Of a stretch of 64,000 nucleotides of DNA, positions 1-64,000 are shown one piece after another. Location of the stretch: contig NZ_CP156660.1 of the NCBI RefSeq assembly GCF_039851975.1, positions 3,043,035-3,107,034 of the forward strand, in the 5' to 3' direction. This stretch comes from Desulfoscipio sp. XC116. GTDB taxonomy: Bacteria > Bacillota > Desulfotomaculia > Desulfotomaculales > Desulfallaceae. The translations under genes were made by a program, and so were the position numbers. Each line of letters starts with the position of its first letter. Within the stretch, counting starts at the first letter, position 1. The notes below the pieces were generated by a model. The model made no database searches, was not told where the DNA came from, and saw nothing but the letters and a program-made list of their open reading frames with translations.

Positions 1-887
1 GGAACTCCCTCGCTAACCATCTCCCGCAACCGCTCCAGCGTCAAAAAGGCCGCATGTCCCTCGTTAATATGCCAGGCAAACGGGGTTATTCCCAATACTC
101 TTAATGCCCTGACCCCCCCCACACCAAGCACTATTTCCTGAATAATGCGCATTCTCCGCCCACCGCCGTACAACTGGCCGGTAACTTTACGATCCTCCTC
201 CATGTTTAAAGGAAGATCGGTATCCAGCAGAAATAACCGCGACAATCCCACTTGTACTTTCCATATTCTTATAAACAGGGATCTGCCGGGTAGTTCCACC
301 GCTACAGTGGTATCCAGTCCGCTATCCCCAACTACAGGCGTGACCGGTATCTCATTAAAATTCAGATCAGGATAATAAGTTTCCTGGCAACCATCTAAAT
401 TGATAATTTGGTTAAAGTAACCATGTTTGTAGAGCAAGCCTACACCTATAAACGGCAAACCCAGATCGCTGGCCGATTTTGTATGATCGCCGGCCAACAC
501 ACCAAGTCCTCCGGAGTAAATCGGGCAGGATTCATGCAAGCCAAACTCCGCGGAAAAATAAGCAATAGTTTTATCTTTATAACGAGGGTGCGCTTTGCCA
601 AACCATTTGTCTCCGTACATATAACGATCAAAGTCATTCAGTACGGTATCATATTTTTTTAAATATTCCTGATCAGCGGCCGCCTGATCCAATTCCTCCC
701 GGCGCACCCGCAGCAAAAATTTTACCGGATTGTGCTCCACCAACTCCCAAAGTCTTGGATTGATATCTTTATACAGTTCCCTGGCCGGGCTGTGCCAGCT
801 AAACCAAAGGTTATAAGACAAATCACGCAGACGTGCAATGCGTTCCGGCAGCGGCGGATTAACCGTAACAGTGCGGAAATAAAACAT
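1..887 (-). CDS. glgP: Alpha-glucan (glycogen) phosphorylase, N-terminal part, runs off the window
   Basis: The frame is open from an ATG at 887 to the window edge, giving the first 295 residues of an alpha-glucan phosphorylase of the short bacterial/archaeal type. The family releases glucose-1-phosphate from storage glucans in the cytoplasm. Visible family hallmarks are an N-terminal LRDLSYNLWFSWH stretch, the segment IAYFSAEFGLHES, and HINEGHAAFLTLE near residue 285. The PLP-binding C-terminal half lies outside the window. A ribosome site GGAGGTCATCAC precedes the ATG, fixing the start. Gene identity is secure; substrate preference cannot be judged. Confidence 0.9.
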   Translation of the reverse strand, partial: MFYFRTVTVNPPLPERIARLRDLSYNLWFSWHSPARELYKDINPRLWELVEHNPVKFLLRVRREELDQAAADQEYLKKYDTVLNDFDRYMYGDKWFGKAHPRYKDKTIAYFSAEFGLHESCPIYSGGLGVLAGDHTKSASDLGLPFIGVGLLYKHGYFNQIINLDGCQETYYPDLNFNEIPVTPVVGDSGLDTTVAVELPGRSLFIRIWKVQVGLSRLFLLDTDLPLNMEEDRKVTGQLYGGGRRMRIIQEIVLGVGGVRALRVLGITPFAWHINEGHAAFLTLERLREMVSEGV

Positions 888-1077
888 GTGATGACCTCCG
901 TTATGTCATGTAGGATTTTTTTATTTTATCCTCGAAAAGGAAACACAATGCACGATGAAAACAAAAAACCGGCCAAGGGCATAAAACCCGTCCGCCGGTT
1001 ATTATTGACACTAATAGAAACAACCATGCTATGCACTTCATACTTTTGTTGTATCATGCGAAATATATAAGCGCAAC

Positions 1078-1386
1078 TTATGCCCAGGAACGGCTTGACC
1101 GCTTGGCTTGATAGCAATCTTTGCAATAAACCGGCCTGCTGCCATTCGGCTTGAAAGGTACACTTGTCATTGCGCCGCACTCATCACAAACCACTTCATA
1201 CATTTGTCTTTCCCTTGCACCACCGGCACGGAAGTTGTTGTTCTGACGGCGTGCCTTGCGGCAGTCCGGACAGCGGGAAGGTGAGTTTTCAAAACCCTTT
1301 TCAAAGAAAAACTCTTGTTCGCCGGCTGTAAACACAAACTCCTCACCACAATCTTTACATACCAAAACCTTGTCCGAAAAAACCAT
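1078..1386 (-). CDS. CxxC-x17-CxxC zinc-ribbon protein
   Basis: This 102-residue protein has two zinc-ribbon-like modules. The first runs from about residue 9 to 41 (CKDCGEEF...CPDCRKARR). The second, about residues 67-91, has CDEC, then 17 residues, then CKDC, which is the spacing that names the small CxxC-x17-CxxC family. Between them lies a basic, Asn/Arg-rich linker. The family is common in anaerobic bacteria and is thought to bind zinc and perhaps nucleic acid, but no function is established. The ATG at 1386 has only a moderate ribosome site (CAGGGT close by, AAGGGGG further up). It appears monocistronic. Confidence 0.8.
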   Translation of the reverse strand: MVFSDKVLVCKDCGEEFVFTAGEQEFFFEKGFENSPSRCPDCRKARRQNNNFRAGGARERQMYEVVCDECGAMTSVPFKPNGSRPVYCKDCYQAKRSSRSWA

Positions 1387-1542
1387 ACCCTGAAATTGTC
1401 CCCCTTATGAATTATTATTACCCTATGGAACCTTTGACAGATGATTCGCCTATTCATAAGCAGGACAGACAAACACCGCAAAACAATCCCATGAGTACTG
1501 ATATAATAATATGAGAAAACCATCTAAATTACAATAAGCACT

Positions 1543-2082
1543 TTATAATTTTCTAGCCCTCAGTATAGCAGCCCATTTTCCGGGCTTTTCCGGGTCCGGT
1601 TTTTCCGTCGCTGTTGATTCCACCGCCGATACGGCAATCTCCGTTTTGGCCGGCAAGAAGTCCGCCGGATACAGGATTTCCGACCGGTATTGTTCATTTT
1701 CCAAGCGGCGACGCATTTCTAAAACCGTTTTTTCAAGCCGCTCCACCCGCTCCCAGGTGGTCTTTTTCTTTTCCGCCTCTACCAGGCACGCCAAATCCCT
1801 GAGCTTACCGCGCAGTTTAAAATTATCAGCGCTTAAACGCTCAATTTCACCGGCCATCTCCAGATATTTATCATTGCTGAACAAAGCGTTTTCCAGCTGT
1901 TCAATGCGTTCCCGGTAGATACTGTTAGTCCGGCTCAATGCTTCGTTTTCTACAATAGTGTTGCGTAATTCTTCTTCTTTTTCCTGGCTCATCGTACCTC
2001 TAACCAAGCGGTAGGTCAAAAGTGAACCCACTGCCGCGCCCGCACTCAGCCATGTTAAAATCATTGCCCCTTCTATTAGCAC
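1543..2082 (-). CDS. Membrane-anchored coiled-coil protein, unknown function
   Basis: I do not recognise this gene. From the preferred GTG at 2082 (GGAGG 8 nt upstream) it encodes 179 residues. One hydrophobic segment at about residues 3-26 (ILTWLSAGAAVGSLLTYRLV) is followed by a long charged, heptad-like region (about 35-140) rich in Glu, Lys, Arg and Leu, then a Pro/Glu-rich tail ending in a basic KWAAILRARKL. This is the layout of a single-pass protein with a cytoplasmic coiled coil, such as a scaffold or division accessory protein, but nothing in the sequence assigns a role. A TTG at 2097 is an alternative start. Confidence 0.65.
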   Translation of the reverse strand: MLIEGAMILTWLSAGAAVGSLLTYRLVRGTMSQEKEEELRNTIVENEALSRTNSIYRERIEQLENALFSNDKYLEMAGEIERLSADNFKLRGKLRDLACLVEAEKKKTTWERVERLEKTVLEMRRRLENEQYRSEILYPADFLPAKTEIAVSAVESTATEKPDPEKPGKWAAILRARKL

Positions 2083-2327
2083 AACCAATCCCTCCAATAT
2101 TAGTTATACTTTTTCCTATTCTAAATAAATTTGTATTTTCCTTCCAATAAAATAAATAATTGTTATCTTTTTAAAACAAGCAACTATATTTTCATCCTCT
2201 GCTAATGCCGCAAAAAACGGCATGGGTTATTTTAGTTTAATTTTAATGTTATTAAAAAAATAAAGGTGAAACATTGAGCCGCAGCGAAAATATATCGGGA
2301 AAATATGTATTAAAATGGGGGAAATTA

Positions 2328-3203
2328 ATGTTTGCTGAAAAAATTGCGTTGATCACCGACAGCACCTGTGACCTGCCCAATGAAATATTACAGAAGCTTA
2401 ATGCCTGGATGCTGCCTTTAAAAATCATTTACAAAGATCGGGTTTACGCTGATAGATTGGAAATACAGCCCCAGGAGATATACGATAACTTTTCTCTGGA
2501 GGTGCCCACCACTTCACAGCCATCGCCGGAGGAAACCCGGTCATTGTTTGAAAAGCTATGTGCCCAGGGTTTTACCCATGCCATAGCCATCCACATTTCC
2601 AGCGGCTTAAGCGGCACTTATGAAACCGTTAAAATGGTGGCCGGGCAATTCAATAAAATGAAGGTGGAAGTGATTGACTCCAAGGCCCTTTCACTGGCTC
2701 TTGGTTTTTTGGTTCAGGAAGCCAGCCAATGCATTCAAAAAGGGCTGAAATTTGAAAACATTATTGCCCGGGTACAAGAGATGCAGAAAAACGTAAAAGT
2801 TTACTTTGTGGTAAAAACTCTGGAATATTTGAAAAAAGGCGGGCGTATTGGTTATGTTGAGGGTACAGTAGGGCAGATTTTAGATATTAAGCCCATCATA
2901 TCTATTAACGATGAAGGTAAGTATTATGGTTTTTGCAAAGCACGAGGCAGGAAAAAATCGATCAATAAACTAATGGATATTTTAAAGGAACAAACAGCGG
3001 GCAAAAAAATAAATCTGGCCGTGGCCCATGGCCATGCAAGGGAAGAAGCGGAAACGCTTTTGGATAAAATATTAAATATGAAGGATTTTCATATAAATGA
3101 ATCCATGTTCAGCCAGTTAAGTCCCGTCATGGTGGTACATACCGGACCGGGCCTGATTGGTCTTGCTTACCACGAAGTGGACGAAGGGGCAGACACCCCC
3201 TAA
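2328..3203 (+). CDS. DegV family fatty-acid-binding protein
   Basis: DegV/EDD-fold protein of 291 residues. Family members bind a fatty acid and pass it to fatty-acid kinase FakA for acyl-phosphate formation in phospholipid synthesis. The signature N-terminus IALITDSTCDLP, the IHISSGLSGTYE loop, and the later VKTLEYLKKGGRIG and GPGLIGLAY segments are all present and the length is normal. I chose the ATG at 2328 because GGGGGAAATTA directly precedes it; a TTG at 2274 would add 18 residues unlike the family. No fakA neighbour is seen. A loopable ATGCCG/CGGCAT repeat lies upstream at about 2205-2222. Confidence 0.92.
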   Translation: MFAEKIALITDSTCDLPNEILQKLNAWMLPLKIIYKDRVYADRLEIQPQEIYDNFSLEVPTTSQPSPEETRSLFEKLCAQGFTHAIAIHISSGLSGTYETVKMVAGQFNKMKVEVIDSKALSLALGFLVQEASQCIQKGLKFENIIARVQEMQKNVKVYFVVKTLEYLKKGGRIGYVEGTVGQILDIKPIISINDEGKYYGFCKARGRKKSINKLMDILKEQTAGKKINLAVAHGHAREEAETLLDKILNMKDFHINESMFSQLSPVMVVHTGPGLIGLAYHEVDEGADTP

Positions 3204-3265
3204 ATTATACCGGACATTCTACTGGCATTACACTTAATTAACAGGAGGTTTATGAAAGGAATAAT

Positions 3266-3715
3266 ATGAAAATTATAGTTGATGCCGATGCCTGTCCTAA
3301 AAATGCTCTGCTAATATGCTCCCGTCTTTCCAGTGATTACCGAATCGCTCTGCACACAATCGCCAGCTTCAACCACAATATTTGCTCCGACCACCATACT
3401 ACCGTCGGCAATGCCTCTCAGGAAACCGACCTGGCCGTAATGAATATAACGGCCAGGGGCGATATTGTGGTTACCCAGGACGGCGGCCTGGCTGCTATGG
3501 TGCTGGGCAAGGGAGCTGCGGCTCTCTCTCCCGGCGGCAAAATATTCCGCAAGGAAACTATTGTTTTTCTATTGGAAGAAAGGGCAACCAAAGCCAGGCT
3601 GCGCCGAAGCGGCGGGCACACCAGGGGTCCGCGCAAGCGTACGCCGGAGGATGACAAGCAGTTTGCCGCCAGCTTGCGCAGGCTCATTGAGGAACGTAAC
3701 GAAACGGACGGCTGA
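3266..3715 (+). CDS. YaiI/YqxD family protein (UPF0178, DUF188)
   Basis: A 149-residue protein with the family start [12 protein letters not shown] and the conserved internal stretches [32 protein letters not shown] and [18 protein letters not shown]. The fold is PIN-like with conserved aspartates (D7, D9), and a nuclease-type role is suspected but unproven. AAAGGAATAAT sits just upstream of the ATG at 3266. A stronger AGGAGG feeds a five-codon overlapping minicistron (ATG at 3252) that ends on the start codon of this gene, which could couple translation. It follows degV by about 60 bp and may be cotranscribed. Confidence 0.9.
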
Positions 3716-3790
3716 TGAAGCAATCTCACAATGCAACACCGCATCTAACTCCAAAATCATCAGGTCGGCTATTCGATGCCCCCGGAGCGC

Positions 3791-4090
3791 TCAGTCACGA
3801 CATGGCCTGTATTTGTCTACTTTTTCCGCCATGGTCACGCCTTCGGGCAGGTTATCTATTTTAACCAGCGTTATCACCCGGCTTGCCCCCGCGCCGATAC
3901 AAGCCTGCTGAGCCTTTTTCACTATTTCCAGCAGTTCATCCAGTTCTCCTTCCATGGTAGTCTCCATAGGACCTACTTCATACGGCACACCGGACTGCTG
4001 CACCACTTCAATGGCTTTGTCCACTACCGCATAAAGGTCCCCGTCGGACACCTGCGGAAGCACCTGGAAACTAACATTAATCACCGGCAT
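3791..4090 (-). CDS. MTH1187/YkoF-type thiamine-binding protein (DUF77)
   Basis: Small single-domain protein of 99 residues. It contains INVSFQVLPQV, then VDKAIEVVQQSGVPYEVGPMETTMEGELDELLEI, the hallmark of the MTH1187/YqgV thiamine-binding family. The start at 4090 follows AAAGGAG by a good spacing; an upstream ATG at 4108 lacks a ribosome site. The family binds thiamine or its pyrimidine part in the cytoplasm. The gene directly downstream of thiamine pyrophosphokinase (76-bp gap, same strand) supports a thiamine salvage or storage role. The last residues (KVDKYRPCRD) are ordinary. Confidence 0.88.
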   Translation of the reverse strand: MPVINVSFQVLPQVSDGDLYAVVDKAIEVVQQSGVPYEVGPMETTMEGELDELLEIVKKAQQACIGAGASRVITLVKIDNLPEGVTMAEKVDKYRPCRD

Positions 4091-4166
4091 TATATCTACT
4101 CCTTTCATTTATCTCGTCATTTGAGAAGCGCATGCACATTTTTCAGGTTGGAAATATTAAAGCAGG

Positions 4167-4805
4167 TTAACCAACTTTAATCAACAACATCAATCCCGAG
4201 GCAATAGTAATTTCCGCCGCGTCCCCAACCAGCCGGTTGCTTATACCGTAAGGATTGCCTATACTGAAAGCGGCATCCCGCAGCGGCCACCTGGCGCCTT
4301 GCACACACACACCGGTAACTTTCTCGGTAAGCGGCAGCAGTGAAAATTCATCGCCGGGCCGGCCCTTCACCACGGCGGGCTGCCGCGGTGCCAACAGACT
4401 AATTTCGTTGTATTCATCAATAATCCTGGCGGAAACATGATTCTCCAGAGCGACCCGCAGCAGATGCACATTGGCCAAAGTATGGTCAAAACGGGTGCCG
4501 GTAGCTCCCAGGATAACCACTTCATCCGGATGTTCCGACAATACTTCCCTCAGAGCAAGTGCGGTATCGGTGTCATCCTTCTCGGGGGGATATTCCTTGA
4601 TAACCACCCCCTGCCGGTAATAATTCTCCAGCAGCGAATGATCTATGGAATCCATGTCGCCAATAATAATCTGGGGGACAATGCCCAAGGCGGCCGCATA
4701 CCCCGCCCCGCTGTCCACGCAAATTAGCCGATCAGCTTGAGCAAGAGCACGGGCCAGCCACTGTAAATTGTCCACTTTACCCCCGGTCAATATAACACAG
4801 CGCAT
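4167..4805 (-). CDS. thiN: Thiamine pyrophosphokinase
   Basis: Thiamine pyrophosphokinase transfers pyrophosphate from ATP to thiamine to give the cofactor TPP. The 212-residue sequence shows the family motifs in order: LICVDSGAGYAAALGIVPQ, the metal/ATP site IIGDMDSID, a second acidic stretch YPPEKDDTDTALAL, and VILGATGTRFDHTLANVHLL. The C-terminal beta domain (FSLLPLTEKVTGVCVQGARWPL) is present and normal in length. It lies directly upstream of the thiamine-binding protein gene, so the pair probably forms a salvage operon. No TPP riboswitch hallmark such as CTGAGA was found upstream. Confidence 0.93.
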   Translation of the reverse strand: MRCVILTGGKVDNLQWLARALAQADRLICVDSGAGYAAALGIVPQIIIGDMDSIDHSLLENYYRQGVVIKEYPPEKDDTDTALALREVLSEHPDEVVILGATGTRFDHTLANVHLLRVALENHVSARIIDEYNEISLLAPRQPAVVKGRPGDEFSLLPLTEKVTGVCVQGARWPLRDAAFSIGNPYGISNRLVGDAAEITIASGLMLLIKVG

Positions 4806-5149
4806 TTACTCACCTTCGTTCCTAAAGATTATAAATCAGCATAGCCTTGATATTTGTTCCACCCGTATACAATTCAAGATCCGGGATCTCGAAAGCTTGA
4901 TTTCATCCGTTAAGATATTTTACGAATTCTAAGATGTAACATTTACCGTCTTTCGGATACTAAATAAAGGAGGGTATTATATTACCATATTTATTTTTAC
5001 ATTTCAATATATTAAAACAGTGCCCCCGGCAAACATACGTCAAGAGGAAAGAGACCTTTGCGTGGTTAACCAACTGGAAACAATGGAGTTCAATTAAAAA
5101 AAGCGGTTTTGGCCGCGCTGAAAAAAGCAACCAAAAAGGAGGCGCTATT
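4806..5149. other. Intergenic region upstream of pspA
   Basis: This 344-bp divergent spacer is AT-rich. It contains an orphan AAAGGAGGG at about 4967-4975 with no ATG behind it. The frame of pspA stays open leftward through much of the region, but the translated sequence is not PspA-like. No clear promoter of either sigma-A or sigma-54 type could be fixed, and no riboswitch motif was recognised. Confidence 0.4.
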
Positions 5150-5881
5150 GTGGGTTTGTTTAAAAGAATCGGAGACAATATCAGGGCCAATCTGAACAGT
5201 TTGCTTGATAAGGCGGAAGATCCGGTAAAAATGCTGGAACAGTACCTGCGGGACATGGAGGATGATATTGCCGACGCCGAGTTGGCCGTAGCCAAGCAAA
5301 TCGCTGTAGTTAAACGTTTGGAAAGCTCCGCCAAAGACGCCCGGGAGATGGCGGAGAAAAGAACATCCCAGGCCGTGCAAGCTCTTAAGGAAACCCGCGA
5401 AGACCTGGCCAGAAAAGCTCTGGAAGACAAAAAAATTCATGCCGGCAAGGCCGCGGATTACCAGGCACAGTACGAGCGCGCCCGGGAAGTGGCGGATAGT
5501 CTGAAAAAACAGCTGCAGGATATGAAAGATGAATTTGAAAAAATGCAGGCTAAAAAAGCCGCACTTGTAGCCAGAAACCAGGCAGCCAAAGCGCAAAAGG
5601 AAATCAATAAAACAATGTCCGGATTTAGCAGCGACAGTGCCCGTAAGGGTTTTGAGCGCATGGAAGACAAAGTGCTGCAAAACGAAGCCGAAGCGGCGGC
5701 CGGTCTCGAGCTAAGCGGTTCAAGCAAAAGCCTGGACCAGGAGCTTGCCGCACTGGGCAGCAGCGCCGGTGAGATTGAAGAAGAGCTGGCACGTTTAAAA
5801 GCGGACATACAAAAAAGTGAACTCGTTCAGCCCAAGCCGAACAGCAGGGCTTCAGATGGGGTTCCACCCCGCCTGAAGTGA
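5150..5881 (+). CDS. pspA: Phage shock protein A / IM30 family, with a repeat-derived C-terminal tail
   Basis: PspA/IM30 proteins are ESCRT-III-like helical membrane-remodelling proteins that polymerise on damaged inner membranes. The N-terminal amphipathic MGLFKRIGDNIRANLNSLLDK, the segment DPVKMLEQYLRDM, and an unbroken Ala/Glu/Lys helical body to about residue 223 are typical. The GTG start at 5150 has AAAGGAGG upstream. The last 20 residues (224-243, ELVQPKPNSRASDGVPPRLK) are encoded by a dispersed repeat that also occurs at three other places in the window, so they are not native to the family. It heads an operon with nfeD-like and flotillin genes. Confidence 0.93.
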   Translation: MGLFKRIGDNIRANLNSLLDKAEDPVKMLEQYLRDMEDDIADAELAVAKQIAVVKRLESSAKDAREMAEKRTSQAVQALKETREDLARKALEDKKIHAGKAADYQAQYERAREVADSLKKQLQDMKDEFEKMQAKKAALVARNQAAKAQKEINKTMSGFSSDSARKGFERMEDKVLQNEAEAAAGLELSGSSKSLDQELAALGSSAGEIEEELARLKADIQKSELVQPKPNSRASDGVPPRLK

Positions 5882-5910
5882 AAATAGGAACCCCCACGTA
5901 TAGAAGTGGG
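5817..5910 (+). repeat. Dispersed repeat copy A, IS200/IS605-like right end
   Basis: A GC-richer ~94-bp unit starting GTGAACTCGTTCAGC. It contains a first hairpin (GTTCAGCC...GCCGAAC), a second with arms TTCAGATGGGG/CCCCGCCTGAA, then GTGAAAATAGGAA and a terminal hairpin CCCCCAC...GTGGG. The same order is found at 26886, 32834 (reversed) and 37120 (reversed). The layout resembles the structured 3' end (tnpB tail plus omega-RNA/right end) of IS200/IS605 elements; that attribution is inference, as no tnpA or tnpB is in the window. Here it overlaps the 3' end of pspA. Confidence 0.6.
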
Positions 5911-6004
5911 AAGGCTGGTATTTGATGAATGACTAAAATCACGCTCTAACAAGGAAGGTGGCACATCTAAAAGATGAATTATCCACGGATAAAGGGTGGT
6001 TAAA

Positions 6005-6562
6005 ATGCTGCTGAAAACTTTTCAACTGTGCTTCTGGGTGGGCGTATTATTTACCGCAGTATCGTTTATGCTCGGACAGCTTTTTGATCTAACGGAATTG
6101 GGCGCTGATTTTGATACGGACCCGGATACAAATACAACCGCCAGCGCTAAAGGAGAAACTATAATATCGCCGTTCAAGCCGGTGGTAATAGCGGCGTTTA
6201 TTACCGTATTCGGCGGAGTGGGCATTATTGGCTTGCATTACCTGGAATTCGGCGCGCCGATTGCCCTGACGATAGCCTTAATCTCGGCTTTGTCAACCTC
6301 ATTTTTAATGTTTAGATTTTTGCTTGTCCCATTGTATAAAGCTCAAAGCACCGGCGCCGTGTCTCAAAAAGAGCTGATCGGTTTTCCGGCAACAGTACGG
6401 CTGGATATTAAAGGCGGCGGTTTTGGCCGTATCACTTACAGCGTCAATAACAATACATATTCCGCCCCGGCCAAATCCCTGGACAACGAGGAAATATTAA
6501 AGGGGTCCAAAGTAGCCATTGTAGATATTAACAAAAATATTTTTATGGTAACCAAAATGTAG
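6005..6562 (+). CDS. NfeD-like membrane protein, flotillin partner
   Basis: A 185-residue membrane protein with a hydrophobic N-terminal segment (FQLCFWVGVLFTAVSFML), an Asp/Thr-rich extracytoplasmic loop, two further membrane segments (PVVIAAFITVFGGVGIIGL and ALTIALISALSTSFLMF), and a C-terminal beta-rich OB-like domain (IGFPATVRLDIKGGGFGRITY... to the end). This is the YuaF/YqiJ-type NfeD layout. Such proteins pair with flotillins, and the next gene, 13 bp on, is a flotillin. ATG 6005 is preferred, with AAAGGGTGG upstream; GTG 5996 is in frame. It is probably cotranscribed with pspA across the repeat. Confidence 0.82.
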   Translation: MLLKTFQLCFWVGVLFTAVSFMLGQLFDLTELGADFDTDPDTNTTASAKGETIISPFKPVVIAAFITVFGGVGIIGLHYLEFGAPIALTIALISALSTSFLMFRFLLVPLYKAQSTGAVSQKELIGFPATVRLDIKGGGFGRITYSVNNNTYSAPAKSLDNEEILKGSKVAIVDINKNIFMVTKM

Positions 6563-6575
6563 AGGAGGCTTACGT

Positions 6576-8012
6576 ATGTTCTGGATTGCTTTTGGCATTG
6601 TCGCGGTACTGGTTCTCCTGTCAATCAGCGTAGCCACAATGTGGAAAAAGGCTCCGCAGGATAAAGCGCTTGTGGTTACAGGTTTGAAAAAACGGGTTAT
6701 CTCCGGTGGCGGCGGTATTGTCATTCCACTGCTGGAGCGGGCGGATAAAATTTCACTGGAAAACATGAAAATAGGCGTGGAAACCAGGGGTGCGTTAACA
6801 GAACAGGGCGTTGATATTAAGGCCGACGGTGTGGCAGTTATTAAAGTTAAATCCGATAAAGAATCTATTCTTTCGGCTCTGGAGCAGTTTAACACCGGTA
6901 AAGAAAACGAAACTATCAACGTAATTAAAGATACCGCCAAGGACGTCCTGGAAGGTAAATTGCGGGAAATTATATCCAAACTCACCGTGGAAGAAATCTA
7001 TAAGGACCGGGAGAAATTTGCCTCTCAAGTACAGGAAGTCGCCGCAGTGGACCTGGCGGAAATGGGCCTGGAGATCAAAGCGTTTACCATCAGGGACATT
7101 TCCGATGATAACGGCTATTTGGAGGCTCTGGGTAAAAAACGGATTGCAGAAGTTAAACGCGACGCCAACATTGCCGAAGCGGAATCCCTAAAAGAGACCA
7201 ATATCCGCACTGCGGAAGCCAACCGGCTTGGCGAAGAGGCGCAGCTGCTGGCCGAAACCCAGATTGCCGAGGCGACCAAGGAAAAAGAGCTAAAAGTCAC
7301 TCAATACAGACAAGAACAGGAAACAAAAAAGGCCAGCGCCGACCTGGCTTACGATATAGAGGCCAATAAGGTTAAGCAGAATGTTGAACAGGAAAAAATG
7401 CAGATTGAGATCGTCAGGAAGAAAAAAGAAATTGAAATTGCGGAACAAGAAGCGCTGCGCAGGGAAAAGGAGCTTCAAGCGACTATTAAATTGCAGGCCG
7501 ATGCCGAAAAGTACAGTCAGGAAAAGCAGGCGGAAGCTATAAAATTTAAGGATATCCAAGATGCCCAGGCCCGGGCTGAAGGTATCAAACTGCTTGGTGA
7601 AGCCAACGCCCAGGCCAAAAGGATGGAAGGCAACGCTGAAGTGGAAGTGATCCGTAAGAAAGGTGAAGCTGAGGCTGAAATTTTACTGAAAAGAGCGGAA
7701 GCGTTCAAGCAATTTAACGATGCGGCTATGGCCCAAATGATTATTGATAAGCTGCCCGAGATTGCTAAAAGCATAGCCGAACCCCTTTCCAAAGTTGAGA
7801 AAATTGTCATCGTAGATTCCGGAAACGGCCAGGGCCGAGGCGCCGCCAAAGTTTCCGGCTACATTACCGACATCATGGCCACTTTGCCTGAAACAGTGAA
7901 GGGCCTGACCGGTTACGATCTGATGGATTTATTTAAAAAAGACATACCGGGAACAATGACTGCGCAAGAAGACAGTCGGAAAGAAGACAGTCAATCAGTT
8001 GAAAATCATTGA
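6576..8012 (+). CDS. Flotillin-like SPFH protein (YuaG/YqiK type)
   Basis: A 478-residue flotillin. An N-terminal membrane anchor (about residues 2-22) is followed by an SPFH/band-7 domain (about 25-200), then a very long Ala/Glu/Lys coiled coil (about 200-400) with the repeated AEA pattern typical of flotillins, and a C-terminal region (DKLPEIAKSIAEPLSKVEKIVIVDSG, then GYDLMDLFKKD). Flotillins organise detergent-resistant membrane microdomains. AGAGGAGG lies at a good distance from the ATG. Operon neighbours PspA and NfeD suggest a membrane-fluidity or envelope-stress module. Confidence 0.92.
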   Translation: MFWIAFGIVAVLVLLSISVATMWKKAPQDKALVVTGLKKRVISGGGGIVIPLLERADKISLENMKIGVETRGALTEQGVDIKADGVAVIKVKSDKESILSALEQFNTGKENETINVIKDTAKDVLEGKLREIISKLTVEEIYKDREKFASQVQEVAAVDLAEMGLEIKAFTIRDISDDNGYLEALGKKRIAEVKRDANIAEAESLKETNIRTAEANRLGEEAQLLAETQIAEATKEKELKVTQYRQEQETKKASADLAYDIEANKVKQNVEQEKMQIEIVRKKKEIEIAEQEALRREKELQATIKLQADAEKYSQEKQAEAIKFKDIQDAQARAEGIKLLGEANAQAKRMEGNAEVEVIRKKGEAEAEILLKRAEAFKQFNDAAMAQMIIDKLPEIAKSIAEPLSKVEKIVIVDSGNGQGRGAAKVSGYITDIMATLPETVKGLTGYDLMDLFKKDIPGTMTAQEDSRKEDSQSVENH

Positions 8013-8014
8013 TA

Positions 8015-8039
8015 AAACCTGCCCACAAAAGGCAGGTTT
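8015..8039 (+). terminator. Hairpin after the flotillin gene
   Basis: AAACCTGCC and GGCAGGTTT form a 9-bp stem with a 7-nt loop directly after the stop codon. The U tract is short (TTTA), so termination may be partial. Confidence 0.5.
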
Positions 8040-8057
8040 AGTGACATAGTCTCCGCG

Positions 8058-8097
8058 GCAGCCCTGCCGGTCCAAGTACTGTGACCGGCAGGGCTGC
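8058..8097. terminator. 15-bp perfect inverted repeat between convergent operons
   Basis: GCAGCCCTGCCGGTC (8058-8072) pairs perfectly with 8083-8097 around a 10-nt loop. There is no U run on either strand, so it may act as a bidirectional block or mRNA 3' end stabiliser between the flotillin operon and the convergent chelate-transport operon. Confidence 0.5.
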
Positions 8098-8169
8098 ACT
8101 TCCCGGAGAGTAATTTTACTTGTTCAGTACCGGGCACCCATCGTCCAAGAAAATTTTCCCCACTTTATG

Positions 8170-8955
8170 TTATCCGGCAAGCAATGGAATACAGGCTTTA
8201 ATCGGCTCGCCTTTGTTATTGCATGTATCGGTTATTTTAACGTCGATACCATAGGCTGCTTTTAAGTTTTTCTCTGTAATCACTTCATCCGCACTGCCTA
8301 TGTTAAAAACATTATTCTTTTGCAGCAAGGCAACCTTAGTCGAACAAAGAAAAGCATGATCCGGAAAATGTGACGTCATAATTACGCCCAAACCCTTCCG
8401 GGAAAGACGGTTGATTTGCTCCAGCACCCTGATTTGATTGCCGAAATCCAGATTGGAAGTAGGCTCGTCCATAACCAGAATCTCCGGCTGCTGCGCCAAC
8501 GCCCGGGCAATCAGCACCATCTGTCTCTCGCCGCCACTGATTTCAGTATAAATACGCTCTTTAAGAAAAGAAACATTGAGGATTTCCAAAGCTTCCTCAG
8601 CGATGGCCAAATCGGCCCGAGAAGGCGACCCGGCCATACCCAGGTAAGCGGTCCTGCCCATAATCACCACATCGATAACTTTGAAAGGAAAGGGCGGGGT
8701 ATGGGCTTGGGGAACATACCCCATTGCTTTGGCCAAACGCCCGCGCGACCAGGTCTGTACATTCTCGCCATCCAGTAAAATCTCGCCTTCGCGCAGTTTC
8801 AAAAAACCCAGGATAGTCTTAAACAAGGTAGTCTTTCCCACCCCGTTAGGTCCCAGAAGACACAATATCTCCCCGGATTCCAGCTTGATGGATATATCCT
8901 CAACAACATTTTGTTTGCCATAGCCGCATGAAGCATGTTTGATCTCCAGTTTCAC
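8170..8955 (-). CDS. FecE/BtuD-like ABC transporter ATPase
   Basis: A 261-residue ATP-binding subunit of a chelate-type (iron, cobalamin or metallophore) importer. Walker A is GPNGVGKTT, the signature is SGGERQM, Walker B is ILVMDEPTSNLD, and the H-loop is TSHFPDH. The GTG start at 8955 has GGAGG upstream. It is the last gene of the minus-strand operon that begins at about 14.5 kb and carries the matching permease and binding protein, separated from them by two enzyme genes. It probably energises that permease; substrate is not known. Confidence 0.9.
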   Translation of the reverse strand: MKLEIKHASCGYGKQNVVEDISIKLESGEILCLLGPNGVGKTTLFKTILGFLKLREGEILLDGENVQTWSRGRLAKAMGYVPQAHTPPFPFKVIDVVIMGRTAYLGMAGSPSRADLAIAEEALEILNVSFLKERIYTEISGGERQMVLIARALAQQPEILVMDEPTSNLDFGNQIRVLEQINRLSRKGLGVIMTSHFPDHAFLCSTKVALLQKNNVFNIGSADEVITEKNLKAAYGIDVKITDTCNNKGEPIKACIPLLAG

Positions 8956-9019
8956 AGGCTATACCTCCCTGGTTAACAGCTATCCTATAAAGCCCGGGGC
9001 TTCACGGAAATTTCCGCGG

Positions 9020-10804
9020 TCAGTTGTTCTTCCATTGCCACTTGCTGCTGGGCTTACTGAAAGAGCGATTGATCTCCGGCAGGGAAAAATCCACGCCGTA
9101 AAATTGTTTATAAAACCCGGCCGCTTCCGCCCATACATCAAAATGATACACCTCCGGATGAAGCATATTGGCCATATGCAGCAGGCCCAGAATCCACCGG
9201 GGGCTGCCGAAATCCCAGCCGGGAGCGGGGTGGGTATATATCCGTTTGTTCTTCACCGCCTCAGCATTTATCCCGGCTTTACAGCACTCCGCATAAAAAT
9301 CATCAACGGAAGAGGATAGGAAAGCCGAAATAAATATAACATCCGGATTAAGAACGTTTAATTCCTCAGCAGAAATTCGACTGCCGGGCCTGCCGGAACA
9401 TTCTATTTCCTTATTAACGCTTATCCCCCCGCCTGCTTCAACCAACTGATTCTCGAAACGGCTTCCCATCAGGCTGAAAAGCGGTTTTCCCATAACATAA
9501 TACACACGGGGCCTCTTCCCGACAGCAGGCAGGGACTTATTAATTAGAGAAATCTTTGCTTCCATATAAGCAACCAGTTCCGCGGCCTTATCTTCCATCT
9601 GAGTCAGCTTGCCAAAATATCCGATCAGCTCAAGGTAAGAACCGGTATTTTGAATACTTTTGTGTAATTTTTGCATCCCATTATGGCCAAGCATACCTTC
9701 CCAAACCTGTACCACTTTTTTTATATCTGTAACGCCTATGGTAATTAAGATTGCTTCCACCATTTCCAGTGCTCTGGTAAAAGGGTAGCCGCCCTGAAAA
9801 TCATCTTCCCGGTAATTTATTTCCGCCGGCATTGCTTTTATGGGAATTTTCCAACCGCATTGCGGGCAAATATTACTGCGGGCTGAACCGGACCCGGAAA
9901 ACAGTAATTTCGCACCCATTGGACCGTAAAAGTCTCTTTTAAAGATAACTTCCCCGCAATGGGGGCAGAATGTATTCAGGTATTCCGTCCCGGGCGAATT
10001 AAAGAGATATACATAATTGAGCTGTTTTCTTAAACTTTGATATAGATTTTCGGCAGAGCGAATGGAAGGCTCTAAGGCCGGATCGGCCCCTTCCAGAGGG
10101 ATAAAGCGCATTACCTGTAAAGGTATTTCCGGCGATATGTTTGATAATTTCCCGGCCAGTTCCAATACTTCTTCCATATTATTGTTTTGTAAAATACAAG
10201 AAACTTCCACGTGGATACCATCTTGATAAAGCTTTTCAATATTTCTCAAAACCGGCTGCACCGTACTGCCGCCACAATTTTGGTATATCCGGGGGGACAA
10301 GCCCTTAACGCCTACATTGATAAAATCTAAATAACGGCTGATTTCAGCCAATGAGATTTCGGTAAAATAAGCATTTGTGGAACACCCCACCAATAAACCG
10401 CTCTTCTTAGCCAGGCGAGCTACATTAAGAAAGGTGAAAAATGATGCCAGCGGATCATTCAATAAAAAGGCAATGCCGATGCAGTCGTTTTTAACTGCTT
10501 CATCCACCACCTGCCGGGGGGATAATTCTCGCAAGGCTTTACTGGCAGGGGCCATCTCCTTGGCAATAACCGTGGAAAAACAACCCCGGCAATTAAAATT
10601 GCAGCCCGTAGTACTGATTTGCAGGAATTTTCCTCTCGGATGGAAATGCAAAACAGGCATCGTTTCAATGGAAATGGGACATACAGTCAAATATTTATTG
10701 GGAAATAGCTCAATTATATTTTCCCCGTTGTTTCTGTAAAGCCCACAGGCTCCGGTATTTCCTTCCGCAATGGTGCAGCCTCTTTCGCAGATATTACATT
10801 TCAT
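9020..10804 (-). CDS. Radical SAM protein fused to an ABC substrate-binding domain
   Basis: This 594-residue protein joins two usually separate parts. Residues 1-30 hold a Cys cluster (C3, C6, C10, C20: CNICERGCTIAEGNTGACG) like that preceding the radical-SAM core of PflA/AmrS-type proteins. The [4Fe-4S] motif CNFNCRGC (C68, C72, C75) follows, then a radical-SAM barrel to about 270. Two CxxC pairs (CPHCGE at about 280, CPQCGW at about 310) suggest a rubredoxin-like knuckle. Residues from about 340 resemble a TroA/FecB-like binding protein, including LNPDVIFISAFLSSSVDD and a conserved C-terminus (SPRWILGLLHMANMLHPEVY...FYKQFYG) shared with the operon's lipoprotein. No signal peptide, so it is cytoplasmic. 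Reaction unknown. Confidence 0.8.
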   Translation of the reverse strand: MKCNICERGCTIAEGNTGACGLYRNNGENIIELFPNKYLTVCPISIETMPVLHFHPRGKFLQISTTGCNFNCRGCFSTVIAKEMAPASKALRELSPRQVVDEAVKNDCIGIAFLLNDPLASFFTFLNVARLAKKSGLLVGCSTNAYFTEISLAEISRYLDFINVGVKGLSPRIYQNCGGSTVQPVLRNIEKLYQDGIHVEVSCILQNNNMEEVLELAGKLSNISPEIPLQVMRFIPLEGADPALEPSIRSAENLYQSLRKQLNYVYLFNSPGTEYLNTFCPHCGEVIFKRDFYGPMGAKLLFSGSGSARSNICPQCGWKIPIKAMPAEINYREDDFQGGYPFTRALEMVEAILITIGVTDIKKVVQVWEGMLGHNGMQKLHKSIQNTGSYLELIGYFGKLTQMEDKAAELVAYMEAKISLINKSLPAVGKRPRVYYVMGKPLFSLMGSRFENQLVEAGGGISVNKEIECSGRPGSRISAEELNVLNPDVIFISAFLSSSVDDFYAECCKAGINAEAVKNKRIYTHPAPGWDFGSPRWILGLLHMANMLHPEVYHFDVWAEAAGFYKQFYGVDFSLPEINRSFSKPSSKWQWKNN

Positions 10805-11432
10805 CTTTGCTTCCCCTTATCACTATCCATAATCCCGCCTCATCCCGGTTTACTTCAAAAAACGGTATTTTAGTGTTTTGTAATATTTTCACATAAGCTT
10901 CCGGAGCATTCTCCCCAATGTTTTTATTCATCATGGCGCGCCAGTTTTTATTCTCTTTTTCCATTCTGGCAGCAATCCGTTTTTTTAGCTCCGCCGTACC
11001 AAAACCGCCGCCAATATAAGCAACACCCCCCGGAGCAAGCACCCTGTATATTTCTTCAAAGGCCTTTTGCCGGTCTTCCCAGAAAAATATTGAGCCCCGG
11101 CTGACAATCAGATCAATTGATTGATCAGGCAGCGGGATTTTTTGAACATCGGCAAATAATGTTTGCATTCTTGCCGTCAGCCCGGCGGCAGAAATGTTGC
11201 CGCCGGCAATCTCCAGCATTTCCGTTGATCTATCCGCTAAATAAACATAAAGTTCAGTAACCCGGGCCAGAGCAATGCCTAAATAACCGCCTCCGCAACC
11301 AATATCCAGACACTTCCCGACGCTAATGCCTGTCTTTTGTTTGATCTGTTCCGCAATAACAGGATAAACCGGAGCAAACACTTCCCGGGCAATATTATCA
11401 AATTCGGAAACATTCATTTTTATCTCACTCAT
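10794..11432 (-). CDS. Class I SAM-dependent methyltransferase
   Basis: A 212-residue methyltransferase with the SAM-binding glycine loop LDIGCGGGYLGIALA, an acidic residue after strand 2 (LADRSTEM), motif IV-like IDLIVSRGSIFFWED and the post-motif IYRVLAPGGVAYIGG. It is a Methyltransf_11/25-type enzyme acting on an unknown, probably small, substrate. It overlaps the radical-SAM fusion gene by 11 bp and follows the binding-protein gene, so it is translated as part of the operon. In this setting it may modify the transported chelate or a related cofactor (inference). Confidence 0.85.
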   Translation of the reverse strand: MSEIKMNVSEFDNIAREVFAPVYPVIAEQIKQKTGISVGKCLDIGCGGGYLGIALARVTELYVYLADRSTEMLEIAGGNISAAGLTARMQTLFADVQKIPLPDQSIDLIVSRGSIFFWEDRQKAFEEIYRVLAPGGVAYIGGGFGTAELKKRIAARMEKENKNWRAMMNKNIGENAPEAYVKILQNTKIPFFEVNRDEAGLWIVIRGSKDEM

Positions 11433-11480
11433 GCTTCCTAACCTCTCCCCACCATGTATTTATCAATTTTGATTGCTTCC

Positions 11481-11499
11481 AGCCGCCTTCAAGGCGGCT
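11481..11499 (-). promoter_or_regulatory. Perfect palindrome at the 3' end of the binding-protein gene
   Basis: AGCCGCCTTGAAGGCGGCT is a near loopless palindrome that begins at the binding-protein stop codon and has no U run. Such stems after binding-protein genes commonly protect the upstream message and lower downstream expression; that role here is inferred. Confidence 0.5.
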
Positions 11500-12607
11500 A
11501 GTTGGCCGCGGGCTCCTGACTCAGCAGTGCTTTTGCCTGTTCATCGCTTAGATCGTAATGATAAAATTTCTGGTAAAAGTTCTTTACCTCCGTCACCATG
11601 TCGTAATTAAACACCTCGGGATAGAGCAGATTACCAAGCCATTTAAATCCGATAATCCGGTTAACCGAGGGCGGCCTGTCAAACCAGTTATAAGGCGCGT
11701 TGGGAATTCGATAGACACGATGCTGCTGAACAGCCTTAATTGGCTGCCAGGCCGGATCGCTCATAATCCCCTGATAGAATCCTCCCTGATTCTCCTGCCA
11801 GGCCAGGATTACCTCGGGATTCCATGACAGTACTTGTTCCATGGAAACCGGCGTCTGGCCCGCGTTCATACCTCCCGCTCCTTGTTGAGTAACCTCGGCC
11901 ACGTTAATTCCGCCGACCACCTGCAGCGTTTCAATATGTCTTGAACCATCGGGTTCTGTCTCCAAGCCTTTCGGGCCTTCCGCGTAATATACCCTGACAC
12001 GCTGATCACTAGGAATTTGGGCGGCTTTAGCAGTAACATCGTCGATTGTATTGCGGCAGTAATCGGCCAATTCTTGGGCGCGAGTTTTTTCGCCAAGCAG
12101 GTCTCCCATAAATTCAAGGGCCTTGTCCATACCCGTCACGGGAGCGTCTATCAAAACCACCGGTATCCCCAATTGTTTCTGAATTTTATCGGCATTGGAA
12201 ATCTCGGTGTTATTGATAGCGCCCAGATTGATAAGCACATCAGGCTTTACTTTCAATAGCTCCTCCGTATTGCCGGTGTTTTTGGCGTACCAGCCTCCCA
12301 GATTAGGCAATGACTGGTACTCGGGTGAAATAAACTTTTTCTCGTCGGGCCGCAATTCATAATTCCACCCTACCATCTTGTCCGGACACAACGTATAAAG
12401 TGCAATAGCGCCTATCGGATTGGTTGAAAAGGCTGTCTTAATTGTGACCGGAACAGTTACGGACCGCCCCGCCATATCTGTGATCGTACGTGTTGCCGCA
12501 TCCTGATCGGCCGGTGTGGAAGCAGTTTGGCCGCACCCGGCAAGACTTAACACAAGCAAGGCTATGATAGTCAGACCAAGCAAACAGCTGATTTTTTTCT
12601 CATGCAT
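11498..12607 (-). CDS. Lipoprotein substrate-binding protein of the chelate ABC importer
   Basis: A 369-residue cluster A-II/FecB-like binding protein. The signal peptide ends in the lipobox LSLAGC, so it is anchored outside the membrane. The mature start TITDMAGRSVTVP is the usual entry for iron/cobalamin/metal-chelate binding proteins, followed by VKPDVLINLGAI and, in the second lobe, VLSWNPEVILAW and the C-terminal VNRIIGFKWLGNLLYPEVF...FYQKFYHYDLS. This last segment matches the C-terminus of the radical-SAM fusion, which implies common descent. It feeds the FecCD-like permease upstream of it in the operon. Ligand unknown. Confidence 0.88.
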   Translation of the reverse strand: MHEKKISCLLGLTIIALLVLSLAGCGQTASTPADQDAATRTITDMAGRSVTVPVTIKTAFSTNPIGAIALYTLCPDKMVGWNYELRPDEKKFISPEYQSLPNLGGWYAKNTGNTEELLKVKPDVLINLGAINNTEISNADKIQKQLGIPVVLIDAPVTGMDKALEFMGDLLGEKTRAQELADYCRNTIDDVTAKAAQIPSDQRVRVYYAEGPKGLETEPDGSRHIETLQVVGGINVAEVTQQGAGGMNAGQTPVSMEQVLSWNPEVILAWQENQGGFYQGIMSDPAWQPIKAVQQHRVYRIPNAPYNWFDRPPSVNRIIGFKWLGNLLYPEVFNYDMVTEVKNFYQKFYHYDLSDEQAKALLSQEPAAN

Positions 12608-12690
12608 CAGTTATCTTCCCCCTATCTTAATAATTTACGGTAAATCCCCAACCAACTTTTTACCAGGTACCTTATGTAATCCTTCCGGCC

Positions 12691-13767
12691 TCACTCCCAT
12701 CCCTTTCTGCCGGACACCAAAAGGTAGAAAAAGAACGGCGCCCCGATAAGTGCGGTAAGAATTCCCAGGGGAATCTCGACAGAAGTTATGCAGCGGGCCA
12801 AATCATCAACAAGCAGCAAATAAGCCCCCCCGAGAATAATTGATGTCGGCAGCAATATTTTGTAATCTGGACCGACAATCATGCGCGCCCAATGCGGCAC
12901 GATCAGTCCCACCCAGCCGACGAGGCCGCTGATTGATACGGCGGCCGCGGTCATAAGCGTAGAACATATAATAACAATAAACCTTAATTTTCCGGTCTCC
13001 AACCCCATAGCCATCGCTTCTTCTTCACCCAGGGATAAAACATTCAGACGCCAGCGCAGAATATACAGGGGTATTCCCCCCAGTAAAATGGGAATAATCC
13101 CTGTCAATACATCCCGAGGTGTTATGGCGGCCAAGCTGCCCATCAGCCAAAAGGTAATGGCGGGAAGTTTGTCATAGGGATCGGCTACAAACTTGATTAA
13201 CGACGTGGCCGAGCTAAATATCGTGCCCACCAATACCCCGGTTAAAACCAGCACGAGCGTGGGATCCAACCGGACTTTTCTGCTGATAAAATAAGTAAGC
13301 ATCACGGCCATAAGACTAAAGATAAACGCCGACAATTGAATACCGAAAACATTTAATGAAAAATAAATACCCATGGCAGCTCCAAATCCCGCACCGGCAG
13401 AGGCCCCAAGAATATCCGGAGATACCAGCGGGTTTTTGAACATACCCTGGTAAGCCGCCCCGGAAGTAGCCAAAGCGGCCCCAACCAGCAAAGCCGCAAA
13501 AATCCTTGGCAGCCTCACATTAAACACCACGATATCCATAGCAGCCGGCCAGGTATGAGTAATAGGAAATACTTTGGCGGCCAAAATCAAAAATAAATTA
13601 TCCGGCGACACCGGATACCTGCCCAGAGGAAACGAAAGAATGATAATCAAAAGGGCTATACCCACAAGAATTAGCTCTTTATGCCAGTACTTAAGTGTTT
13701 TCGCTTTAAGCTTTTTGTCCATCCCCATTTCTTTATCGGCTTTTCCAGGCATCATTTCATCAGACAT
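12691..13767 (-). CDS. FecCD-family ABC permease
   Basis: A 358-residue permease with about nine to ten hydrophobic segments. Family motifs are visible: RLPRIFAALLVGAALATSGAAYQGMFKNPLVSPDILG-type sequence in the second quarter, and ISGLVGWVGLIVPHWARMIVGPDYKILLP near the C-terminus. The homodimer would form the channel for the lipoprotein and the GTG-started ATPase. It overlaps the DUF364 gene by 16 bp, so the two are coupled. A charged cytoplasmic N-terminus of about 30 residues is slightly longer than usual, and internal Met codons are alternative starts. Confidence 0.9.
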   Translation of the reverse strand: MSDEMMPGKADKEMGMDKKLKAKTLKYWHKELILVGIALLIIILSFPLGRYPVSPDNLFLILAAKVFPITHTWPAAMDIVVFNVRLPRIFAALLVGAALATSGAAYQGMFKNPLVSPDILGASAGAGFGAAMGIYFSLNVFGIQLSAFIFSLMAVMLTYFISRKVRLDPTLVLVLTGVLVGTIFSSATSLIKFVADPYDKLPAITFWLMGSLAAITPRDVLTGIIPILLGGIPLYILRWRLNVLSLGEEEAMAMGLETGKLRFIVIICSTLMTAAAVSISGLVGWVGLIVPHWARMIVGPDYKILLPTSIILGGAYLLLVDDLARCITSVEIPLGILTALIGAPFFFYLLVSGRKGWE

Positions 13768-14516
13768 TTTTCAACCTCTGAACTTGATATTTTAACCATG
13801 TTGCAGCCGTATTTAAATATACTCATACCATCGCCACCCGTCCGAACGAAGCTCCAAACCTTGTCATCTGTTATCACCGAGCCGGCCAGAGTGGAAATGC
13901 CATGGGCGAACAGCCGCGGGGTTAAAGGCGTACTTGGACCCACCAGGATCACCTTGCTTTTTCTCGTCAACTGCAGCAAGCGCGGCAGGGTCTTGTTGAT
14001 CAGCGTGGTGCCTGTAATAAAGACATAATCTTGCTGCGGCAAAAGGTATTCACAGGCCGGATCGGGGAAATCACCGGGTCCGGGCCGCCGCTCAAGTACG
14101 GAAAGTTCACAAATCTTATCCAACTGATCCAAGTCGGGGAAATGTCCAATCACTGCCACTTTCTTGCCGGAAAGCAGATTGCTGTAATAAATGAAAGCAT
14201 TTGTTTGTCGATGCTCGCTTACGAAACGCCCCGTCATCCGCTGGACCTGTTCTTCGGTGTTAATAGCGGAATTGATTGCCGCCAGGGCAACCGCCGCCTC
14301 AAAATTGTCCCACGATTTGATATAGCCCGCCAGTTCCCGCACGCCCATGCCCACAATACCACCGGCCATGCTTACCGAACCGGAGCCTTCTTTGGGTGTC
14401 ATAGCAACACCGGTAGTTCTTGATTTAACCAGAGTCCAATTCAGCCCGACACAACAGTCATTTACCACTAAGTCACGGGGCACGGACTCAATTAACTCGT
14501 CGTAGATTTTCCACAT
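13752..14516 (-). CDS. DUF4213/DUF364 protein (putative heavy-metal chelation domain)
   Basis: A 254-residue protein. The N-terminal half (to about 110) corresponds to the enolase-N-like DUF4213, and the C-terminal half to DUF364, with VAVIGHFPDLDQL, YVFITGTTLINKTLPRLLQL, VILVGPSTPLTPRLF and a final GGDGMSIF region. DUF364 has been proposed to chelate or insert metals, without proof. The ATG at 14516 follows an ideal AGGAGG; an upstream ATG at 14582 lacks one. It is the first gene of the chelate-uptake operon. The long leader before it (about 255 nt) could carry regulation. Confidence 0.82.
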   Translation of the reverse strand: MWKIYDELIESVPRDLVVNDCCVGLNWTLVKSRTTGVAMTPKEGSGSVSMAGGIVGMGVRELAGYIKSWDNFEAAVALAAINSAINTEEQVQRMTGRFVSEHRQTNAFIYYSNLLSGKKVAVIGHFPDLDQLDKICELSVLERRPGPGDFPDPACEYLLPQQDYVFITGTTLINKTLPRLLQLTRKSKVILVGPSTPLTPRLFAHGISTLAGSVITDDKVWSFVRTGGDGMSIFKYGCNMVKISSSEVEKCLMK

Positions 14517-14773
14517 TAATATCTGCCTCCTCGTCCGTTTATTGATCATGCCGTTCATACCGCAAACGCCGCGAACAGGCATATTATTCAGGTAATTAAC
14601 GGATTAGGCCACTATGCCGCCGACGCAGCACCATCAGAGAATGAAAAATAGATAATGTATGCAGGAGTCCGTCGGTTGCATGAATAAATATAACATTACA
14701 TAACGTGATGTTTATGCCGACATTTCGAGCACAATACAATACATAAGCAAACAAAACAGCAGATAACGTATTA
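14517..14773 (-). promoter_or_regulatory. Long 5' leader of the chelate-uptake operon
   Basis: Roughly 255 nt separate the predicted transcription start from the DUF364 start codon. I found no conserved cobalamin, FMN, TPP or yybP-like core. A GC-rich stretch in the middle could fold (GCGTCGGCGGC region, about 14610-14630). It may be an unrecognised cis-regulatory RNA or simply a long leader. Confidence 0.3.
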
Positions 14774-14780
14774 TAGGGCA

Positions 14781-14809
14781 ATAATAAATTATAGTAAAAC
14801 AGTTGTCAA
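14781..14809 (-). promoter_or_regulatory. Sigma-A type promoter for the chelate-uptake operon
   Basis: On the minus strand TTGACA (14809-14804) is followed after exactly 17 nt by TATTAT (14786-14781). This is a near-consensus housekeeping promoter facing the DUF364 gene. Confidence 0.65.
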
Positions 14810-14837
14810 TAGAGTTAAGCCGGAGCCGGGCAAAAAG

Positions 14838-14874
14838 AGCAGCACCGGGTGTGTCGATGGTGCTGCTTTTTTTT
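14838..14874. terminator. Bidirectional intrinsic terminator
   Basis: AGCAGCACC and GGTGCTGCT form a 9-bp stem. On the plus strand it is followed by eight Ts, on the minus strand by CTTTTT. No intact gene ends here on either strand; on the minus strand it would follow the decayed gene at 14959-15166. Confidence 0.65.
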
Positions 14875-14958
14875 ATGTAAAGTTACTCAATGGCCTTTCC
14901 GACCTGATGATATATTTCCCATTTCACCACGGACTGGAGAATGCACCACCGTCCGGGC

Positions 14959-15166
14959 TCATACATTATACGCACCAAACTGCAGCATTACATCAGCCGA
15001 TTTGTTTATGGTGACACCGGGGACTGCCGCCAGCATAATAGTATCGTCTTGCCTCACTAAAGAGGGGCTTTAATTGTTTTGATTGAGTCCGCTACGTTTA
15101 CCTCTCCGTAATCTACCTACAGTCTTATCTCCAGCAGGTCATTGCTAATGCCGGCTCCAACAATAT
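14959..15166 (-). pseudogene. Decayed minus-strand coding remnant
   Basis: Read on the minus strand, the sequence gives protein-like stretches broken by stops and a frame change: IVGAGISNDLLEIRL, stop, VDYGEVNVADSIKTIKAPL, stop, then in another frame RQDDTIMLAAVPGVTINK and QFGAYNV before a TGA. A terminator follows in the right orientation. I do not recognise the parent family. It may be chance. Confidence 0.3.
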
Positions 15167-15209
15167 AATATATATAACATCATAGCCTTTTAGGGGGCGT
15201 CTTTCCCCT

Positions 15210-15238
15210 TTGATTGAAACTGTAAGCTTCGGTATGAT
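15210..15238 (+). promoter_or_regulatory. Promoter for the small hypothetical gene
   Basis: TTGATT (15210-15215), 17-nt spacer, TATGAT (15233-15238), 26 bp before the start codon of the 106-residue protein with AGGGGGTGA between. Confidence 0.55.
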
Positions 15239-15264
15239 ATAACAAACACAAGGGGGTGAAAAGA

Positions 15265-15585
15265 ATGGCAGAAATATCGAAAGAAACCGAACGAGGATTA
15301 GACAATGTCCATGGTTTCATCAATTATGCCATTGCATCCGGAGTTCCAGAAGTGATAATGTGGGAGTGGATATTCCACACCAAGCCAAAAGACCCAGTCA
15401 TAGTGGAAGAAATTTTAGCCACGGTGGATAACCTTGTTATAGGTGGCCAGCTTACCGTGCAACAAATATTCGGTATCGCAACTAAATCTGTATCCAACGC
15501 TACCGAAAATGAAGCAGGAGACATGCTTGATCCTGTTCGGGAATATTTGAAAGAAGTTATCAGACTTTGGGAACAAGGATACTAA
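15265..15585 (+). CDS. Small acidic hypothetical protein
   Basis: A 106-residue, mostly helical, acidic protein (MAEISKETERGLDNVHGF...REYLKEVIRLWEQGY) that I do not recognise. It has its own promoter, a strong AGGGGGTGA at the ATG at 15265, and an intrinsic terminator behind it, so it is very probably a real single-gene unit. There is no signal peptide, membrane segment or Cys motif. Conserved-looking aromatic positions (MWEWIFHT) may form a binding surface. It sits between the chelate-uptake and molybdate loci, with no evident operon partner. Confidence 0.7.
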   Translation: MAEISKETERGLDNVHGFINYAIASGVPEVIMWEWIFHTKPKDPVIVEEILATVDNLVIGGQLTVQQIFGIATKSVSNATENEAGDMLDPVREYLKEVIRLWEQGY

Positions 15586-15624
15586 GTTAGTAGCCGCATA
15601 GCTATCCAAATATCAGTGGGATAA

Positions 15625-15653
15625 AGGAGTCGCATTTGCGACTCCTCTTTTTA
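15625..15653 (+). terminator. Intrinsic terminator
   Basis: AGGAGTCGCA and TGCGACTCCT form a strong stem followed by CTTTTTATT, 40 bp after the stop of the small hypothetical gene. Confidence 0.85.
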
Positions 15654-15718
15654 TTGGAAAAACCATTCTTAAAATTTACGTCGACACTGCCGCCGGTTAT
15701 TTTCCGAAACTCCGGTAA

Positions 15719-16342
15719 TCATCCCATAACTTCTTTGCAATTGAGATATTTTAACAAGCGAAGATAATCGTCATACACATTCATGTCCAGCAATATTGCT
15801 TCGTCATCCACTTCGGCTTCTACCGCCCCCGATTCAAAGTTCTTTAATACTCCACGCAGTCCTTCGTTGCTTGAGGTATTGCAAATATCCATTTTTAGCT
15901 CGGCCGAGATGAGGGGCGGATGTCCGCGTCTACCATTAAACACAGGATATACAATATCCGGTTTATCCGGTGCGTGAAAGCGTTCAAGTATAGTACATAT
16001 TGTTTTAACACTCACGAGCGGATTGTCCGCAGGCATAACGAAGAATGCTTTTACCCACGGTTCTAAAGTACCGATACCTTCCCGTACCGACGTGAACATT
16101 TCCTCGTAAAAACGCTCGTTAAAAATAAACCTGACAACATAGCGCTTTAATGTTTCTATCACATCAAGCGCGTTATAGCCCAGTACAATTCTTATATCGT
16201 TGATGCCCGCATAATAAAAGCAGCGAACGGAATGCTCAACAGCAGTGATATTTCCCAATTTCATCAAAGGTTTAAATTCTTTCATCCGGAATGAAGACCC
16301 GGCCGCAAGGATTATAACTGCTACATTATCTGTTATATCCAC
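15719..16342 (-). CDS. MobA/MocA-like nucleotidyltransferase
   Basis: A 207-residue NTP-transferase with the signature VAVIILAAGSSFRMKEFKPLMKLG at the N-terminus, the metal-binding VMPADNPLV and the later HPPLIS motif, as in MocA/CoxI-associated cytidylyltransferases and MobA guanylyltransferases. These add CMP or GMP to molybdenum cofactor. The GTG start at 16342 follows GGAGG; a longer frame begins at 16390 without one. The gene is divergent from modABC, which supports a molybdenum cofactor role. Which nucleotide it uses cannot be told. Confidence 0.8.
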   Translation of the reverse strand: MDITDNVAVIILAAGSSFRMKEFKPLMKLGNITAVEHSVRCFYYAGINDIRIVLGYNALDVIETLKRYVVRFIFNERFYEEMFTSVREGIGTLEPWVKAFFVMPADNPLVSVKTICTILERFHAPDKPDIVYPVFNGRRGHPPLISAELKMDICNTSSNEGLRGVLKNFESGAVEAEVDDEAILLDMNVYDDYLRLLKYLNCKEVMG

Positions 16343-16726
16343 CGAAATATTTCCTCCAAACAATTTTTGTTTCCTTATGCAGCTTGACATTTATTTTAAC
16401 ATACATTATTATTTGTGCATAGTTATGCTATATTATGTTATGTCGTGTTATGCTATGTTTAACCTCTCTTTGTTAACAGATTTAAGGTATACCTTTCAGA
16501 TGCTTATTGACACCGCCCCGGCAATAAAGACAGTATTTATCAATAAGAGTATTGGCATTTGCTGAAATAATATAAATTTAATTTAATAACGTTCTATAAA
16601 ATTTGACAACTGATTATTAACCGATTCGCATTGTATAAAAGGAGGTGGATAAAAAGATAAGCGACGCCTCGTTTTTTCGTACAGGCATGGACATTGTAAT
16701 GAAAGATTAACGGAAGGAGTCTGATT
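16343..16726. other. Divergent regulatory region between mocA-like gene and modABC
   Basis: This 384-bp AT-rich spacer holds the direct repeat described at 16423-16456, a lone TTGACA at about 16603 with TATAAA 25 nt on (too far for a normal promoter), and an AGGAGGTGG at about 16640 not followed by a start codon. No molybdenum-cofactor riboswitch could be recognised by eye. Confidence 0.4.
16423..16456. promoter_or_regulatory. TTATGCTAT direct repeats, candidate operator
   Basis: TTATGCTAT occurs at 16423-16431 and again at 16448-16456, exactly 25 bp apart, with further TTATG units between. It lies between the mocA-like gene and modABC and could bind a ModE- or metal-type regulator. This is pattern only; no regulator gene is adjacent. 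Confidence 0.3.
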
Positions 16727-17512
16727 ATGAAGAAAAAGTACATATTTTTAGGCCTTTTATTAATTGCCTTTGCCCTTACCGGATGCAACAATAATAAGGA
16801 GCAGTCCCAGTCAGAGGTAGAAACGGTCAAACTGACCATATCCGCCGCAGCCAGCATTCAGGATGCGGCGACAGAGCTAAAAGATATTTATCAGAAACAG
16901 CATTCCGAAGTGGAAATAACATATACTTTTGCCGCTTCCGGTCCCCTGCAAAGACAGATTGAGGAAGGGGCTCCCGTCGACTTGTTTATCTCCGCCGGTA
17001 AAAAACAAATGGATGCCCTGGAGGATAAGGGGCTGATTATAGACAGCTCCAGAGTAAACCTGCTGAGCAACGAATTGGTATTGATAGCCGGTCAGGATAG
17101 CAAGCTTACAGGATTTGACGGTTTAACCGACGCCGCTGTAAAACAAATCAGCATTGGCACGCCTGAGACCGTGCCTGCGGGAAGCTACGCCGAGGAAGCA
17201 CTGACCAGCCTGGGACTATGGGAGCAGATACAGTCCAAACTGGTTCCGGCCCAAAACGTGCGTCAGGTATTGCAATACGTTGAAACCGGCAACGTGGATG
17301 CCGGGCTGGTGTACCGGTCGGATACTATTACCGGCAAGAACATTAAAGTAGTTGCAGCCGCCCCGGCTGATTCGCACAAGCCCATTGAGTATCCCATGGC
17401 CGTTGTTAAAAGCACCAAGCATCAGAAGGAAACCGAGGAATTTGCCGCTTTCTTGCAAAGCGCCGCGGCAAAGGACGTGTTTCAAAAATACGGTTTTATA
17501 ACCTCAAAGTAG
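16727..17512 (+). CDS. modA: Molybdate ABC transporter substrate-binding lipoprotein
   Basis: ModA captures molybdate (or tungstate) outside the membrane. The 261-residue protein has a signal peptide with lipobox ALTGC, then LTISAAASIQDAATELKDIY, the oxyanion-binding FAASGPLQRQIEEGAPVDLFISAGKKQMD, and ISIGTPETVPAGSYAEEAL, all classical ModA features. Ribosome site GGAAGGAG precedes the ATG. It is followed by modB after 22 bp and modC after a further 14 bp in one operon. Molybdate against tungstate preference is not decidable by eye. Confidence 0.94.
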   Translation: MKKKYIFLGLLLIAFALTGCNNNKEQSQSEVETVKLTISAAASIQDAATELKDIYQKQHSEVEITYTFAASGPLQRQIEEGAPVDLFISAGKKQMDALEDKGLIIDSSRVNLLSNELVLIAGQDSKLTGFDGLTDAAVKQISIGTPETVPAGSYAEEALTSLGLWEQIQSKLVPAQNVRQVLQYVETGNVDAGLVYRSDTITGKNIKVVAAAPADSHKPIEYPMAVVKSTKHQKETEEFAAFLQSAAAKDVFQKYGFITSK

Positions 17513-17534
17513 TTTTTAATATGGAGTTATAGCT

Positions 17535-18206
17535 ATGTATTTTCAAATCGATGACTGGTTCCCGGTGTTTCTTTCTTGCCGGGTAGCGTTAATTGCACTG
17601 GCGGTTGTTGCCTGTTTCGGATTACCGGTGGCCAGATTGCTGGCCCGCCGGGAATTTCCCGGCAAGGACGTGCTGGAGGCGGCTATAACACTGCCTTTGG
17701 TGCTGCCGCCTTCGGTTATCGGCTACGGCCTGCTGGTGATAATAGGCAAAAACGGCCCGCTGGGTAAAGTCCTGGCGGAAATGGGAGCATCAATAATATT
17801 TACCTGGTGGTCGGCTGTGCTGGCTTCCACTGTGGTAGCCTTCCCTTTGATGTATCAGAGTGCCAAGGCGGCCTTTAAAAGCGTGGACATTAATTATGAG
17901 AAAGCCGCTCGCACCTTGGGCGCCGGCGAGATAAGAATTTTTTTCACCATCACTATGCCTCTGGCCTGGCCGGGCATCATAGCCGGGCTGGTACTTTCCT
18001 TTGCCAGAGCGCTGGGTGAATTCGGCGCTACTTTAATGGTGGCGGGAAATATACCCGGACAAACGCAGACTGTCCCTCTGGCCATTTACCTTGCGGTGGA
18101 CGCGGGAGATAATGTTACCGCCAGGACTCTGGTGGCTATCATCACGGTATTCAGCTTCCTGGTTATTTTCTGGGTGAACAGATGGTCTAAGCGTCAAAAT
18201 CATTAA
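17535..18206 (+). CDS. modB: Molybdate ABC transporter permease
   Basis: A 223-residue permease with five to six membrane segments, of the ModB/CysT type. The cytoplasmic EAA loop that contacts ModC is seen as YEKAARTLGAGEIRIFFTITMPLAWPGI, and the C-terminal ALGEFGATLMVAGNIPGQTQT followed by VPLAIY is diagnostic for ModB. Start ATG 17535 follows GGAGTTATAGCT. It lies between modA and modC. Confidence 0.94.
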   Translation: MYFQIDDWFPVFLSCRVALIALAVVACFGLPVARLLARREFPGKDVLEAAITLPLVLPPSVIGYGLLVIIGKNGPLGKVLAEMGASIIFTWWSAVLASTVVAFPLMYQSAKAAFKSVDINYEKAARTLGAGEIRIFFTITMPLAWPGIIAGLVLSFARALGEFGATLMVAGNIPGQTQTVPLAIYLAVDAGDNVTARTLVAIITVFSFLVIFWVNRWSKRQNH

Positions 18207-18220
18207 ACAGCGGTGATATT

Positions 18221-18871
18221 ATGTTGAAAGCATGTTTTACCAAAAAACTATGGCATTTTACCCTGGATGTAAAGATTAACCTCGGTCATGAAATACTGGT
18301 GCTCTGGGGCCATTCGGGAGCAGGCAAGACCACTGTTCTGCATTGCTTGGCCGGCCTGTCCAGCCCCACCGGTGGATTCATCAAACTGGGCGACACTGTT
18401 CTTTACTCTTTGGATGAAAAAATTAACGTAAGTACACGGTTCAGACGAGTGGGCTATCTGTTTCAGGACTATGCCCTTTTCCCCCACCTGACAGTGCGGC
18501 AAAATGTACTGTACGGACTGAAATGTCAAAAGAATAATAATGGCAATCTGTCGGACCCCATGGAATTGCTGGAGTCATTCGGTGTGGGCCACCTGGTTGA
18601 CCGCTTTCCACGCCAGCTCTCCGGCGGGGAAAAACAACGGGTGGCCCTGGCCAGGGCGCTGGCGGTGCAACCGGAATTGCTGCTGCTGGATGAGCCTTTC
18701 AGCGCACTGGATAAAAATATAAAGGAAAGCTTGCGGCAAGAGATAAAAAAATTGCACCGGCAGTGGCAAATACCCTTTGTGCTGGTTACCCACGACGAAG
18801 AGGACGCCAGATTCCTGGGCGATAGAATAATATCCCTGGAAAAAGGCCGCATTATGGATACAGCCACTTGA
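18221..18871 (+). CDS. modC: Molybdate ABC transporter ATPase, short form without TOBE domain
   Basis: ATPase of the molybdate importer: Walker A GHSGAGKTT, Q-loop LFQDYALFPHL, signature LSGGEKQR, Walker B LLLLDEPFSALD, H-loop VLVTHDEED. At 216 residues it ends shortly after the H-loop region, so it lacks the C-terminal TOBE/MOP domain of about 130 residues that binds molybdate in long ModC. Short forms are known. The stop at 18871 is only 16 bp from the end of the convergent CoA-disulfide reductase gene, with no terminator visible. Confidence 0.93.
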   Translation: MLKACFTKKLWHFTLDVKINLGHEILVLWGHSGAGKTTVLHCLAGLSSPTGGFIKLGDTVLYSLDEKINVSTRFRRVGYLFQDYALFPHLTVRQNVLYGLKCQKNNNGNLSDPMELLESFGVGHLVDRFPRQLSGGEKQRVALARALAVQPELLLLDEPFSALDKNIKESLRQEIKKLHRQWQIPFVLVTHDEEDARFLGDRIISLEKGRIMDTAT

Positions 18872-18887
18872 CACGACAGCAGTTGGT

Positions 18888-20585
18888 TCACTGATGCTTC
18901 TCCTGCCTGGTCATTTGTTCATTCATATTCACAGCCTCGCCGTACTGATAACGCAGCGCCTGATAAATATCGTAGCCGCCGCTTATATTTACGGCGTCAA
19001 ACCCGTTTTGCAGCAGTATGCGATAAGCGATATAGCCCCTTAAACCGATCTTGCAGTAAATAATTATTTTCTTGTCCCGGGGTAATTCATTTAACCTTTC
19101 ACGCAGACTGTCCACCGGTATATGCACCGAGCTTTCCACATACCCTTCTTGGCGTTCTTCGTCCGTTCGCACGTCCAATAAGATATAACCGCCCGCGGCC
19201 AGGCTGTCCAGGTCTTCCCAGTGCATTACCCGCACATCGCCCTTTAAAATATTTGCTGCCGTAAAACCTGCCATGTTTACCGGGTCCTTGGCAGAAGAAT
19301 ACGGCGGGGCGTAAGCCAGTTCCAACTCTTCCAGGTTATAAACGGTAAGCCCCATTCTTATCGCCATGGCCAGTACGTCAATACGTTTGTCCACTCCGTC
19401 CCTGCCCACTATCTGAGCTCCGAATAGAGTGCCGTCTTCGGGGGAAAAAACTATCTTGACAATCATCGGTATAGCTCCGGGATAATAAGTCGCGTGAGAG
19501 GGCGATATGGTATATGATTTGACGTAGGGAATCCCCTTTAATTGCAGCGTTTTTTCGTTGTTCCCCGTAGCCGCAGCCGTATGGTCGAACACTTTGACGA
19601 TGGATGTGCCCTGGGAACCTTTAAATTCAACTTTCCGGCCGGCGATATTATCCGCCACTATTCTGGCCTGCTTATTGGCGGGCCCGGCCAAGGGCATCAG
19701 AGCAGACTGACCGTTAATGATATCCTTTACCTCAATGGCGTCCCCCAGGGCGTATATATACGGGTCCGAGGTGCGCAGGCAATCATCAACCCTAATGCCA
19801 CCCCGCCCGCCAATGGCCAGGCCCGCATCCCGCGCCAGCTCGTTTTCCGGCTTGACCCCCACGGCCAGAAGCACTATATCGGCCTCTACTTTCCTGCCGC
19901 TGCTTAATACAACCTCAATATGCCCCTGCCCGTCAAGGCTCCTGACTTCATTATTCAAAATAATCTCTATACCTTTATCCATCAGGGCTTTTTCCACCAC
20001 CCTGGCCATCTCCACATCCAGGGGGCCCATAATCTGCTCCGCCGCTTCCACTATGGTAACATCCGAACCCAGGTGCTTTAAATTCTCGGCCATTTCTATG
20101 CCAATGTAACCCCCGCCAATTACCGCCGCCCGGCGGGGCTTGTTCTTCGTCACCAGCGCTTTAAGCCGATCCACGTCGGCCATGTTCCTTAAGGTATAAA
20201 TCCCTTCCCGGTCTATACCGGGTATGGGGAGAATAATCGGCGATGCCCCCGGTGAAAGAACCAGATAGTCATAGTTCTCCCGGTAAGTCTGGCCGCCGGA
20301 AGCCACCTCCACCTCCCGCTTGTTCCGGTGTATGGCAATTACCTCACTGCGAACACGAATATCTATATTAAACCGTTTTTCCATCGCCTCTTTGGTCTGC
20401 ACCAACAGCTTGTCTCTTTCGTTGATCAGGCCGCTGATGTAATAGGGCAGGCCGCAATTAGCAAAGGATATATAGTCTCCCCGCTCAAACATAATAATCT
20501 CGGCCGTTTCATCCAGCCTGCGCAGCCTTGCGGCGGTGCCCGCCCCACCGGCCACACCGCCTACTATCAGCACTTTTTTGGACAT
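18888..20585 (-). CDS. CoA-disulfide/persulfide reductase with C-terminal rhodanese domain
   Basis: A 565-residue flavoprotein of the CoADR-RHD type (NADH-dependent persulfide reductase). The FAD site VLIVGGVAGGAGTAARLRR is followed by the redox Cys at residue 44 (SFANCGLPYYIS), an NAD-binding AAVIGGGYIGIEMAENL, the dimerisation domain (about 335-450) and a rhodanese domain whose active Cys is residue 511 (IIIYCKIGLRG). Such enzymes reduce CoA-S-SH or polysulfide, a sulfur-metabolism or oxidative-stress function in anaerobes. The ATG at 20585 follows GAGGGGGATAAATTG. Single gene, convergent with modC. Confidence 0.92.
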   Translation of the reverse strand: MSKKVLIVGGVAGGAGTAARLRRLDETAEIIMFERGDYISFANCGLPYYISGLINERDKLLVQTKEAMEKRFNIDIRVRSEVIAIHRNKREVEVASGGQTYRENYDYLVLSPGASPIILPIPGIDREGIYTLRNMADVDRLKALVTKNKPRRAAVIGGGYIGIEMAENLKHLGSDVTIVEAAEQIMGPLDVEMARVVEKALMDKGIEIILNNEVRSLDGQGHIEVVLSSGRKVEADIVLLAVGVKPENELARDAGLAIGGRGGIRVDDCLRTSDPYIYALGDAIEVKDIINGQSALMPLAGPANKQARIVADNIAGRKVEFKGSQGTSIVKVFDHTAAATGNNEKTLQLKGIPYVKSYTISPSHATYYPGAIPMIVKIVFSPEDGTLFGAQIVGRDGVDKRIDVLAMAIRMGLTVYNLEELELAYAPPYSSAKDPVNMAGFTAANILKGDVRVMHWEDLDSLAAGGYILLDVRTDEERQEGYVESSVHIPVDSLRERLNELPRDKKIIIYCKIGLRGYIAYRILLQNGFDAVNISGGYDIYQALRYQYGEAVNMNEQMTRQEKHQ

Positions 20586-20734
20586 CAATTTATCCCCCTC
20601 GGATTATGTTAAATTGTCGGTTATTTTCCCCACACCCGTATTATTTTACTCCAAGGGCTTCTTTAAATTCGCAATTTTCCACGCTTATGACTGTGGCAAA
20701 ACATAATAACATATTTAAAAACTGTTTATCTTTT

Positions 20735-20788
20735 TTTATGAAATTTTTATAAACCCTTTATATCCTGTTTAAATCCTTGTCTTATAAT
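20735..20788 (+). promoter_or_regulatory. Three 11-bp phased TTTATR boxes plus -10 element
   Basis: TTTATG (20735), TTTATA (20746) and TTTATA (20757) are spaced exactly 11 bp apart, the pattern expected for tandem OmpR/PhoB-type dimers. A TATAAT follows at 20783-20788 with no good -35, as in activator-dependent promoters. It precedes the His-rich gene and may be the target of the response regulator encoded at 23214 (inference). Confidence 0.5.
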
Positions 20789-20819
20789 GACCTCATTAAA
20801 AAGCAAGGAGGTCGTATCA

Positions 20820-21527
20820 ATGCATAAAGTAAAGCTTCTGTATGACATCATTATGACCATGAAAGACAAAGAGTCTGTTAAAGGAAATCTCAAAGTGCAA
20901 GGCAGCAAGGACCAAATGAAGATATTTGATTTGAACAATGACTTTGAAAAAAGTATGGCGGAAGGGCGAATAATGGCCAAGATTTCCCTGGAGACCGATT
21001 GTGCCGGAAAAAAAGTAAAGCATGAAAGCAACACCGAATTTGACATGACAGGCTTTAGCGGCTGCAAAAGGCAAGATCTAATGCATCGAGATATTTTTCA
21101 CCACCGGCACGACCGCCACTCTCAACATGACCATCATAATGGCATGAACTGTGGCGGAATAAAGAGCAAGCTTAGCAAGCTGGCGTTTATGCTTAGCATG
21201 TTAGACAGTATGAAAGTGGAAGCACAGGAAGACAAAAGCACTCTTATAGCGCTGGATCTTGATGATATCCCCGAGGATATGAAAACCCTTCTCCAGGAAA
21301 AATTACAGCAGCATAGGATGCACCATAATCATTGCTCCCATGGAACGTTCAAAGAATTTTCCGGTATGGAGATCGGGAATACCAGACTGACAATACGTAT
21401 TAATAAGAAAAATGAAGTGGAAAATGTTCTGTTGAACGCAGAGGGTAAATCAAAAGATGAATCCGGCGCGCCGCATCCCTTAAGTCTACAGATCGAACTG
21501 AGTCTTACCGGGGTAACGGATTTATGA
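20820..21527 (+). CDS. Histidine-rich protein, unknown function
   Basis: A 235-residue protein that I do not recognise. The N-terminal 75 residues look like a beta-rich domain (HKVKLLYDIIMTMKDKESVKGNL...). The middle has a dense His cluster, about residues 86-110 (HRDIFHHRHDRHSQHDHHNG), and a second one near residue 165 (HRMHHNHCSHG). The C-terminus resembles the start (IRINKKNEVENVLLNAEGKS). There is no signal peptide. AAGGAGG precedes the ATG at 20820. The His clusters suggest nickel, zinc or cobalt binding. Its stop overlaps the start of the next gene (ATGA), so the two are coupled. Confidence 0.75.
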   Translation: MHKVKLLYDIIMTMKDKESVKGNLKVQGSKDQMKIFDLNNDFEKSMAEGRIMAKISLETDCAGKKVKHESNTEFDMTGFSGCKRQDLMHRDIFHHRHDRHSQHDHHNGMNCGGIKSKLSKLAFMLSMLDSMKVEAQEDKSTLIALDLDDIPEDMKTLLQEKLQQHRMHHNHCSHGTFKEFSGMEIGNTRLTIRINKKNEVENVLLNAEGKSKDESGAPHPLSLQIELSLTGVTDL

Positions 21528-21802
21528 GAAGACATGGCCATTCTTCTCACTCCATGCGTTTTGATGGCCACAGGCACAACTCTACCGACTATATAGCTAT
21601 TAACACCAGATTATGTAAAGCTTGCTGGAAATGTGTGTCAATCTGTCCCGGAAAAGTGCTCGGAAAAGTGGGTTTCTTCTTTCATAAACATGTCCGCATT
21701 GTGAACTCGGAAAATTGTACCGGTTGCGGAGCCTGCGCAAAAACATGCCCGGAAGGAGCCATCATGCTTTTGAAACAAGCGCCCCAATTTCGCCCGAAGT
21801 AA
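21524..21802 (+). CDS. 4Fe-4S ferredoxin-like protein with His-rich N-terminus
   Basis: A 92-residue protein with two 4Fe-4S cluster motifs, CKACWKCVSICPGK and CTGCGACAKTCPEG, giving a dicluster ferredoxin. The first 22 residues are His-rich (MRRHGHSSHSMRFDGHRH), which is unusual for a ferredoxin and matches the His-rich neighbours. It is translationally coupled to the preceding gene through ATGA. It may donate electrons to, or store metal with, its partner; no direct evidence exists. Confidence 0.85.
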   Translation: MRRHGHSSHSMRFDGHRHNSTDYIAINTRLCKACWKCVSICPGKVLGKVGFFFHKHVRIVNSENCTGCGACAKTCPEGAIMLLKQAPQFRPK

Positions 21803-21877
21803 ACCGGCATTTCACTCGACATAAAGCACCGGAGCCAGGCAGCGGCTAAAACGCCGAGGTACTGTCAACAACAGCTT

Positions 21878-21909
21878 AAACCGGTCAAGTACCGGTTTTT
21901 CTTTCTTTT
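21878..21909 (+). terminator. Intrinsic terminator after the His-rich ferredoxin
   Basis: AAACCGGT and ACCGGTTT with a 5-nt loop, followed by TTCTTTCTTTT. It separates the His-rich pair from the sensor kinase genes, so these may form two transcripts. Confidence 0.75.
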
Positions 21910-21976
21910 GCAGAGCCGGGAGCGAGATTGAAAAAGAGATTATATTTTGCGCGGTTACCGCATGGTTGAGGTTATA

Positions 21977-23194
21977 ATGATTAAAGGTTGCAAAACAGTG
22001 CGGCAGGTGATGGATGTGGCTAAAAAAGATGAAATGAGAAAGTTCTTTCAGGAATTTAAGCATTACCACGGAAAGCATAAACATTACGGAAGGCATGAAG
22101 ATTGCGAGCACTTTTTTGAAAATTTCAGGCAGCACCGAATGTATCATCGGGACTTCCACCAGATGCACAGATCAGTGCACTACTTTCGCCCCTTTGCATT
22201 GCTATTCAACTTTTTAATCCTATTTTTGCTGTTTAAGCTGACAGGCATAAAGGCCATCGTCATCTTTATCGCAGCGCTGCTTATTGCCAAAGAAATAGTA
22301 CAGGTATTATTCTTCCTGCGCCTGGAAAAAAGAGTCTTCCAGCCCATCGAAGCGCTGAAAAGCGGCGTCGATGAAATCGCCAAAGGCAATTATAACGTAA
22401 ATATAAAGTGCGAGATGCGTAACGAAATCGGTATGCTGGTTGTTGCTTTTAATGAAATGGCCCGGAAATTGGAGGAAGGCGAAAGAATAAAGACTGAATA
22501 TGAGGACAACAGAAAAGCCCTCATCGCCAACATCTCCCACGACCTGAAGACACCCATCACCTCCATCCAGGGGTATATCGAAGCCATCCTGGACGAAGAC
22601 GGCATTCCGCAAGAAAACAAAAAAAGATATTTACAAATCATCCACCATAATATCGTTTATATGAACGAACTGATAGATGATCTTTTCCTGTTTGCCAAGC
22701 TGGATATGCAAAAGCTGCATTTTCAGTTTGAGAAGGTACCAATACGGGCTTTCATGAGTGATCTGACGGAAGAAATCGGTCTTGAGCTCGAAGAAAGACG
22801 GGTGCAGTTTCTCTACACCGATAAAATGGAACAGGATTTAACGGTTCGCTTGGATGGAAAAAGAATGCATCAGGCACTGATGAACATCGTGGGCAATGCT
22901 CTGAAATACGGACCGGAGGAGGGATTGGTCATAAAAGCCGAGCTATCGAAGCAGGGTGATTTTGCCTGCTTTAAACTCAGCGATAACGGACCGGGAATCC
23001 CCGCGGACAAACTCCCTAAGATCTTCGACAGATTCTACCGCATCGATAAAGAGCGCACCAAGGAACTGATGAGCACCGGACTGGGGCTGGCCATCGCCAG
23101 GGAACTGGTGGAAGCCCACGGGGGAAGCATTGCGGCTTCCAGCGAGGAAGGCAAAGGCACGTGTTTTACAATAACACTGCCGTTTACCGAATGA
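21977..23194 (+). CDS. Sensor histidine kinase with His-rich sensory region
   Basis: A membrane sensor kinase of about 405 residues. The cytoplasmic N-terminal region, about residues 28-70, is crowded with His, Cys and acidic residues (HYHGKHKHYGRHEDCEH, HRMYHRDFHQMHRSVHYF). Two adjacent membrane helices follow (about 73-120), then HAMP (QPIEALKSGVDEIAKGNY), HisKA with phospho-acceptor in NISHDLKTPITS, N-box MNIVGNALKYG, G1 DNGPGIP and G2 GLGLAI. ATG 21977 follows GAGG; ATG 21962 is possible. With almost no extracytoplasmic loop, it may sense intracellular or intramembrane metal. Paired with the next gene. Confidence 0.9.
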   Translation: MIKGCKTVRQVMDVAKKDEMRKFFQEFKHYHGKHKHYGRHEDCEHFFENFRQHRMYHRDFHQMHRSVHYFRPFALLFNFLILFLLFKLTGIKAIVIFIAALLIAKEIVQVLFFLRLEKRVFQPIEALKSGVDEIAKGNYNVNIKCEMRNEIGMLVVAFNEMARKLEEGERIKTEYEDNRKALIANISHDLKTPITSIQGYIEAILDEDGIPQENKKRYLQIIHHNIVYMNELIDDLFLFAKLDMQKLHFQFEKVPIRAFMSDLTEEIGLELEERRVQFLYTDKMEQDLTVRLDGKRMHQALMNIVGNALKYGPEEGLVIKAELSKQGDFACFKLSDNGPGIPADKLPKIFDRFYRIDKERTKELMSTGLGLAIARELVEAHGGSIAASSEEGKGTCFTITLPFTE

Positions 23195-23213
23195 ATTGGG
23201 AAGGGGCTTATAT

Positions 23214-23900
23214 ATGAAACGCATCTTGATCATCGAAGACGATCTTCATATTGCCGAACTGGAGAGGGACTACCTTCAATTGAACGGGTTTAAGGCCGAC
23301 ATCGTCCAGGATGGAGTCCAGGGACTTCAGAAAGCCCTTGCGGGCAATTATGACGTTATTATTGTGGATTTGATGCTGCCCGGTAAGGACGGTTATGAAA
23401 TCATCAAAGAAATCAGGAAAAGGTTGGATGTCTCGGTAATGGTGGTTTCGGCCAAGGACGAGGATGTTAATAAAATCAGGGGGCTGGAATATGGAGCCGA
23501 CGACTACTTAACCAAGCCGTTCAGCCCCGGAGAACTGGTGGCCAGAATCAAGTCCCATATCAGAAGATATGAGCGGCTCAAGGGCAGCCTGATCCCCTCC
23601 GAAGCGATCATCCATAGAGGTTTGGAAATTAACACGGCATCCCACAAGGTGTACGTCAACGGCCATGAGGTGCAGATGACCGCTAGAGAGTACGAGCTGT
23701 TGGTGTTTCTTGCCTCCAACCCCGGGGTTGTTTTTTCAAAAGAACATATTCTCACCAGCATATGGGGAGACGATTACTACGGAGATACGGCAACCGTGGC
23801 CGTGCATATACAAAAAATAAGGAGAAAGATAGAAAGAGACTCGTCCAACCCTGAATTTATCGAGACGCTATGGGGAACGGGGTACCGGTTTAATAAGTAG
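23214..23900 (+). CDS. OmpR/PhoB-family response regulator
   Basis: A 228-residue regulator. The receiver has acidic pocket IIEDD, phospho-acceptor Asp in VIIVDLMLPGKDG, the conserved VVSAKDED and KPF (LTKPFSPGEL). The C-terminal winged helix is intact (MTAREYELLVFLASNPGVVFSKEHIL, then VAVHIQKIRRKIE and WGTGYRF). The start at 23214 has AAGGGG upstream. It lies 19 bp after the kinase and forms its partner. Likely targets are the 11-bp phased repeats in front of the His-rich gene. Confidence 0.94.
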   Translation: MKRILIIEDDLHIAELERDYLQLNGFKADIVQDGVQGLQKALAGNYDVIIVDLMLPGKDGYEIIKEIRKRLDVSVMVVSAKDEDVNKIRGLEYGADDYLTKPFSPGELVARIKSHIRRYERLKGSLIPSEAIIHRGLEINTASHKVYVNGHEVQMTAREYELLVFLASNPGVVFSKEHILTSIWGDDYYGDTATVAVHIQKIRRKIERDSSNPEFIETLWGTGYRFNK

Positions 23901-23981
23901 GACCCTTATAAGCAGGGCCGTTTGCTTGTTCGGTACCGCTGCTTTCCCCTGCCTGGTCACAACCTGTCCCCTTGTCCCTGT

Positions 23982-24461
23982 TTAGCAACTCACTTCCTTT
24001 ACCGACCTTTTTAGATTTTCTCGTTCCAGCCAGGCCGTTCGGCTAATCAAGAAGGTAAGCAAAACAGCTGCCATAAATCGTCCCAGCAAGATTATCAGAC
24101 CATCGGCGCCTACGGCCATAAATAACGCGGTATCCTCCACTACAGCATGACAAATGGAAAGAAATACATTAATCAGGAAAAGATCCTTCCAGTTCAAACG
24201 ACCGCTGCGGGCTTCTTCAATAAGCACACCCGCCCCGTAAGCAATACCAAAAATAATACCCACCAGAAGTGGGAATGCCGCTTTAGGAGAAAAACCAAAA
24301 ATTTTTAACGGCGAGGCCATCCAATTAGCCATCCGATCCAATATTTGCATATCTTTGGCTAACTCCAACATAACCATAATCGGAATAACTATTGAAACCA
24401 TAATACGTACATTATTCCCAATACCAGTTGCAGCCTCGTAGGCAAAAGCCATCCAATCCAA
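23982..24461 (-). CDS. Nucleoside-recognition (Gate) domain membrane protein, second of pair
   Basis: An integral membrane protein of about 159 residues with four to five hydrophobic segments and the Gate-domain pattern (VRIMVSIVIPIMVMLELAKD, then KIFGFSPKAAFPLLVGIIFGIAYGAGVLIEEA). Gate proteins occur in SpmA/SpmB and in transport-like pairs. The start is uncertain: TTG 24461 has AGAGGG at good spacing, while the frame extends to a TTG at 24482 that overlaps the preceding gene. It is the downstream member of a two-gene pair and probably forms a heterodimer. Substrate unknown. Confidence 0.75.
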   Translation of the reverse strand: MDWMAFAYEAATGIGNNVRIMVSIVIPIMVMLELAKDMQILDRMANWMASPLKIFGFSPKAAFPLLVGIIFGIAYGAGVLIEEARSGRLNWKDLFLINVFLSICHAVVEDTALFMAVGADGLIILLGRFMAAVLLTFLISRTAWLERENLKRSVKEVSC

Positions 24462-24475
24462 ATATACACCCTCTT

Positions 24476-24895
24476 TTACCAAAACATATTAATTGTCAGA
24501 CCAGCTAATATACCCATAATTAAGCGCAATGCGGTCATCAGCAAACCGCTTATACCCGTCTTATGACTTACAGCAGATTCCACCGGCAGGTTATGCGATA
24601 AAAGCAATATAGCCGCAATAATGGTAACTTCTCTTCCGGTTAGCTCCAGGGAAGATATAGCGCCTATAGCTGCATAGATATTGATTAATTTACCCAGCAC
24701 CAGAACCAGTGAAGCTTCACCCGGTAAACCGAAAAAATGCATCACTGGCGCAAAAAGACCCGCAATCCAATCCATAATCGGGGTGTATTTTAAAAAAGTT
24801 ACAACCACATATACCGGTACTATTACACGAACCAAATCCCATATCGTTGAGAAACCTTTATATAAGCCCCTCTTCCATGTAGCTAAAGTAACCAT
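24476..24895 (-). CDS. Nucleoside-recognition (Gate) domain membrane protein, first of pair
   Basis: A 139-residue membrane protein related to the downstream gene. It has WDLVRVIVPVYVVVTFLKYT, the characteristic FGLPGEASLVLVLGKLINIYAAIGA and the later LLSHNLPVESAVSHKTG. It could form half of a two-component membrane complex like SpmA/SpmB. Its ATG overlaps the stop of a 21-codon ORF (TAATG) that has the strong ribosome site, so translation is probably coupled. Confidence 0.78.
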   Translation of the reverse strand: MVTLATWKRGLYKGFSTIWDLVRVIVPVYVVVTFLKYTPIMDWIAGLFAPVMHFFGLPGEASLVLVLGKLINIYAAIGAISSLELTGREVTIIAAILLLSHNLPVESAVSHKTGISGLLMTALRLIMGILAGLTINMFW

Positions 24896-24960
24896 TAATG
24901 GCTCTCCCTTAAAATTATGACTGCTGTGGCGATTTGTATTGCATCTGAGATAGTAATCAT
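24895..24960 (-). CDS. Tiny ORF coupled to the Gate-domain genes
   Basis: ATG at 24960 has GGTGAGGCGG upstream and encodes 21 residues (MITISDAIQIATAVIILRES plus His) with a hydrophobic centre. Its TAA shares bases with the ATG of the next gene (TAATG). It could be a small membrane peptide or just a translational primer for the Gate genes. No homologue is recognised. Confidence 0.4.
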   Translation of the reverse strand: MITISDAIQIATAVIILRESH

Positions 24961-25260
24961 TTCCGCCTCACCCCCCCTTCGAGTTATGATACCCCCGGTA
25001 GGTGAGACCCGTATACCAATACTGCAAGTATATATTACTACAAATTGCCGCCTGTTTCGGCAATTTTTTTCTACAAATATCTGGATAATGGGAGTTATCA
25101 AATATACGTAATAGTATATATTATAGCTGCATCAAATTCCATCAGAATCTGATTCCCGTCCGGTTGGTTTAATTCTAATTGCTTCATTAAGATTTGATTG
25201 ATCCGAAATAACCGGTAAAGTTGTTTCATTTCAGAAGTGTTAATGCTATAATACTGTTAA
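24961..25260. other. Divergent spacer upstream of the Gate genes and padR
   Basis: About 300 bp of AT-rich DNA without a gene beyond the tiny ORF. It holds a hairpin-plus-T-run terminator at 25042-25070 on the plus strand and a TATAAT at about 25247 with a weak -35 in front of padR. Confidence 0.4.
25042..25070 (+). terminator. Orphan intrinsic terminator
   Basis: AAATTGCCG and CGGCAATTT with a 7-nt loop, followed by a run of Ts. No plus-strand gene ends upstream, so it might close a small RNA or be left from a lost gene. Confidence 0.6.
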
Positions 25261-25278
25261 TAACATATACGTGTGTTA
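25261..25278 (+). promoter_or_regulatory. Candidate PadR operator
   Basis: TAACATATACGTGTGTTA is an imperfect palindrome placed just after a TATAAT and 20 bp before the padR start, a typical autoregulatory position. A related AT-rich palindrome precedes the second padR at 37329. Confidence 0.4.
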
Positions 25279-25298
25279 TACACAATGGAGCTGACCAT

Positions 25299-25643
25299 AT
25301 GACTAAATCCAAAAAAGGCCAAAGTTACCGTCATGCCCCTGCCTTCATCCTGCTCTTTCTGGCCCGGGAAAATCTTTACGGCGCGGCCCTGCTAAACAAA
25401 ATGCACCGGGAATTACCCTATAGCCGGGCCGATAGCGCTGTGATCTATCGGAGTCTACGAGCACTGGTGAAAGAAAATGCGGTTACAGCATACTGGGAAA
25501 CGGATGTTGCCGGTCCGGCCAGAAAATGGTATCAAATAACGGATAAAGGACTGGTCCTGCTGGCGGAATTTAGAAAAGATATTGAGATGCGTAAAAGAAA
25601 CTTCGATTTTTTCCTTAAAACCTATGACAAGACAATTAAGTAG
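25299..25643 (+). CDS. PadR-family transcriptional regulator
   Basis: A 114-residue PadR-type winged helix: ILLFLARENLYGAALLNKMHRELPYSRADSAVIYRSLRALVKENAVTAYW, then RKWYQITDKGLVLLAEF, followed by a short helical tail. PadR proteins repress drug-efflux or phenolic-acid genes and are released by the effector. Start ATG 25299 with GGAG upstream; the frame extends left without a ribosome site. The MFS efflux gene follows after 29 bp, so this is a regulator-pump operon. Confidence 0.88.
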   Translation: MTKSKKGQSYRHAPAFILLFLARENLYGAALLNKMHRELPYSRADSAVIYRSLRALVKENAVTAYWETDVAGPARKWYQITDKGLVLLAEFRKDIEMRKRNFDFFLKTYDKTIK

Positions 25644-25672
25644 TTATAACGCCACGAAAGGAATGGTTCCGT

Positions 25673-26842
25673 ATGCATGCTGTTGCACAACATAAAGGCA
25701 AGATTTTCTCTTTATCCCTGGCTCATCTTTTTAACGACTGGTACATGAACTACATCCAGACTATGCTTCCTTTCCTGATGGCAGCCGGTCTGGGACTGAG
25801 CAAAGGGGCCCTTCTGGTTTCCGCCTTCACCATCACCTCTTCACTGCTGCAGCCGGTTTTCGGTTACCTGGTTGACCAGAAAAACCAGCGTTGGATGGTC
25901 TATGCCGGCACGATTTGGATGGCCGTGCTGTTAAGCCTTTTGGGCATCATCAAGAACTACCCGCTTTTGCTGCTCACCGTAATTCTGGCCGGCTTTGGCA
26001 CGGCGGCTTTTCACCCCCAGGCTTCGGCCATGGTCAGCGCGGTAAGCGGAAGCAGAAAGGGCTTCTACCAGTCCGTTTTCACGGCCGCGGGAAACGTTGG
26101 ATGGGCTCTGACACCCCTGATGGCGGTACCCTTCACCCGAAGTTACGGCTTGGCCCTGACCCCGGTATTTGTGCTGCCCGGATTGCTGGTGGCAATTCTG
26201 CTGTGGTTTTCAGCGCCCAGAATACCGACGGAAGCAAAGGCGGCGCCCCCGCCCCTCTGGCCGGTCCTGCGCTCGGCTTGGGCCGAACTGACCAAGGTGG
26301 TGCTGGTAGTTGCCTGCCGCTCCCTAGCTTACTTCGGCCTGGTAGCCTTTTTGCCCCTTTATCTTCAGCAGACAAATGTTTCCCTGCTCACCGGCAGCCG
26401 CCTTCTCTTTCTGATGCTGTTTTCCGGAGCGCTGGGAGGTATGGTGGGCGGCTACCTCTCCGATTTAATCGGCAGAAAGGCTGTTATTGTGAGCTCGCTG
26501 ACAGTGGCCGGCCCGTTATTTTACCTTTTCCTGGCCACCAGCGGACCACTGAGCTACCTGCTTTTAAGTCTGGCCGGCGCCTGCCTGCTGGCGTCCTTCT
26601 CGGTGACCGTAGTGGTAGCCCAGGAAGTCATCAGCAAGAACGCCGCCATGGCGGCGGGGTTGATGCTGGGGTTCGGCGCCGGCGCCGGCGGCCTCGGAGT
26701 GGGTCTGATGGGAATGCTGGCGGAACACGCAGGCATCGGGTACGTCATCCACCTGCTGATCTGGCTGCCGCTTCTGGCCGGACTGCTGGGCCTCAGCCTT
26801 AAGAGCGCAAAAAAACCGGCCGTCCCTTCCGTGGGCAGTTAG
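25673..26842 (+). CDS. MFS transporter, fosmidomycin-resistance type
   Basis: A 389-residue major facilitator with twelve hydrophobic segments. The start (FSLSLAHLFNDWYMNYIQTMLPFL) and the early VFGYLVDQKNQRW match the fosmidomycin-resistance (Fsr) branch, as do GFGTAAFHPQASAMVSAVSG and the later GYLSDLIGRKAV. The family exports small drugs by proton antiport. The coupling with PadR suggests induction by a toxic compound. The actual substrate is unknown. Confidence 0.88.
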   Translation: MHAVAQHKGKIFSLSLAHLFNDWYMNYIQTMLPFLMAAGLGLSKGALLVSAFTITSSLLQPVFGYLVDQKNQRWMVYAGTIWMAVLLSLLGIIKNYPLLLLTVILAGFGTAAFHPQASAMVSAVSGSRKGFYQSVFTAAGNVGWALTPLMAVPFTRSYGLALTPVFVLPGLLVAILLWFSAPRIPTEAKAAPPPLWPVLRSAWAELTKVVLVVACRSLAYFGLVAFLPLYLQQTNVSLLTGSRLLFLMLFSGALGGMVGGYLSDLIGRKAVIVSSLTVAGPLFYLFLATSGPLSYLLLSLAGACLLASFSVTVVVAQEVISKNAAMAAGLMLGFGAGAGGLGVGLMGMLAEHAGIGYVIHLLIWLPLLAGLLGLSLKSAKKPAVPSVGS

Positions 26843-26885
26843 CCAAACAAGGAATAACTTGATACCTTTACCGAGTTTTTAAGAG

Positions 26886-26972
26886 GTGAACTCGTTCAGC
26901 TAAAGCTGAACATCGGGGTTTCAAATGGGGATTCCACCCCACCTGAAGTAAAAATAGGGACTCCCACTTATT
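26886..26972 (+). repeat. Dispersed repeat copy B, IS200/IS605-like right end
   Basis: Starts GTGAACTCGTTCAGC, has a perfect hairpin GTTCAGCTAAAGCTGAAC, then the TTCAAATGGGG/CCCCACCTGAA arms and GTAAAAATAGGGA, ending at CTCCCACTTA. The right arm of the terminal hairpin is missing. It sits between the MFS gene and the convergent importer operon. The repeat frame encodes ELVQLKLNIG... as in the other copies. Confidence 0.6.
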
Positions 26973-27000
26973 AAAAACCCTGTCGGTTAAAACCCGGGCC

Positions 27001-28665
27001 TCAGCTCAGGCACAACCGCCCGCCCCGACTGTTCTGCAACAGACTTTGAGTGAAAGTATGTCCGGGGACGGCAAGTACCCTGCCGGTGGGCCCTTCTTCC
27101 ACAATGCGCCCCGCCAGCATCACCGCCATGCGGTCGCTGGCTTTTCTGGCCAAGGCCAGGTCATGGGTAATGAGCAGAATGGCCAAGCCCTTCTTCTCCT
27201 GCAGGTTAAGCAGCAGCTTAATGATTTTGGCCTGTACGCTGGCATCCAGGGCCGAAGTCGGTTCGTCGGCAACCAGAAGCCTGGGCTTCATGACCAGCGC
27301 CCGGGCAATGGATACCCTTTGGTTTTCTCCGCCGCTTAAGTGGTGGGGATATTTAGCAAGAAAATCATCATCGGACGGGAGTTCCACATCCTCCAATGCC
27401 TCTCTGACCAGGGCCAGCTTTTCTTCTTCGCTGCCCAGGCGATGAATATCCAGAGGCTCCTTCACAGCCTGAGAAACATTCATCCGGTGGCTTATCGATT
27501 CTCTCGGATTTTGAAAAATCATTTGCACCTGGCGGTGAAACTTGGCATCCCTGGCACCGACTTTTTCCAGGTCGTAAAAAATTTCTCCCGCATCGGCTTT
27601 GAGCAAACCCAGCACCGTCTTAGCCAGGGTGGTTTTCCCGGAGCCGCTTTCTCCGACCAGGGCCAGTGTTTCCCCTTCATAAAGTGTTAATTGCACATCA
27701 TCAACGGCTTTAAAGGAATCGAAATTTTTGCTTAGTTTTTTTATCTCCAGCACAGGGATAATGCCGCCCCGGTGACAGGCAATCATGCCCTGACCGCTAT
27801 CGGTCAGTTCCGGCACTTCGAGAGCGCAAATATCTATCCGCTGCGTGCAGCGCGGATGAAACGGACATCCTGTAACGTTATGCGCCATTCTGCCGGGGAT
27901 ACCCTGCAAGTCCTTGGTAGTGTCCATGCCGGGATAAGAGCGCAATAATCCCCTGGTGTAGGGATGGCGCGGGTTGGCAAGCAATTGATCGGCGGAACCC
28001 GTTTCAACTATTCTGCCTGCGTATAAAACCGCCATCTGATTTGACAATTCAGCGGCTACCGCTATGTCATGAGTTATCAGTAAAATTATTTTATCCCCGG
28101 CAATTTCCTTTAATAACTGGACGATTTCATGTTTGGTGAAAGCATCCAGTGATGCGGTAGGTTCGTCCAGAATCAGCACTTCCGGGTCGTTCACCAGCGC
28201 CATGGCTATTAACGCCCGCTGCCTCTCCCCGCCGCTCAGTTGATGGGGATATCTGGCCGCCCTGTCACCGTTCATCTTAACAAGTGCCAGTATTTCCGCA
28301 ACCCTGGCCAAAGCTTTGTGCTTATCGCCGGACCCATGCACCAACACTGCCTCCATTATCTGATCTTGTACGGTATATAAAGGATGCATCGTATTTTCCA
28401 CGTTTTGAAACACCATGGCCAGCTTTAAGCCCCGCAGACTCCTGCGTTCTTCTTCCTTCATGGCAAACAAGTCCCGGTCATTGAAAAGCACAGCCCCGGA
28501 ACAGCTGCCCTCAACAAGACCCATGATGCTTAATCCCAGAGTGGTTTTGCCGGCGCCCGATTCTCCAATCAGGGAAATAAACTGCCCCTTTTCCAGCTTT
28601 AAATTTATATTATTTAAGACCTGCGCCCCATTATAGGATACGTCGAGTCCCTTAATCTCCAGCAT
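27001..28665 (-). CDS. Fused double ATPase of a peptide/nickel ABC importer (DppD-DppF type)
   Basis: A 554-residue protein carrying two complete ATPase domains in one chain. The first half has GESGAGKTT, LSGGERQR and VLILDEPTASLD; an Opp_C Zn/FeS-like region (CPFHPRCTQRIDIC, about residues 270-285) follows; the second half has GESGSGKTT, LSGGENQR and LLVADEPTSALD. In most importers these are two subunits. It is the last gene of the operon and overlaps the permease gene by 14 bp. The fusion suggests fixed 1:1 stoichiometry. Confidence 0.92.
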   Translation of the reverse strand: MLEIKGLDVSYNGAQVLNNINLKLEKGQFISLIGESGAGKTTLGLSIMGLVEGSCSGAVLFNDRDLFAMKEEERRSLRGLKLAMVFQNVENTMHPLYTVQDQIMEAVLVHGSGDKHKALARVAEILALVKMNGDRAARYPHQLSGGERQRALIAMALVNDPEVLILDEPTASLDAFTKHEIVQLLKEIAGDKIILLITHDIAVAAELSNQMAVLYAGRIVETGSADQLLANPRHPYTRGLLRSYPGMDTTKDLQGIPGRMAHNVTGCPFHPRCTQRIDICALEVPELTDSGQGMIACHRGGIIPVLEIKKLSKNFDSFKAVDDVQLTLYEGETLALVGESGSGKTTLAKTVLGLLKADAGEIFYDLEKVGARDAKFHRQVQMIFQNPRESISHRMNVSQAVKEPLDIHRLGSEEEKLALVREALEDVELPSDDDFLAKYPHHLSGGENQRVSIARALVMKPRLLVADEPTSALDASVQAKIIKLLLNLQEKKGLAILLITHDLALARKASDRMAVMLAGRIVEEGPTGRVLAVPGHTFTQSLLQNSRGGRLCLS

Positions 28666-29506
28666 GGTGTACCTCTTTTCTTAAACGTGGATTCATAGCG
28701 GTTTCCAGTGCGGTTCCGGTGAAGGTAAATCCCATGATAGTCAATGAAAGTGCAAAACCGGGCGGCAAAAGCCACCACTTCCAGACATCAAGATAAGTGA
28801 ATTGCAATGCGTTCTGCATCATTTTTCCCCAACTGATCAAAGATGGATCGGAAATGCCCAGAAAGGAAAGTCCGGCTTCCATAAAGACCGCCCGCCGGGC
28901 AAACTGAATAATAACCGCGGTAAGTACGGGGCCCATTTCCGGCACCAAATGACGTTTCAGCACATACATCCAGCCGCCGCCGAAACTGCGCGCGGCTGTC
29001 ACATGCATACTTTCCTTTAAAGCAAGGGTTTGCGCCCTGACTATTCTTGCCCCCGCCGGCCAGAGAGAAATCGAAATAATAATGATCAGCAATAAAAGAT
29101 TGGGCTTAAGATAAGCCGCAACAAGAATGACTACAATAACCGGCGGAATAACCAGCATAGCATCCACCAGCCTCATCAGCACCCGGTCATATATACCGCC
29201 CAGCAAAGCGGCGCTTCCGCCTACCAGCAAGCTGATTAATACCGCCAGAACGGCCGCCCCGCTGCCGGTCAGCAAAGAGCTGCGCGCACCGTAAAGAAGC
29301 TGCGTCCACACATCCTGCCCCACGTCATTGGTTCCCAGCCAATGCTGAGCGGACGGCGGCTGAAAAATCAACCCGGTGTAGTCTTCCGGACGGTAATGGG
29401 TAACAAGCGGCGCCAGCAGGGCCAGTGCCAAAAGACCCAAAAGGATGACCAGCCCGGTACGGCCCATAAAATCATTTTTTACTTCTTTAACAAAATTAAT
29501 ATGCAT
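28652..29506 (-). CDS. DppC/OppC/NikC-type ABC permease
   Basis: A 284-residue permease with the charged N-terminus, first helix GLVILLGLLALALLAPLVTHY, the extracytoplasmic HWLGTNDVGQDVWTQLLYGARSSL and the EAA loop (about residues 200-225). These are typical of DppC/NikC. ATG 29506 has GAGG before it and overlaps the upstream permease by 11 bp. Partner of the DppB-like protein. Confidence 0.9.
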   Translation of the reverse strand: MHINFVKEVKNDFMGRTGLVILLGLLALALLAPLVTHYRPEDYTGLIFQPPSAQHWLGTNDVGQDVWTQLLYGARSSLLTGSGAAVLAVLISLLVGGSAALLGGIYDRVLMRLVDAMLVIPPVIVVILVAAYLKPNLLLLIIIISISLWPAGARIVRAQTLALKESMHVTAARSFGGGWMYVLKRHLVPEMGPVLTAVIIQFARRAVFMEAGLSFLGISDPSLISWGKMMQNALQFTYLDVWKWWLLPPGFALSLTIMGFTFTGTALETAMNPRLRKEVHHAGD

Positions 29507-30467
29507 AGGCGATCCTCGGGTCAAGGCGGGTATACAGAATATCCACCAGTAAATTAACTAATAAAACAGTAACGGTCAACACCAGCAATATTCCCTGCAA
29601 TAGGGGATAGTCCCGGGTCAAAAGAGCATTGTACAGCAATGATCCCACCCCGGGATAAGAAAAAACAATTTCTATGAACAACGCACGCGTCACCATGTGC
29701 GGCAGTTGCATGCCCGTGGCGGTAACTACCGGCAGCAAGGAATTCTTACCCGCATGCCTGTATCTGATCACCCTGTCGGAGCACCCCTTGGCCCGGGCGG
29801 TAAATATAAACGGCTCGCCGAGGGAAATAACCATAGCACTCCTGGTTAAAAGGAAGGGATCTGCAATCCTGACCATAACCAGCGCCGTTAAAGGCAGTGC
29901 CAGGTGTTTGAACAGATCGGCCAGAAACATGAGCCCGCTGTACCCGGCATATGGCGTAACAACCCCGGCCAGAGGCACCAACCCCAGCACCACACCGAAA
30001 AAAAGCAACAGCAAAATACCAACGAAGAAGTCGGGAAAACCGCTGGCAAACATCAGCGAGCCGAGAAGCGCGCGGTCCAGCGGACGGCCCCGCCTGTATC
30101 CGGATTCCATACCTAAAACAACCCCTATCAGGGTGGAAATGATAATGGCCAGACCCACCAGTAAGACAGTCCAGGCCAGTGAACCCAGCACTACAGTCAT
30201 AACCGGAGCGTTATAATAATAGGAATACCCCAGGTCGCCCCTGACAAGAGAACTGATATAGGTCCAAAACTGCTGGCCGGTTGACTGATCCAGGGCAAAC
30301 CGGCTAATCAGCTCCGCCTTTAGTTCGGGCGTCATGGCAATAAAAGCCTCATCTCCGTATATCGCCAGCAGAGGGTCTCCGGGCATAAGCCTGGGTAAAA
30401 TAAAATTCAGGCACAATATCATGACCAGCGCAATTAGATAGTTAATCGCTGATGTCCACTTTTTCAT
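29496..30467 (-). CDS. DppB/OppB/NikB-type ABC permease
   Basis: A 323-residue permease: N-terminal helix, FILPRLMPGDPLLAIYG, then FALDQSTGQQFWTYISSLVRGDLGYSY, and the C-terminal EIVFSYPGVGSLLYNALLTRDYPLLQGI, all family hallmarks. Together with the DppC-like protein it forms the channel of the importer. The substrate could be oligopeptides or nickel chelates; the hydrogenase cluster elsewhere in the window makes nickel attractive but this is not shown. Confidence 0.9.
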   Translation of the reverse strand: MKKWTSAINYLIALVMILCLNFILPRLMPGDPLLAIYGDEAFIAMTPELKAELISRFALDQSTGQQFWTYISSLVRGDLGYSYYYNAPVMTVVLGSLAWTVLLVGLAIIISTLIGVVLGMESGYRRGRPLDRALLGSLMFASGFPDFFVGILLLLFFGVVLGLVPLAGVVTPYAGYSGLMFLADLFKHLALPLTALVMVRIADPFLLTRSAMVISLGEPFIFTARAKGCSDRVIRYRHAGKNSLLPVVTATGMQLPHMVTRALFIEIVFSYPGVGSLLYNALLTRDYPLLQGILLVLTVTVLLVNLLVDILYTRLDPRIAYAY

Positions 30468-30550
30468 TTTAACATTTCTCCGCTTTCTCAGATATCGTGT
30501 CGGGCCGGACTTTAAACACAGCCCAGCCCCTGTGCGGCTTCCACAAAAAG

Positions 30551-32143
30551 TTATTTTACAAAAGACATTTTGTTTAACGGAATCGGTATGCCAAGCCCGA
30601 CGCCGCGCACGGTGTAATAAAGATTGACCTGTCCGTCGTGGGCCCAGTAGTAGGTATTATAATAAAGCGGCAGAGCCGGCATTTCCTCCGCATACAATTC
30701 CTGCGCCTGATTAAGATACTCCTGACGTTTTCCGGCGTCCATGGCAGAAATTTGATTTTTCAACGCGTTCGACAGCTCTTTATTTTGCTGGTACCTGGCA
30801 CTGTTAAAGCCCTGATTGATAATGGCGCTGTTTAACTGGGCCGGATCGCCGCTCAACCCGCCGTGACCGCTCAATACAAGATCAAATTTCCATTCTAAAA
30901 CCCGAGTATCAAGTGTTTTAGCTTCAATGCCCTGCAGATTTACCTTAATACCCACTTTTTCCAGTTGCGCTTTGATTAACTCTCCCTCACGCTCACCAAC
31001 GTTTCCACTGCCTCCGGCACCGAATAGCAGCTCCAGTTCCAGGGGCTGACCGTTCTTCTCAAAATAACTTCCCTGCTTAACGTAACCCAGCCTGGTCAAT
31101 ATTTCCTCCGCCCTGGCCGGATCATAAGGATAGGCGCCGTCCAGTTTGCTGTTGTACCACTGGCTGTCCTGCGGCAGCAGCCCCGGACTGGCGGACACGC
31201 CGAAACCTCTTTGACAGGTATCCACCAAAGCCTGACGGTCTATAGCGTAGGCCAGCGCCTGGCGGAATTCTTTATTGGACAAGGGTTCCTTCTGATGATT
31301 CATCACCAGTTTAGCCACCCAGTCGTGGGCTCCCGGCATTAATTTAAAGCCTTCATCTGCCAGTACGCCGTTCAAATCAGGCGGCACACTGGCGGCGTTA
31401 ACCTGCTTTTGCCGCAAAGCAGCCGCCACTGCCTCATTGCCCATTTTTACAAACTTAATTTCGGCAACTCCGGGTTTACCCTGGTAATAATTATCGTAGC
31501 GCTTATATAAATAAGTTCCCTGGGTTTTATTGTAATCCTCCAACATAAACGGGCCCGTCCCGATGCAGGCTTCCTTCTGCTGAAACTGTTCCGGAGATTT
31601 TACATCTTTGTAGATATGCTCCGGCAGTATGGGCAGGGTTGCTCCCACATACTCAAGAAACGGGGCATACGGTTTACCCAAGTACATCTTTACCGTGTAG
31701 TCGCCCAGGGCCTCAATGTTTTTGATAACAGCAGTATCAACCCACTGGTAAGGATGTTCTCTGGTATAGTTAACGGTAAAAACCACGTCTTTGGCGGTAA
31801 ATTTCTCACCGTCATGCCAGGTAACATTATTATTGAGCTCAAAGGTATAGGAGTTTTCGCTTTCATCATATTTCCAACTATTAGCCAGCGCCGGTATGTA
31901 ATCCTGATCGTTTTTCCATACCAGAGTGTCAAAAATGAAGCTCATGCGAATATACCCCGGCCCCCTGGCATAGTGCCCGTAAGGTGTGGGGTAACCCCAA
32001 TCGCCGGTGGCATCCGCCACGGTATAAAGCAGATCGCCGCCGGCTGTTTCGGCGACAGGTTTTTCCCCGGCCTGCTCCCGGGCGCAACCGGCAAAAGCAA
32101 GAAGCAACAACGCTATGGAGATGGCAATTAAACACCTTCGCAC
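30551..32143 (-). CDS. SBP_bac_5 lipoprotein binding protein of the peptide/nickel importer
   Basis: A 530-residue extracellular binding protein with lipobox LAFAGC. Family motifs are NVTWHDGEKFTAKDVVFTVNY, GTGPFMLEDYNKTQGTYLY, EPLSNKEFRQALAYAIDRQALVD and a conserved final ALPLYYNTYYW. The GTG start at 32143 follows GAGGGGG. It is the first gene of the operon. The ligand (peptide, nickel complex, or other) cannot be inferred from the sequence alone. Confidence 0.9.
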   Translation of the reverse strand: MRRCLIAISIALLLLAFAGCAREQAGEKPVAETAGGDLLYTVADATGDWGYPTPYGHYARGPGYIRMSFIFDTLVWKNDQDYIPALANSWKYDESENSYTFELNNNVTWHDGEKFTAKDVVFTVNYTREHPYQWVDTAVIKNIEALGDYTVKMYLGKPYAPFLEYVGATLPILPEHIYKDVKSPEQFQQKEACIGTGPFMLEDYNKTQGTYLYKRYDNYYQGKPGVAEIKFVKMGNEAVAAALRQKQVNAASVPPDLNGVLADEGFKLMPGAHDWVAKLVMNHQKEPLSNKEFRQALAYAIDRQALVDTCQRGFGVSASPGLLPQDSQWYNSKLDGAYPYDPARAEEILTRLGYVKQGSYFEKNGQPLELELLFGAGGSGNVGEREGELIKAQLEKVGIKVNLQGIEAKTLDTRVLEWKFDLVLSGHGGLSGDPAQLNSAIINQGFNSARYQQNKELSNALKNQISAMDAGKRQEYLNQAQELYAEEMPALPLYYNTYYWAHDGQVNLYYTVRGVGLGIPIPLNKMSFVK

Positions 32144-32325
32144 ATAAAATCCCCCTCGTTATTTAAATATTTATATAATTACAACCTAATTTTCCGCATT
32201 TTCTTTATATTTTACTTACCCCCACCTCCCCAAAAAATAAAAACCACCAAGCCGGCATCCCTTTTTTCGGGCATAACGGACCTTCGTGGTCGTGTTAAAA
32301 CATTTATAGTTTAATATTAAGATAC

Positions 32326-32351
32326 GATGGCCTTCGTAGCCATCATTTTTT
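32326..32351 (+). terminator. Terminator-like hairpin on the plus strand
   Basis: GATGGC/GCCATC with a 7-nt loop and ATTTTTT. It lies upstream of a plus-strand gene remnant, beside TTGACT (32350) and TATATT (32371) that could serve as its promoter. Confidence 0.45.
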
Positions 32352-32502
32352 GACTATAGTAATTATACAGTATATTTTTTTTATATTCAATAATTAAACC
32401 AAACAAATGCAGACTTAAAGCTTAATTGTTAAATATTAAGCCGTATAACAAACTACCTCTCTTTAAAAAATATAATTGATAAATATCAGGAGGTGTTTTT
32501 AG

Positions 32503-32658
32503 AAGTTTAATGAACTGTCCGGCGCACTGCAAAGCGTAAGAGAATTTAATACCGGATACGTCAACTAGGGTGCATACCCCAACCAATGGGCGCACCAGGG
32601 CATGGCCAACCAGAGCCAATATCAACAACCAGCACAGCAAATGATGTATTTTAATTAG
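32503..32658 (+). pseudogene. Remnant of a small Gln/Asn/Tyr-rich protein gene
   Basis: AGGAGGTGTTTTT is a perfect ribosome site but is followed by TAG AAG rather than ATG AAG. The frame then reads KFNELSGALQSVREFNTGYV and Asn, hits TAG, and continues GAYPNQWAHQGMANQSQYQQ, then PAQQMMYFN and a second TAG. This Gln/Tyr-rich tail is like spore-coat or secreted small proteins. Loss of the start and the internal stop point to a pseudogene. Family not recognised. Confidence 0.4.
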
Positions 32659-32686
32659 TGCTTCATTAAAATTTACAAATTTCAAG

Positions 32687-32833
32687 AAGGAGTGTCGCAA
32701 AACTATTTTCCTGGAGTAGTGAGCAACGCTCCTTTTCCTAGCTTCAGCCAATTATTCCGATAATAATCCGGTATCTTTACAAAAAACTGCCGCACGACGA
32801 TAAGCTATTTAGCCCGTTGTGCAGCAACTCCTT
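32687..32833 (+). mobile_element. MITE-like element, copy 1
   Basis: A 147-bp non-coding unit with imperfect terminal inverted repeats (AAGGAGT-GTCGCAAAAC at the left, AAGGAGTTGCTGCACAAC inverted at the right). An inverted second copy of about 80 percent identity by eye lies at 38401-38543. No transposase is inside. It abuts repeat copy C directly. Confidence 0.65.
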
Positions 32834-32908
32834 CCTATTTTTTACTTTAGATGGGCTAGAATCCCCATCTAAAGACCCGATGTTCAGCTAAAAGCTGAAC
32901 GAGTTCAT
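32834..32908 (-). repeat. Dispersed repeat copy C, IS200/IS605-like right end
   Basis: Minus-strand copy. It begins TGAACTCGTTCAGCTTTTAG, has the first hairpin and the TTTAGATGGGG/CCCATCTAAA arms, and ends at TAAAAAATAGG, where the MITE starts, so the terminal hairpin is missing. Its first TGA serves as the stop codon of the Arc-like gene. Confidence 0.55.
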
Positions 32909-33087
32909 TGATTTTTACGCCGGCCTTCCGGTGACTTGCCAGGCAAGCGTCCCACCCGGCGAGCCGCTTCCCGCAGCAAGAACTCGATATGCGCGTTGAC
33001 ACTGCGCAGCTCATCCGAAGCCCAGTGTTCAAGTACCTCATATAGTTTAGGGTCGATCCTTAGCGGAAAATTTTTTCTGGCAGCCAT
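32905..33087 (-). CDS. Arc-like ribbon-helix-helix protein
   Basis: A 60-residue basic protein ([21 protein letters not shown], then [22 protein letters not shown]) with the strand-helix-helix pattern of Arc/MetJ-type DNA-binding proteins. It follows the SPFH gene by 11 bp in the same direction, an association seen in other Clostridia. The stop codon TGA is provided by repeat copy C, so the original C-terminus may have been longer or shorter. It could autoregulate the pair. Confidence 0.75.
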
Positions 33088-33098
33088 GATTATGCCCT

Positions 33099-33941
33099 TT
33101 AATACAAACTGCCCGTGTTGATAACCGGCTGGGCGGCCCGGTCGGAAACAATGGCCACCATTAAATTGTTGATCATGGCTACTTTGCGCTCTTCATCCAA
33201 CTCCACTATGCCTTCCCGCTGAAGCTGGGCAATGGCCATTTGAGCCATACCTACCGCGCCTTCGACGATCTTTTGGCGGGCGGCTACAATGGCCGCGGCT
33301 TGCTGGCGTTGCAGCATGGCACTGGCGATTTCGGTAGCGTAGGCCAAATGGGTCAGCCGGGCCTCCATTACCTCTACTCCCGCCACTGACAGTCGAGCTT
33401 GCAACTCCCGCCCCAGCTCGCCGGCCACTTCTTCGGAGTTGCCCCGCAGTGAATAGCCCTGTTCCTCAAAGGTGTCATAGGGGTATTTGGTAGCCACGTG
33501 GCGCAGTGCGGTTTCACTTTGTATTTCTACAAATTCCTCATAATCATCAACGTCAAAAACCGCCCTGGCGGAATCAACCACTTTGAAAACCACTACAGCT
33601 GCGATTTCTACCGGATTGCCCTCCACATCGTTGACCTTTAGGGTATTGCTATTAAAATTACGCACTCGCAAAGAAACCTTTTTATGTGCGGACAGGGGCA
33701 CGGTCATCCAGATGCCGCTATCCCGTACGCTGCCCATGTAATGCCCGAAAAAAGTCAGCACCTTGGACTGGTTCGGCTGCACGACGGTAATGCCGGAGGA
33801 GCACAATATGGCCATGATAAGCAACAGTATACCGACTATGATTACGCCTTTGACAAGCAGTAAAATGGCTGCGAAGGTAAGCAGAAGTATTACTGCCAGG
33901 GCCAAAAAACCGTTAATCATCCAGGTCTTTTTTTCTTTCAT
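33099..33941 (-). CDS. SPFH/band-7 domain membrane protein
   Basis: A 280-residue SPFH protein. Two membrane segments lie at the N-terminus (about 8-50), followed by [23 protein letters not shown] and the SPFH core (to about 230) with the family motif [25 protein letters not shown], and a short tail. It lacks the long coiled coil of the flotillin at 6576, so it is of the stomatin-like, YdjI-near group. It pairs with the Arc-like gene. The likely role is membrane organisation or protease control. Confidence 0.88.
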
Positions 33942-34110
33942 AGGTGTCGTTTCCCCCTTTTTTGATCTTACATTGATATATTTATGATATCACATGCGGA
34001 TGTTTATGTAAACTGAACACATCCTTCTCTTTTTGGTGAATTAGTAATATAATATATAGCACCAGGAAAAAAATGTTATTATAGACAGGATGTTAAGGAG
34101 ACCACAAAAT

Positions 34111-34233
34111 ATGCAGATGGAATCAAAAGAAATCAATATCTTAACCGCAAGGCTGGAAAAGGCATTGACATCCAAACCGGATATTTTCAGGAACTGCTGC
34201 TTCAGTTCTTCGGGATATTTCTCTATGGCATAG
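34111..34233 (+). CDS. Possible small ORF between rph1 and the SPFH gene
   Basis: ATG 34111 follows AAGGAG and encodes 40 residues (MQMESKEINILTARLEKALT...). The first 25 look like a plausible helical protein start, then the frame becomes odd and stops, so it could be a 5' fragment of a lost gene. The opposite strand is also open here (GLAPYRAVVLEQKRYAIEKY...), and I cannot decide between them. Confidence 0.25.
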   Translation: MQMESKEINILTARLEKALTSKPDIFRNCCFSSSGYFSMA

Positions 34234-34281
34234 CGTTTCTGCTCCAATACAACCGCGCGGTAAGGGGCCAACCCATAGCAA

Positions 34282-36978
34282 TTAATCCTCAACGAGCATT
34301 TCTACATAACCTTCCGTTCCGTTTACCCGGATCCACTGCCTGTCTTTGATCAGCTTCGTAGCGTTTTCCACGCTTACCACTGCCGGAAGGCCGTATTCCC
34401 GCGCGATAACGGCGCCGTGAGTCATTAAGCCGCCCACTTCCGTCACCAGCCCTTTGACGGAGACAAATACCGGCGTCCAGCTGGGGTCGGTGAATGAGGT
34501 GACCAAAATATCGCCTTCCTCCAAGTCGGCGTCCGCCATCTTTAAAACGACTCTGGCCCGGCCTTCGATGACACCGGATGAAACCGGTATGCCCGCCAGG
34601 GCGCCATCGGGAATATTGCCGGTGGTGTACGCACTGGATACTACCTCTCCCTCGGACGTCATCACCCGCGGCGGCGTTAGTTTTTCATATACCTCGTATT
34701 CATCTTTTCTCTCGTTTATGATACTGTAATCCAGCCGGTTTGTGCGTACAGCCTCCCGCAGTTCCTCAAAGAACAGGTAGTGGATGTCCTCCTTCTCCCG
34801 GATGACTCCCTTTTGCACAAGCCCGGCGGCCTCCTTCAGCAAAGCCTGCTTATACACCCAGTAACGCTGGATGAAAGTATACTTGGGATATTCCCGGTAG
34901 CCGATAAAGTTACGCAAAACACTGATCATTTTCTTGGTTTTTTGGGCCTTTTGTTTGCCGCCGGGCAATTGTTCCAGGCGACTTAAGAGCTCCCGTTCCT
35001 TTTGCTCCGCTTCCTGCCGCCCCTGCTCAAATTTGACGCTGCGGGCATTGGGCTCAAAATTTTTGATGTTGCTGAGAATCATGGGAATAAGCGCAGTAGG
35101 TTGTTCGTTCCAACGGGGCCTGGTGATGTCGATCTCGCCGGAACAACGCATACCGTATTTATCCAGGTACGCCCGAATAGATTTGCTCACAACGCCGCCG
35201 CCTTCCAATTTGCCCAGCTCCTCAAAGAAGGTCTCATCACCGGCCTGATGAAAATACTCAATCACCGCCGGATATTGCCGGACCACGTCCGCCACATCCA
35301 GCAGCGCAAGACCCATTTCAGAGGTGACGTTGTTGGCTACCGATTGGGATAGCGTATCGGCCGCACTCTTTTCGCCCAGCCATTTTTCCATTTTTTTATT
35401 GATCCAACCCGCTGCATACACTCCGGCCATGATCGTTCCAAAGCTTTGTGAATTATACAAGATTTCTTTTAATTGCTTATGGTGATCCTCTATAATAAAG
35501 GTGAACAGTTCATCTCCGGATACGCCGGCGATCCTTTGCCGCAGATCTTTGATCGACGCCTCGTTGCGGGAAATTAGATTGTGAACGATCTTGACATCGT
35601 TTTGGCGATAAATCTTGATGGCCTGAATAAACATGGCCCCGGACATTCCCTCGGTACGCAGGCTGAAAATTTTCTTGCCACTCGGCAATGACTTCATAAA
35701 ATCTTTTCGCTGCATTAAGCCCTTCAACGCGTTTTGCATCAGCGGATCGTTCTTGCCCATCATCGCACTGAGCATAATCCTGCGGCCAATGGGTGAAGCC
35801 AGGTCATGCGTTAAATCAATGAACAGCCTGCCGCCGGCTTTACGTAAAGGATAATTCTCAGACAGCAACTGGAAGAAGGACATCCCTAACGGTTTGATAG
35901 GATCCGTCATCATCTGTTGATGCCCCATCGACATATAGACCCGATTCCGCCCGTCGTTCACGTCCGGTATAGGATATAAGGTGGTAATGGGACGACTTTG
36001 AACGACAAAAATTGTATCTTCAGAGGAACGGGGACACACCTCCTGCGGAGGAATGTCCCCAACGTATGAATGTCCCCGACTAAGACACCATTCAATGTCC
36101 TGCGGGCGGCCGAAATACGCCTCGATCCTGCGGCCCATGCCTTCAAGCCGCAGAACCTGCTCGTTGGTCAGCGCCTGCATATTCCGCCGTGCGGGCTCGA
36201 TCTCCCGTTCCTCCGTGCCGCCTTCCTCCAACGCGTAGACGGCCAGTTTCTTGGCTGGTATCGTCTTATCGACGATCCTGCCGCCCCGTACCTTATAGAT
36301 ATCGGGATTCACCAGGCCGGAAACGAGCGCCTCGCCCAACCCGAAACTAGCGTCGATAGACAGCACCTTCCGATTGGAGATGACGGGATCGGCTGTAAAC
36401 ATGATTCCTGATACCTGCGGAAAAACCATCCGCTGAATAACGACAGACAGATAAACCTTGCGGTGGTCGAAGCCGTTTTGCATGCGGTAGGTCACGGCCC
36501 GGTCGGTAAACAGCGACCCCCAGCACTTGCTGATATGCCGCAGAATAGCCTCCTTGCCTCTGATATTCAAGTAGGTATCCTGCTGTCCCGCAAAAGAGGC
36601 CGTCGGCAAATCTTCCGCTGTGGCGCTGGAACGCACGGCATAGGCATGCTCCTCGCCAAGCTTGGCAAGATAGCAAAGGATTGCTTCCTCTATCTCCCCG
36701 GCAATCGGTATTCCCTCAATGACCCGACGGATCTTGCCGCTGATGGTGCCGATACCTTTCCGGTCGTCCACCTTCAGTACTAACAGCTGATCCAGCAAGG
36801 CATTGAACTCCCGGTTAGGCCCGACCATACTTTTGTACGCCTCGGTGGTAACGCAAAAGCCCTCCGGTACCCGTATGCCCTCAATCCTTGACAGTTCCCC
36901 CAGGTTGGCGCCTTTACCCCCCACGACCGCAAGCTTTGTATTGTCAATCTCATGGAAACCAAGTACGTATGAATTCAT
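34282..36978 (-). CDS. rph: Rifampicin phosphotransferase-like PEP-synthase-family protein, copy 1
   Basis: An 898-residue protein with the RPH order rather than that of PEP synthase: ATP-grasp domain (about 1-330; VGGKGANLGELSRIEG, YAVRSSATAEDLPTASFAGQQDT), a middle substrate domain (about 350-780), and a C-terminal swivelling His domain with GGLMTHGAVIAREYGLPAVV. The PEP-binding TIM barrel of PpsA is absent. RPH transfers the beta-phosphate of ATP to rifamycins; a different natural substrate is possible. ATG 36978 follows GGAGGGACCCGT. Compared with copy 2, about 21 extra residues after EWCLSRG come from a palindromic insertion at 36030-36060. Confidence 0.85.
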   Translation of the reverse strand: MNSYVLGFHEIDNTKLAVVGGKGANLGELSRIEGIRVPEGFCVTTEAYKSMVGPNREFNALLDQLLVLKVDDRKGIGTISGKIRRVIEGIPIAGEIEEAILCYLAKLGEEHAYAVRSSATAEDLPTASFAGQQDTYLNIRGKEAILRHISKCWGSLFTDRAVTYRMQNGFDHRKVYLSVVIQRMVFPQVSGIMFTADPVISNRKVLSIDASFGLGEALVSGLVNPDIYKVRGGRIVDKTIPAKKLAVYALEEGGTEEREIEPARRNMQALTNEQVLRLEGMGRRIEAYFGRPQDIEWCLSRGHSYVGDIPPQEVCPRSSEDTIFVVQSRPITTLYPIPDVNDGRNRVYMSMGHQQMMTDPIKPLGMSFFQLLSENYPLRKAGGRLFIDLTHDLASPIGRRIMLSAMMGKNDPLMQNALKGLMQRKDFMKSLPSGKKIFSLRTEGMSGAMFIQAIKIYRQNDVKIVHNLISRNEASIKDLRQRIAGVSGDELFTFIIEDHHKQLKEILYNSQSFGTIMAGVYAAGWINKKMEKWLGEKSAADTLSQSVANNVTSEMGLALLDVADVVRQYPAVIEYFHQAGDETFFEELGKLEGGGVVSKSIRAYLDKYGMRCSGEIDITRPRWNEQPTALIPMILSNIKNFEPNARSVKFEQGRQEAEQKERELLSRLEQLPGGKQKAQKTKKMISVLRNFIGYREYPKYTFIQRYWVYKQALLKEAAGLVQKGVIREKEDIHYLFFEELREAVRTNRLDYSIINERKDEYEVYEKLTPPRVMTSEGEVVSSAYTTGNIPDGALAGIPVSSGVIEGRARVVLKMADADLEEGDILVTSFTDPSWTPVFVSVKGLVTEVGGLMTHGAVIAREYGLPAVVSVENATKLIKDRQWIRVNGTEGYVEMLVED
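36030..36060. repeat. REP-like palindrome inserted in the rph1 coding frame
   Basis: GGGGACA and TGTCCCC enclose an inner CCTCC/GGAGG stem in a 31-bp palindrome. An extra GGGGACATTCATACG-type half-unit lies next to it on the minus strand (to about 36078). The corresponding position in rph2 lacks it, so it is an in-frame insertion. Confidence 0.65.
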
Positions 36979-37119
36979 ACGGGTCCCTCCCTAATGTGTT
37001 GCAAATGAGATATGCTAGTTTATGCAATAAAATAATATGACGCACCTGACGCACCTATAGAAAAGATTGTATTTATTCTCTGCAAATGCTTTGCTAATTA
37101 TTTTTTAATTAAATTTCAA

Positions 37120-37218
37120 GACTCCCGCTTCTATAAGTGGGAGTTGCTATTTTTACTTCAGGTGGATTATAATTCCCACCCGAAGCCCCGATGTTTAGCT
37201 TTAGCTGAATGAGTTCAC
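37120..37218 (-). repeat. Dispersed repeat copy D, IS200/IS605-like right end
   Basis: The most complete minus-strand copy: GTGAACTCATTCAGC, hairpin 1, TTCGGGTGGGA/TCCACCTGAA arms, GTAAAAATAGCAA, and the terminal hairpin CTCCCACTT...AAGCGGGAG. It follows a fragment of a pentapeptide-repeat gene in frame. Confidence 0.6.
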
Positions 37219-37290
37219 TAAAAACCGCACCTGTAAAAGTTGGATCGTTAAAACATGCGCCGGATAAATCCGAACCGTTAAAATCCGCAA
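37219..37290 (-). pseudogene. Fragment of a pentapeptide-repeat protein gene
   Basis: On the minus strand the sequence reads ADFNGSDLSGACFNDPTFTG then AVF, a clear A(D/N)LXX pentapeptide pattern, without start codon or upstream continuation. It runs in frame into repeat copy D (AVFSELIQLKLNIG...), so it is a gene fragment cut by, or captured by, the element. Confidence 0.6.
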
Positions 37291-37311
37291 ATTAATTTGT
37301 TGCATAGTATA

Positions 37312-37346
37312 TTGACACGCATAGTAATATGTATTAACATATACAT
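37312..37346 (+). promoter_or_regulatory. Promoter and palindromic operator for the second padR
   Basis: TTGACA (37312-37317), 17 nt, TAACAT (37335-37340). The palindrome ATGTAT-TAACAT-ATACAT (37329-37346) covers the -10 element, as expected for PadR autorepression. Confidence 0.55.
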
Positions 37347-37362
37347 TGTGAGGTGAATAACT

Positions 37363-37716
37363 GTGAATGCCACAATTTCAACAGACCTCATCCGTGGTCA
37401 CACAGACACTATAATTTTGAACATACTTCGTCAAGGTGATAGCTACGGATATGAGATCTACAAAAAAATTATCCAGTTGAGCGACAACCAGTATGAATTA
37501 AAGGAAGCGACATTATATACCGCTTTCCGCCGGTTGGAGCAATACGACTGCATCCTCTCCTATTGGGGGGATGAGACCCGGGGCGGTAGACGCAAGTATT
37601 ATCGCATCACCGATAAAGGCAAGGAACTCTACGAACAAAGCAAAAAGGACTGGAGCTTTGCCAAAGGTGTTTTAGACAAATTGATTACAGGAGGTCTTGA
37701 CGATGGCCAAGATTGA
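37363..37716 (+). CDS. PadR-family regulator, second copy
   Basis: A 117-residue PadR protein (LIRGHTDTIILNILRQGDSYGYEIYKKII, ELKEATLYTAFRRLEQYDCILSYW, RKYYRITDKGKELYEQ). GTG start 37363 with GAGGTGA. It overlaps the next gene by 14 bp, a standard arrangement in which the PadR regulator and a permease-prefix membrane protein form a sensing pair. It lies between two rph genes on the other strand and could affect them. Confidence 0.9.
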   Translation: MNATISTDLIRGHTDTIILNILRQGDSYGYEIYKKIIQLSDNQYELKEATLYTAFRRLEQYDCILSYWGDETRGGRRKYYRITDKGKELYEQSKKDWSFAKGVLDKLITGGLDDGQD

Positions 37717-38362
37717 AAACCGCCTGGATAAGAAAGTAACAGCATATATCGACAATCTGTTTTCCGGGCTTGGACCAAGTCAACAGCTGTTTGATCTAAA
37801 GGAAGAGCTGGCTATAAATATTAAAGAAAAAACCGCGGATTTTAAAGCCCGGGGCATAGACGACGAGCAGGCCTTTAAAGAGGCGGTGATTTCCATGGGC
37901 GATTTGAGCGGGCTGGTGGATGATATGCGTAAACTCGGGCAGGATACGGCGAGGCAATCGGTTTATTCTACGATGACGGCACGTATTTCGACAGCTGGAA
38001 TAGTAGCCGGAGTGCTGCTTGGATTATTTGGTATGTTCACGATTGCCATGTTGTACTTCATGAACTTGGATGCGGAAAGTGCTACGGGTTCCGGAATATT
38101 CATCGTTGCCGGCGGAACATTATTAACTTACAGCATCCTGACAAGAGAAACCCGTAAGAAATATGCCATGAACAAAATACGCGCCGTGCTCTATGCTTTG
38201 TCCATAGGATTAGTGCTTTTCAGTATTTTTACAGCGATAGTCTCCCGTTTCGCCACCGGTGAAATATACATCGCCATCGGTTCATTAATGGTGTTCTCCT
38301 TAGCGGGTGTCGGATTGTTTTTATTGCTTATGCTTACGGAAACCGATCGCCGTAAAATGTAA
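37703..38362 (+). CDS. Permease-prefix-domain (DUF1700-like) membrane protein
   Basis: A 219-residue protein. The cytoplasmic N-terminal domain (IENRLDKKVTAYIDNLFSGL to MGDLSGLVDDMRKL, about residues 3-80) is the helical permease-prefix domain found beside PadR regulators. Four hydrophobic helices follow (about 98-215). ATG 37703 has AGGAGG. Function unknown; it is likely the partner or target of PadR. A 134-bp degraded copy of its central part is found at 43434-43567. Confidence 0.82.
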   Translation: MAKIENRLDKKVTAYIDNLFSGLGPSQQLFDLKEELAINIKEKTADFKARGIDDEQAFKEAVISMGDLSGLVDDMRKLGQDTARQSVYSTMTARISTAGIVAGVLLGLFGMFTIAMLYFMNLDAESATGSGIFIVAGGTLLTYSILTRETRKKYAMNKIRAVLYALSIGLVLFSIFTAIVSRFATGEIYIAIGSLMVFSLAGVGLFLLLMLTETDRRKM

Positions 38363-38400
38363 TGTCTTTGGTCATAACATTTTATTCTTTCTTCAAGGTT

Positions 38401-38543
38401 AGGGACTGCTGCACAACGGACTAAATAGTTCGCAGTGCGGCAGCCTTTTGCAAAGATACCGGATTATTACCGGAATAATTGGCTGCATCTGAGAAAGGGA
38501 AGGTCGCTCACTACTCCAAGAAAGTAGTTTTGCGATACTCCCT
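38401..38543 (-). mobile_element. MITE-like element, copy 2
   Basis: A 143-bp unit inverted relative to copy 1, with ends AGGGAGTATCGCAAAAC and AGGGACTGCTGCACAAC. Internal matches to copy 1 include GCCAATTATTCCG and TAATAATCCGGTATCTTT. It sits between the permease-prefix gene and the end of rph2. No clear target duplication was seen. Confidence 0.65.
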
Positions 38544-38572
38544 AATTTTATCTCCGGTGAAAGATTAAACCT

Positions 38573-41203
38573 TCATATAATTTCCACGTATCCTTCCGTG
38601 CCGTTCACCCGAATGCGCTGCCCGTCTCTGATCCGCTTCGTCGCGTTTTCCACGCTGACGACTGCCGGAAGGCCGTATTCGCGCGAAATAACGGCGCCAT
38701 GGGTCATCAGCCCGCCCACTTCCGTCACCAAACCTTTGACGGATACAAACAGCGGCGTCCAACTGGGGTCGGTGAAGACGGTGACCAATATGTCGCCCTC
38801 TTCGATGTCGGCCTCCTCCATCTTTAGGATGACCCGGGCGCGGCCCTCAATGATGCCGGCTGAAACGGGTATGCCCGGCAAAGCACCCTCAGGAATATTG
38901 CCGGAGTTGAACTCCCCGTGGATAATCTCGCCCTCGGAAGTCATCACCCGCGGCGGAGTCAGCTTTTCATAGACCTCGTACGCCTCTTTTCTCCCGGCGA
39001 TGATACTGTAGTCCAGCCGGTTTGTGCGTACAACCTCCCGGAGTTCCTCAAAGGACAGGTAGTAAATATCCTCCTTCTCCCGGATGACCCCTTTTTGCAC
39101 CAGCTTGGCGGCTTCTTGCAGCAGGGCCTGCTTATAGATCCAGTAACGCTGGATGAAGCCGTATTTGGGATATTCCCGGTAACCGATAAAATTGCGTAAA
39201 ACGCTGATCATCCTCTTTGTCTTTTTGGCCTTCCGCTTGCCGCCGGGCAATTGCTCCAGGCGGTTCAAGAGTTCCCATTCCTTCTGCTCTGCTTCGAGCC
39301 GTGCCTGTTCAAACTTAACGCTGCCCGCATTGGGCGCAAAGTTCTTGATGTTGCTGAGGATCGCGGGAATGAGGGCGGTCGGTTGTTCGCTCCAGCGGGA
39401 CCTGGTGATATCGATCTCACCGGGACAACGCATTCCGTATTTTTCAAGGAACGCCCGCAGGGAATCGCTGACAGCGTCACCGCCTTCCAGTTTGGCCAAA
39501 TCTTCAAAAAAGGTCTCATCACCGGCATGCTGAAAATACTCCATCACCGCCGGGTATTGCCTGACGACGTCCGCTACGTCCAGCAGCGCAAGCCCCATTT
39601 CGGAGGTGACGTTGTTGGGCACCGATTGTGAAAGCGTGTCGGCGGCACTCTTTTCGCCCAGCCATTTTTCCATTTTCTTATTGATCCAACCCGAGACTAA
39701 CACCGCAGCAACGATCGCTCCATAGCCGCGTGGATCATACATGACTTCCTTTAGCTGCTTATGGTCCCGTACGATAAAGGCGAAAAGTTCATCCCCGGAT
39801 ACATTGGTGATCCTTTGCCGCAGCTCTCTGATCGACGCCTCGTTGCGGGCAATGAGACTTTGCACGACCGCCGCGTCGTTTTTACAGTAGATCTTTAAGG
39901 CCTCAACGGGCATTGCCCAGGACATTCCCTCGGTCCGCATGCCGATGGATCTCTTTCCGCGCGGCAATGACGCCAAAAAATCCTTCCGCTGCATTAAACT
40001 ATTGATCGCGTTCACTGCCAGCGGATCACTCTTGCCCATCGTACCGAATATGATCTTGCGGCCAATGGATGAGGCCAGATCGTGCGTTACCTCCCAAAAC
40101 AACCTCCCGCCGGCTTTGCGCATTGGAAAATCAACAGTTAGCAACTGAAAGAAGGACATCCCCAACGGTCTAATAGCATCCGTCATCATTTGCTGATGGC
40201 CGAACGATATGTAGACCCGCATCCGCCCATCGTTTTCCGGTATGGGGAATAAGGTGGTGATGGGGCGGCTCTGCACAATGAAAAATGAACAAAACGCATC
40301 ATCAGCAAGGCACCACTCAATGTCCTGCGGGCGGCCAAAATACGCCTCGATCTTGCGGCCCACGCCTTCAAGCCGCAGAACCTGCTCGTCGGTCAGCGCC
40401 TGCATATTCTGCCGTGCGGGCTCGATCTCCCGTTCCTCCGTGCCGCCTTCCTCCAACGCATAGACGGCCAGTTTCTTGGCCGGTATCGTCTTATCGACAA
40501 TCCTGCCGTCCCGTACCTTGTAGATATCGGGATTCACCAGGCCGGAGACGAGCGCCTCACCCAGCCCGAAGCTAGCGTCGATGGACAGCACCTTCCGATT
40601 GGAGGTGACGGGGTCGGCCGTAAACATGATTCCTGATACCTGCGGAAAAATCATCCGCTGGACAACGACAGACAGGTAGACCTTGCGGTGCTCGAAGCCG
40701 TTTTGCATGCGGTAGATCACCGCCCGGTCCGTGAACAATGAAGCCCAGCATTTGCTCACATGTCGCAGGACAGCGTCTTTTCCCTTGATGTTCAGGTAGG
40801 TATCCTGTTGGCCCGCAAAGGAGGCCAGCGGCAGATCCTCCGCTGTAGCGCTGGAACGCACGGCATAGGCATGCTCCTCGCCATACTTGGCGAGATAGCG
40901 CTGGATTTCTTCCGCTATGTCCCCGGGGATTTCCATCTCTTCAATGACCCTACGGATCTTGCCGCTGACCGCACCGATTCTTTCCCTATCGTCCACCTTC
41001 AGCGCTGACAGCTGATCCAGCAATGCGTTAAGCTCCCGGTTATGACCGATGGTTTTTTTATACGCCTCGGTGGTGACACAAAAACCATCCGGTACCCGTA
41101 TGCCTTCAATTCTCGATAGTTCTCCCAGGTTTAAGCCTTTGCCCCCGACAACCGCAAGCTTTGTTTTGCCGATTTCCCGGAAAGCAAGTACATAAGAATT
41201 AAT
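38573..41203 (-). CDS. rph: Rifampicin phosphotransferase-like protein, copy 2, with an apparent ATT start
   Basis: An 876-residue paralogue of copy 1 with the same domain order: ATP-grasp, middle domain and C-terminal GGLMTHGAVISREYGLPAVV. The frame homologous to the copy 1 N-terminus is intact (NSYVLAFREIGKTKLAVVGG) but begins at ATT (41203-41201) where copy 1 has ATG. GGGGAGGG lies at normal distance before it. The next standard start is a TTG at 41023, which would remove 60 residues of the ATP-grasp domain including VGGKG. Either ATT is used, or the gene is crippled. It follows tetR by 158 bp. Confidence 0.78.
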   Translation of the reverse strand: MNSYVLAFREIGKTKLAVVGGKGLNLGELSRIEGIRVPDGFCVTTEAYKKTIGHNRELNALLDQLSALKVDDRERIGAVSGKIRRVIEEMEIPGDIAEEIQRYLAKYGEEHAYAVRSSATAEDLPLASFAGQQDTYLNIKGKDAVLRHVSKCWASLFTDRAVIYRMQNGFEHRKVYLSVVVQRMIFPQVSGIMFTADPVTSNRKVLSIDASFGLGEALVSGLVNPDIYKVRDGRIVDKTIPAKKLAVYALEEGGTEEREIEPARQNMQALTDEQVLRLEGVGRKIEAYFGRPQDIEWCLADDAFCSFFIVQSRPITTLFPIPENDGRMRVYISFGHQQMMTDAIRPLGMSFFQLLTVDFPMRKAGGRLFWEVTHDLASSIGRKIIFGTMGKSDPLAVNAINSLMQRKDFLASLPRGKRSIGMRTEGMSWAMPVEALKIYCKNDAAVVQSLIARNEASIRELRQRITNVSGDELFAFIVRDHKQLKEVMYDPRGYGAIVAAVLVSGWINKKMEKWLGEKSAADTLSQSVPNNVTSEMGLALLDVADVVRQYPAVMEYFQHAGDETFFEDLAKLEGGDAVSDSLRAFLEKYGMRCPGEIDITRSRWSEQPTALIPAILSNIKNFAPNAGSVKFEQARLEAEQKEWELLNRLEQLPGGKRKAKKTKRMISVLRNFIGYREYPKYGFIQRYWIYKQALLQEAAKLVQKGVIREKEDIYYLSFEELREVVRTNRLDYSIIAGRKEAYEVYEKLTPPRVMTSEGEIIHGEFNSGNIPEGALPGIPVSAGIIEGRARVILKMEEADIEEGDILVTVFTDPSWTPLFVSVKGLVTEVGGLMTHGAVISREYGLPAVVSVENATKRIRDGQRIRVNGTEGYVEII

Positions 41204-41361
41204 ACGGCTTCCCTCCCCAAGATTTTATAAATGAGATATGGCAATTAATATAAAAATAATATGATATCAATATAACAGGCGATTATATTCATTATCTGCA
41301 AATGCTTTACTTTTCAATACTCCGTTATTTACGCTTGAGTTTCCTTTGACGCGGCTGCAGG

Positions 41362-41973
41362 TTACCGTTCGATTCCATAACGGATCATGGCAAAAAAATT
41401 ATTCATCTCGCCGATGATGCCTTCCCAGTACCTCTGATCCAAATCGTTTTTATCGGTTAATCCCGCTAAACACTTCTCTTCAACGTAATCCAACACGACC
41501 ATGATTAGCTCGAAAGCCTGCTCACGGTTCACTCCTTCCCTGAGCGGAAGTTTTTGAAACAATCGCTCCAGCACCTTGTCCTTGGCGGCAATCACCGCAC
41601 CGTACCTTTCTTCAATCTCCGCCTTCAATTCATCCGCCATGACATAAAAGGCTTCTTTCAGCACTTTGCACTCGTCCGGATTCTTTCGATAATAATCAAG
41701 TTTGAGATAACTGAATTCATCCAGAGCTGCAAAGAAATCCCCGTATTCCGGCAGGGCTTCAATGTCGAGTTCCGTCCTCACTTTCCCAATGCATCGACCC
41801 AAAACACTGAGATACAGCTCTTTCTTACTCTTGAAATGATGAAAGATCAGGGCCTTGGATACGCCTGCCGCCTCCGCCAGCATCACGGCCGAAGTATTCT
41901 TATACCCATGGCGGGCAAACACGGCCAGGCAGGCTTCCAGAATTTGCTCCTTGTCGTAAAGCTGTAAAGGCAA
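41362..41973 (-). CDS. TetR-family regulator
   Basis: A 203-residue TetR protein with the N-terminal HTH (ILEACLAVFARHGYKNTSAVMLAEAAGVSKALIFHHFKSKKELYLSV) and a variable helical ligand domain. The start is TTG 41973 with GAGAGGTGG upstream. Two operator-like palindromes surround its promoter, so it is autoregulated. It precedes rph2 in the same direction and may control it, or the divergent lipoprotein gene. Confidence 0.88.
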   Translation of the reverse strand: MPLQLYDKEQILEACLAVFARHGYKNTSAVMLAEAAGVSKALIFHHFKSKKELYLSVLGRCIGKVRTELDIEALPEYGDFFAALDEFSYLKLDYYRKNPDECKVLKEAFYVMADELKAEIEERYGAVIAAKDKVLERLFQKLPLREGVNREQAFELIMVVLDYVEEKCLAGLTDKNDLDQRYWEGIIGEMNNFFAMIRYGIER

Positions 41974-41998
41974 GTGTCATACCACCTCTCCGTTATAC

Positions 41999-42046
41999 TA
42001 ACCGTGCGGTCAGCATAAGTATAACACTTACTGACCACGCGGTCAA
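41999..42046 (-). promoter_or_regulatory. tetR promoter with two palindromic operators
   Basis: On the minus strand TTGACC (42046-42041), 17 nt, TATACT (42023-42018). TGACCGCGTGGTCA (42032-42045) overlaps the -35 and TGACCGCACGGTTA (41999-42012) follows the -10. The pair is a classic autorepression layout. Confidence 0.75.
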
Positions 42047-42416
42047 CATATCTAAAAGTAACCCTGCGCAGCCCGTTTTATACAGCAAAAACGCCGGTCA
42101 TAAAGGCGATTTTCCCACAACCGGCTTCCCTCTCACCCATTAATTGTTAGCCATTTGCTAATGCAGCAAACGCCACCATACCAGCCAACTACGGATTCGG
42201 CGCCCCCTCCCCGATTGATCGTCGGGCCGGGCCGTTTCCCGGTAGTGAATACCGTGCCGATCAGGCCACGACCACGACAGCCGCACCAATCAACTGGAGC
42301 AATTTTTAAAAAATAATATCCCAACTATTCCCATCAGCGATATTCTAAATAGATGGAACCTTATAGCCGCTTATACGTCTGTAATTTGAAGAAAAGTTCT
42401 ACAGGAGGACAACTAC
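42047..42416. other. Spacer upstream of the lipoprotein gene
   Basis: About 370 bp. On the minus strand a stem GCCGGT/ACCGGC followed by GTTTTTG (42085-42125) looks like a terminator, which would close a minus-strand gene around 42133-42324. That region is open in more than one frame but gives no recognisable protein, so I regard it as non-coding or decayed. AGGAGG for the next gene lies at about 42403. Confidence 0.35.
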
Positions 42417-43343
42417 ATGAAAAAAATATTTGTGTTGCTGCTTTTATTACTGTCAACTGTTTATTTGTTCGGGTGTATCAATAGTGGGAGTCAGGACCGG
42501 TTGGGCAAAGACGGGCCGCCTAAAGACGATCTCCAACAAACTGATAAAAACGATATGACAGCAGTAAAAGACCTGGTTGAGACTTTCGGCGGCAAGTTGC
42601 AATTGGTATCGCTTCAGGCCCCAAAAGATATAGTAAGCAAGAGCATTCAGGAAAACTACAGTGCATATGTATCGCCGGAACTTCTTGAGAAATGGCTCAA
42701 CGCCCCTGATAATGCTCCCGGAAGACTGTTGTCAAGCCCATGGCCTGACCGTATAGAAATTCAAGATATTGATAATTTGGCGGATGATACCTACGAAGTA
42801 AAAGGAGAAATCATTGAAATAACAAGCGTGGAAAAAGTTAACGGGGGAGCTGCCTCTAAACATCCGGTGGTTCTTGTGGTAAAGAAAATCGGGGACCGGT
42901 GGCTAATTGACGCTGTCACCTTCGATGCGCATGCGGAAGGAAACTCAATTGTATATAAAAATACTCAATATGGTTTTAGCTTTTTATTACCGGATAGTTG
43001 GAAGGAGTATCAAATTGTAGATGATCGGTGGGAAGGTCTGGCTTTAGGAGGCCAACAAGGCGATAAGATTGTTGAAACCGGTCCCTTGCTTTCCATCAGA
43101 CATCCCCAATGGTCTCCCCGGGAACAGCGACAGGATATTCCCATCATGGTCTTTACGCTTACCCAGTGGGATTCGCTTCAGCGGGAAGAATTCCATATCG
43201 GTGCGGCGCCTATTTTACCGAAAGAGCTTGAACGGAACTCCGAATATGTTTTTGCTCTCCCCGCGCGCTATAATTACGCATTTCCGACAGGATATGAGGA
43301 AGTTGAAGAAATTTTAGAGGGCCATCCTTTACGGCCGAATTAA
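42417..43343 (+). CDS. Secreted lipoprotein, unknown function
   Basis: A 308-residue protein with lipobox LFGC at residue 20, a Lys/Asp/Gly-rich linker, a central domain (about 45-175) similar to small NTF2-like or DUF4829-type folds (PVVLVVKKIGDRWLIDAVTF at its end), and a C-terminal domain (from YKNTQYGFSFLLPDSWKEYQI) of the PsbP-like kind found in many Firmicute lipoproteins. AGGAGG precedes the ATG. Single gene, divergent from tetR. No function can be assigned. Confidence 0.75.
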   Translation: MKKIFVLLLLLLSTVYLFGCINSGSQDRLGKDGPPKDDLQQTDKNDMTAVKDLVETFGGKLQLVSLQAPKDIVSKSIQENYSAYVSPELLEKWLNAPDNAPGRLLSSPWPDRIEIQDIDNLADDTYEVKGEIIEITSVEKVNGGAASKHPVVLVVKKIGDRWLIDAVTFDAHAEGNSIVYKNTQYGFSFLLPDSWKEYQIVDDRWEGLALGGQQGDKIVETGPLLSIRHPQWSPREQRQDIPIMVFTLTQWDSLQREEFHIGAAPILPKELERNSEYVFALPARYNYAFPTGYEEVEEILEGHPLRPN

Positions 43344-43379
43344 AACCAGCCCGTGGGTAAATAGGCGCGTTAAAAAAAC

Positions 43380-43406
43380 GGGACAAGGCACCCGTCCCCT
43401 TGTCCC
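43380..43406 (+). repeat. GGGACAAGG palindrome
   Basis: GGGACAAGG and CCTTGTCCC flank a 9-nt loop 37 bp after the lipoprotein gene. It resembles the GGGGACA palindrome inside rph1 and may be a REP-like unit or a terminator without U run. Confidence 0.4.
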
Positions 43407-43433
43407 AACAATTATTAATCATTAAATAAGGCT

Positions 43434-43567
43434 ACTTTATGAGCTTGGATGCGGAAAGTGTACAAGTTCCAGAAATATTCATCGTTGCCGGCGGAACATT
43501 ATTAACCTATAGCTTACTGACAAGGGAAACCCGTAAAAAACATGTCATGAACAAAACACGCGCCGTG
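43434..43567 (+). pseudogene. Degraded fragment of the permease-prefix gene
   Basis: The sequence from ACTTTATGAGCTTGGATGCGG to ACACGCGCCGTG matches 38055-38190 inside the permease-prefix membrane protein gene at about 85 percent by eye, with small gaps that break the frame. It carries about one fifth of the parent and no start. Confidence 0.8.
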
Positions 43568-43603
43568 TCCCCGTAATTGCAACGGAATGGGACCTTTATC
43601 TCA

Positions 43604-43631
43604 TTGACAGATAGGATTTTCGAACTATAGA
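43604..43631 (+). promoter_or_regulatory. Promoter upstream of the c-di-GMP riboswitch
   Basis: TTGACA (43604-43609), 16 nt, TATAGA (43626-43631). The expected start is about 43638, right at the beginning of the aptamer. Confidence 0.65.
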
Positions 43632-43638
43632 ATATCTT

Positions 43639-43722
43639 AAGAGAAAAGGGCAAACCCAGTCGAAAAATGGGGACGTAAAGCCGGGTTTAGTGCATTGCCT
43701 GACAGCCGGGTTGCTGTGAATA
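43639..43722 (+). ncRNA. c-di-GMP-I (GEMM) riboswitch
   Basis: The aptamer core is readable: AGGGCAAACC, a loop with CGAAAAATGGGG, GACGTAAAGCC (the family is GACGCAAAGCC), GGGTTTAG, then GCCGGGTTGCTG closing the second stem. It lies between a promoter and a terminator hairpin in front of a GGDEF/EAL gene, so c-di-GMP probably controls transcription of an enzyme that makes or degrades it. Identified by consensus memory; a covariance search would settle it. Confidence 0.82.
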
Positions 43723-43733
43723 TATGTATGTGA

Positions 43734-43762
43734 AACTACCTTCACGGCAAGGTAGTTTTTTG
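43734..43762 (+). terminator. Riboswitch expression-platform terminator
   Basis: AACTACCTT and AAGGTAGTT form a 9-bp stem followed by TTTTG, 12 nt after the aptamer and before the GGDEF/EAL start codon. Confidence 0.8.
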
Positions 43763-43826
43763 TTTATTGCACCCGCGGCTATCATTTGTTGCATTGCAAA
43801 TTATAAGCTTGCGGGGTGAGGCATTT

Positions 43827-46800
43827 ATGCTGAAGAAAGACCATTTGTTACTAATGTACAATAGTGTTTCGGATCTAGTGTTACTTGTGGAGGTTGAGAC
43901 AGATAATGGTTACCGTTTGCTTACAGTTAATAAATCCTATCTCGCAACTACAGGGTATTCGGAAAAACAAGTGGTTGGTAAAAGGATCGAACAAATTTAT
44001 TCCAAAAAAGTTTCTGCTTTTCTGATTGGGAAATATAAAGAAGCAATTCAGTCAAGGATGACAGTTTGCTTCGAAGAAATCGCAAACTTTCCTAATGGAC
44101 AATTAATTTTTAAAACAAAAATTACACCCATTTGCAATGATCAAGGACATTGCACTCACCTTCTTGTTGTTGCCGGCGATATTACCGGGCACGTCAGAGA
44201 ACAAAAGAAGACTGAAGAATTGCTGGAGCTGGAGCGTCAACAACTACTTTCTATTTTTGACGGCATAGATGAAAGTGTATATGTTAGCGATCCAGATACA
44301 TATGAGCTATTATACGCCAATCGAATTATTAAAGATAAGTTTGGAGATGTGATAGGGAAAAAATGTTACCAGGCACTTCAAGCTTTAGAGTCACCTTGCC
44401 CGTTTTGTGCTAATGAGCATATTTTTAATCAGAATATCGGCAAGATACATATCTGGGAGACCCGCAATAAAATCAACCGGCGTTGGTACCGCTGCATTGA
44501 CAGAGCCATAAGGTGGTCGGATGGCCGGATGGTCCGTTGTGAAATGGCTGTTGACATTACCGAATATAAACGAGCAGTGGATGCGCTAAGTGAGAGTGAG
44601 GAGAAATACCGGTTGTTGTTCAATAAGGCTAATGACGCCATTGGCCTGTGCGAAATAACCGACGAAGGTCAGCCGGGCAGGTTTATTGAGATTAATGATA
44701 TCGCCTGCAAAAGGTTGGGTTATAGCAGAAAAGAGTTATTGGCAATGACACCTTTTGACATTACTAATCAAGAAGACTTTAATTTTAAACCGGAAAGTAT
44801 ACAAAAGCTTTCAGAAAATGGTTACATTACCTTTGAAACGACTGAATTGAGTAAAAATGGCACCATAATACCCGTTGAAATAAATTTGCATGTTTTCAAT
44901 TTAAAAGGGAAAAAGGTTGGACTGTCCATTGCCCGTGATATCACTGAGCGTAAACTCAAAGAAAAAACACTGCAGGAACAGTATGATCTCTTAGAAAAAA
45001 TAACTAATACCGTTCCCACGCCAATATTTTATCAAGACGTAAAAGGATTTTACAGGGGCTGTAATGTTGCATTTGAGTCTTATATTGGCTTAACCGGAGA
45101 GGAGATAGCCGGAAAGTCTGTTTATGATATCAGCTCCAAACACATGACGGGCACTTACCATGAAAAAGATGCGGAATTGTTCCGCAATCCGGGTGTGCGG
45201 ATTTATGAAAGCACTGTCAGGTATGCTGACGGCACCATGCACGACGTTATCTTTAACAAGGCTACTTTTTCCGACAGCGACGGAAGTGTGGCCGGTTTGG
45301 TGGGAGTGATTGTCGACATCACCGAAAGAAAGAAAATGGAGAAATTTATCAGACATCGAATTGCCATTGAGGGAGCAATAGCGCAGGCTTCAAGGTTATT
45401 TTTTTCTCCGCGGGGTGCTGATATTAAAGAAGTCCTGGGAATCCTGGGAAAAGCCGTTTCCGCCAGTCGAGCTTATATATTTAAATTTCGTGAAAACGGC
45501 AGCAAGATGGACAATACGCATGAATGGTGCGGTTCTGTGACTGCGCCTCAGATAGATGCCCTGCGAAATCTGAATTCAAGCACATTTCCATGGTGGATGA
45601 AGAAGCTTGAGCGCGGAGAAAACATAGTAATACCGGACCTTAACGACCTTCCACCCGAAGCCGGTGCGGAGAAAGCACTTCTTCAAGCCCAGAAAATATG
45701 TTCCCTCCTGGTTGTTCCAATTAGTTCAACGAATGGAACGCTGAACGGATTCATGGGATTCGATGACACGGGAAATTGCCGGAATTGGTCCATCCAAGAT
45801 ATAAAAGCTCTTAGGGTGGTGGCTGAGATGGTGGGTATCTATTGGGAGCGCAAACGAGCGCTAGAGGCGTTGCGAGAAAGCAATCAACAGCTTCAGCAGA
45901 TCATCGAATTTTTACCCGACGCCACCTTTGTCATTGACCGTAATAAAAAAATCATTGCCTGGAACCGGGCCCTTGAAGAAATGACAGGAGTACGCAAGGA
46001 GGACATTATCGGCCATGGCAACTATGCGTACGCGGTACCTTTTTTTGGCAGACGAAGGCCGTTATTAATTGATTCCATCTTTTCGGAAAGCAAGAAAAAC
46101 GCAACGTTGTATCCATACATAGAAAGAAAAGGTAATACATTATACATTGAGACTTATGTACCTGCTTTATTTGAGAAGGGGGGCCATATGTGGGGGACGG
46201 CTTCGCCCCTTTTTGACAGTGATGGAAACTTGATGGGGGCTATTGAATCTATCCGTGATATAACCGAGCGAAAGCGAATGGAAGAGCAGTTGCAATATCT
46301 GGCGACACATGATGCTTTGACCAATATCCCCAACAGACATTCACTGGAAGCAACTATTAAACGCGCAGTGACAGAAGCAAAACAAGGAGAAAAAAGCGCG
46401 CTCCTCCTTATTGACCTTGACAACTTTAAACTGGTCAATGACACTCTTGGGCATGCGGCAGGCGATGAATTATTAATTATTTTGGTTAATCTCTTTATAA
46501 CAAACTTGCGTAAAAGTGATTTTCTGGCCCGGTTGGGAGGAGATGAATTTGCAGTATTGATTAAAGGGATTTCCAATCAAGAGGCTGGGATTATAGCCGA
46601 TAAACTGCGCCGAGCGGTGTGCGAAAGTGAGTTAAATCTTGTTACTCACGGGCTCCGTTTAAATTTAAGTATCAGTATTGGTATTGTCATAGTTGACGGT
46701 ACTATAGATAATCAAAAACTTCTCTCGCTCGCGGATACTGCCCTTTATACAGCCAAGGAAGGAGGCCGGAACAGGTTTGTCTTTGCCGGATCCGAAAAAG

Positions 46801-47561
46801 ATCCGATAAACAGGCTTACTGAAACCAACCAGTTGGTTGGGTTAATTAAGAATGCCTTAAAAGAAGACCTGTTTGTACTTTATTTTCAACCAGTGGTTAG
46901 AGTAAGTGACGGAAAAATAATTCATCACGAAGCCCTGCTTCGTCTTCGAGATAAGAACGGGCAGACAATCTCTCCCGGCAGGTTTATACCTGTTGCCGAG
47001 CGTTTTGGCTTGATGTCTCAAATAGATCTTTGGGTGCTTCAATCATCCTTGGCGACCATGCGCCAATTTACCGAACTCAGGCTTTTTATGAATCTTTCCG
47101 GGATCACCTTGGGAGATGAAGCTATCTTGACTTCAATAGAATTAAATATACTCAAGAGCGGTATAGACCCTTCCCGGATAGGCTTTGAGATAACCGAAAC
47201 CGCTGCCGTAAAAGACATATTTCGGGCTGAGCGATGGGTTCGCAGGATTAAAGGCCTCGGATGTCTCTTGGCTCTGGATGACTTTGGAACAGGATTTTCG
47301 TCCTTTGCCTATCTGCGCATTCTTCCGGTAGATTACATCAAGATTGACGGCTCCTTTGTCCGCAACGTAGATAAGGAACCCGTCCATCGCGCCTTTATTC
47401 AGGCTATTAATACCATAGCGAACACGCTTGGCAAAAAAACCATTGCCGAGTTTGTGGAAAATGAAGACATCTTAAAAATATTGCAGACAATTGGAATCGA
47501 TTGCGGTCAAGGATTTTACCTTGGAAAGCCCTCACCTTATCCCACTACTTTTGCTGATTGA
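43827..47561 (+). CDS. Multi-PAS/GAF diguanylate cyclase-phosphodiesterase (GGDEF-EAL)
   Basis: A 1244-residue cytoplasmic signalling protein. In order: PAS (about 5-115), a second PAS with a CPFCANEH Cys pair (about 135-245), two more PAS domains (about 255-370 and 385-505), a GAF domain (about 520-660), a fifth PAS (about 675-800), GGDEF (about 810-965) and EAL (about 985-1235). The active motifs are intact: RLGGDEFAVL and EALLRL, with DDFGTGFSS in EAL. So both c-di-GMP synthesis and hydrolysis are possible. ATG 43827 follows GGGGTGAGG; upstream frame is excluded because it overlaps the terminator. The gene is under a c-di-GMP riboswitch. Confidence 0.92.
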   Translation: MLKKDHLLLMYNSVSDLVLLVEVETDNGYRLLTVNKSYLATTGYSEKQVVGKRIEQIYSKKVSAFLIGKYKEAIQSRMTVCFEEIANFPNGQLIFKTKITPICNDQGHCTHLLVVAGDITGHVREQKKTEELLELERQQLLSIFDGIDESVYVSDPDTYELLYANRIIKDKFGDVIGKKCYQALQALESPCPFCANEHIFNQNIGKIHIWETRNKINRRWYRCIDRAIRWSDGRMVRCEMAVDITEYKRAVDALSESEEKYRLLFNKANDAIGLCEITDEGQPGRFIEINDIACKRLGYSRKELLAMTPFDITNQEDFNFKPESIQKLSENGYITFETTELSKNGTIIPVEINLHVFNLKGKKVGLSIARDITERKLKEKTLQEQYDLLEKITNTVPTPIFYQDVKGFYRGCNVAFESYIGLTGEEIAGKSVYDISSKHMTGTYHEKDAELFRNPGVRIYESTVRYADGTMHDVIFNKATFSDSDGSVAGLVGVIVDITERKKMEKFIRHRIAIEGAIAQASRLFFSPRGADIKEVLGILGKAVSASRAYIFKFRENGSKMDNTHEWCGSVTAPQIDALRNLNSSTFPWWMKKLERGENIVIPDLNDLPPEAGAEKALLQAQKICSLLVVPISSTNGTLNGFMGFDDTGNCRNWSIQDIKALRVVAEMVGIYWERKRALEALRESNQQLQQIIEFLPDATFVIDRNKKIIAWNRALEEMTGVRKEDIIGHGNYAYAVPFFGRRRPLLIDSIFSESKKNATLYPYIERKGNTLYIETYVPALFEKGGHMWGTASPLFDSDGNLMGAIESIRDITERKRMEEQLQYLATHDALTNIPNRHSLEATIKRAVTEAKQGEKSALLLIDLDNFKLVNDTLGHAAGDELLIILVNLFITNLRKSDFLARLGGDEFAVLIKGISNQEAGIIADKLRRAVCESELNLVTHGLRLNLSISIGIVIVDGTIDNQKLLSLADTALYTAKEGGRNRFVFAGSEKDPINRLTETNQLVGLIKNALKEDLFVLYFQPVVRVSDGKIIHHEALLRLRDKNGQTISPGRFIPVAERFGLMSQIDLWVLQSSLATMRQFTELRLFMNLSGITLGDEAILTSIELNILKSGIDPSRIGFEITETAAVKDIFRAERWVRRIKGLGCLLALDDFGTGFSSFAYLRILPVDYIKIDGSFVRNVDKEPVHRAFIQAINTIANTLGKKTIAEFVENEDILKILQTIGIDCGQGFYLGKPSPYPTTFAD

Positions 47562-47606
47562 TTTTGAAGTAAAAATAATCATTTTTTGAACCAGTGAGAG
47601 TAGATA

Positions 47607-47633
47607 AGTCCCGGAAGATGTACTCCCGGGACT
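47607..47633. terminator. Hairpin between convergent genes
   Basis: AGTCCCGG and CCGGGACT with an 11-nt loop between the GGDEF/EAL gene and the convergent importer operon. No U run on either strand. Confidence 0.45.
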
Positions 47634-47651
47634 GTCAATAAAGAATAGTTC

Positions 47652-48635
47652 TTATTTTGGAGTCATATCCACAATAAGCTCATCCATGTTTACAGTACCG
47701 GTCAACATGCCTGCTTGCTGCAAAAATTCCTGTGTTTTTTGCAGATCCGTGATATCCTGATCGGTAATGACCGGGTTAAAGTCATACCATCCGTACATCT
47801 GTTTAACTGTTTCAATAGAAATACCTGTTTCCTCCGCCGCCATCTTATAGACATCGGTAAGATTTTCTTCCATATATTGAATACTCTGCCGATGGACTTT
47901 CATGTAGCGTTTAACCAGGTCGGGGTGCTGCTCAAGGAAATCACCGGACACCGCAATAACAATAGTCGCGTCCAAAAGTCCTTCCCCCGTGGCAATAATA
48001 TGGGCTCCCGCCTCCAGTGCCTGCGGCACGACGGGACCGGCAATAAGCGCCGCGTCCACATCCCCGGCCGTTAAGGCGGACATGGCATGAGGTATGCTCA
48101 TATTAATAAAATCAACGTCACCCGATTCAGAACCTTTTTCTTCCAGGCTTGCCAGCAGCAGCTGGTGAAGGATAGTTCCTTTGGGCCCGGCAACCTTTTT
48201 GCCTTGCAGGTCACTCACCGATTTGATGTTTTCATCCCTGGCCATGATAGTGAATGCCTTGGGGGCCCTGCTGTATATACCGATAACCTTCAGATCGACA
48301 CCGTTGGCCGCCGCCAAAATAGCCGATGTCCCGCCCAGCGCATTGCAAAAGTCCAAAGAACCCGAAGCAAGAGCCTCTGTCATTTTGGGTCCCTCGGTAA
48401 TCTCAGGAAAAGTCACATTTATACCGTCTTTTTGAAATTCTTCTTCAAATAAATTAGTTTTCTTTTCAATGATGGACGGTATGTTCAAAGGAAGCTTGAC
48501 ATATGAAATATTGATGTTTTTAACTTCCCGGCTTCCGGTTTCCTGCTCCGGGCTGCCGTTTTGCCCTCCCCCACAGCCGGCCGTCAGCAATGCAGCCAGC
48601 GCGACAAGAGCAACGATTTTCCATATTCTTTCCAT
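47652..48635 (-). CDS. NrtA/SsuA/TauA-type lipoprotein binding protein
   Basis: A 327-residue NMT1/THI5-like binding protein with lipobox LLTAGC. It has VTFPEITEGPKMTEALASGSLDFCNALGGTSAILAA-type sequence in the first lobe and VAGPKGTILHQLLLASL, AALIAGPVVPQALEAGAHIIA in the second, typical of the sulfonate/nitrate/pyrimidine-precursor group. It is encoded last, after permease and ATPase. The ligand may be a sulfonate, nitrate, HMP or an organic oxyanion. No distinguishing residue can be read by eye. Confidence 0.85.
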   Translation of the reverse strand: MERIWKIVALVALAALLTAGCGGGQNGSPEQETGSREVKNINISYVKLPLNIPSIIEKKTNLFEEEFQKDGINVTFPEITEGPKMTEALASGSLDFCNALGGTSAILAAANGVDLKVIGIYSRAPKAFTIMARDENIKSVSDLQGKKVAGPKGTILHQLLLASLEEKGSESGDVDFINMSIPHAMSALTAGDVDAALIAGPVVPQALEAGAHIIATGEGLLDATIVIAVSGDFLEQHPDLVKRYMKVHRQSIQYMEENLTDVYKMAAEETGISIETVKQMYGWYDFNPVITDQDITDLQKTQEFLQQAGMLTGTVNMDELIVDMTPK

Positions 48636-48646
48636 AAAACGACCTC

Positions 48647-49399
48647 CTAATCAACGTTCTCACCAACTATCCGGCCCAATATTTTTTTCTTTGTGCGGAA
48701 AAAATCCTGGGAAAGTACGTCTCGCGGATAATCAAGATGAACAGGCATACATTCAACTATTTTTCCGGCCTCAAAGATTACCACTCTTTGGCCAAGAAAA
48801 ACAGCTTCATCCACATCATGGGTTACAAAAACAATAGTCTTCTTCTTAAGCAGAAAGATATCTATTAAATCCGCTTGCAATTTTTTTCTGGTGAAGGCAT
48901 CCAGGGCGCCAAGAGGTTCATCCATCAGGATTACATCCGGGTCGTAGCAAAGCGTTCTGCCCAGTGCGGCCCGCTGGGCCATCCCACCTGAGATTTGCGC
49001 GGGATAGGCATCCTTAAATTCTTTAAGGCCCAGCAAATCCAAATAATAATGAACCGTTTCGGAAACCCGGACCCGGTTTTTTTCTTTAATCAGCGGGAAA
49101 GCCATGTTTTGTTCCACGGTCAGCCAGGGCATCAGCCTTGGTTCTTGAAAAACAATGCTAATTCTTTCAGGCCGGCAGTTTTTTTCCTTATCCGGTGGGG
49201 AAAAAGATATTTTACCCCGGGCAGCCTTTTCCAGCCCGCAGATTAACCTGAGCAGTGTAGTTTTCCCCGAACCGCTTTTGCCCACCAGCGTGACAAAGCT
49301 GCCATCCTCAATGGTTAAATTAATATCAGATAAAGCGTTTACCTCTTGACCGTTAATGTGAAATATTTTACTAAGCTGTTGTATTTTAACTCCTGCCAT
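48647..49399 (-). CDS. SsuB/TauB/NrtD-type ABC ATPase
   Basis: A 250-residue ATPase: Walker A GKSGSGKTT, Q-loop VFQEPRLMPWLTVEQNM, signature ISGGMAQRAALGR, Walker B VILMDEPLGALD and H-loop VTHDVDEA. The LMPWLTV and GMAQR variants are characteristic of SsuB/TauB/NrtD. It overlaps the permease gene by 14 bp and is 11 bp from the binding-protein gene, so the three form one operon. Confidence 0.92.
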   Translation of the reverse strand: MAGVKIQQLSKIFHINGQEVNALSDINLTIEDGSFVTLVGKSGSGKTTLLRLICGLEKAARGKISFSPPDKEKNCRPERISIVFQEPRLMPWLTVEQNMAFPLIKEKNRVRVSETVHYYLDLLGLKEFKDAYPAQISGGMAQRAALGRTLCYDPDVILMDEPLGALDAFTRKKLQADLIDIFLLKKKTIVFVTHDVDEAVFLGQRVVIFEAGKIVECMPVHLDYPRDVLSQDFFRTKKKILGRIVGENVD

Positions 49400-50150
49400 A
49401 AACTGATCTCTTCCCTGTCCAAGGTATGATGCAACCGGTTAGTTTAAAAAAACAGTAATCAAGCACGTAACCGCATAAGCCAATGGTTATAATGCCAACG
49501 ATAATAATATCGGGCCTGGACAACTGCTCGGCGTCCATAATCATGTAACCGATTCCCGAGGAAGCCGCAATCAGCTCCGCCCCGATCAATGCCCGCCAGC
49601 TGTAGCCCAGTCCCAGCCGCATCCCCACGATTATAGAAGGGAGGGCCGCCGGCATAACAATTCTTAAAAATTTATCCCGGCCACTAAAGCCAAAAACATC
49701 TCCCACCTCCAGCAATTGCTTATCACAGCTTAAAATTCCGTTAACAGTGTTTAAGAATACCGGGAAAAACGTAGCCAGAATGATTACCGCCAATTTGGAA
49801 GTCTCCCCGATGCCGAACCAGAGAATTAGCATGGGAATACACGCAATGGGCGGGATATGCCCTAAAAAATCCAGTACCGGCTCTATATAAGGTTCCATCT
49901 TTCGATTCAAACCGACCAGCACGGCCAGGGGAAAGGCAAATAAAATTGTCGCCAAAAAGCCGGCAAAGACCCGGAACAGGCTGATGGAAATATGCTGCCA
50001 CAACAAACCGCTGCCCAATAGGCTTAATGCGGTTTGTATCACTCTGGAAGGCGGCGGAATGATATATTGATTAACGATTCCGGCAGCGGACCCGGTAACC
50101 CACAAAGCCAGAACAACAAGCGGAATAAAAAGACATCTTAATATTTTCAT
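49386..50150 (-). CDS. SsuC/TauC/NrtB-type ABC permease
   Basis: A 254-residue permease with six hydrophobic segments and the EAA-type loop (VGDVFGFSGRDKFLRIVMPAALPSIIVGMRLGLGYSWRALIGAELIAASSGIGYMI region, about residues 140-195). First gene of the importer operon. Its start has no strong ribosome site, and a structured leader with an intrinsic terminator lies upstream, so regulation by early termination is likely. Confidence 0.9.
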   Translation of the reverse strand: MKILRCLFIPLVVLALWVTGSAAGIVNQYIIPPPSRVIQTALSLLGSGLLWQHISISLFRVFAGFLATILFAFPLAVLVGLNRKMEPYIEPVLDFLGHIPPIACIPMLILWFGIGETSKLAVIILATFFPVFLNTVNGILSCDKQLLEVGDVFGFSGRDKFLRIVMPAALPSIIVGMRLGLGYSWRALIGAELIAASSGIGYMIMDAEQLSRPDIIIVGIITIGLCGYVLDYCFFKLTGCIIPWTGKRSVYGRS

Positions 50151-50480
50151 AAATAAGCGCCGAAAAAAACTCCCGGGCCTTCTTAAATCCCCCCTTTATT
50201 GCAATATATGGCAATACCCGCCACAACATAGGAACAAAATTAACTTTACAACCCTAAAAACCAAAAACCCGTCCAGCCGGGAAAAGGCATAGACGGGCAA
50301 AGTACACCGTAAAAAGACATCCTGCCAAAAAACTGCAGAATTAACGATATACCCCTTGGCCTAAGGCGCCGGCCCTTCTCCGCAGGGAAACCAGATACAC
50401 TGCAACACCCTTCAAGTCAAACGATTCAACCGGTCAGGCGTCAGGTTAATTATAATTGGGAAGTGATAGGCCAGTCAATA
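50151..50480 (-). promoter_or_regulatory. Structured leader of the importer operon, possible riboswitch
   Basis: On the minus strand the leader carries a cluster of potential stems (for example CCTTAGGCCAAGG, CCCTGCGGAGAAGGG and a GGCGCC core, about 50340-50400) followed by an intrinsic terminator at 50262-50297 well before the first gene. This aptamer-then-terminator layout suggests a metabolite-sensing RNA. It matches no riboswitch I know by eye; TPP and SAM cores are absent. Confidence 0.45.
50262..50297 (-). terminator. Leader intrinsic terminator
   Basis: On the minus strand CCCGTC and GACGGG enclose an inner GCC/GGC stem and are followed by TTTTTGGTTTTT. It lies about 110 nt before the permease start. 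Confidence 0.7.
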
Positions 50481-50618
50481 ATATAATTCTCAATTAATTA
50501 TTCTCATTTAGAAACATTAAGTCCTCAATTGCATGGAAACAGCGGGCTTATCCAAACGCAAATCCCTAGCCTTTTCTTCGTATACCATGCTTTGGCTGAT
50601 GGTGGCTTTGTTTAAGTT
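50481..50618. other. Spacer between hypF and the importer leader
   Basis: AT-rich sequence after the hypF stop on the minus strand. I see no gene, and no clear terminator for the hydrogenase operon. Confidence 0.4.
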
Positions 50619-52901
50619 TTATATGCCGCCACGGTGATAACTGACAAGTGCCTGCCCCAAAGAAATTCCGCCGTCGCCCGGCGGCACCTTGTTATGCACA
50701 AAAACGTTAAAGCCATTATCCTTGAATATTTTAATCGCTGCGGACAGCAGATAATTGTTGTGCCAGCAGCCCCCGCTAAACACCACCCGGCTGATGCCGC
50801 TTTGGGACCTTACCCTTAGCGCACAATCTAAAATCGCCGACACTATAGTGTCGTGAATTTTTTTTGCGATTAATGTTTGGGGGACATGCCCGCAATAATC
50901 GCTTACCATAGCTTTAAGCAGAGGGGCTAGGCCAATTACATGGCCCTCAATCTGATACCGATACGGTTCAAGCCGGCAAAATTTCTTGGGCGCCAGTTCT
51001 CCGATTTCTATGGCCGCCTGGCCCTCATAGGTGTTTTCCAGGCATATGTTTAAAACAGCCGACGCGGCATCAAACAAGCGGCCGCAGCTTGAAACGAACG
51101 GTGAGTTGATTTTACGGCTGATCATCTTTCTCACAATGCCCAGTTCTTTTATTTTATCCGGGAACAGCGTTGCAGCCATAGCGGCGCCTTCCTGCCCCAG
51201 CAGGCTGATCAGATAAGCGGAAGCGGTGATCCAGGGGTTGCGCACCGCTTGATCACCACCCGGCAGTGGTACGTATTCCAGATGAAACTCCCTGGTAAAA
51301 TCAACATAACCGCCGGTAAGGATTTCAAACCCCCAGATGTTGCCGTCGGTACCGTAACCGGTGCCATCCAGAATCACACCAATAACATCCCCGTTCAACC
51401 CGTTTTCGGCCATGCACGAAGCCATATGCGCATGATGATGCTGAACACCTATGGCGGCCGGGAAGCGGCTGCGCGCTATGGCTGAACTTTTAAAGCCGGG
51501 GTGCAGGTCGCAGCCGGCCCTAACGGGCCTGGCCCCAATAAGCTCACAAAATTTATGCAGGCTCTCTTTATAATGTTCAGAGCCTTCCACAGTATCAATC
51601 GAGCCTATATGCTGGCTCACATACGCCTTGTTTTTCTTCAACAAGCAAAAGGTATTTTTCATGTCGCCGCCGGCGCCGACATAATCCCGTTCTTCCGAGC
51701 CGACAACAGCGCTGCTCATTTCAATCGGCTCGGGAACATATCCCCTGGCCCGCCTGAAAAACTGCAGCCCCCCGCAGGTGTGGCGCACTACCGAATCATC
51801 ACAGCGATTCACTATGTCCCGGTTATGCAGCAGAAAGAAATCAGCGATGCCCGCTAATTCATTCATAGCCCGGTCATTATCCGCCGCCAGAGGCAGGCCG
51901 GTTAAATTACCGCTGGTCATCACCAGTACCTGAAGATCATCTGCAAACAGCAGCAAATGCAACGGAGTGTAGGGCAGCATAACCCCCAAACCGTTCAAAG
52001 CCGGAGCCAGTTCATCGGGAAGCCGAAAAGGATTCTTTTTCTCCAAAACAACTATGGGTGCCGCGGGGGATTCTAGCAGCGATTCCTCTTCGGGAGAGAC
52101 ATGGCAGTATTCGCGAACAACATCAATATTCCGGCACATTACCGCCAGCGGTTTGGCCGGGCGTCCCTTGCGCAGCCGCAAAAGGCGGATCGGCGCCGGG
52201 TCCAGGCCGTTGCAAGCCAAATGAAAGCCGCCCAGACTTTTTACCGCTATAATCCGCCCCTCGGACAAGAGGCGGCGGGCATTGACAAGCCAGTCACCCT
52301 CAATTTTTCCACCCTCACGGTCCACCAGCCAAACCTCGGGACCGCACTCCGGACAGGCCACCGGCTGAGCATGGAAACGCCTGTCGCCGGGATCCGCATA
52401 TTCTCCGGCACACTTATCACACATATCAAATTTATCCATGGAGGTCCAGGGGCGGTCGTAGGGAAGCTTTTTTAAAATAGTGAACCTGGGGCCGCAGTTG
52501 GTACAGTTGGTGAAGGGATATTGATAATGCCGGTCCGCCGGGTCGAAAATTTCGCCGCGGCACTGACGGCAGGTAGCCGCATCAGGCGGCACAACGGAAT
52601 CGCCCGTAACCCGGCCCCCGGTGCGCTCGATGCGAAATTCCCGAAAACCTTGCGGCGGCGATTCGCCTACCTGGCATTGGGAAATACTGGCCAGGACCGG
52701 AGGCCTTGCACAAATCTCATGGATAAACTTATCCACCGGCTCCCTGGGGCCTTCCACCAAAATCAGCACGCCATTACCGGAGTTTTGCACTGTTCCGTTA
52801 AGGCCGAGGGATCGGGCCAGCCCGAAAATAAACGGCCGAAAGCCCACCCCCTGCACCACCCCGGTTACCAATATCTTTTTCCCGATCAGTTCTTCAGCCA
52901 A
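50619..52901 (-). CDS. hypF: Carbamoyltransferase HypF
   Basis: HypF converts carbamoyl phosphate and ATP into a thiocarbamate on HypE, the source of the CN ligands of NiFe hydrogenase. The 760-residue protein has an N-terminal acylphosphatase domain (VQGVGFRPFIFGLARSLGL), two zinc fingers (CRQCRGEIFDP..CTNCGP and CDKCAGEYADP..CPECGP), a YrdC-like domain (about 200-380) and a Kae1-like domain with VQHHHAHMASCMAENG and FSGGCWHNNYL. The start is TTG with AAAGG upstream. It is the last gene of the hydrogenase operon. Confidence 0.95.
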   Translation of the reverse strand: MAEELIGKKILVTGVVQGVGFRPFIFGLARSLGLNGTVQNSGNGVLILVEGPREPVDKFIHEICARPPVLASISQCQVGESPPQGFREFRIERTGGRVTGDSVVPPDAATCRQCRGEIFDPADRHYQYPFTNCTNCGPRFTILKKLPYDRPWTSMDKFDMCDKCAGEYADPGDRRFHAQPVACPECGPEVWLVDREGGKIEGDWLVNARRLLSEGRIIAVKSLGGFHLACNGLDPAPIRLLRLRKGRPAKPLAVMCRNIDVVREYCHVSPEEESLLESPAAPIVVLEKKNPFRLPDELAPALNGLGVMLPYTPLHLLLFADDLQVLVMTSGNLTGLPLAADNDRAMNELAGIADFFLLHNRDIVNRCDDSVVRHTCGGLQFFRRARGYVPEPIEMSSAVVGSEERDYVGAGGDMKNTFCLLKKNKAYVSQHIGSIDTVEGSEHYKESLHKFCELIGARPVRAGCDLHPGFKSSAIARSRFPAAIGVQHHHAHMASCMAENGLNGDVIGVILDGTGYGTDGNIWGFEILTGGYVDFTREFHLEYVPLPGGDQAVRNPWITASAYLISLLGQEGAAMAATLFPDKIKELGIVRKMISRKINSPFVSSCGRLFDAASAVLNICLENTYEGQAAIEIGELAPKKFCRLEPYRYQIEGHVIGLAPLLKAMVSDYCGHVPQTLIAKKIHDTIVSAILDCALRVRSQSGISRVVFSGGCWHNNYLLSAAIKIFKDNGFNVFVHNKVPPGDGGISLGQALVSYHRGGI

Positions 52902-52920
52902 AACGACCTTTCACCACTTT

Positions 52921-53940
52921 TCAACAAATTCTGGGCAATGGAGCACCGGCCAATAAGTCCAAAAATTTGGTTCCGCCCAGAACAGTTTGCAGATAAACAT
53001 TACCCTTTCCCGCCCGGACCTCGCCGATAATCACGGCGCCTTTACCGTAAGGCGATGCCTGCAAAAGTTCCAAGGCCCTGTCGGATTCCCCGGCAGTCAC
53101 TATAGCCAGGAATTTTCCCTCGTTGGCCAGATAAAGAGGGTCAAGGCCCAGCATTTCCGCCGCGCCCCTGACCTCCCGGTCCACAGGCACCGAGGCTTCC
53201 TCAATATGCACGTCCATACCGCACGATTCAGCTACTTCTTTGGCGGCAGAGGCCAATCCACCCCTGGTTAGATCACGCATCAGTTTAACCCCGGGACAAC
53301 CGTCCAGAAGTTGAAAAATGGTATGATTTAACGGAGCGCAATCACTTTTAAGCCCGCCCTCAAGACCAAGAGCTTCCCGGGCGGCCAGCACCGTCAGGCC
53401 ATGATTGCCCATGCCGCCGTTAACGATCACCACATCGCCGGGCTCGGGTCTGTGGTAACCCAGATCCAGCCCGTCCGGTACAACTCCGACGCCCGAAGTG
53501 GTTATAAAAATTTTATCCGCGTGGCCCCGGGGAACTACCTTGGTATCCCCGGCCACAATAGCCACCCCGGCTTCAGCACAGGCTTCGGCCATAGCCGCGG
53601 CTATCCTTTCCAGATCAGCTATGGGCAGCCCTTCTTCGATAATGAAAGAAGCGCTCAAATAAACCGGGCGGGCTCCGCTGACGGCAAGATCGTTTACCGT
53701 GCCGCAAACCGCCAGTTTCCCGATGTCACCGCCGGGGAAAAATATCGGGTCTACCACAAAGGCATCAATGGTAGTGGCCACCTTTTCCCCTTTAAGCTGA
53801 AATACGGCAGCATCCGAAAGCTGTCCCAGCAGTGGATTGCTGAAGTATTTCAAAAAAACATCCCGCACCATTTCCCTGGATAATAATCCGCCGTCCCCGT
53901 GGGCCAACAGTACGCAAGAACGATTTACCTCATAACTCAT
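52921..53940 (-). CDS. hypE: Hydrogenase maturation factor HypE
   Basis: HypE carries the thiocarbamate on its C-terminal Cys and dehydrates it to thiocyanate using ATP. The 339-residue sequence starts at ATG 53940 (GGAGG upstream), contains LAHGDGGLLSREMV, TTIDAFVVDPIFFPGGDIGKLAVCGTVNDLAVSGA-type AIRS motifs and ends with the functional PRIC tail. A longer upstream frame overlaps hypD and should be ignored. It is two bases after hypD. Confidence 0.95.
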   Translation of the reverse strand: MSYEVNRSCVLLAHGDGGLLSREMVRDVFLKYFSNPLLGQLSDAAVFQLKGEKVATTIDAFVVDPIFFPGGDIGKLAVCGTVNDLAVSGARPVYLSASFIIEEGLPIADLERIAAAMAEACAEAGVAIVAGDTKVVPRGHADKIFITTSGVGVVPDGLDLGYHRPEPGDVVIVNGGMGNHGLTVLAAREALGLEGGLKSDCAPLNHTIFQLLDGCPGVKLMRDLTRGGLASAAKEVAESCGMDVHIEEASVPVDREVRGAAEMLGLDPLYLANEGKFLAIVTAGESDRALELLQASPYGKGAVIIGEVRAGKGNVYLQTVLGGTKFLDLLAGAPLPRIC

Positions 53941-53942
53941 CT

Positions 53943-55055
53943 TCAAACCTCCCCGCGCTCGTAACGGTAGTAAGCGGCACAGGCCCCCTCCGAAGAAACC
54001 ATGCACGGCCCCACAGGCGAAGTTGGAGTGCACCGGCTGCCAAATAACCTGCAATCGGTGGGGACAATTAAACCGCGCAGCAGCTCGCCACAGCGGCAGC
54101 CCGGCGGCTCAGCGACTACCGAAGCTTCCAGCCCGAACTTATTTCGCGCATCATACGCCGCCAGTTCTTCCCTGATCATTAACCCGCTGCCCTTAATCAT
54201 GCCTAATCCCCGCCAGGCCGCATCGCCGGTATGAAAACAATCCTCCAACATCCGGCGGGCCTCTCCGTTGCCTTCCGGTTTAACCACCCAGCGATAGTTA
54301 TTACCGGTCCGGAAGTCTTTTAACAATATTTTGTCCAGCAGGGCATTTACCGCATCAATAATATCCACCAGGGTGAAGCCCGCTACAACGGCCGGTATGC
54401 CGTAATCTTCACCTATAAATCCAAAGGGCTCCGAACCCGTAACAGCGCATACATGCCCCGGCAGGATCAAGCCGTCCACATTCAGATCACCGCTGTCCAG
54501 CAAAGATCTCAGCGCCGGGGGCATTATTTTGTGCGCGGCATAGACGGTAAAGTTATCCAGACCGGCATCCGCGGCCTGTTTGATGGTGAGGGCCACCAGG
54601 GGAGCGGTGGTTTCAAAACCAACACCGAGAAAAACCACCTCGCCGGCCGGGTTGTTTTTAGCCAGTTCCACTGCGTCGGCAGGTGAATAAACAATCTTAA
54701 TCCGCGCTCCGGCGGCCCTTTCCCTCTCCAGGGAGGAATCCCGGCCGGGAACCCTGAGCATGTCGCCAAAAGTAGCCACGGTAACGCCGGGTATCCGGGC
54801 CAGACCGATCATGGCCTCAATATCACCCGCCGCCGTTACGCACACCGGACAGCCCGGACCGCTGCGCAGTTCCGCCAGTCCTTTAAGCAAGCCCCTCAGC
54901 CCCGAGCGTGCAATAGCGGTGGTATGTGTGCCGCAAACCTCCATCAGCACAGCCGGCCGACCCAGCCGGTCTACCGCGCGGGCCGCTTTTTCCCTGACCA
55001 GCTTGAGCATCTTCCGACCAAGCTCCGGGTCATTCAGCCTCTCCAGCACTTTCAA
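53943..55055 (-). CDS. hypD: Hydrogenase maturation factor HypD
   Basis: HypD is the Fe-S protein that, with HypC, assembles the Fe(CN)2CO unit. The 370-residue protein has MEVCGTHTTAIARSGLR, GPGCPVCVTAAGDI, the VFLGVGFETTAP segment, LILPGHVCAVTGSEPF and the C-terminal cluster region with PGCRCGELLRG and CTPTSPVGPCMVSSEGACAAYYRY. The start is TTG 55055. It overlaps hypC by 26 bp. Confidence 0.95.
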   Translation of the reverse strand: MKVLERLNDPELGRKMLKLVREKAARAVDRLGRPAVLMEVCGTHTTAIARSGLRGLLKGLAELRSGPGCPVCVTAAGDIEAMIGLARIPGVTVATFGDMLRVPGRDSSLERERAAGARIKIVYSPADAVELAKNNPAGEVVFLGVGFETTAPLVALTIKQAADAGLDNFTVYAAHKIMPPALRSLLDSGDLNVDGLILPGHVCAVTGSEPFGFIGEDYGIPAVVAGFTLVDIIDAVNALLDKILLKDFRTGNNYRWVVKPEGNGEARRMLEDCFHTGDAAWRGLGMIKGSGLMIREELAAYDARNKFGLEASVVAEPPGCRCGELLRGLIVPTDCRLFGSRCTPTSPVGPCMVSSEGACAAYYRYERGEV

Positions 55056-55269
55056 AACGTAAGAGCTCCTCCCATAATTTAATCCTTTCCTCGGCCTCGG
55101 CCAAATCCAGCTTTTCTACCGCGTAGCCCGCATGGACCATTACATAATCCCCCACGGACACGTCTCCCACCAAGTGCACACCGATCTTCCGCCTGATGCC
55201 CCCCGCTTCAATAATCGCCCACTGTTTCTCCGGCACTTCCACCACCCGGCACGGTATTCCCAAGCACAT
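55030..55269 (-). CDS. hypC: Hydrogenase maturation chaperone HypC
   Basis: HypC, 79 residues, begins with the required MCLGIPCRVVEV; the Cys after the initiator Met binds iron and the large-subunit precursor. The remainder (RKIGVHLVGDVSVGDYVMVHAGYAVEKL) is standard. The ATG at 55269 follows a GGAGG; a longer frame to 55314 does not fit the family, since Met-Cys must be N-terminal. It is separated from hypB by a strong hairpin. Confidence 0.95.
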   Translation of the reverse strand: MCLGIPCRVVEVPEKQWAIIEAGGIRRKIGVHLVGDVSVGDYVMVHAGYAVEKLDLAEAEERIKLWEELLRFESAGEAE

Positions 55270-55354
55270 CTGCTGCACCTCCGTAATACGAGACTTCCCG
55301 CAGGGAGAGCGCAAGTCCCTTCCTGCCGGTTAGTCGAGTTAATAACAAACCCAG

Positions 55355-55395
55355 CCGCCCTTTGTCACCCGCGCCAAGCGGGTGACAAAGGGCGG
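55355..55395. repeat. 18-bp perfect inverted repeat between hypB and hypC
   Basis: CCGCCCTTTGTCACCCGC (55355-55372) and its exact complement (55378-55395) enclose a 5-nt loop. It lacks a U run on the operon strand. It may set the ratio of upstream to downstream expression, stabilise the message, or be a REP-type unit. Confidence 0.6.
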
Positions 55396-55415
55396 GTTGG
55401 TACGGCGCTAACGTC

Positions 55416-56066
55416 TTATTCAGCCCCCGCCAAAGATTCCAGCCAGGAACACCATTCATTCAAACCAAGGCCGGTTTTAGCCGAAGTGATAAATATTTTT
55501 AACTGATCGTTTATTTCTTTTAACTCGGCAAGACAAGTATCCAAATCAAAATCAGTATAGGGCAGCAAGTCTTCTTTGCTGATCACCACAGCCCCGGCCT
55601 CTCTGAAAATAGTCGGATACTTGGACGGTTTGTCGATACCCTCGGTGACACTTAAAACCGCAACCTTCATCTGTTCCCCCAGATCAAAAGCAGCCGGGCA
55701 CACCAGGTTGCCGACGTTTTCAATAAACAGCACATCCAATTCCTCCGGCGGCATTTCCTGCAGCGCCCGGTAAACCATGTCGGCGGTAAGGTGACACAGC
55801 CCCTCGGTGTTAATCTGCACCGCGGCGGCGCCGGCTTTTTCAATGCGCACGGCATCGCGCTCGGTATATAAGTCTCCCACCACAACCCCGATTTTTAGCC
55901 GGCCGGCCAACATCCCGGCGGTTTTTTCCATCAGGGTTGTTTTACCGGACCCGGGCGAGCTGATTAAATTAATGGCCACAACTTTACTTTGCTTGAATAA
56001 TACCCGGTTCACTCCGGCCTGATCGTTATTGGCCAGCAGAAGGTCTCTGCCCACAATAATTTTCAC
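55416..56066 (-). CDS. hypB: Hydrogenase nickel-incorporation GTPase HypB
   Basis: HypB hydrolyses GTP to drive nickel insertion with HypA. The 216-residue protein has the P-loop SSPGSGKTTLMEK, the metal/switch region GLCHLTADM, the Walker B-like DVLFIENVGNLVCPA and the guanine motif SKEDLLP. The N-terminal His stretch and CXXCGC motif of some HypBs are absent. Start GTG 56066 has AAGGAG; the frame extends to 56105, overlapping hypA. Confidence 0.95.
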   Translation of the reverse strand: MKIIVGRDLLLANNDQAGVNRVLFKQSKVVAINLISSPGSGKTTLMEKTAGMLAGRLKIGVVVGDLYTERDAVRIEKAGAAAVQINTEGLCHLTADMVYRALQEMPPEELDVLFIENVGNLVCPAAFDLGEQMKVAVLSVTEGIDKPSKYPTIFREAGAVVISKEDLLPYTDFDLDTCLAELKEINDQLKIFITSAKTGLGLNEWCSWLESLAGAE

Positions 56067-56079
56067 AACAGCCAGCTCC

Positions 56080-56421
56080 TTAATCTCCCTCGTAATAGTC
56101 GACATATAATTCTTTGCCGCTTATAGCCGTGACGCCACCCGCGCCGCAAGCAGGGCATTTCCAGTTAATCTCATCGGGTTGATATTCACTGCCGCATGCC
56201 CCGCACTTCAGCACAAGAGGAGTTTTATCAATTTCCAGCACGGCGCCCTCGCAGACCGTGTCTTTGGTAAGCACCCGGAAAGCAAAATCAAGGGCATCCG
56301 GCAAAGCGCCGTATACTTCTCCCACCACTATTTTGACCGTATTCACTTTGGCAATATCATTTTCGACGGCACTGTGGGCAACAGTTTCAATAAGTGCCTG
56401 AATTAAAGACAGCTCATGCAC
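56080..56421 (-). CDS. hypA: Hydrogenase nickel-incorporation protein HypA
   Basis: HypA, 113 residues, begins MHELSLIQALIET with the nickel-binding His2 and Glu3, and contains the zinc motif CGACG...CPACG at about residues 73-92. The start is GTG 56421 with GGAGG upstream. It delivers nickel to the hydrogenase large subunit with HypB, which follows directly. Confidence 0.95.
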   Translation of the reverse strand: MHELSLIQALIETVAHSAVENDIAKVNTVKIVVGEVYGALPDALDFAFRVLTKDTVCEGAVLEIDKTPLVLKCGACGSEYQPDEINWKCPACGAGGVTAISGKELYVDYYEGD

Positions 56422-56488
56422 CGGTTAAAACCTCCGTGTAACAACCAGCATTAATTTCATATAAACCATCCTCTTGTTAATAAACGCC

Positions 56489-56558
56489 ATGCCGCTAAAC
56501 GCGGCATCCCGGTAAACCAAGTGCAAAGCATGGTGCCGTCACATGAACAACACCATGC
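56489..56558. other. Two hairpins between the protease gene and hypA
   Basis: ATGCCGC/GCGGCAT (56489-56507) and GCATGGTG/CACCATGC (56528-56558) lie in the 197-bp gap of the operon, without U runs. They could be processing or attenuation sites dividing structural from accessory genes. Confidence 0.4.
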
Positions 56559-56618
56559 TCCCGGTCGGTTCAACGGACAGTTTCCTTATCGAACCGAAAC
56601 TTAATTATAATCTAACAA

Positions 56619-57059
56619 TTAATTTTCCAGCACGGCCCTCACCCTTTGCACCAGCTCCGGTATGGCCGCTTCCACAGCCGGGGTGCAGCGCGTGCTGAAA
56701 CTGACCACGTCCTGCACTTCAACGGCAAAAATTATAATCTCCGACGGCATTTCACGGCTGAATAAACGGTAACCCAGATCCAGAGCCGCGCCCAGGTGCA
56801 GATTATGAGTGCCTGAAAACTCCAGGTCCGTCATTAATTCGCGCGTGTTTAATTCCAGTATTGTGCCCGGCTTCGCGCCCGAACAAACACCGTCGATGAT
56901 TAATGCCCTTTCGTAGCCCAAAACCGCGTCAATAACATCAAAACCCGTGGTGGTAAGCATACGGGTGTCCACGAGGCCGCTTAACTGCTCCGCCACCTTA
57001 ATGCCTACCGAATCATCGGTTAATACGGGATTGCCGATGCCTAATAATATAGTTTTCAT
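56619..57059 (-). CDS. Hydrogenase maturation protease (HycI/HoxW family)
   Basis: A 146-residue endopeptidase that removes the C-terminal peptide of the NiFe large subunit once nickel is in place. Family motifs: LLGIGNPVLTDDSVGIKVAE, ALIIDGVCSGAKPGTI and the nickel-sensing region GTHNLHLGAALDLG. It follows mvhA by 12 bp. The large subunit ends in a cleavable tail of about 26 residues, as needed. Confidence 0.92.
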   Translation of the reverse strand: MKTILLGIGNPVLTDDSVGIKVAEQLSGLVDTRMLTTTGFDVIDAVLGYERALIIDGVCSGAKPGTILELNTRELMTDLEFSGTHNLHLGAALDLGYRLFSREMPSEIIIFAVEVQDVVSFSTRCTPAVEAAIPELVQRVRAVLEN

Positions 57060-57071
57060 TTTATACCACTT

Positions 57072-58532
57072 TTAAAAGTTTTGCATAGTTTCATAGATTT
57101 TGCCCTGAGCGTCATAAATATTAATTTGCAGCGGCGACCTGCCGGGCAACGCATGGGTGGCGCAGGCCAGGCAAAGATCGTAGGGACGATAGGCCATCTC
57201 CACCATATTCAATATACCCTCGTCCACCTTGCCGTCTTTGATGAAATGATCTGCGGCCCTGCGGATCGCCACATTAATGGGGCCCTTATTGTGGGTGGTG
57301 GCCACGATAAGATTGCAGTCCTCCACAATACCCCGGCTGTCTGTTTTATAGTGATGGATTAACAATCCCCGCACAGCTTCGATAATGCCGACACCTTCTC
57401 CTACCGCCTCACCCAGCGGAGTGCGAATGTCCGGTGCGGTAATGCTCTCATCCTCAGCCAGCTGCCGCACTTTTTCCGCGGCATTTAACAATTCCACCGC
57501 CCTAGCCCAGTGATACACCATTATATTATGCACCGGCCCCGGAGGCAGCGTCTCTTTCATTTTTTCGTAAGCTTCCTGAGCCAGAGGCGTATCAAAGCCA
57601 CTGCCTATATTATACCTGGCCAACGGCCCTACGCAGTACAGGGAAGTATTGTCACCGTCGGCAATATCCTGCCAGCCGGCTTTTTTTAAATAGGGCATTT
57701 TTTGATAGCTCCAGGGCAATACCCTTTCCGCAATATAATCCAGGTATTCTTTACCCTGAAAACGCCCTATTTCCTTCCCGGCCGGGTCGACTATTTTATG
57801 GATGCCGTCGTAGTATTGCAATTTATCCTGTTCATCCACCGTACCCACATAATTGCAAACCACTTTATACATATCACCCAGGACGAGTTCCATAAACTGC
57901 TTGTTCTTAAGCACTACATCTTCAAACACTTGCAGAGTCATTTGCCCCAATTCCACCAGATCCCGGGACAGCTCCAAAATCTCCTGCCGTTCTTCCTCCG
58001 ATATTCTTTTGGACCAACCGCCGGGAACCGCGGCCACGGCATGCAGGGGACGGCCGCCCAGTATCTCCATAATCCTCACGGCGCTGCGGCGTTTTTTCAA
58101 CACGGCACGACCGGTCTGTTCTCCTACAATTTCAATTAAACCGATTAAATTACGCACCGCGGGGCTGGCCGTGGGGCCGACTACGAAATCAGGAAAGCCC
58201 AGCGCGTATAAAATGGCACAGTGGTCTTCCACATAGTGAGCGTTTAAAAACAGCTCTCTTATTTTTCTGGCTGTCGGCGTGGGCGCAACATTATAAACAG
58301 CATCCGCGGCCTTTACCGAAGCGGTATAGTGTACCCCCCGGCAAACACCACAGATAGTGGAAACAGTGCGGGGCACCTCTTCAATGGGCATGCCTCTCAA
58401 AAAGCGCTCGTAGCCCCTGAGCTCGACGGTCTGAAAAAAAGCATTATCCACGTTGCCTTCATCATTCAGAAAGATACTTATTTTACCGTGTCCCTCAAGC
58501 CTTGTCATTGGATTTATTTCAATTCGCTTCAA
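57072..58532 (-). CDS. mvhA: [NiFe] hydrogenase large subunit, MvhA (group 3c) type
   Basis: The catalytic subunit that splits H2 in the cytoplasm. The 486-residue protein has the L1 motif ICGVCRGVHY (C61, C64) and the L2 motif DLCLACATH near residue 460, giving four Cys ligands of the nickel. After His the tail ALPGRSPLQINIYDAQGKIY (26 residues in all) would be removed by the protease. The start is TTG with GGGGTGG upstream. It is cotranscribed with small subunit, MvhD and Hdr genes, as in methanogens and sulfate reducers. Confidence 0.94.
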   Translation of the reverse strand: MKRIEINPMTRLEGHGKISIFLNDEGNVDNAFFQTVELRGYERFLRGMPIEEVPRTVSTICGVCRGVHYTASVKAADAVYNVAPTPTARKIRELFLNAHYVEDHCAILYALGFPDFVVGPTASPAVRNLIGLIEIVGEQTGRAVLKKRRSAVRIMEILGGRPLHAVAAVPGGWSKRISEEERQEILELSRDLVELGQMTLQVFEDVVLKNKQFMELVLGDMYKVVCNYVGTVDEQDKLQYYDGIHKIVDPAGKEIGRFQGKEYLDYIAERVLPWSYQKMPYLKKAGWQDIADGDNTSLYCVGPLARYNIGSGFDTPLAQEAYEKMKETLPPGPVHNIMVYHWARAVELLNAAEKVRQLAEDESITAPDIRTPLGEAVGEGVGIIEAVRGLLIHHYKTDSRGIVEDCNLIVATTHNKGPINVAIRRAADHFIKDGKVDEGILNMVEMAYRPYDLCLACATHALPGRSPLQINIYDAQGKIYETMQNF

Positions 58533-58545
58533 TTTATTCCACCCC

Positions 58546-59505
58546 TTACTTCAGCTTTCCGCCCAGAATGGACGAAGGCAAAGAATAACGGTAAAACAGT
58601 TTGGCCGGACAGTCAATCTTATCAACCAATTTTTCATCGGTCATAGACGCGGCAATAGCGCTTACAGCCCGCAAGCCGAAATCCTTCACTCCCGGAATGG
58701 GGCCGCCGCAGCCGCGGCAGGGCATATTGACATTGGGGCACTGGGCGTTACAGTCACCCTGGGTTACCGGCCCCAGGCAGATATAGCCCTCCTGCAGCAG
58801 GCACTTATCCTGCTCGGGCTCACCGTCCGTCACCCTCTTAATGTCCTGGATCAATTCCCTTTCCTTGCCTTGCAGGGCGGGGTTGCGCTTACAAACATCA
58901 CATACCGCCTTGCCCCCGGTCAGCCAGGAGCCCCGGGGCGGCAGTTTGCCTTCCAGCACCGCCGTCAGCGCGGCGCCGATAAAGGAATGGTGCGGCGGAC
59001 AGCCCCCGGTAAGATAATCCACGTCCACCACCGAGGCAACAGAGCGTACTTTTTCATAGAAATCAGGCAGGGTCAGCTCATATTTGCCGTCTACAAGGCA
59101 GTTTGTCCGCGGAACAACTCCTTCCGGATTATCGGTACTAAATGTATCAAAGTAAGCGGTATCAAATATTTCTTTTTTGCTGTGCATATTGGCCATCCCC
59201 GGAATGCCGCCCATAGAGGCGCAAATACCCAGGGCAATCAATGTTTTGCATTTGCGGCGCATTACTTTAACCATGTGTTCCTGCTCGCTGAGCCTGACCA
59301 TACCGGCTACCAGTCCCACATCAATACTGCCGTCGGGCATAGCCTCGAGGTCCTTATATTTAACGTCCGCCACTGTGGGCGCCCAGAATACTATTTCCAA
59401 TTGAGGCAGTACATCCAATAAAGTTTCGGAAAGGTCCACCACTGCCATATCACAGCCGGCACAGCCGCCGGCCAGCAGATAAGCTAATTTTACCTTTTCA
59501 GGCAT
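58546..59505 (-). CDS. mvhG: [NiFe] hydrogenase small subunit, MvhG type
   Basis: The electron-transfer subunit. It contains AGGCAGCDMAVVDLSETLL near the N-terminus and further Cys-rich sites (TGGCPPHHSFIG, CDVCKRNP, CLLQEGYICLGP and CPNVNMPCRGCGGPIPG) for [4Fe-4S] clusters. There is no Tat signal, in line with a cytoplasmic enzyme. ATG 59505 has GGAGG at 7 nt; a longer frame overlaps mvhD. 319 residues. Confidence 0.93.
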   Translation of the reverse strand: MPEKVKLAYLLAGGCAGCDMAVVDLSETLLDVLPQLEIVFWAPTVADVKYKDLEAMPDGSIDVGLVAGMVRLSEQEHMVKVMRRKCKTLIALGICASMGGIPGMANMHSKKEIFDTAYFDTFSTDNPEGVVPRTNCLVDGKYELTLPDFYEKVRSVASVVDVDYLTGGCPPHHSFIGAALTAVLEGKLPPRGSWLTGGKAVCDVCKRNPALQGKERELIQDIKRVTDGEPEQDKCLLQEGYICLGPVTQGDCNAQCPNVNMPCRGCGGPIPGVKDFGLRAVSAIAASMTDEKLVDKIDCPAKLFYRYSLPSSILGGKLK

Positions 59506-59920
59506 TTCCATTCCTCCCCCTGGGGTTGGGGCCCAACTTCCGGATGACAGCGTCAAAGTCATTCATCACCTCGGCAAAACGTTTGCCCTCGGACCCGGAT
59601 ATCCATTCCAGCCTGACCCTCTCAGGTTCAACCCCCATATCTTCCAGCAATTTATGCAGTAAATTGAAGCGCCGCAGTGCTTTATAGTTACCTTCTTTGT
59701 AATGGCAGTCACCGGGGTGGCACCCGCCGACCAGTACTCCGTCGGCGCCTTTATTTAAAGCCTCCACGATATACTCCGCCTCAAGGGCGCCACTGCAGGG
59801 CACCCGAATGATGTTAATGCTGCTGGGGTATTTATACCTGAGACTGCCGGCCAAATCAGCGCCCTGATAGGTGCACCAGTTACAAGCAAAAACTATAATA
59901 TTGGGCTTCCAATCAGACAT
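59498..59920 (-). CDS. mvhD: MvhD, 2Fe-2S electron-transfer subunit
   Basis: The delta subunit linking the hydrogenase to HdrA. It has NIIVFACNWCTYQGADLAG, IIRVPCSGALEAEYIVEAL, and VGGCHPGDCHYKEGN, with the conserved Cys ligands for a [2Fe-2S] cluster. It is normally 130-145 residues and here about 140. It overlaps both hdrB and mvhG by a few bases, so the group is translationally coupled. ATG 59920 or 59926 may be the start. Confidence 0.93.
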   Translation of the reverse strand: MSDWKPNIIVFACNWCTYQGADLAGSLRYKYPSSINIIRVPCSGALEAEYIVEALNKGADGVLVGGCHPGDCHYKEGNYKALRRFNLLHKLLEDMGVEPERVRLEWISGSEGKRFAEVMNDFDAVIRKLGPNPRGRNGNA

Positions 59921-60812
59921 TGCCATCCCCCCGGATCTTATTTATTACCGCGCCGACATCGTTTTTAGCCAGCCCGGCCACCTTTTGCGGCTCCGCGCCC
60001 AGGCAAAGGGCCAGCAGCTGCATATAATGCAGCACCGGTATGGTGAAATTAATCTTTTTGTCTTTATTCAGCGGCAGCTGAGCGGTATCCATTTGAATCA
60101 AACAGGAACTGCAGCCGGTAACGATCAAATCCGGATCAGCTTCTTCCTTGATGGAGTTAAGCTTCACGGTTAGAAGATCAAAGGATTTGCCCATATCCGC
60201 GCTTCTCATGCCCCCCATGCCGCAGCAGTCGGTAAGCCGGCTGTAGTCAACCACCTCGGCGCCCAGGGCCCGGCACATATCCCCCAGCATATGGGGGTGA
60301 AAGCTGTCTTCCTCACGGTCCGGATATATTTCACTGGGCCAAAGGCTGTGACAGCCGGGCTGCAGGGCAACTTTCAATCCTGCCAGGCTATATTTGAGGG
60401 ATTGTTTAATTTTATCCAGCCCTATATTTTGACAGAGATAGCCCACCGACTGATAGACATCGGCAGTGCCCCGGTAATTTCTGCCCGAACCTTTTAATAT
60501 AGCGTTAACTTTTTCTTTCAGAGACGGGTCGTTTTGCAGTTTGTGCCTGACTTCTCCCAACGAGCCGTAGCAACTGCCGCAAACCGTAACAATATCCAGG
60601 TCTTTCTCCTCCGCCAGACACAGATTCCGGGCGCTTACAGCACTCCAGCCCGCCAAATCCACCGACGGCATGGTACCCCAGGAAGGACAGCAGGACTGGC
60701 CTTCCAGATCATCTAATTCCACTCCCAGCAAAGGGAAGGAAAAACGCACCGCCTGCTCTAGATCAGGGCGGTTAAACGCAGTATTGCAGCCGATAAAAAA
60801 TCCTACTTTCAT
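59913..60812 (-). CDS. hdrB: Heterodisulfide reductase subunit B
   Basis: HdrB holds the noncubane iron-sulfur site that reduces disulfides. The 299-residue protein has the two CCG-type domains (PF02754): GQSCCPSWG with CGSCYGSL, and LTDCCGMGGM with TGCSSCLIQMD, along with GCNTAFN at the start. Both cysteine-rich motifs are complete. It lies between hdrC and mvhD. In a non-methanogen the disulfide substrate is unknown, perhaps a DsrC-like or thiol-cofactor partner. Confidence 0.93.
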   Translation of the reverse strand: MKVGFFIGCNTAFNRPDLEQAVRFSFPLLGVELDDLEGQSCCPSWGTMPSVDLAGWSAVSARNLCLAEEKDLDIVTVCGSCYGSLGEVRHKLQNDPSLKEKVNAILKGSGRNYRGTADVYQSVGYLCQNIGLDKIKQSLKYSLAGLKVALQPGCHSLWPSEIYPDREEDSFHPHMLGDMCRALGAEVVDYSRLTDCCGMGGMRSADMGKSFDLLTVKLNSIKEEADPDLIVTGCSSCLIQMDTAQLPLNKDKKINFTIPVLHYMQLLALCLGAEPQKVAGLAKNDVGAVINKIRGDGNV

Positions 60813-60815
60813 CCA

Positions 60816-61385
60816 CTACACCTCACTAGCATCAGCCATTCCATTGCCCTGCATAGGGAATAATCCGATTTCCCTCAGGTCGGTCTGGTCCAAAATGGCC
60901 TGTATTTCTTTAAGTGCTTCCGGAGAAGCCAATACGGTGGGGGGAGTTTCCGGCAGGCCCACCTTTAGCCTGGTTTGCCCGGCATCTCTTAGATACACCG
61001 CGTGTCCCACATCATAAAGAGATTTCAAACCTTCGATAGACAAGGTCGGTATGGCTAATTCCCGCACCGCTACCCGGCGCATGGCCAAGATTATCTCAAA
61101 GGGTCTGACGTCCCTGGGGCAGATTTCCGTACAGCGATTGCAAGACTGGCAGGCCCAGATGGAGGAATCGTCCAGGAGTATATCCCTGGCTCCAAAAAAG
61201 ATAGCCTGAATCAACTTCTTGTTAAAGATAGGAAAACCGGCCAAAGCCATGGGACATACCGATGCGCACTTGCCGCACTGAATGCATTCAAGCAGTTCCT
61301 CGCCGCCCATTTCTTTAATTTCCGCTATAAATCCGGGGTCACCGGCAGACAGATCATAGACTATCTCAGCAGATCCATTAATCAA
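60816..61385 (-). CDS. hdrC: Heterodisulfide reductase subunit C
   Basis: HdrC carries two [4Fe-4S] clusters that connect HdrA to HdrB: CIQCGKCASVCPMAL and CQSCNRCTEICPRDV are both complete. The start is probably TTG 61385 behind GGGAGG, overlapping the hdrA stop; a longer frame from ATG 61406 is possible. About 189 residues, normal for the family. Confidence 0.92.
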   Translation of the reverse strand: MINGSAEIVYDLSAGDPGFIAEIKEMGGEELLECIQCGKCASVCPMALAGFPIFNKKLIQAIFFGARDILLDDSSIWACQSCNRCTEICPRDVRPFEIILAMRRVAVRELAIPTLSIEGLKSLYDVGHAVYLRDAGQTRLKVGLPETPPTVLASPEALKEIQAILDQTDLREIGLFPMQGNGMADASEV

Positions 61386-63411
61386 TTGTTCCACCTCCCG
61401 ACCCATTGGTTAAAGCATCAATCTGAGCAAATATCTGATTGGCCGTAAATCCCTGCAGGGTAATGGCCAGAGAAGGGCACGCCGCAGCGCAGACGCCGCA
61501 GCCGGCACAAAGCGCTATATCAATGCGGGCCCGCACCTTGCCGCCGACCTCCTCCCGGCTGATCGCCGAATACGGGCAAAGGGGTACGCAAATACCGCAC
61601 CCGCTGCATTTTTCCCGGTCAACGGATGAACTGAAGGGCTCCACCGATACCCTGCCGGAGGTCAAGGGCACGGCTGCCGCGGAAGAGGCCGCCCTGGCCT
61701 GGGAAACCGATTCCGGAATATCCTTGGGCCCCTGGGCACAGCCGGCAATGTAAATACCCTTTACCGATGTCTCCACGGGATACAGCTTGGTGTGCATTTC
61801 CTTCAGGAATCCTTCCGTACCGCAGGTAATGCCCAGCCTTCTGCCCAGATCTTCCATGCCGGCCGAAGGCTCGACGGCCGTGGCCAAAGCCACTAAATCG
61901 GTGTCCAGGGCTACCGGGGTATCCATGTCCACGTCATAGGCCCTGACCCGCAAGCGGTCACCGGGCAATTGGTCCACTGCCCCCACCCGGCCACGGATAA
62001 TTTTAATGCCCAGTTCCCGGCAATAATTATAATATTCTTCAAAATCCTTACCCGGAGTTCTGACATCAATAAAGAAAATATACACCTCGGTATCCGGATA
62101 TTTTTCTTTGATCAAACGGGCTTCCTTAAGCATATACATGCAGCAGACTTTGGAACAATAGACATGGTGTTTTTTGTCCCGGCTGCCGACGCAGGATATG
62201 AAAGCCACGGATTTGGGCCTTTGATCGTCCGAGGGACGGTGAAATTCCCCATCCGTGGGGCCGGTGGCCGAAAGAATCCGCTCCAGCTGCATGCAGGTAA
62301 TTACATTGGGCGACTCGGGAGAATATTCTTTAAAAGGCTCTTTGGGCATGGTTTGATAACCGGCGGCAACAATAATGGTGCCAACCTTTATATTAACCAA
62401 CTCGCCCTCCGGGTCATAAGCCCGGGTCCGGTCACAAGCGCCAGTTTTGCAAGCTTTTTCGCAGGGCGCCAGCATGGCTTCCCCGGTTTTGGGATGCACC
62501 CGGTGCTCTTTACCCAATTGCGAACCGGCACAGTTAAGGCAGTGCTCCGGATCCAGTACCGCTCTCTTGGGCACTGCCTGAGGAAAGGCTATATATATGG
62601 CCTTGCGATTATCCAATCCCTCATTAAAATCATTGGAGGCTTTGCCCAAACAGGCAGTGACGCAGTCACCGCAGCCGGTACATTTGCCCCAATCAACATA
62701 GGTTTGCTTTTTCCTTACGGTGATATTAAAATTACCGATGGAGCCGTTGACGGTCTCCACCTCCGAATAAGGCAGCAGCTCAATATTGGGGTGGTTGGCC
62801 ACCTGCACCATTATCGGTGTAAGGATACAAGCGGAGCAGTCGTTGGTGGGAAAAGTTTTGTCCAGTTTGGCCATATTCCCCCCTACCGAAGGGTTGCGGT
62901 CCAGCAGCCAAACCTTATAGCCCATGCCGGCCAGATCAAGCGCGGCAAAGATGCCGCTGACACCGGCCCCCACCACTAATGTGGATTTGTCCACCTCTAC
63001 ATATCTTTGTTCCAGCGGCTGCAGCAAATTGGCCTTGGCCACCGCACTGGCAACCAGCTTTTGGGCCTTTTGGGTGGCTCCTTCTTTATCTCCCCAGTGC
63101 GCCCAGCTGTCCTGGTCCCGGATATTGGCCATCTCCAAGAGATACGGATTTAGACCGGCATCCTCCACAGCTTTCCTGAAAATAGGCTCGTGGGTCCGGG
63201 GCGTACAGGCGGCCACCACCACCCGGTCAACCATGCCCGCCTCAATATCCTTGCGAATCAATTCCTGACCGGGGTCCGAGCACATAAAAAGATATTCCCT
63301 GGCCACAACAACATCAGGTAATGTTGCGGCAAAGCCAACCACTTGACCAACGTCCACCGACCCGGCTATATTTTCGCCGCAGTGACAGACGTAAACACCT
63401 ATTCTTGACAC
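61378..63411 (-). CDS. hdrA: Heterodisulfide reductase subunit A (flavin bifurcation subunit)
   Basis: A 677-residue flavoprotein and the candidate electron-bifurcating subunit. It has the N-terminal RIGVYVCHCGENIAGSVDVG domain, the FAD site LVVGAGVSGIFAALDLAG, the Cys segment NDCSACILTP, a ferredoxin motif CTGCGDCVTACLGKA (about 240), a CLNCAGSQLG...CEKACKTGACD region (about 285-330), and two C-terminal ferredoxin motifs CSGCGICVPLCPYSA and CAGCGVCAAACPSLA. The start is GTG 63411 with AAGGAGG. It is the first gene of the operon, behind a sigma-54-like promoter. Confidence 0.94.
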   Translation of the reverse strand: MSRIGVYVCHCGENIAGSVDVGQVVGFAATLPDVVVAREYLFMCSDPGQELIRKDIEAGMVDRVVVAACTPRTHEPIFRKAVEDAGLNPYLLEMANIRDQDSWAHWGDKEGATQKAQKLVASAVAKANLLQPLEQRYVEVDKSTLVVGAGVSGIFAALDLAGMGYKVWLLDRNPSVGGNMAKLDKTFPTNDCSACILTPIMVQVANHPNIELLPYSEVETVNGSIGNFNITVRKKQTYVDWGKCTGCGDCVTACLGKASNDFNEGLDNRKAIYIAFPQAVPKRAVLDPEHCLNCAGSQLGKEHRVHPKTGEAMLAPCEKACKTGACDRTRAYDPEGELVNIKVGTIIVAAGYQTMPKEPFKEYSPESPNVITCMQLERILSATGPTDGEFHRPSDDQRPKSVAFISCVGSRDKKHHVYCSKVCCMYMLKEARLIKEKYPDTEVYIFFIDVRTPGKDFEEYYNYCRELGIKIIRGRVGAVDQLPGDRLRVRAYDVDMDTPVALDTDLVALATAVEPSAGMEDLGRRLGITCGTEGFLKEMHTKLYPVETSVKGIYIAGCAQGPKDIPESVSQARAASSAAAVPLTSGRVSVEPFSSSVDREKCSGCGICVPLCPYSAISREEVGGKVRARIDIALCAGCGVCAAACPSLAITLQGFTANQIFAQIDALTNGSGGGTID

Positions 63412-63588
63412 TATCTTTCCTCCTTGTCCTCAAAAGCATTTTTTTGAGCTATTTTCCCATTCACAAACCATCATGGGGACAACAATACATGTTACTACCT
63501 CGCTTTCTGTGACGCAAGAACTAACATTTGCCAAATCATGTTATATAATGGTATTTTTCTGAATTTTATGATTTCTCACTTAAGACAC

Positions 63589-63603
63589 GCAAAAGAAATG
63601 CCA
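63589..63603 (-). promoter_or_regulatory. Sigma-54 (-24/-12) promoter for the hdr-mvh-hyp operon
   Basis: TGGCATTTCTTTTGC on the minus strand matches TGGCAC-N5-TTGC with one change and the exact GG-N10-GC spacing. It would start transcription near 63577, about 165 nt before hdrA. The gene just upstream ends in a Fis-type domain, which fits the required activator. It shares bases with the terminator of that gene. Confidence 0.65.
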
Positions 63604-63620
63604 GTCTAAAAGACCGGCAT
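63590..63620 (-). terminator. Terminator of the upstream regulator gene
   Basis: ATGCCGGTC and GACTGGCAT form a stem with one mismatch and a 5-nt loop, followed on the minus strand by TTCTTTT. The second arm and the T run are also the -24 to -12 region of the hdrA promoter. Confidence 0.6.
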
Positions 63621-63632
63621 TGGCAGCATTGC

Positions 63633-63708
63633 TATTCCAAATTATATACACTCCGCATGAGAAACCCGCTGTACAGCTAACATTTGCGGTATTCCAAATT
63701 ATATACAC
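63633..63708. promoter_or_regulatory. Two identical 19-bp direct repeats, candidate activator sites
   Basis: TATTCCAAATTATATACAC occurs at 63633-63651 and again at 63690-63708, 57 bp apart. They lie about 30 and 87 bp upstream of the -24 element of the hdrA promoter. Such placement is normal for sigma-54 enhancer sites. No other occurrence was noticed in the window. Confidence 0.5.
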
Positions 63709-63744
63709 GTCCAAAATTTAGACAGTTAATTCGGAATGCTCTGA

Positions 63745-64000
63745 TTAATGAATGTTGTATTCCTTTAATTTCAGGTAAAAGGTGGCCCTTGGCATACCAA
63801 GTATACTGGCTGCGTCCACCTTGTTATTGTTGGTTTCCTTAAGAGCCTTGAGAATAAGATTCCTTTCCAAATTCTTTACCGCCTTTTTCATCGGCGTTAA
63901 TCGAATGACCTTACGATCACCGTCTAATTGCCGGATATAATCGGGAAGATGCTGAACCTGGATGATACTTTCTTCAGCGGTATAAAATGCCCGTTCAATA
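63745..64000 (-). CDS. Sigma-54-dependent regulator, C-terminal part (runs off window)
   Basis: The last 84 residues of a regulator, open to the window edge. It reads IERAFYTAEESIIQVQHLP at the edge, which is the usual end of the AAA+ sigma-54 interaction domain, and ends in a Fis-type helix-turn-helix (LERNLILKALKETNNNKVDA then ASILGMPRATFYLKLKEYNIH). Most likely it activates the sigma-54 promoter in front of hdrA. The sensory and AAA+ domains are outside the window. Confidence 0.85.
   Translation of the reverse strand, partial: IERAFYTAEESIIQVQHLPDYIRQLDGDRKVIRLTPMKKAVKNLERNLILKALKETNNNKVDAASILGMPRATFYLKLKEYNIH

Follow-up and report, generated by a model that had tools for sequence, protein, structure and literature searches.

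MolBC-A of Haemophilus influenzae is a type II importer of molybdate and tungstate that is not known to work with a radical-SAM enzyme, a methyltransferase, or a DUF364 protein. In the published account, it transports molybdate with low affinity, and deleting it made no difference when molybdate was low (PMC4031551). HmuW, the radical-SAM enzyme of a heme-uptake operon, is described as a class C radical-SAM methyltransferase able to liberate the iron of heme in the absence of oxygen (PMC10404700); the carrier in that system, HmuF, is flavodoxin-like and a protein of its own. The 2010 paper on the DUF364 protein Dhaf4260 (PDB entry 3l5o) noted a context of tungstate, molybdate, and vanadium transport, and its main text does not use the word "radical" (PMC2954201). 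No molybdenum or tungsten carrier for strict anaerobes was found in the literature searched. To our knowledge, how sulfate reducers, syntrophs, and acetogens acquire these metals under sulfide-driven scarcity is poorly understood. Sulfide makes both metals scarce, and the operon described here names candidate genes for their capture, import, and release.

The window, the whole 64,000-nucleotide stretch of Desulfoscipio sp. XC116 DNA that was analyzed, contains a six-gene operon on the minus strand. It resembles MolBC-A in its related binding protein, its BtuC-like importer type, and its link to molybdenum or tungsten, but differs in that a binding-protein lobe is fused to an enzyme and relatives have TonB receptors. 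With HmuW/ChuW/HutW it shares a radical-SAM enzyme encoded together with metal-complex uptake and a proposed logic of oxygen-free metal release, whereas the metal is another and the binding lobe is part of the enzyme. A profile search bore out the positions and families that a preliminary description had given for all six genes. The operon, with the two halves of the fusion and the flanking genes, reads as follows.

14781..14809, minus strand: sigma-70-like promoter match before the operon, TTGACA-17-TATTAT, 11/12 positions, a consensus match only
13752..14582, minus strand: DUF4213/DUF364 protein, 276 aa (PF04016, 129.9 bits, cut-off 23; PF13938, 76.3 bits)
12691..13767, minus strand: FecCD-type permease, 358 aa (PF01032, 289.8 bits)
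11498..12607, minus strand: substrate-binding lipoprotein of MolA/4pag type, 369 aa (Peripla_BP_2 PF01497, 78.2 bits)
10794..11432, minus strand: class I SAM methyltransferase, 212 aa (PF08241, 78.4 bits)
9020..10804, minus strand: fusion of radical-SAM enzyme and binding-protein C-lobe, 594 aa (PF04055, 60.8 bits; PF01497, 32.0 bits)
9815..10804, minus strand: N-terminal half of the fusion, residues 1-330 (Radical_SAM PF04055, 60.8 bits, residues 64-217)
9020..9814, minus strand: C-terminal half of the fusion, residues 331-594, helical cap, backbone helix, and C-lobe of a class III substrate-binding protein (PF01497, 32.0 bits)
8170..8955, minus strand: ABC ATPase, 261 aa (PF00005, 109.3 bits)
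15719..16390, minus strand: MobA/MocA-like nucleotidyltransferase, upstream neighbor of the operon (PF12804, 94.8 bits)
16727..17512, plus strand: ModA, molybdate-binding lipoprotein (TIGR01256, 230.2 bits, above the cut-off of 62.5)
17535..18206, plus strand: ModB permease (TIGR02141, 254.3 bits, above the cut-off of 182.6)
18221..18871, plus strand: ModC-like ATPase, short form (TIGR02142, 217.3 bits, below the cut-off of 285, profile positions 3-212 of 353)

Two of the five junctions overlap (DUF364/FecCD by 16 nt, methyltransferase/fusion start by 11 nt), whereas the remaining three are gaps of 83, 65, and 64 nt, so the genes are not "mostly overlapping" as first described. The single promoter proposed earlier has a good sigma-70-like counterpart at 14809-14781, but as a consensus match only, from a scan whose 15 sites compare with an average of 11.6 in shuffled sequence. 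PF01032, PF00005, and PF01497 all scored above their cut-offs within one operon, as expected of a FecCD/BtuC-type (type II) ABC importer; the top NCBIfam match of the permease was BtuC PRK09535 (233.5 bits, under the cut-off of 461). The lipoprotein carries an LAGC lipobox, read from the sequence. Compared with solved structures, its profile matched 4pag at E 9.7e-102 and MolA (3psa) at E 1.8e-38, and its model (pLDDT 87.6) gave Z scores of 36.6 and 26.6 to the same two proteins. MolA is the nearest characterized relative among solved structures, ranking third by sequence behind 4pag and 4ovk, both without an assigned ligand, and fourth by fold. The DUF364 protein is close to Dhaf4260 (E 1.8e-51), and the closest solved relative of the methyltransferase is 3dlc (E 6.7e-53). 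In the neighboring mobA and modABC genes, the MobA/MocA-like protein scored 219.3 bits against the DVU_1551 family, under its cut-off of 315.

The 594-residue protein is a true fusion of a radical-SAM enzyme with the C-lobe of a FecB/MolA-type binding protein, and its predicted structure has a pLDDT of 90.6 and a pTM of 0.90. The PF04055 match and a CX3CX2C motif place it in the Radical SAM superfamily. The motif cysteines (C68, C72, and C75) are invariant across 37 sequences; further cysteines lie at the N terminus (C3/C6/C10/C20) and later (C280/C283/C313/C316), with C313 and C316 nearly invariant and the remaining cysteine columns invariant. The modeled N-terminal half aligned with the PFL-activating enzyme 3c8f at Z 18.8. 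Its top NCBIfam match was AmmeMemoRadiSam (TIGR04337; 119.7 bits, below the cut-off of 220), followed by TIGR04317, a radical-SAM maturase of tungsten enzymes (31.4 bits, cut-off 380); the fusion's list of 24 NCBIfam families contained no HmuW/ChuW/HutW model.

The resemblance of the C terminus to the lipoprotein, pointed out in the preliminary description, goes beyond chance: BLASTP aligned residues 396-574 at E 9e-13, and a profile-profile alignment of both binding domains gave a probability of 99.8%. A relationship to binding proteins was likewise found by Pfam (Peripla_BP_2, residues 388-527, profile positions 93-233 of 235, cut-off 27.5) and by structure comparison of the model (Z 20.5 to 4hn9 over 221 residues, Z 18.0 to MolA 3psa), in which iron-linked YiuA and nickel-linked CeuE tied with MolA. 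The N-lobe β-sheet is missing in both profile and model, the stretch 339-427 being all helices with zero strands. Two full class III lobes and an export signal are both absent from the fusion; the lack of a signal peptide noted earlier is reflected in the N terminus, which is not hydrophobic (best 15-residue mean hydropathy 0.97 versus 2.86 for the lipoprotein). Recruiting a binding-protein lobe to hold the substrate of a radical enzyme would be an unusual protein design.

The architecture is conserved, occurring at 39 loci in named assemblies, mostly of anaerobes, and in 6 of 398 genomes of the phylum, the strain's own genome counted; none of 37 candidate stretches in viral contigs was confirmed to hold the fusion lobe. 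Of the 40 loci with the full fusion, 22 have a related methyltransferase directly beside it, and seven (L059, L068, L076, L078, L088, L090, and L091), some with short flanks, have no operon partner gene inside 8 kb. No report of a radical-SAM and binding-protein fusion with molybdenum or tungsten was found in the literature searched, judged by title and start of abstract.

Genomic context was assessed in 24 genomes, 18 from the 39 named loci and six from the phylum search. They were picked mainly for long flanks and cultured strains after most neighborhoods were known, and selection bias is possible. One genome (G410, which repeats G134) was dropped before counting, as were modA and DUF364 rows under the family cut-off and one row (G406) covering another fragment of a DUF364 gene already counted. 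Expected counts for modA, DUF364, MoeA, and the riboswitch below assume random placement in the genome, with contig ends ignored. A DUF364 gene lay within 10 kb of the fusion in 10 of 23 genomes against 0.31 expected, and modA did so in 6 of 23 against 0.27 expected. Among the 104 near-full-length FecCD rows, modA was at most 10 kb away for 8 of the 24 fusion-linked genes (from 6 genomes) and for 4 of the 80 others in these genomes (Fisher p 7e-4). MoeA proximity (2/23 versus 0.45 expected, P 0.07) was not significant and was rejected as evidence for the metal; MoeA neighbors occur at L059, L062, and L040/G015, and at L070 by cluster and eye only, and no MoeA match was found in Desulfobacter vibrioformis, a carrier of the system. 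ModD is a neighbor at L077. Two genes for aldehyde ferredoxin oxidoreductases, which are tungsten enzymes, adjoin L036. Fe-only nitrogenase genes lie near the fusion at L060, so another metal is possible at some loci.

The Mo/W-cofactor (Moco/Tuco) riboswitch RF01055 was located directly upstream of the fusion-holding gene run in 8 of 43 related loci scanned (L036, L037, L038, L059, L073, L074, L075, and L089, with L074/L075 near copies and L037/L038 from one genome), and not directly upstream in the other 35. At least 7 of 24 genomes had it no more than 10 kb from the fusion, where 0.91 would be expected; the 7 is a lower bound in that the observed count comes from the matches listed and the expectation from per-genome totals. 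The element was upstream in four of these genomes and downstream in G399, G403, and G015. Genome-wide scoring took 87-88 first-look candidates per genome, with L059 added and L075 left out; the locus scans left out L039 (repeats L075), L079 (repeats L041), and, for size, unfused L045 and L046. The window had no RF01055 match at gathering score and none at E up to 5 on 14300-16800, nor did the operon of the nearest relative, L056. Together, the gene and riboswitch context in relatives makes molybdenum or tungsten very probable as the metal. The mobA and modABC genes beside the window's operon and the relationship of its lipoprotein to MolA agree with this assignment.

We propose that the operon serves anaerobic acquisition of chelated molybdenum, possibly also tungsten, with the carrier opened inside the cell by the fusion; as a whole, this reading falls slightly short of an even chance. 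The lipoprotein would capture the chelated metal and the permease and ATPase would pump the chelate in, after a TonB receptor had carried it across the outer membrane in relatives that have one. Inside the cell, the fusion's binding-protein lobe may hold the imported complex, a step we regard as evenly balanced; since this lobe has its closest kin elsewhere than in the operon lipoprotein and no longer possesses the N-lobe sheet, its ligand may be a different one. The radical-SAM half could then attack the carrier by ring or side-chain cleavage or by methyl transfer, releasing the metal for cofactor synthesis, and the methyltransferase and DUF364 protein may serve the same carrier. Opening the chelate to free the metal, for which HmuW offers a precedent, is the enzyme chemistry we favor, although release by radical chemistry is put forward tentatively.

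The same genes could instead make a carrier: the fusion, methyltransferase, and DUF364 protein would build a small Mo/W-binding molecule that is secreted and retaken by FecCD, the lobe acting as a product or metal sensor of the synthase. On structural and contextual grounds, DUF364 has been proposed as the maker of a flavin- or pterin-like chelator (PMC2954201), and three tailoring-type enzymes share the operon. No NRPS condensation-domain match was found in 11 of 23 genomes carrying the system, so the carrier, if these genes make one, could be something other than an NRPS product. MATE exporters (cluster c15), the sole exporter-like family recognized among recurrent neighbor clusters, surround the fusion at L069 (confirmed), L078, and L084. 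However, these are 3 of 39 loci only, the gene list and Pfam profiles revealed no exporter gene in the window operon, and a synthase has no obvious need for a binding-protein lobe, making such a role unlikely, at perhaps one chance in four.

Uptake of a chelate, by contrast with that of the free ion, agrees with the TonB-receptor genes present at 7 of 15 loci from outer-membrane taxa (L065, L068, L069, L070, L072, L085, and L087, assigned by protein cluster; Pfam-confirmed for L065, L070, and L072); L070 also has an ExbB gene. These receptors make a chelate likelier than a free ion, and we consider it probable that the imported form is a chelate. The metal-chelate import first suggested from the FecCD-type importer survives, now with a probable metal. 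Should a free oxyanion or thiomolybdate be imported in MolABC fashion, the cytoplasmic lobe would bind molybdenum or tungsten and the radical-SAM half would use the metal, perhaps to mature a Mo/W enzyme or cofactor. The relationship of the lipoprotein to MolA, the low-affinity type II molybdate import by MolBC-A (PMC4031551), the second-ranked TIGR04317 match, and the aldehyde ferredoxin oxidoreductases at L036 fit this scheme, which nevertheless appears improbable, as the TonB receptors point to a bulky or scarce complex and modABC for the free ion already adjoins the operon. That the cargo is another complex, of iron, cobalamin, or nickel, with closeness to molybdenum genes due to regulation or chance, is very improbable given the context tests against other FecCD systems and genome background and the riboswitches heading related operons, even though B12 models, under cut-off, are the best match of the permease and of one TonB receptor, Helicobacter pylori CeuE with nickel and YiuA with iron are structural neighbors of the fused lobe, and L060 adjoins Fe-only nitrogenase.

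Contrary to what had been supposed, the fused lobe and the adjacent lipoprotein are not closely related. In the lobe tree, the 37 fused domains clustered together. The 22 operon lipoproteins and one orphan fell outside this cluster, and its neighbors were the binding proteins accompanying unfused relatives of the enzyme; an origin as a copy of the operon lipoprotein was rejected on this tree. The enzyme tree also placed the fused form beside the unfused systems, and this agreement suggests that enzyme and lobe have a history in common. Both trees were midpoint-rooted; the enzyme tree included 19 of 37 fused rows and carried a program warning, with the long row L052 meeting the fused branch. 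An ordinary AmmeMemoRadiSam clade (12 further hits from the phylum, assumed to be ordinary) stood apart from the fusion with support 100/100; this separation and the score of 119.7 against 220 bits reject an ordinary AmmeMemoRadiSam enzyme. The operon gives a branch of AmmeMemoRadiSam-like enzymes a possible job. The strain's own genome also holds an ordinary copy (G000:C1:451013).

The unfused set (L045-L055, 11 of the higher-scoring non-fused phylum hits, with L011, L019, and G189:C4 among those left out) contains the nearest relatives of both enzyme and lobe and has a binding protein, an ATPase, and mostly a FecCD gene nearby. It differs in that enzyme and binding protein are separate proteins and an unnamed protein of ~385 residues is encoded nearby. 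None of 12 members of this family matched Pfam, its four weak PDB matches (best E 0.005, yeast HSH49) were taken as chance, and tblastn gave no match in fusion loci.

RF01055 was present in 9 of 9 unfused loci scanned, in copies lacking an extra hairpin that the fusion-linked copies have. A Fisher comparison of the two sets at first included L074 without a fold of its element; with repeats removed it stands at 6 versus 9. We took this hairpin as P3 because it sits between the second helix and the helix capped by GAAA; in L075, the rule-based fold missed it because of an internal loop, and it was visible only in the drawn fold. Published riboswitch work associates such a hairpin with molybdenum rather than tungsten, and the hairpin-bearing copies therefore favor molybdenum over tungsten for the fused form. 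As a speculative extension that we think doubtful, the two forms could be sister pathways for chelated group 6 metals in anaerobes, one pairing the fused enzyme with a Mo-type riboswitch and the other an unfused enzyme and the ~385-residue partner with a W-type riboswitch, each opening an undescribed carrier within the cell; the fused lobe would be a binding protein turned intracellular substrate receptor. The fused form with the hairpin riboswitch and the unfused form without it make a matched pair, in which Mo-versus-W selectivity is directly testable.

The window carries a minus-strand operon in the gene order that a preliminary description had claimed, from a DUF364 gene to an ATPase gene. 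The genes had been called mostly overlapping; two of the five junctions overlap, and the other three have gaps of 64–83 nt. The first hint of a metal came from a mobA/modABC neighborhood that the earlier finding had not included.

14582–8170, minus strand: operon of genes for DUF364, FecCD permease, binding lipoprotein, SAM methyltransferase, radical-SAM fusion, and ATPase
15719–16390, upstream of the operon: MobA-like gene
16727–18871, divergent to the MobA-like gene: modA, modB, and a short modC

A 109-residue reading frame located between mobA and the operon (15256–15585, plus strand) had no Pfam match and one NCBIfam match at E 0.05. The window also contains a c-di-GMP-I riboswitch (RF01051; 43639–43718, plus strand, 42.6 bits).

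The fusion indeed has no signal peptide. Its residues 1–330 include a radical-SAM domain with a CX3CX2C motif, and residues 388–527 match Peripla_BP_2 at profile positions 93–233. A structure predicted from 37 natural sequences (pLDDT 90.6, pTM 0.90) was compared with known folds. Model residues 31–267 were closest to PFL-activating enzyme (Z 18.8), followed by NifB (16.3) and QueE (15.8), and residues 345–574 matched class III binding proteins, best 4hn9 (Z 20.5), with YiuA (18.3), Helicobacter pylori CeuE (18.1), and MolA (18.0) tied thereafter. The Peripla_BP_2 match and the class III fold relate the C-terminal part to binding proteins, and its reported likeness to the operon lipoprotein proved real by sequence and profile comparison. 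In the model, the stretch 339–427 consists of helices with no strand, indicating that the N-lobe sheet has been lost; the lobe is predicted to be a binding protein minus that sheet, with backbone helix and C-lobe retained. A radical-SAM enzyme carrying such a lobe is an unusual design.

We searched for this architecture across genomes and found full-length fusions in 6 of 398 sampled genomes of the phylum, the window's own genome counted, and 39 fusion loci in named assemblies, which include many MAGs; at three of the 39 (L084, L089, and L093) no full-length reading frame was parsed. Hosts include Desulfotruncus, Desulfosporosinus, Pelotomaculum, Sporomusa, Clostridium thailandense, Syntrophomonas, Desulfobacter, Desulfovibrio, Solidesulfovibrio, Anaerovorax, Moorella, and Dethiobacter, among others. 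Within 8 kb of the fusion at the 30 loci with long flanks, we found a related binding-protein gene at 24, a methyltransferase at 22, and FecCD and a related ATPase at 19 each. Co-occurrence with DUF364, proposed earlier as a check, held at 10 of these 30 loci. No partner gene was seen at 7 of 40 fusion loci, several desulfovibrios among them. The fusion is thus conserved and, by the partner counts at the long-flank loci, usually a member of this operon type.

Some genomes hold additional copies or relatives. Desulfosporosinus BRH_c37 encodes, besides the fusion, the enzyme half alone (L057:12979–13980; 333 aa, 74% identical), ~2 kb downstream of a hairpin-bearing element of RF01055, the Mo/W cofactor riboswitch (10821–10952). 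Genome G237 has two fusion operons (L037 and L038, both on C1) ~17 kb apart, each with its own RF01055 element upstream, the second being a minimal methyltransferase-fusion pair. Desulfobacter vibrioformis has a fusion and a 30%-identical relative at C10; neither a MoeA nor an RF01055 match was found in this genome.

Three lines of evidence bear on the metal. First, 6 of 23 genomes have modA no more than 10 kb from the fusion (0.27 expected), and 8 have it within 20 kb (0.54 expected). As a stricter control, we compared FecCD genes of the same genomes: of those linked to a fusion, 8 of 24 have modA within 10 kb, two genomes being counted twice among the eight, versus 4 of 80 others (Fisher p = 7e-4). 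Second, RF01055 lies directly upstream of fusion-holding gene runs at 8 of 43 scanned loci (L036, L037, L038, L059, L073, L074, L075, and L089), of which L074 nearly duplicates L075, L037 and L038 share a genome, and L089 is a fragmented assembly; in L059 a further radical-SAM gene intervenes. At least 7 of 24 genomes have RF01055 within 10 kb of the fusion (0.91 expected). The element sits downstream of the fusion in L057 and L062, as does the nearby one in genomes G399, G403, and G015. No RF01055 match was obtained anywhere in four genomes of Gram-negative sulfate reducers, so little can be read into its absence at their fusion loci; the window's own genome yielded four matches, all of them away from this operon. 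Third, the nearest characterized PDB relative of the operon lipoprotein is MolA, which is described as binding molybdate and tungstate for a type II importer; that importer has low affinity, and its loss is without consequence at low molybdate (PMC4031551). MoeA proximity alone was not significant. The convergence of modA proximity, upstream RF01055, and MolA relatedness makes a strong case for molybdenum or tungsten.

The higher-scoring non-fused matches of the enzyme (32–36% identity) might have been the ordinary AmmeMemoRadiSam enzyme; we rejected this, as the enzyme tree separates fused (19 rows; 100/99), unfused (11; 99/96), and ordinary (12; 100/100) clades, with a program warning of one long branch. 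The 11 unfused loci followed (L045–L055) have binding-protein, ATPase, and FecCD genes nearby, with few exceptions: in L049 none of the three was found as a near relative, and in L052 no FecCD was found. All 11 encode a ~385-residue protein, usually beside the enzyme (on the opposite strand in L051), in which a YPGD motif is conserved and one Cys close to the C terminus is nearly invariant; none of 12 family members matched Pfam, and no convincing PDB relative was found. Examples are:

L050:5243–6403: ~385-residue protein
L053:8228–9388: ~385-residue protein

Each of the nine unfused loci scanned has one RF01055 element upstream of the enzyme-containing run, which in L052 includes one gap of ~0.5 kb. 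The lobe tree unites all 37 fused lobes in a single clade (100/100). Close kinship between these lobes and the lipoproteins of the fusion operons was not borne out: the nearest neighbors are the binding proteins of the unfused systems (95/88), a placement that is only suggestive because of the long branch to the fused lobes. Both trees would be accounted for if an ancestral pair of enzyme and binding protein had fused in a single lineage. An orphan binding lipoprotein of the window's genome (G000:C1:3193975–3195084; L044:7976–9085), 39% identical to the operon lipoprotein, groups with the operon lipoproteins; no FecCD gene was found in the 18 kb examined, the nearest one found lying ~11 kb off.

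The riboswitches also differ in structure. An additional hairpin, placed between the second helix and the GAAA-capped helix, is present in all seven folded elements upstream of fusion operons (L036, L037, L038, L059, L073, L075, and L089) and absent from the 12 elements of unfused loci. Counting near-identical and same-genome loci once, the hairpin occurs in 6 of 6 fused versus 0 of 9 unfused upstream elements (p = 2e-4). Among downstream elements, the hairpin is missing in L062 and present in L057; hairpin-bearing and hairpin-free elements coexist in one Syntrophomonas genome (G134). According to Regulski et al. (2008, PMC2408646), RNAs that possess a P3 stem are associated with the molybdenum cofactor and P3-less RNAs almost always with the tungsten cofactor, and P3 deletion did not convert the Escherichia coli RNA. 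By this correlative rule, the fused system would serve molybdenum and the unfused one tungsten.

Free molybdate is the cargo expected of ModABC, encoded next to the operon, and TonB transport serves bulky or scarce complexes. TonB-receptor genes (clusters c6 and c31, Pfam-confirmed in L065, L070, and L072) occur at 7 of 15 loci of taxa assigned by name as having an outer membrane (L065, L068, L069, L070, L072, L085, and L087), and are lacking at the remaining 24; L070 has a confirmed ExbB gene, and L072 a related one. These receptors and the adjoining ModABC make a chelate likelier than free molybdate, in line with the metal-chelate import first proposed. The cytoplasmic lobe of the fusion may then hold the imported molybdenum complex while the radical-SAM half breaks down or modifies its carrier and thereby frees the metal. 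HmuW of anaerobic heme uptake offers a precedent, sharing, as described (PMC10404700), the logic of a radical-SAM enzyme acting on an imported metal complex without oxygen. The main rival is that the operon's enzymes build the carrier, as a chelator-synthesis role proposed for DUF364 (PMC2954201) would suggest; however, no recurrent exporter was recognized except a MATE family at 3 of 39 loci. Because 11 of 23 genomes gave no NRPS condensation-domain match, a self-made nonribosomal peptide cannot be the general carrier.

Titles and abstract openings on DUF364, FecCD with tungsten and radical SAM, Mo/W metallophores, AmmeMemoRadiSam, Moco riboswitches, and their combinations gave no account of this fusion or of riboswitch-controlled radical-SAM/FecCD operons, which is weak evidence of absence, as the scope excluded all bioRxiv preprints and the majority of subscription papers. 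The system is a real, conserved variant of FecCD-type Mo/W uptake and, as first supposed, undescribed within the literature searched.

A second DUF364-type gene of the window's genome (G000:C1:341029–344246) lies beside a second modA-like ABC transporter and an HTH/PBP_like regulator; a weak DUF364 match is again paired with a modA-like gene in genomes G237, G371, G189, G403, and G405. The fusion of Desulfosporosinus fructosivorans is immediately preceded by a divergent nitrogenase-like D/K/H set (L060:5203–8912) and followed by the Fe-only nitrogenase genes anfD, anfG, and anfK, all above cut-off (L060:13673–18843).
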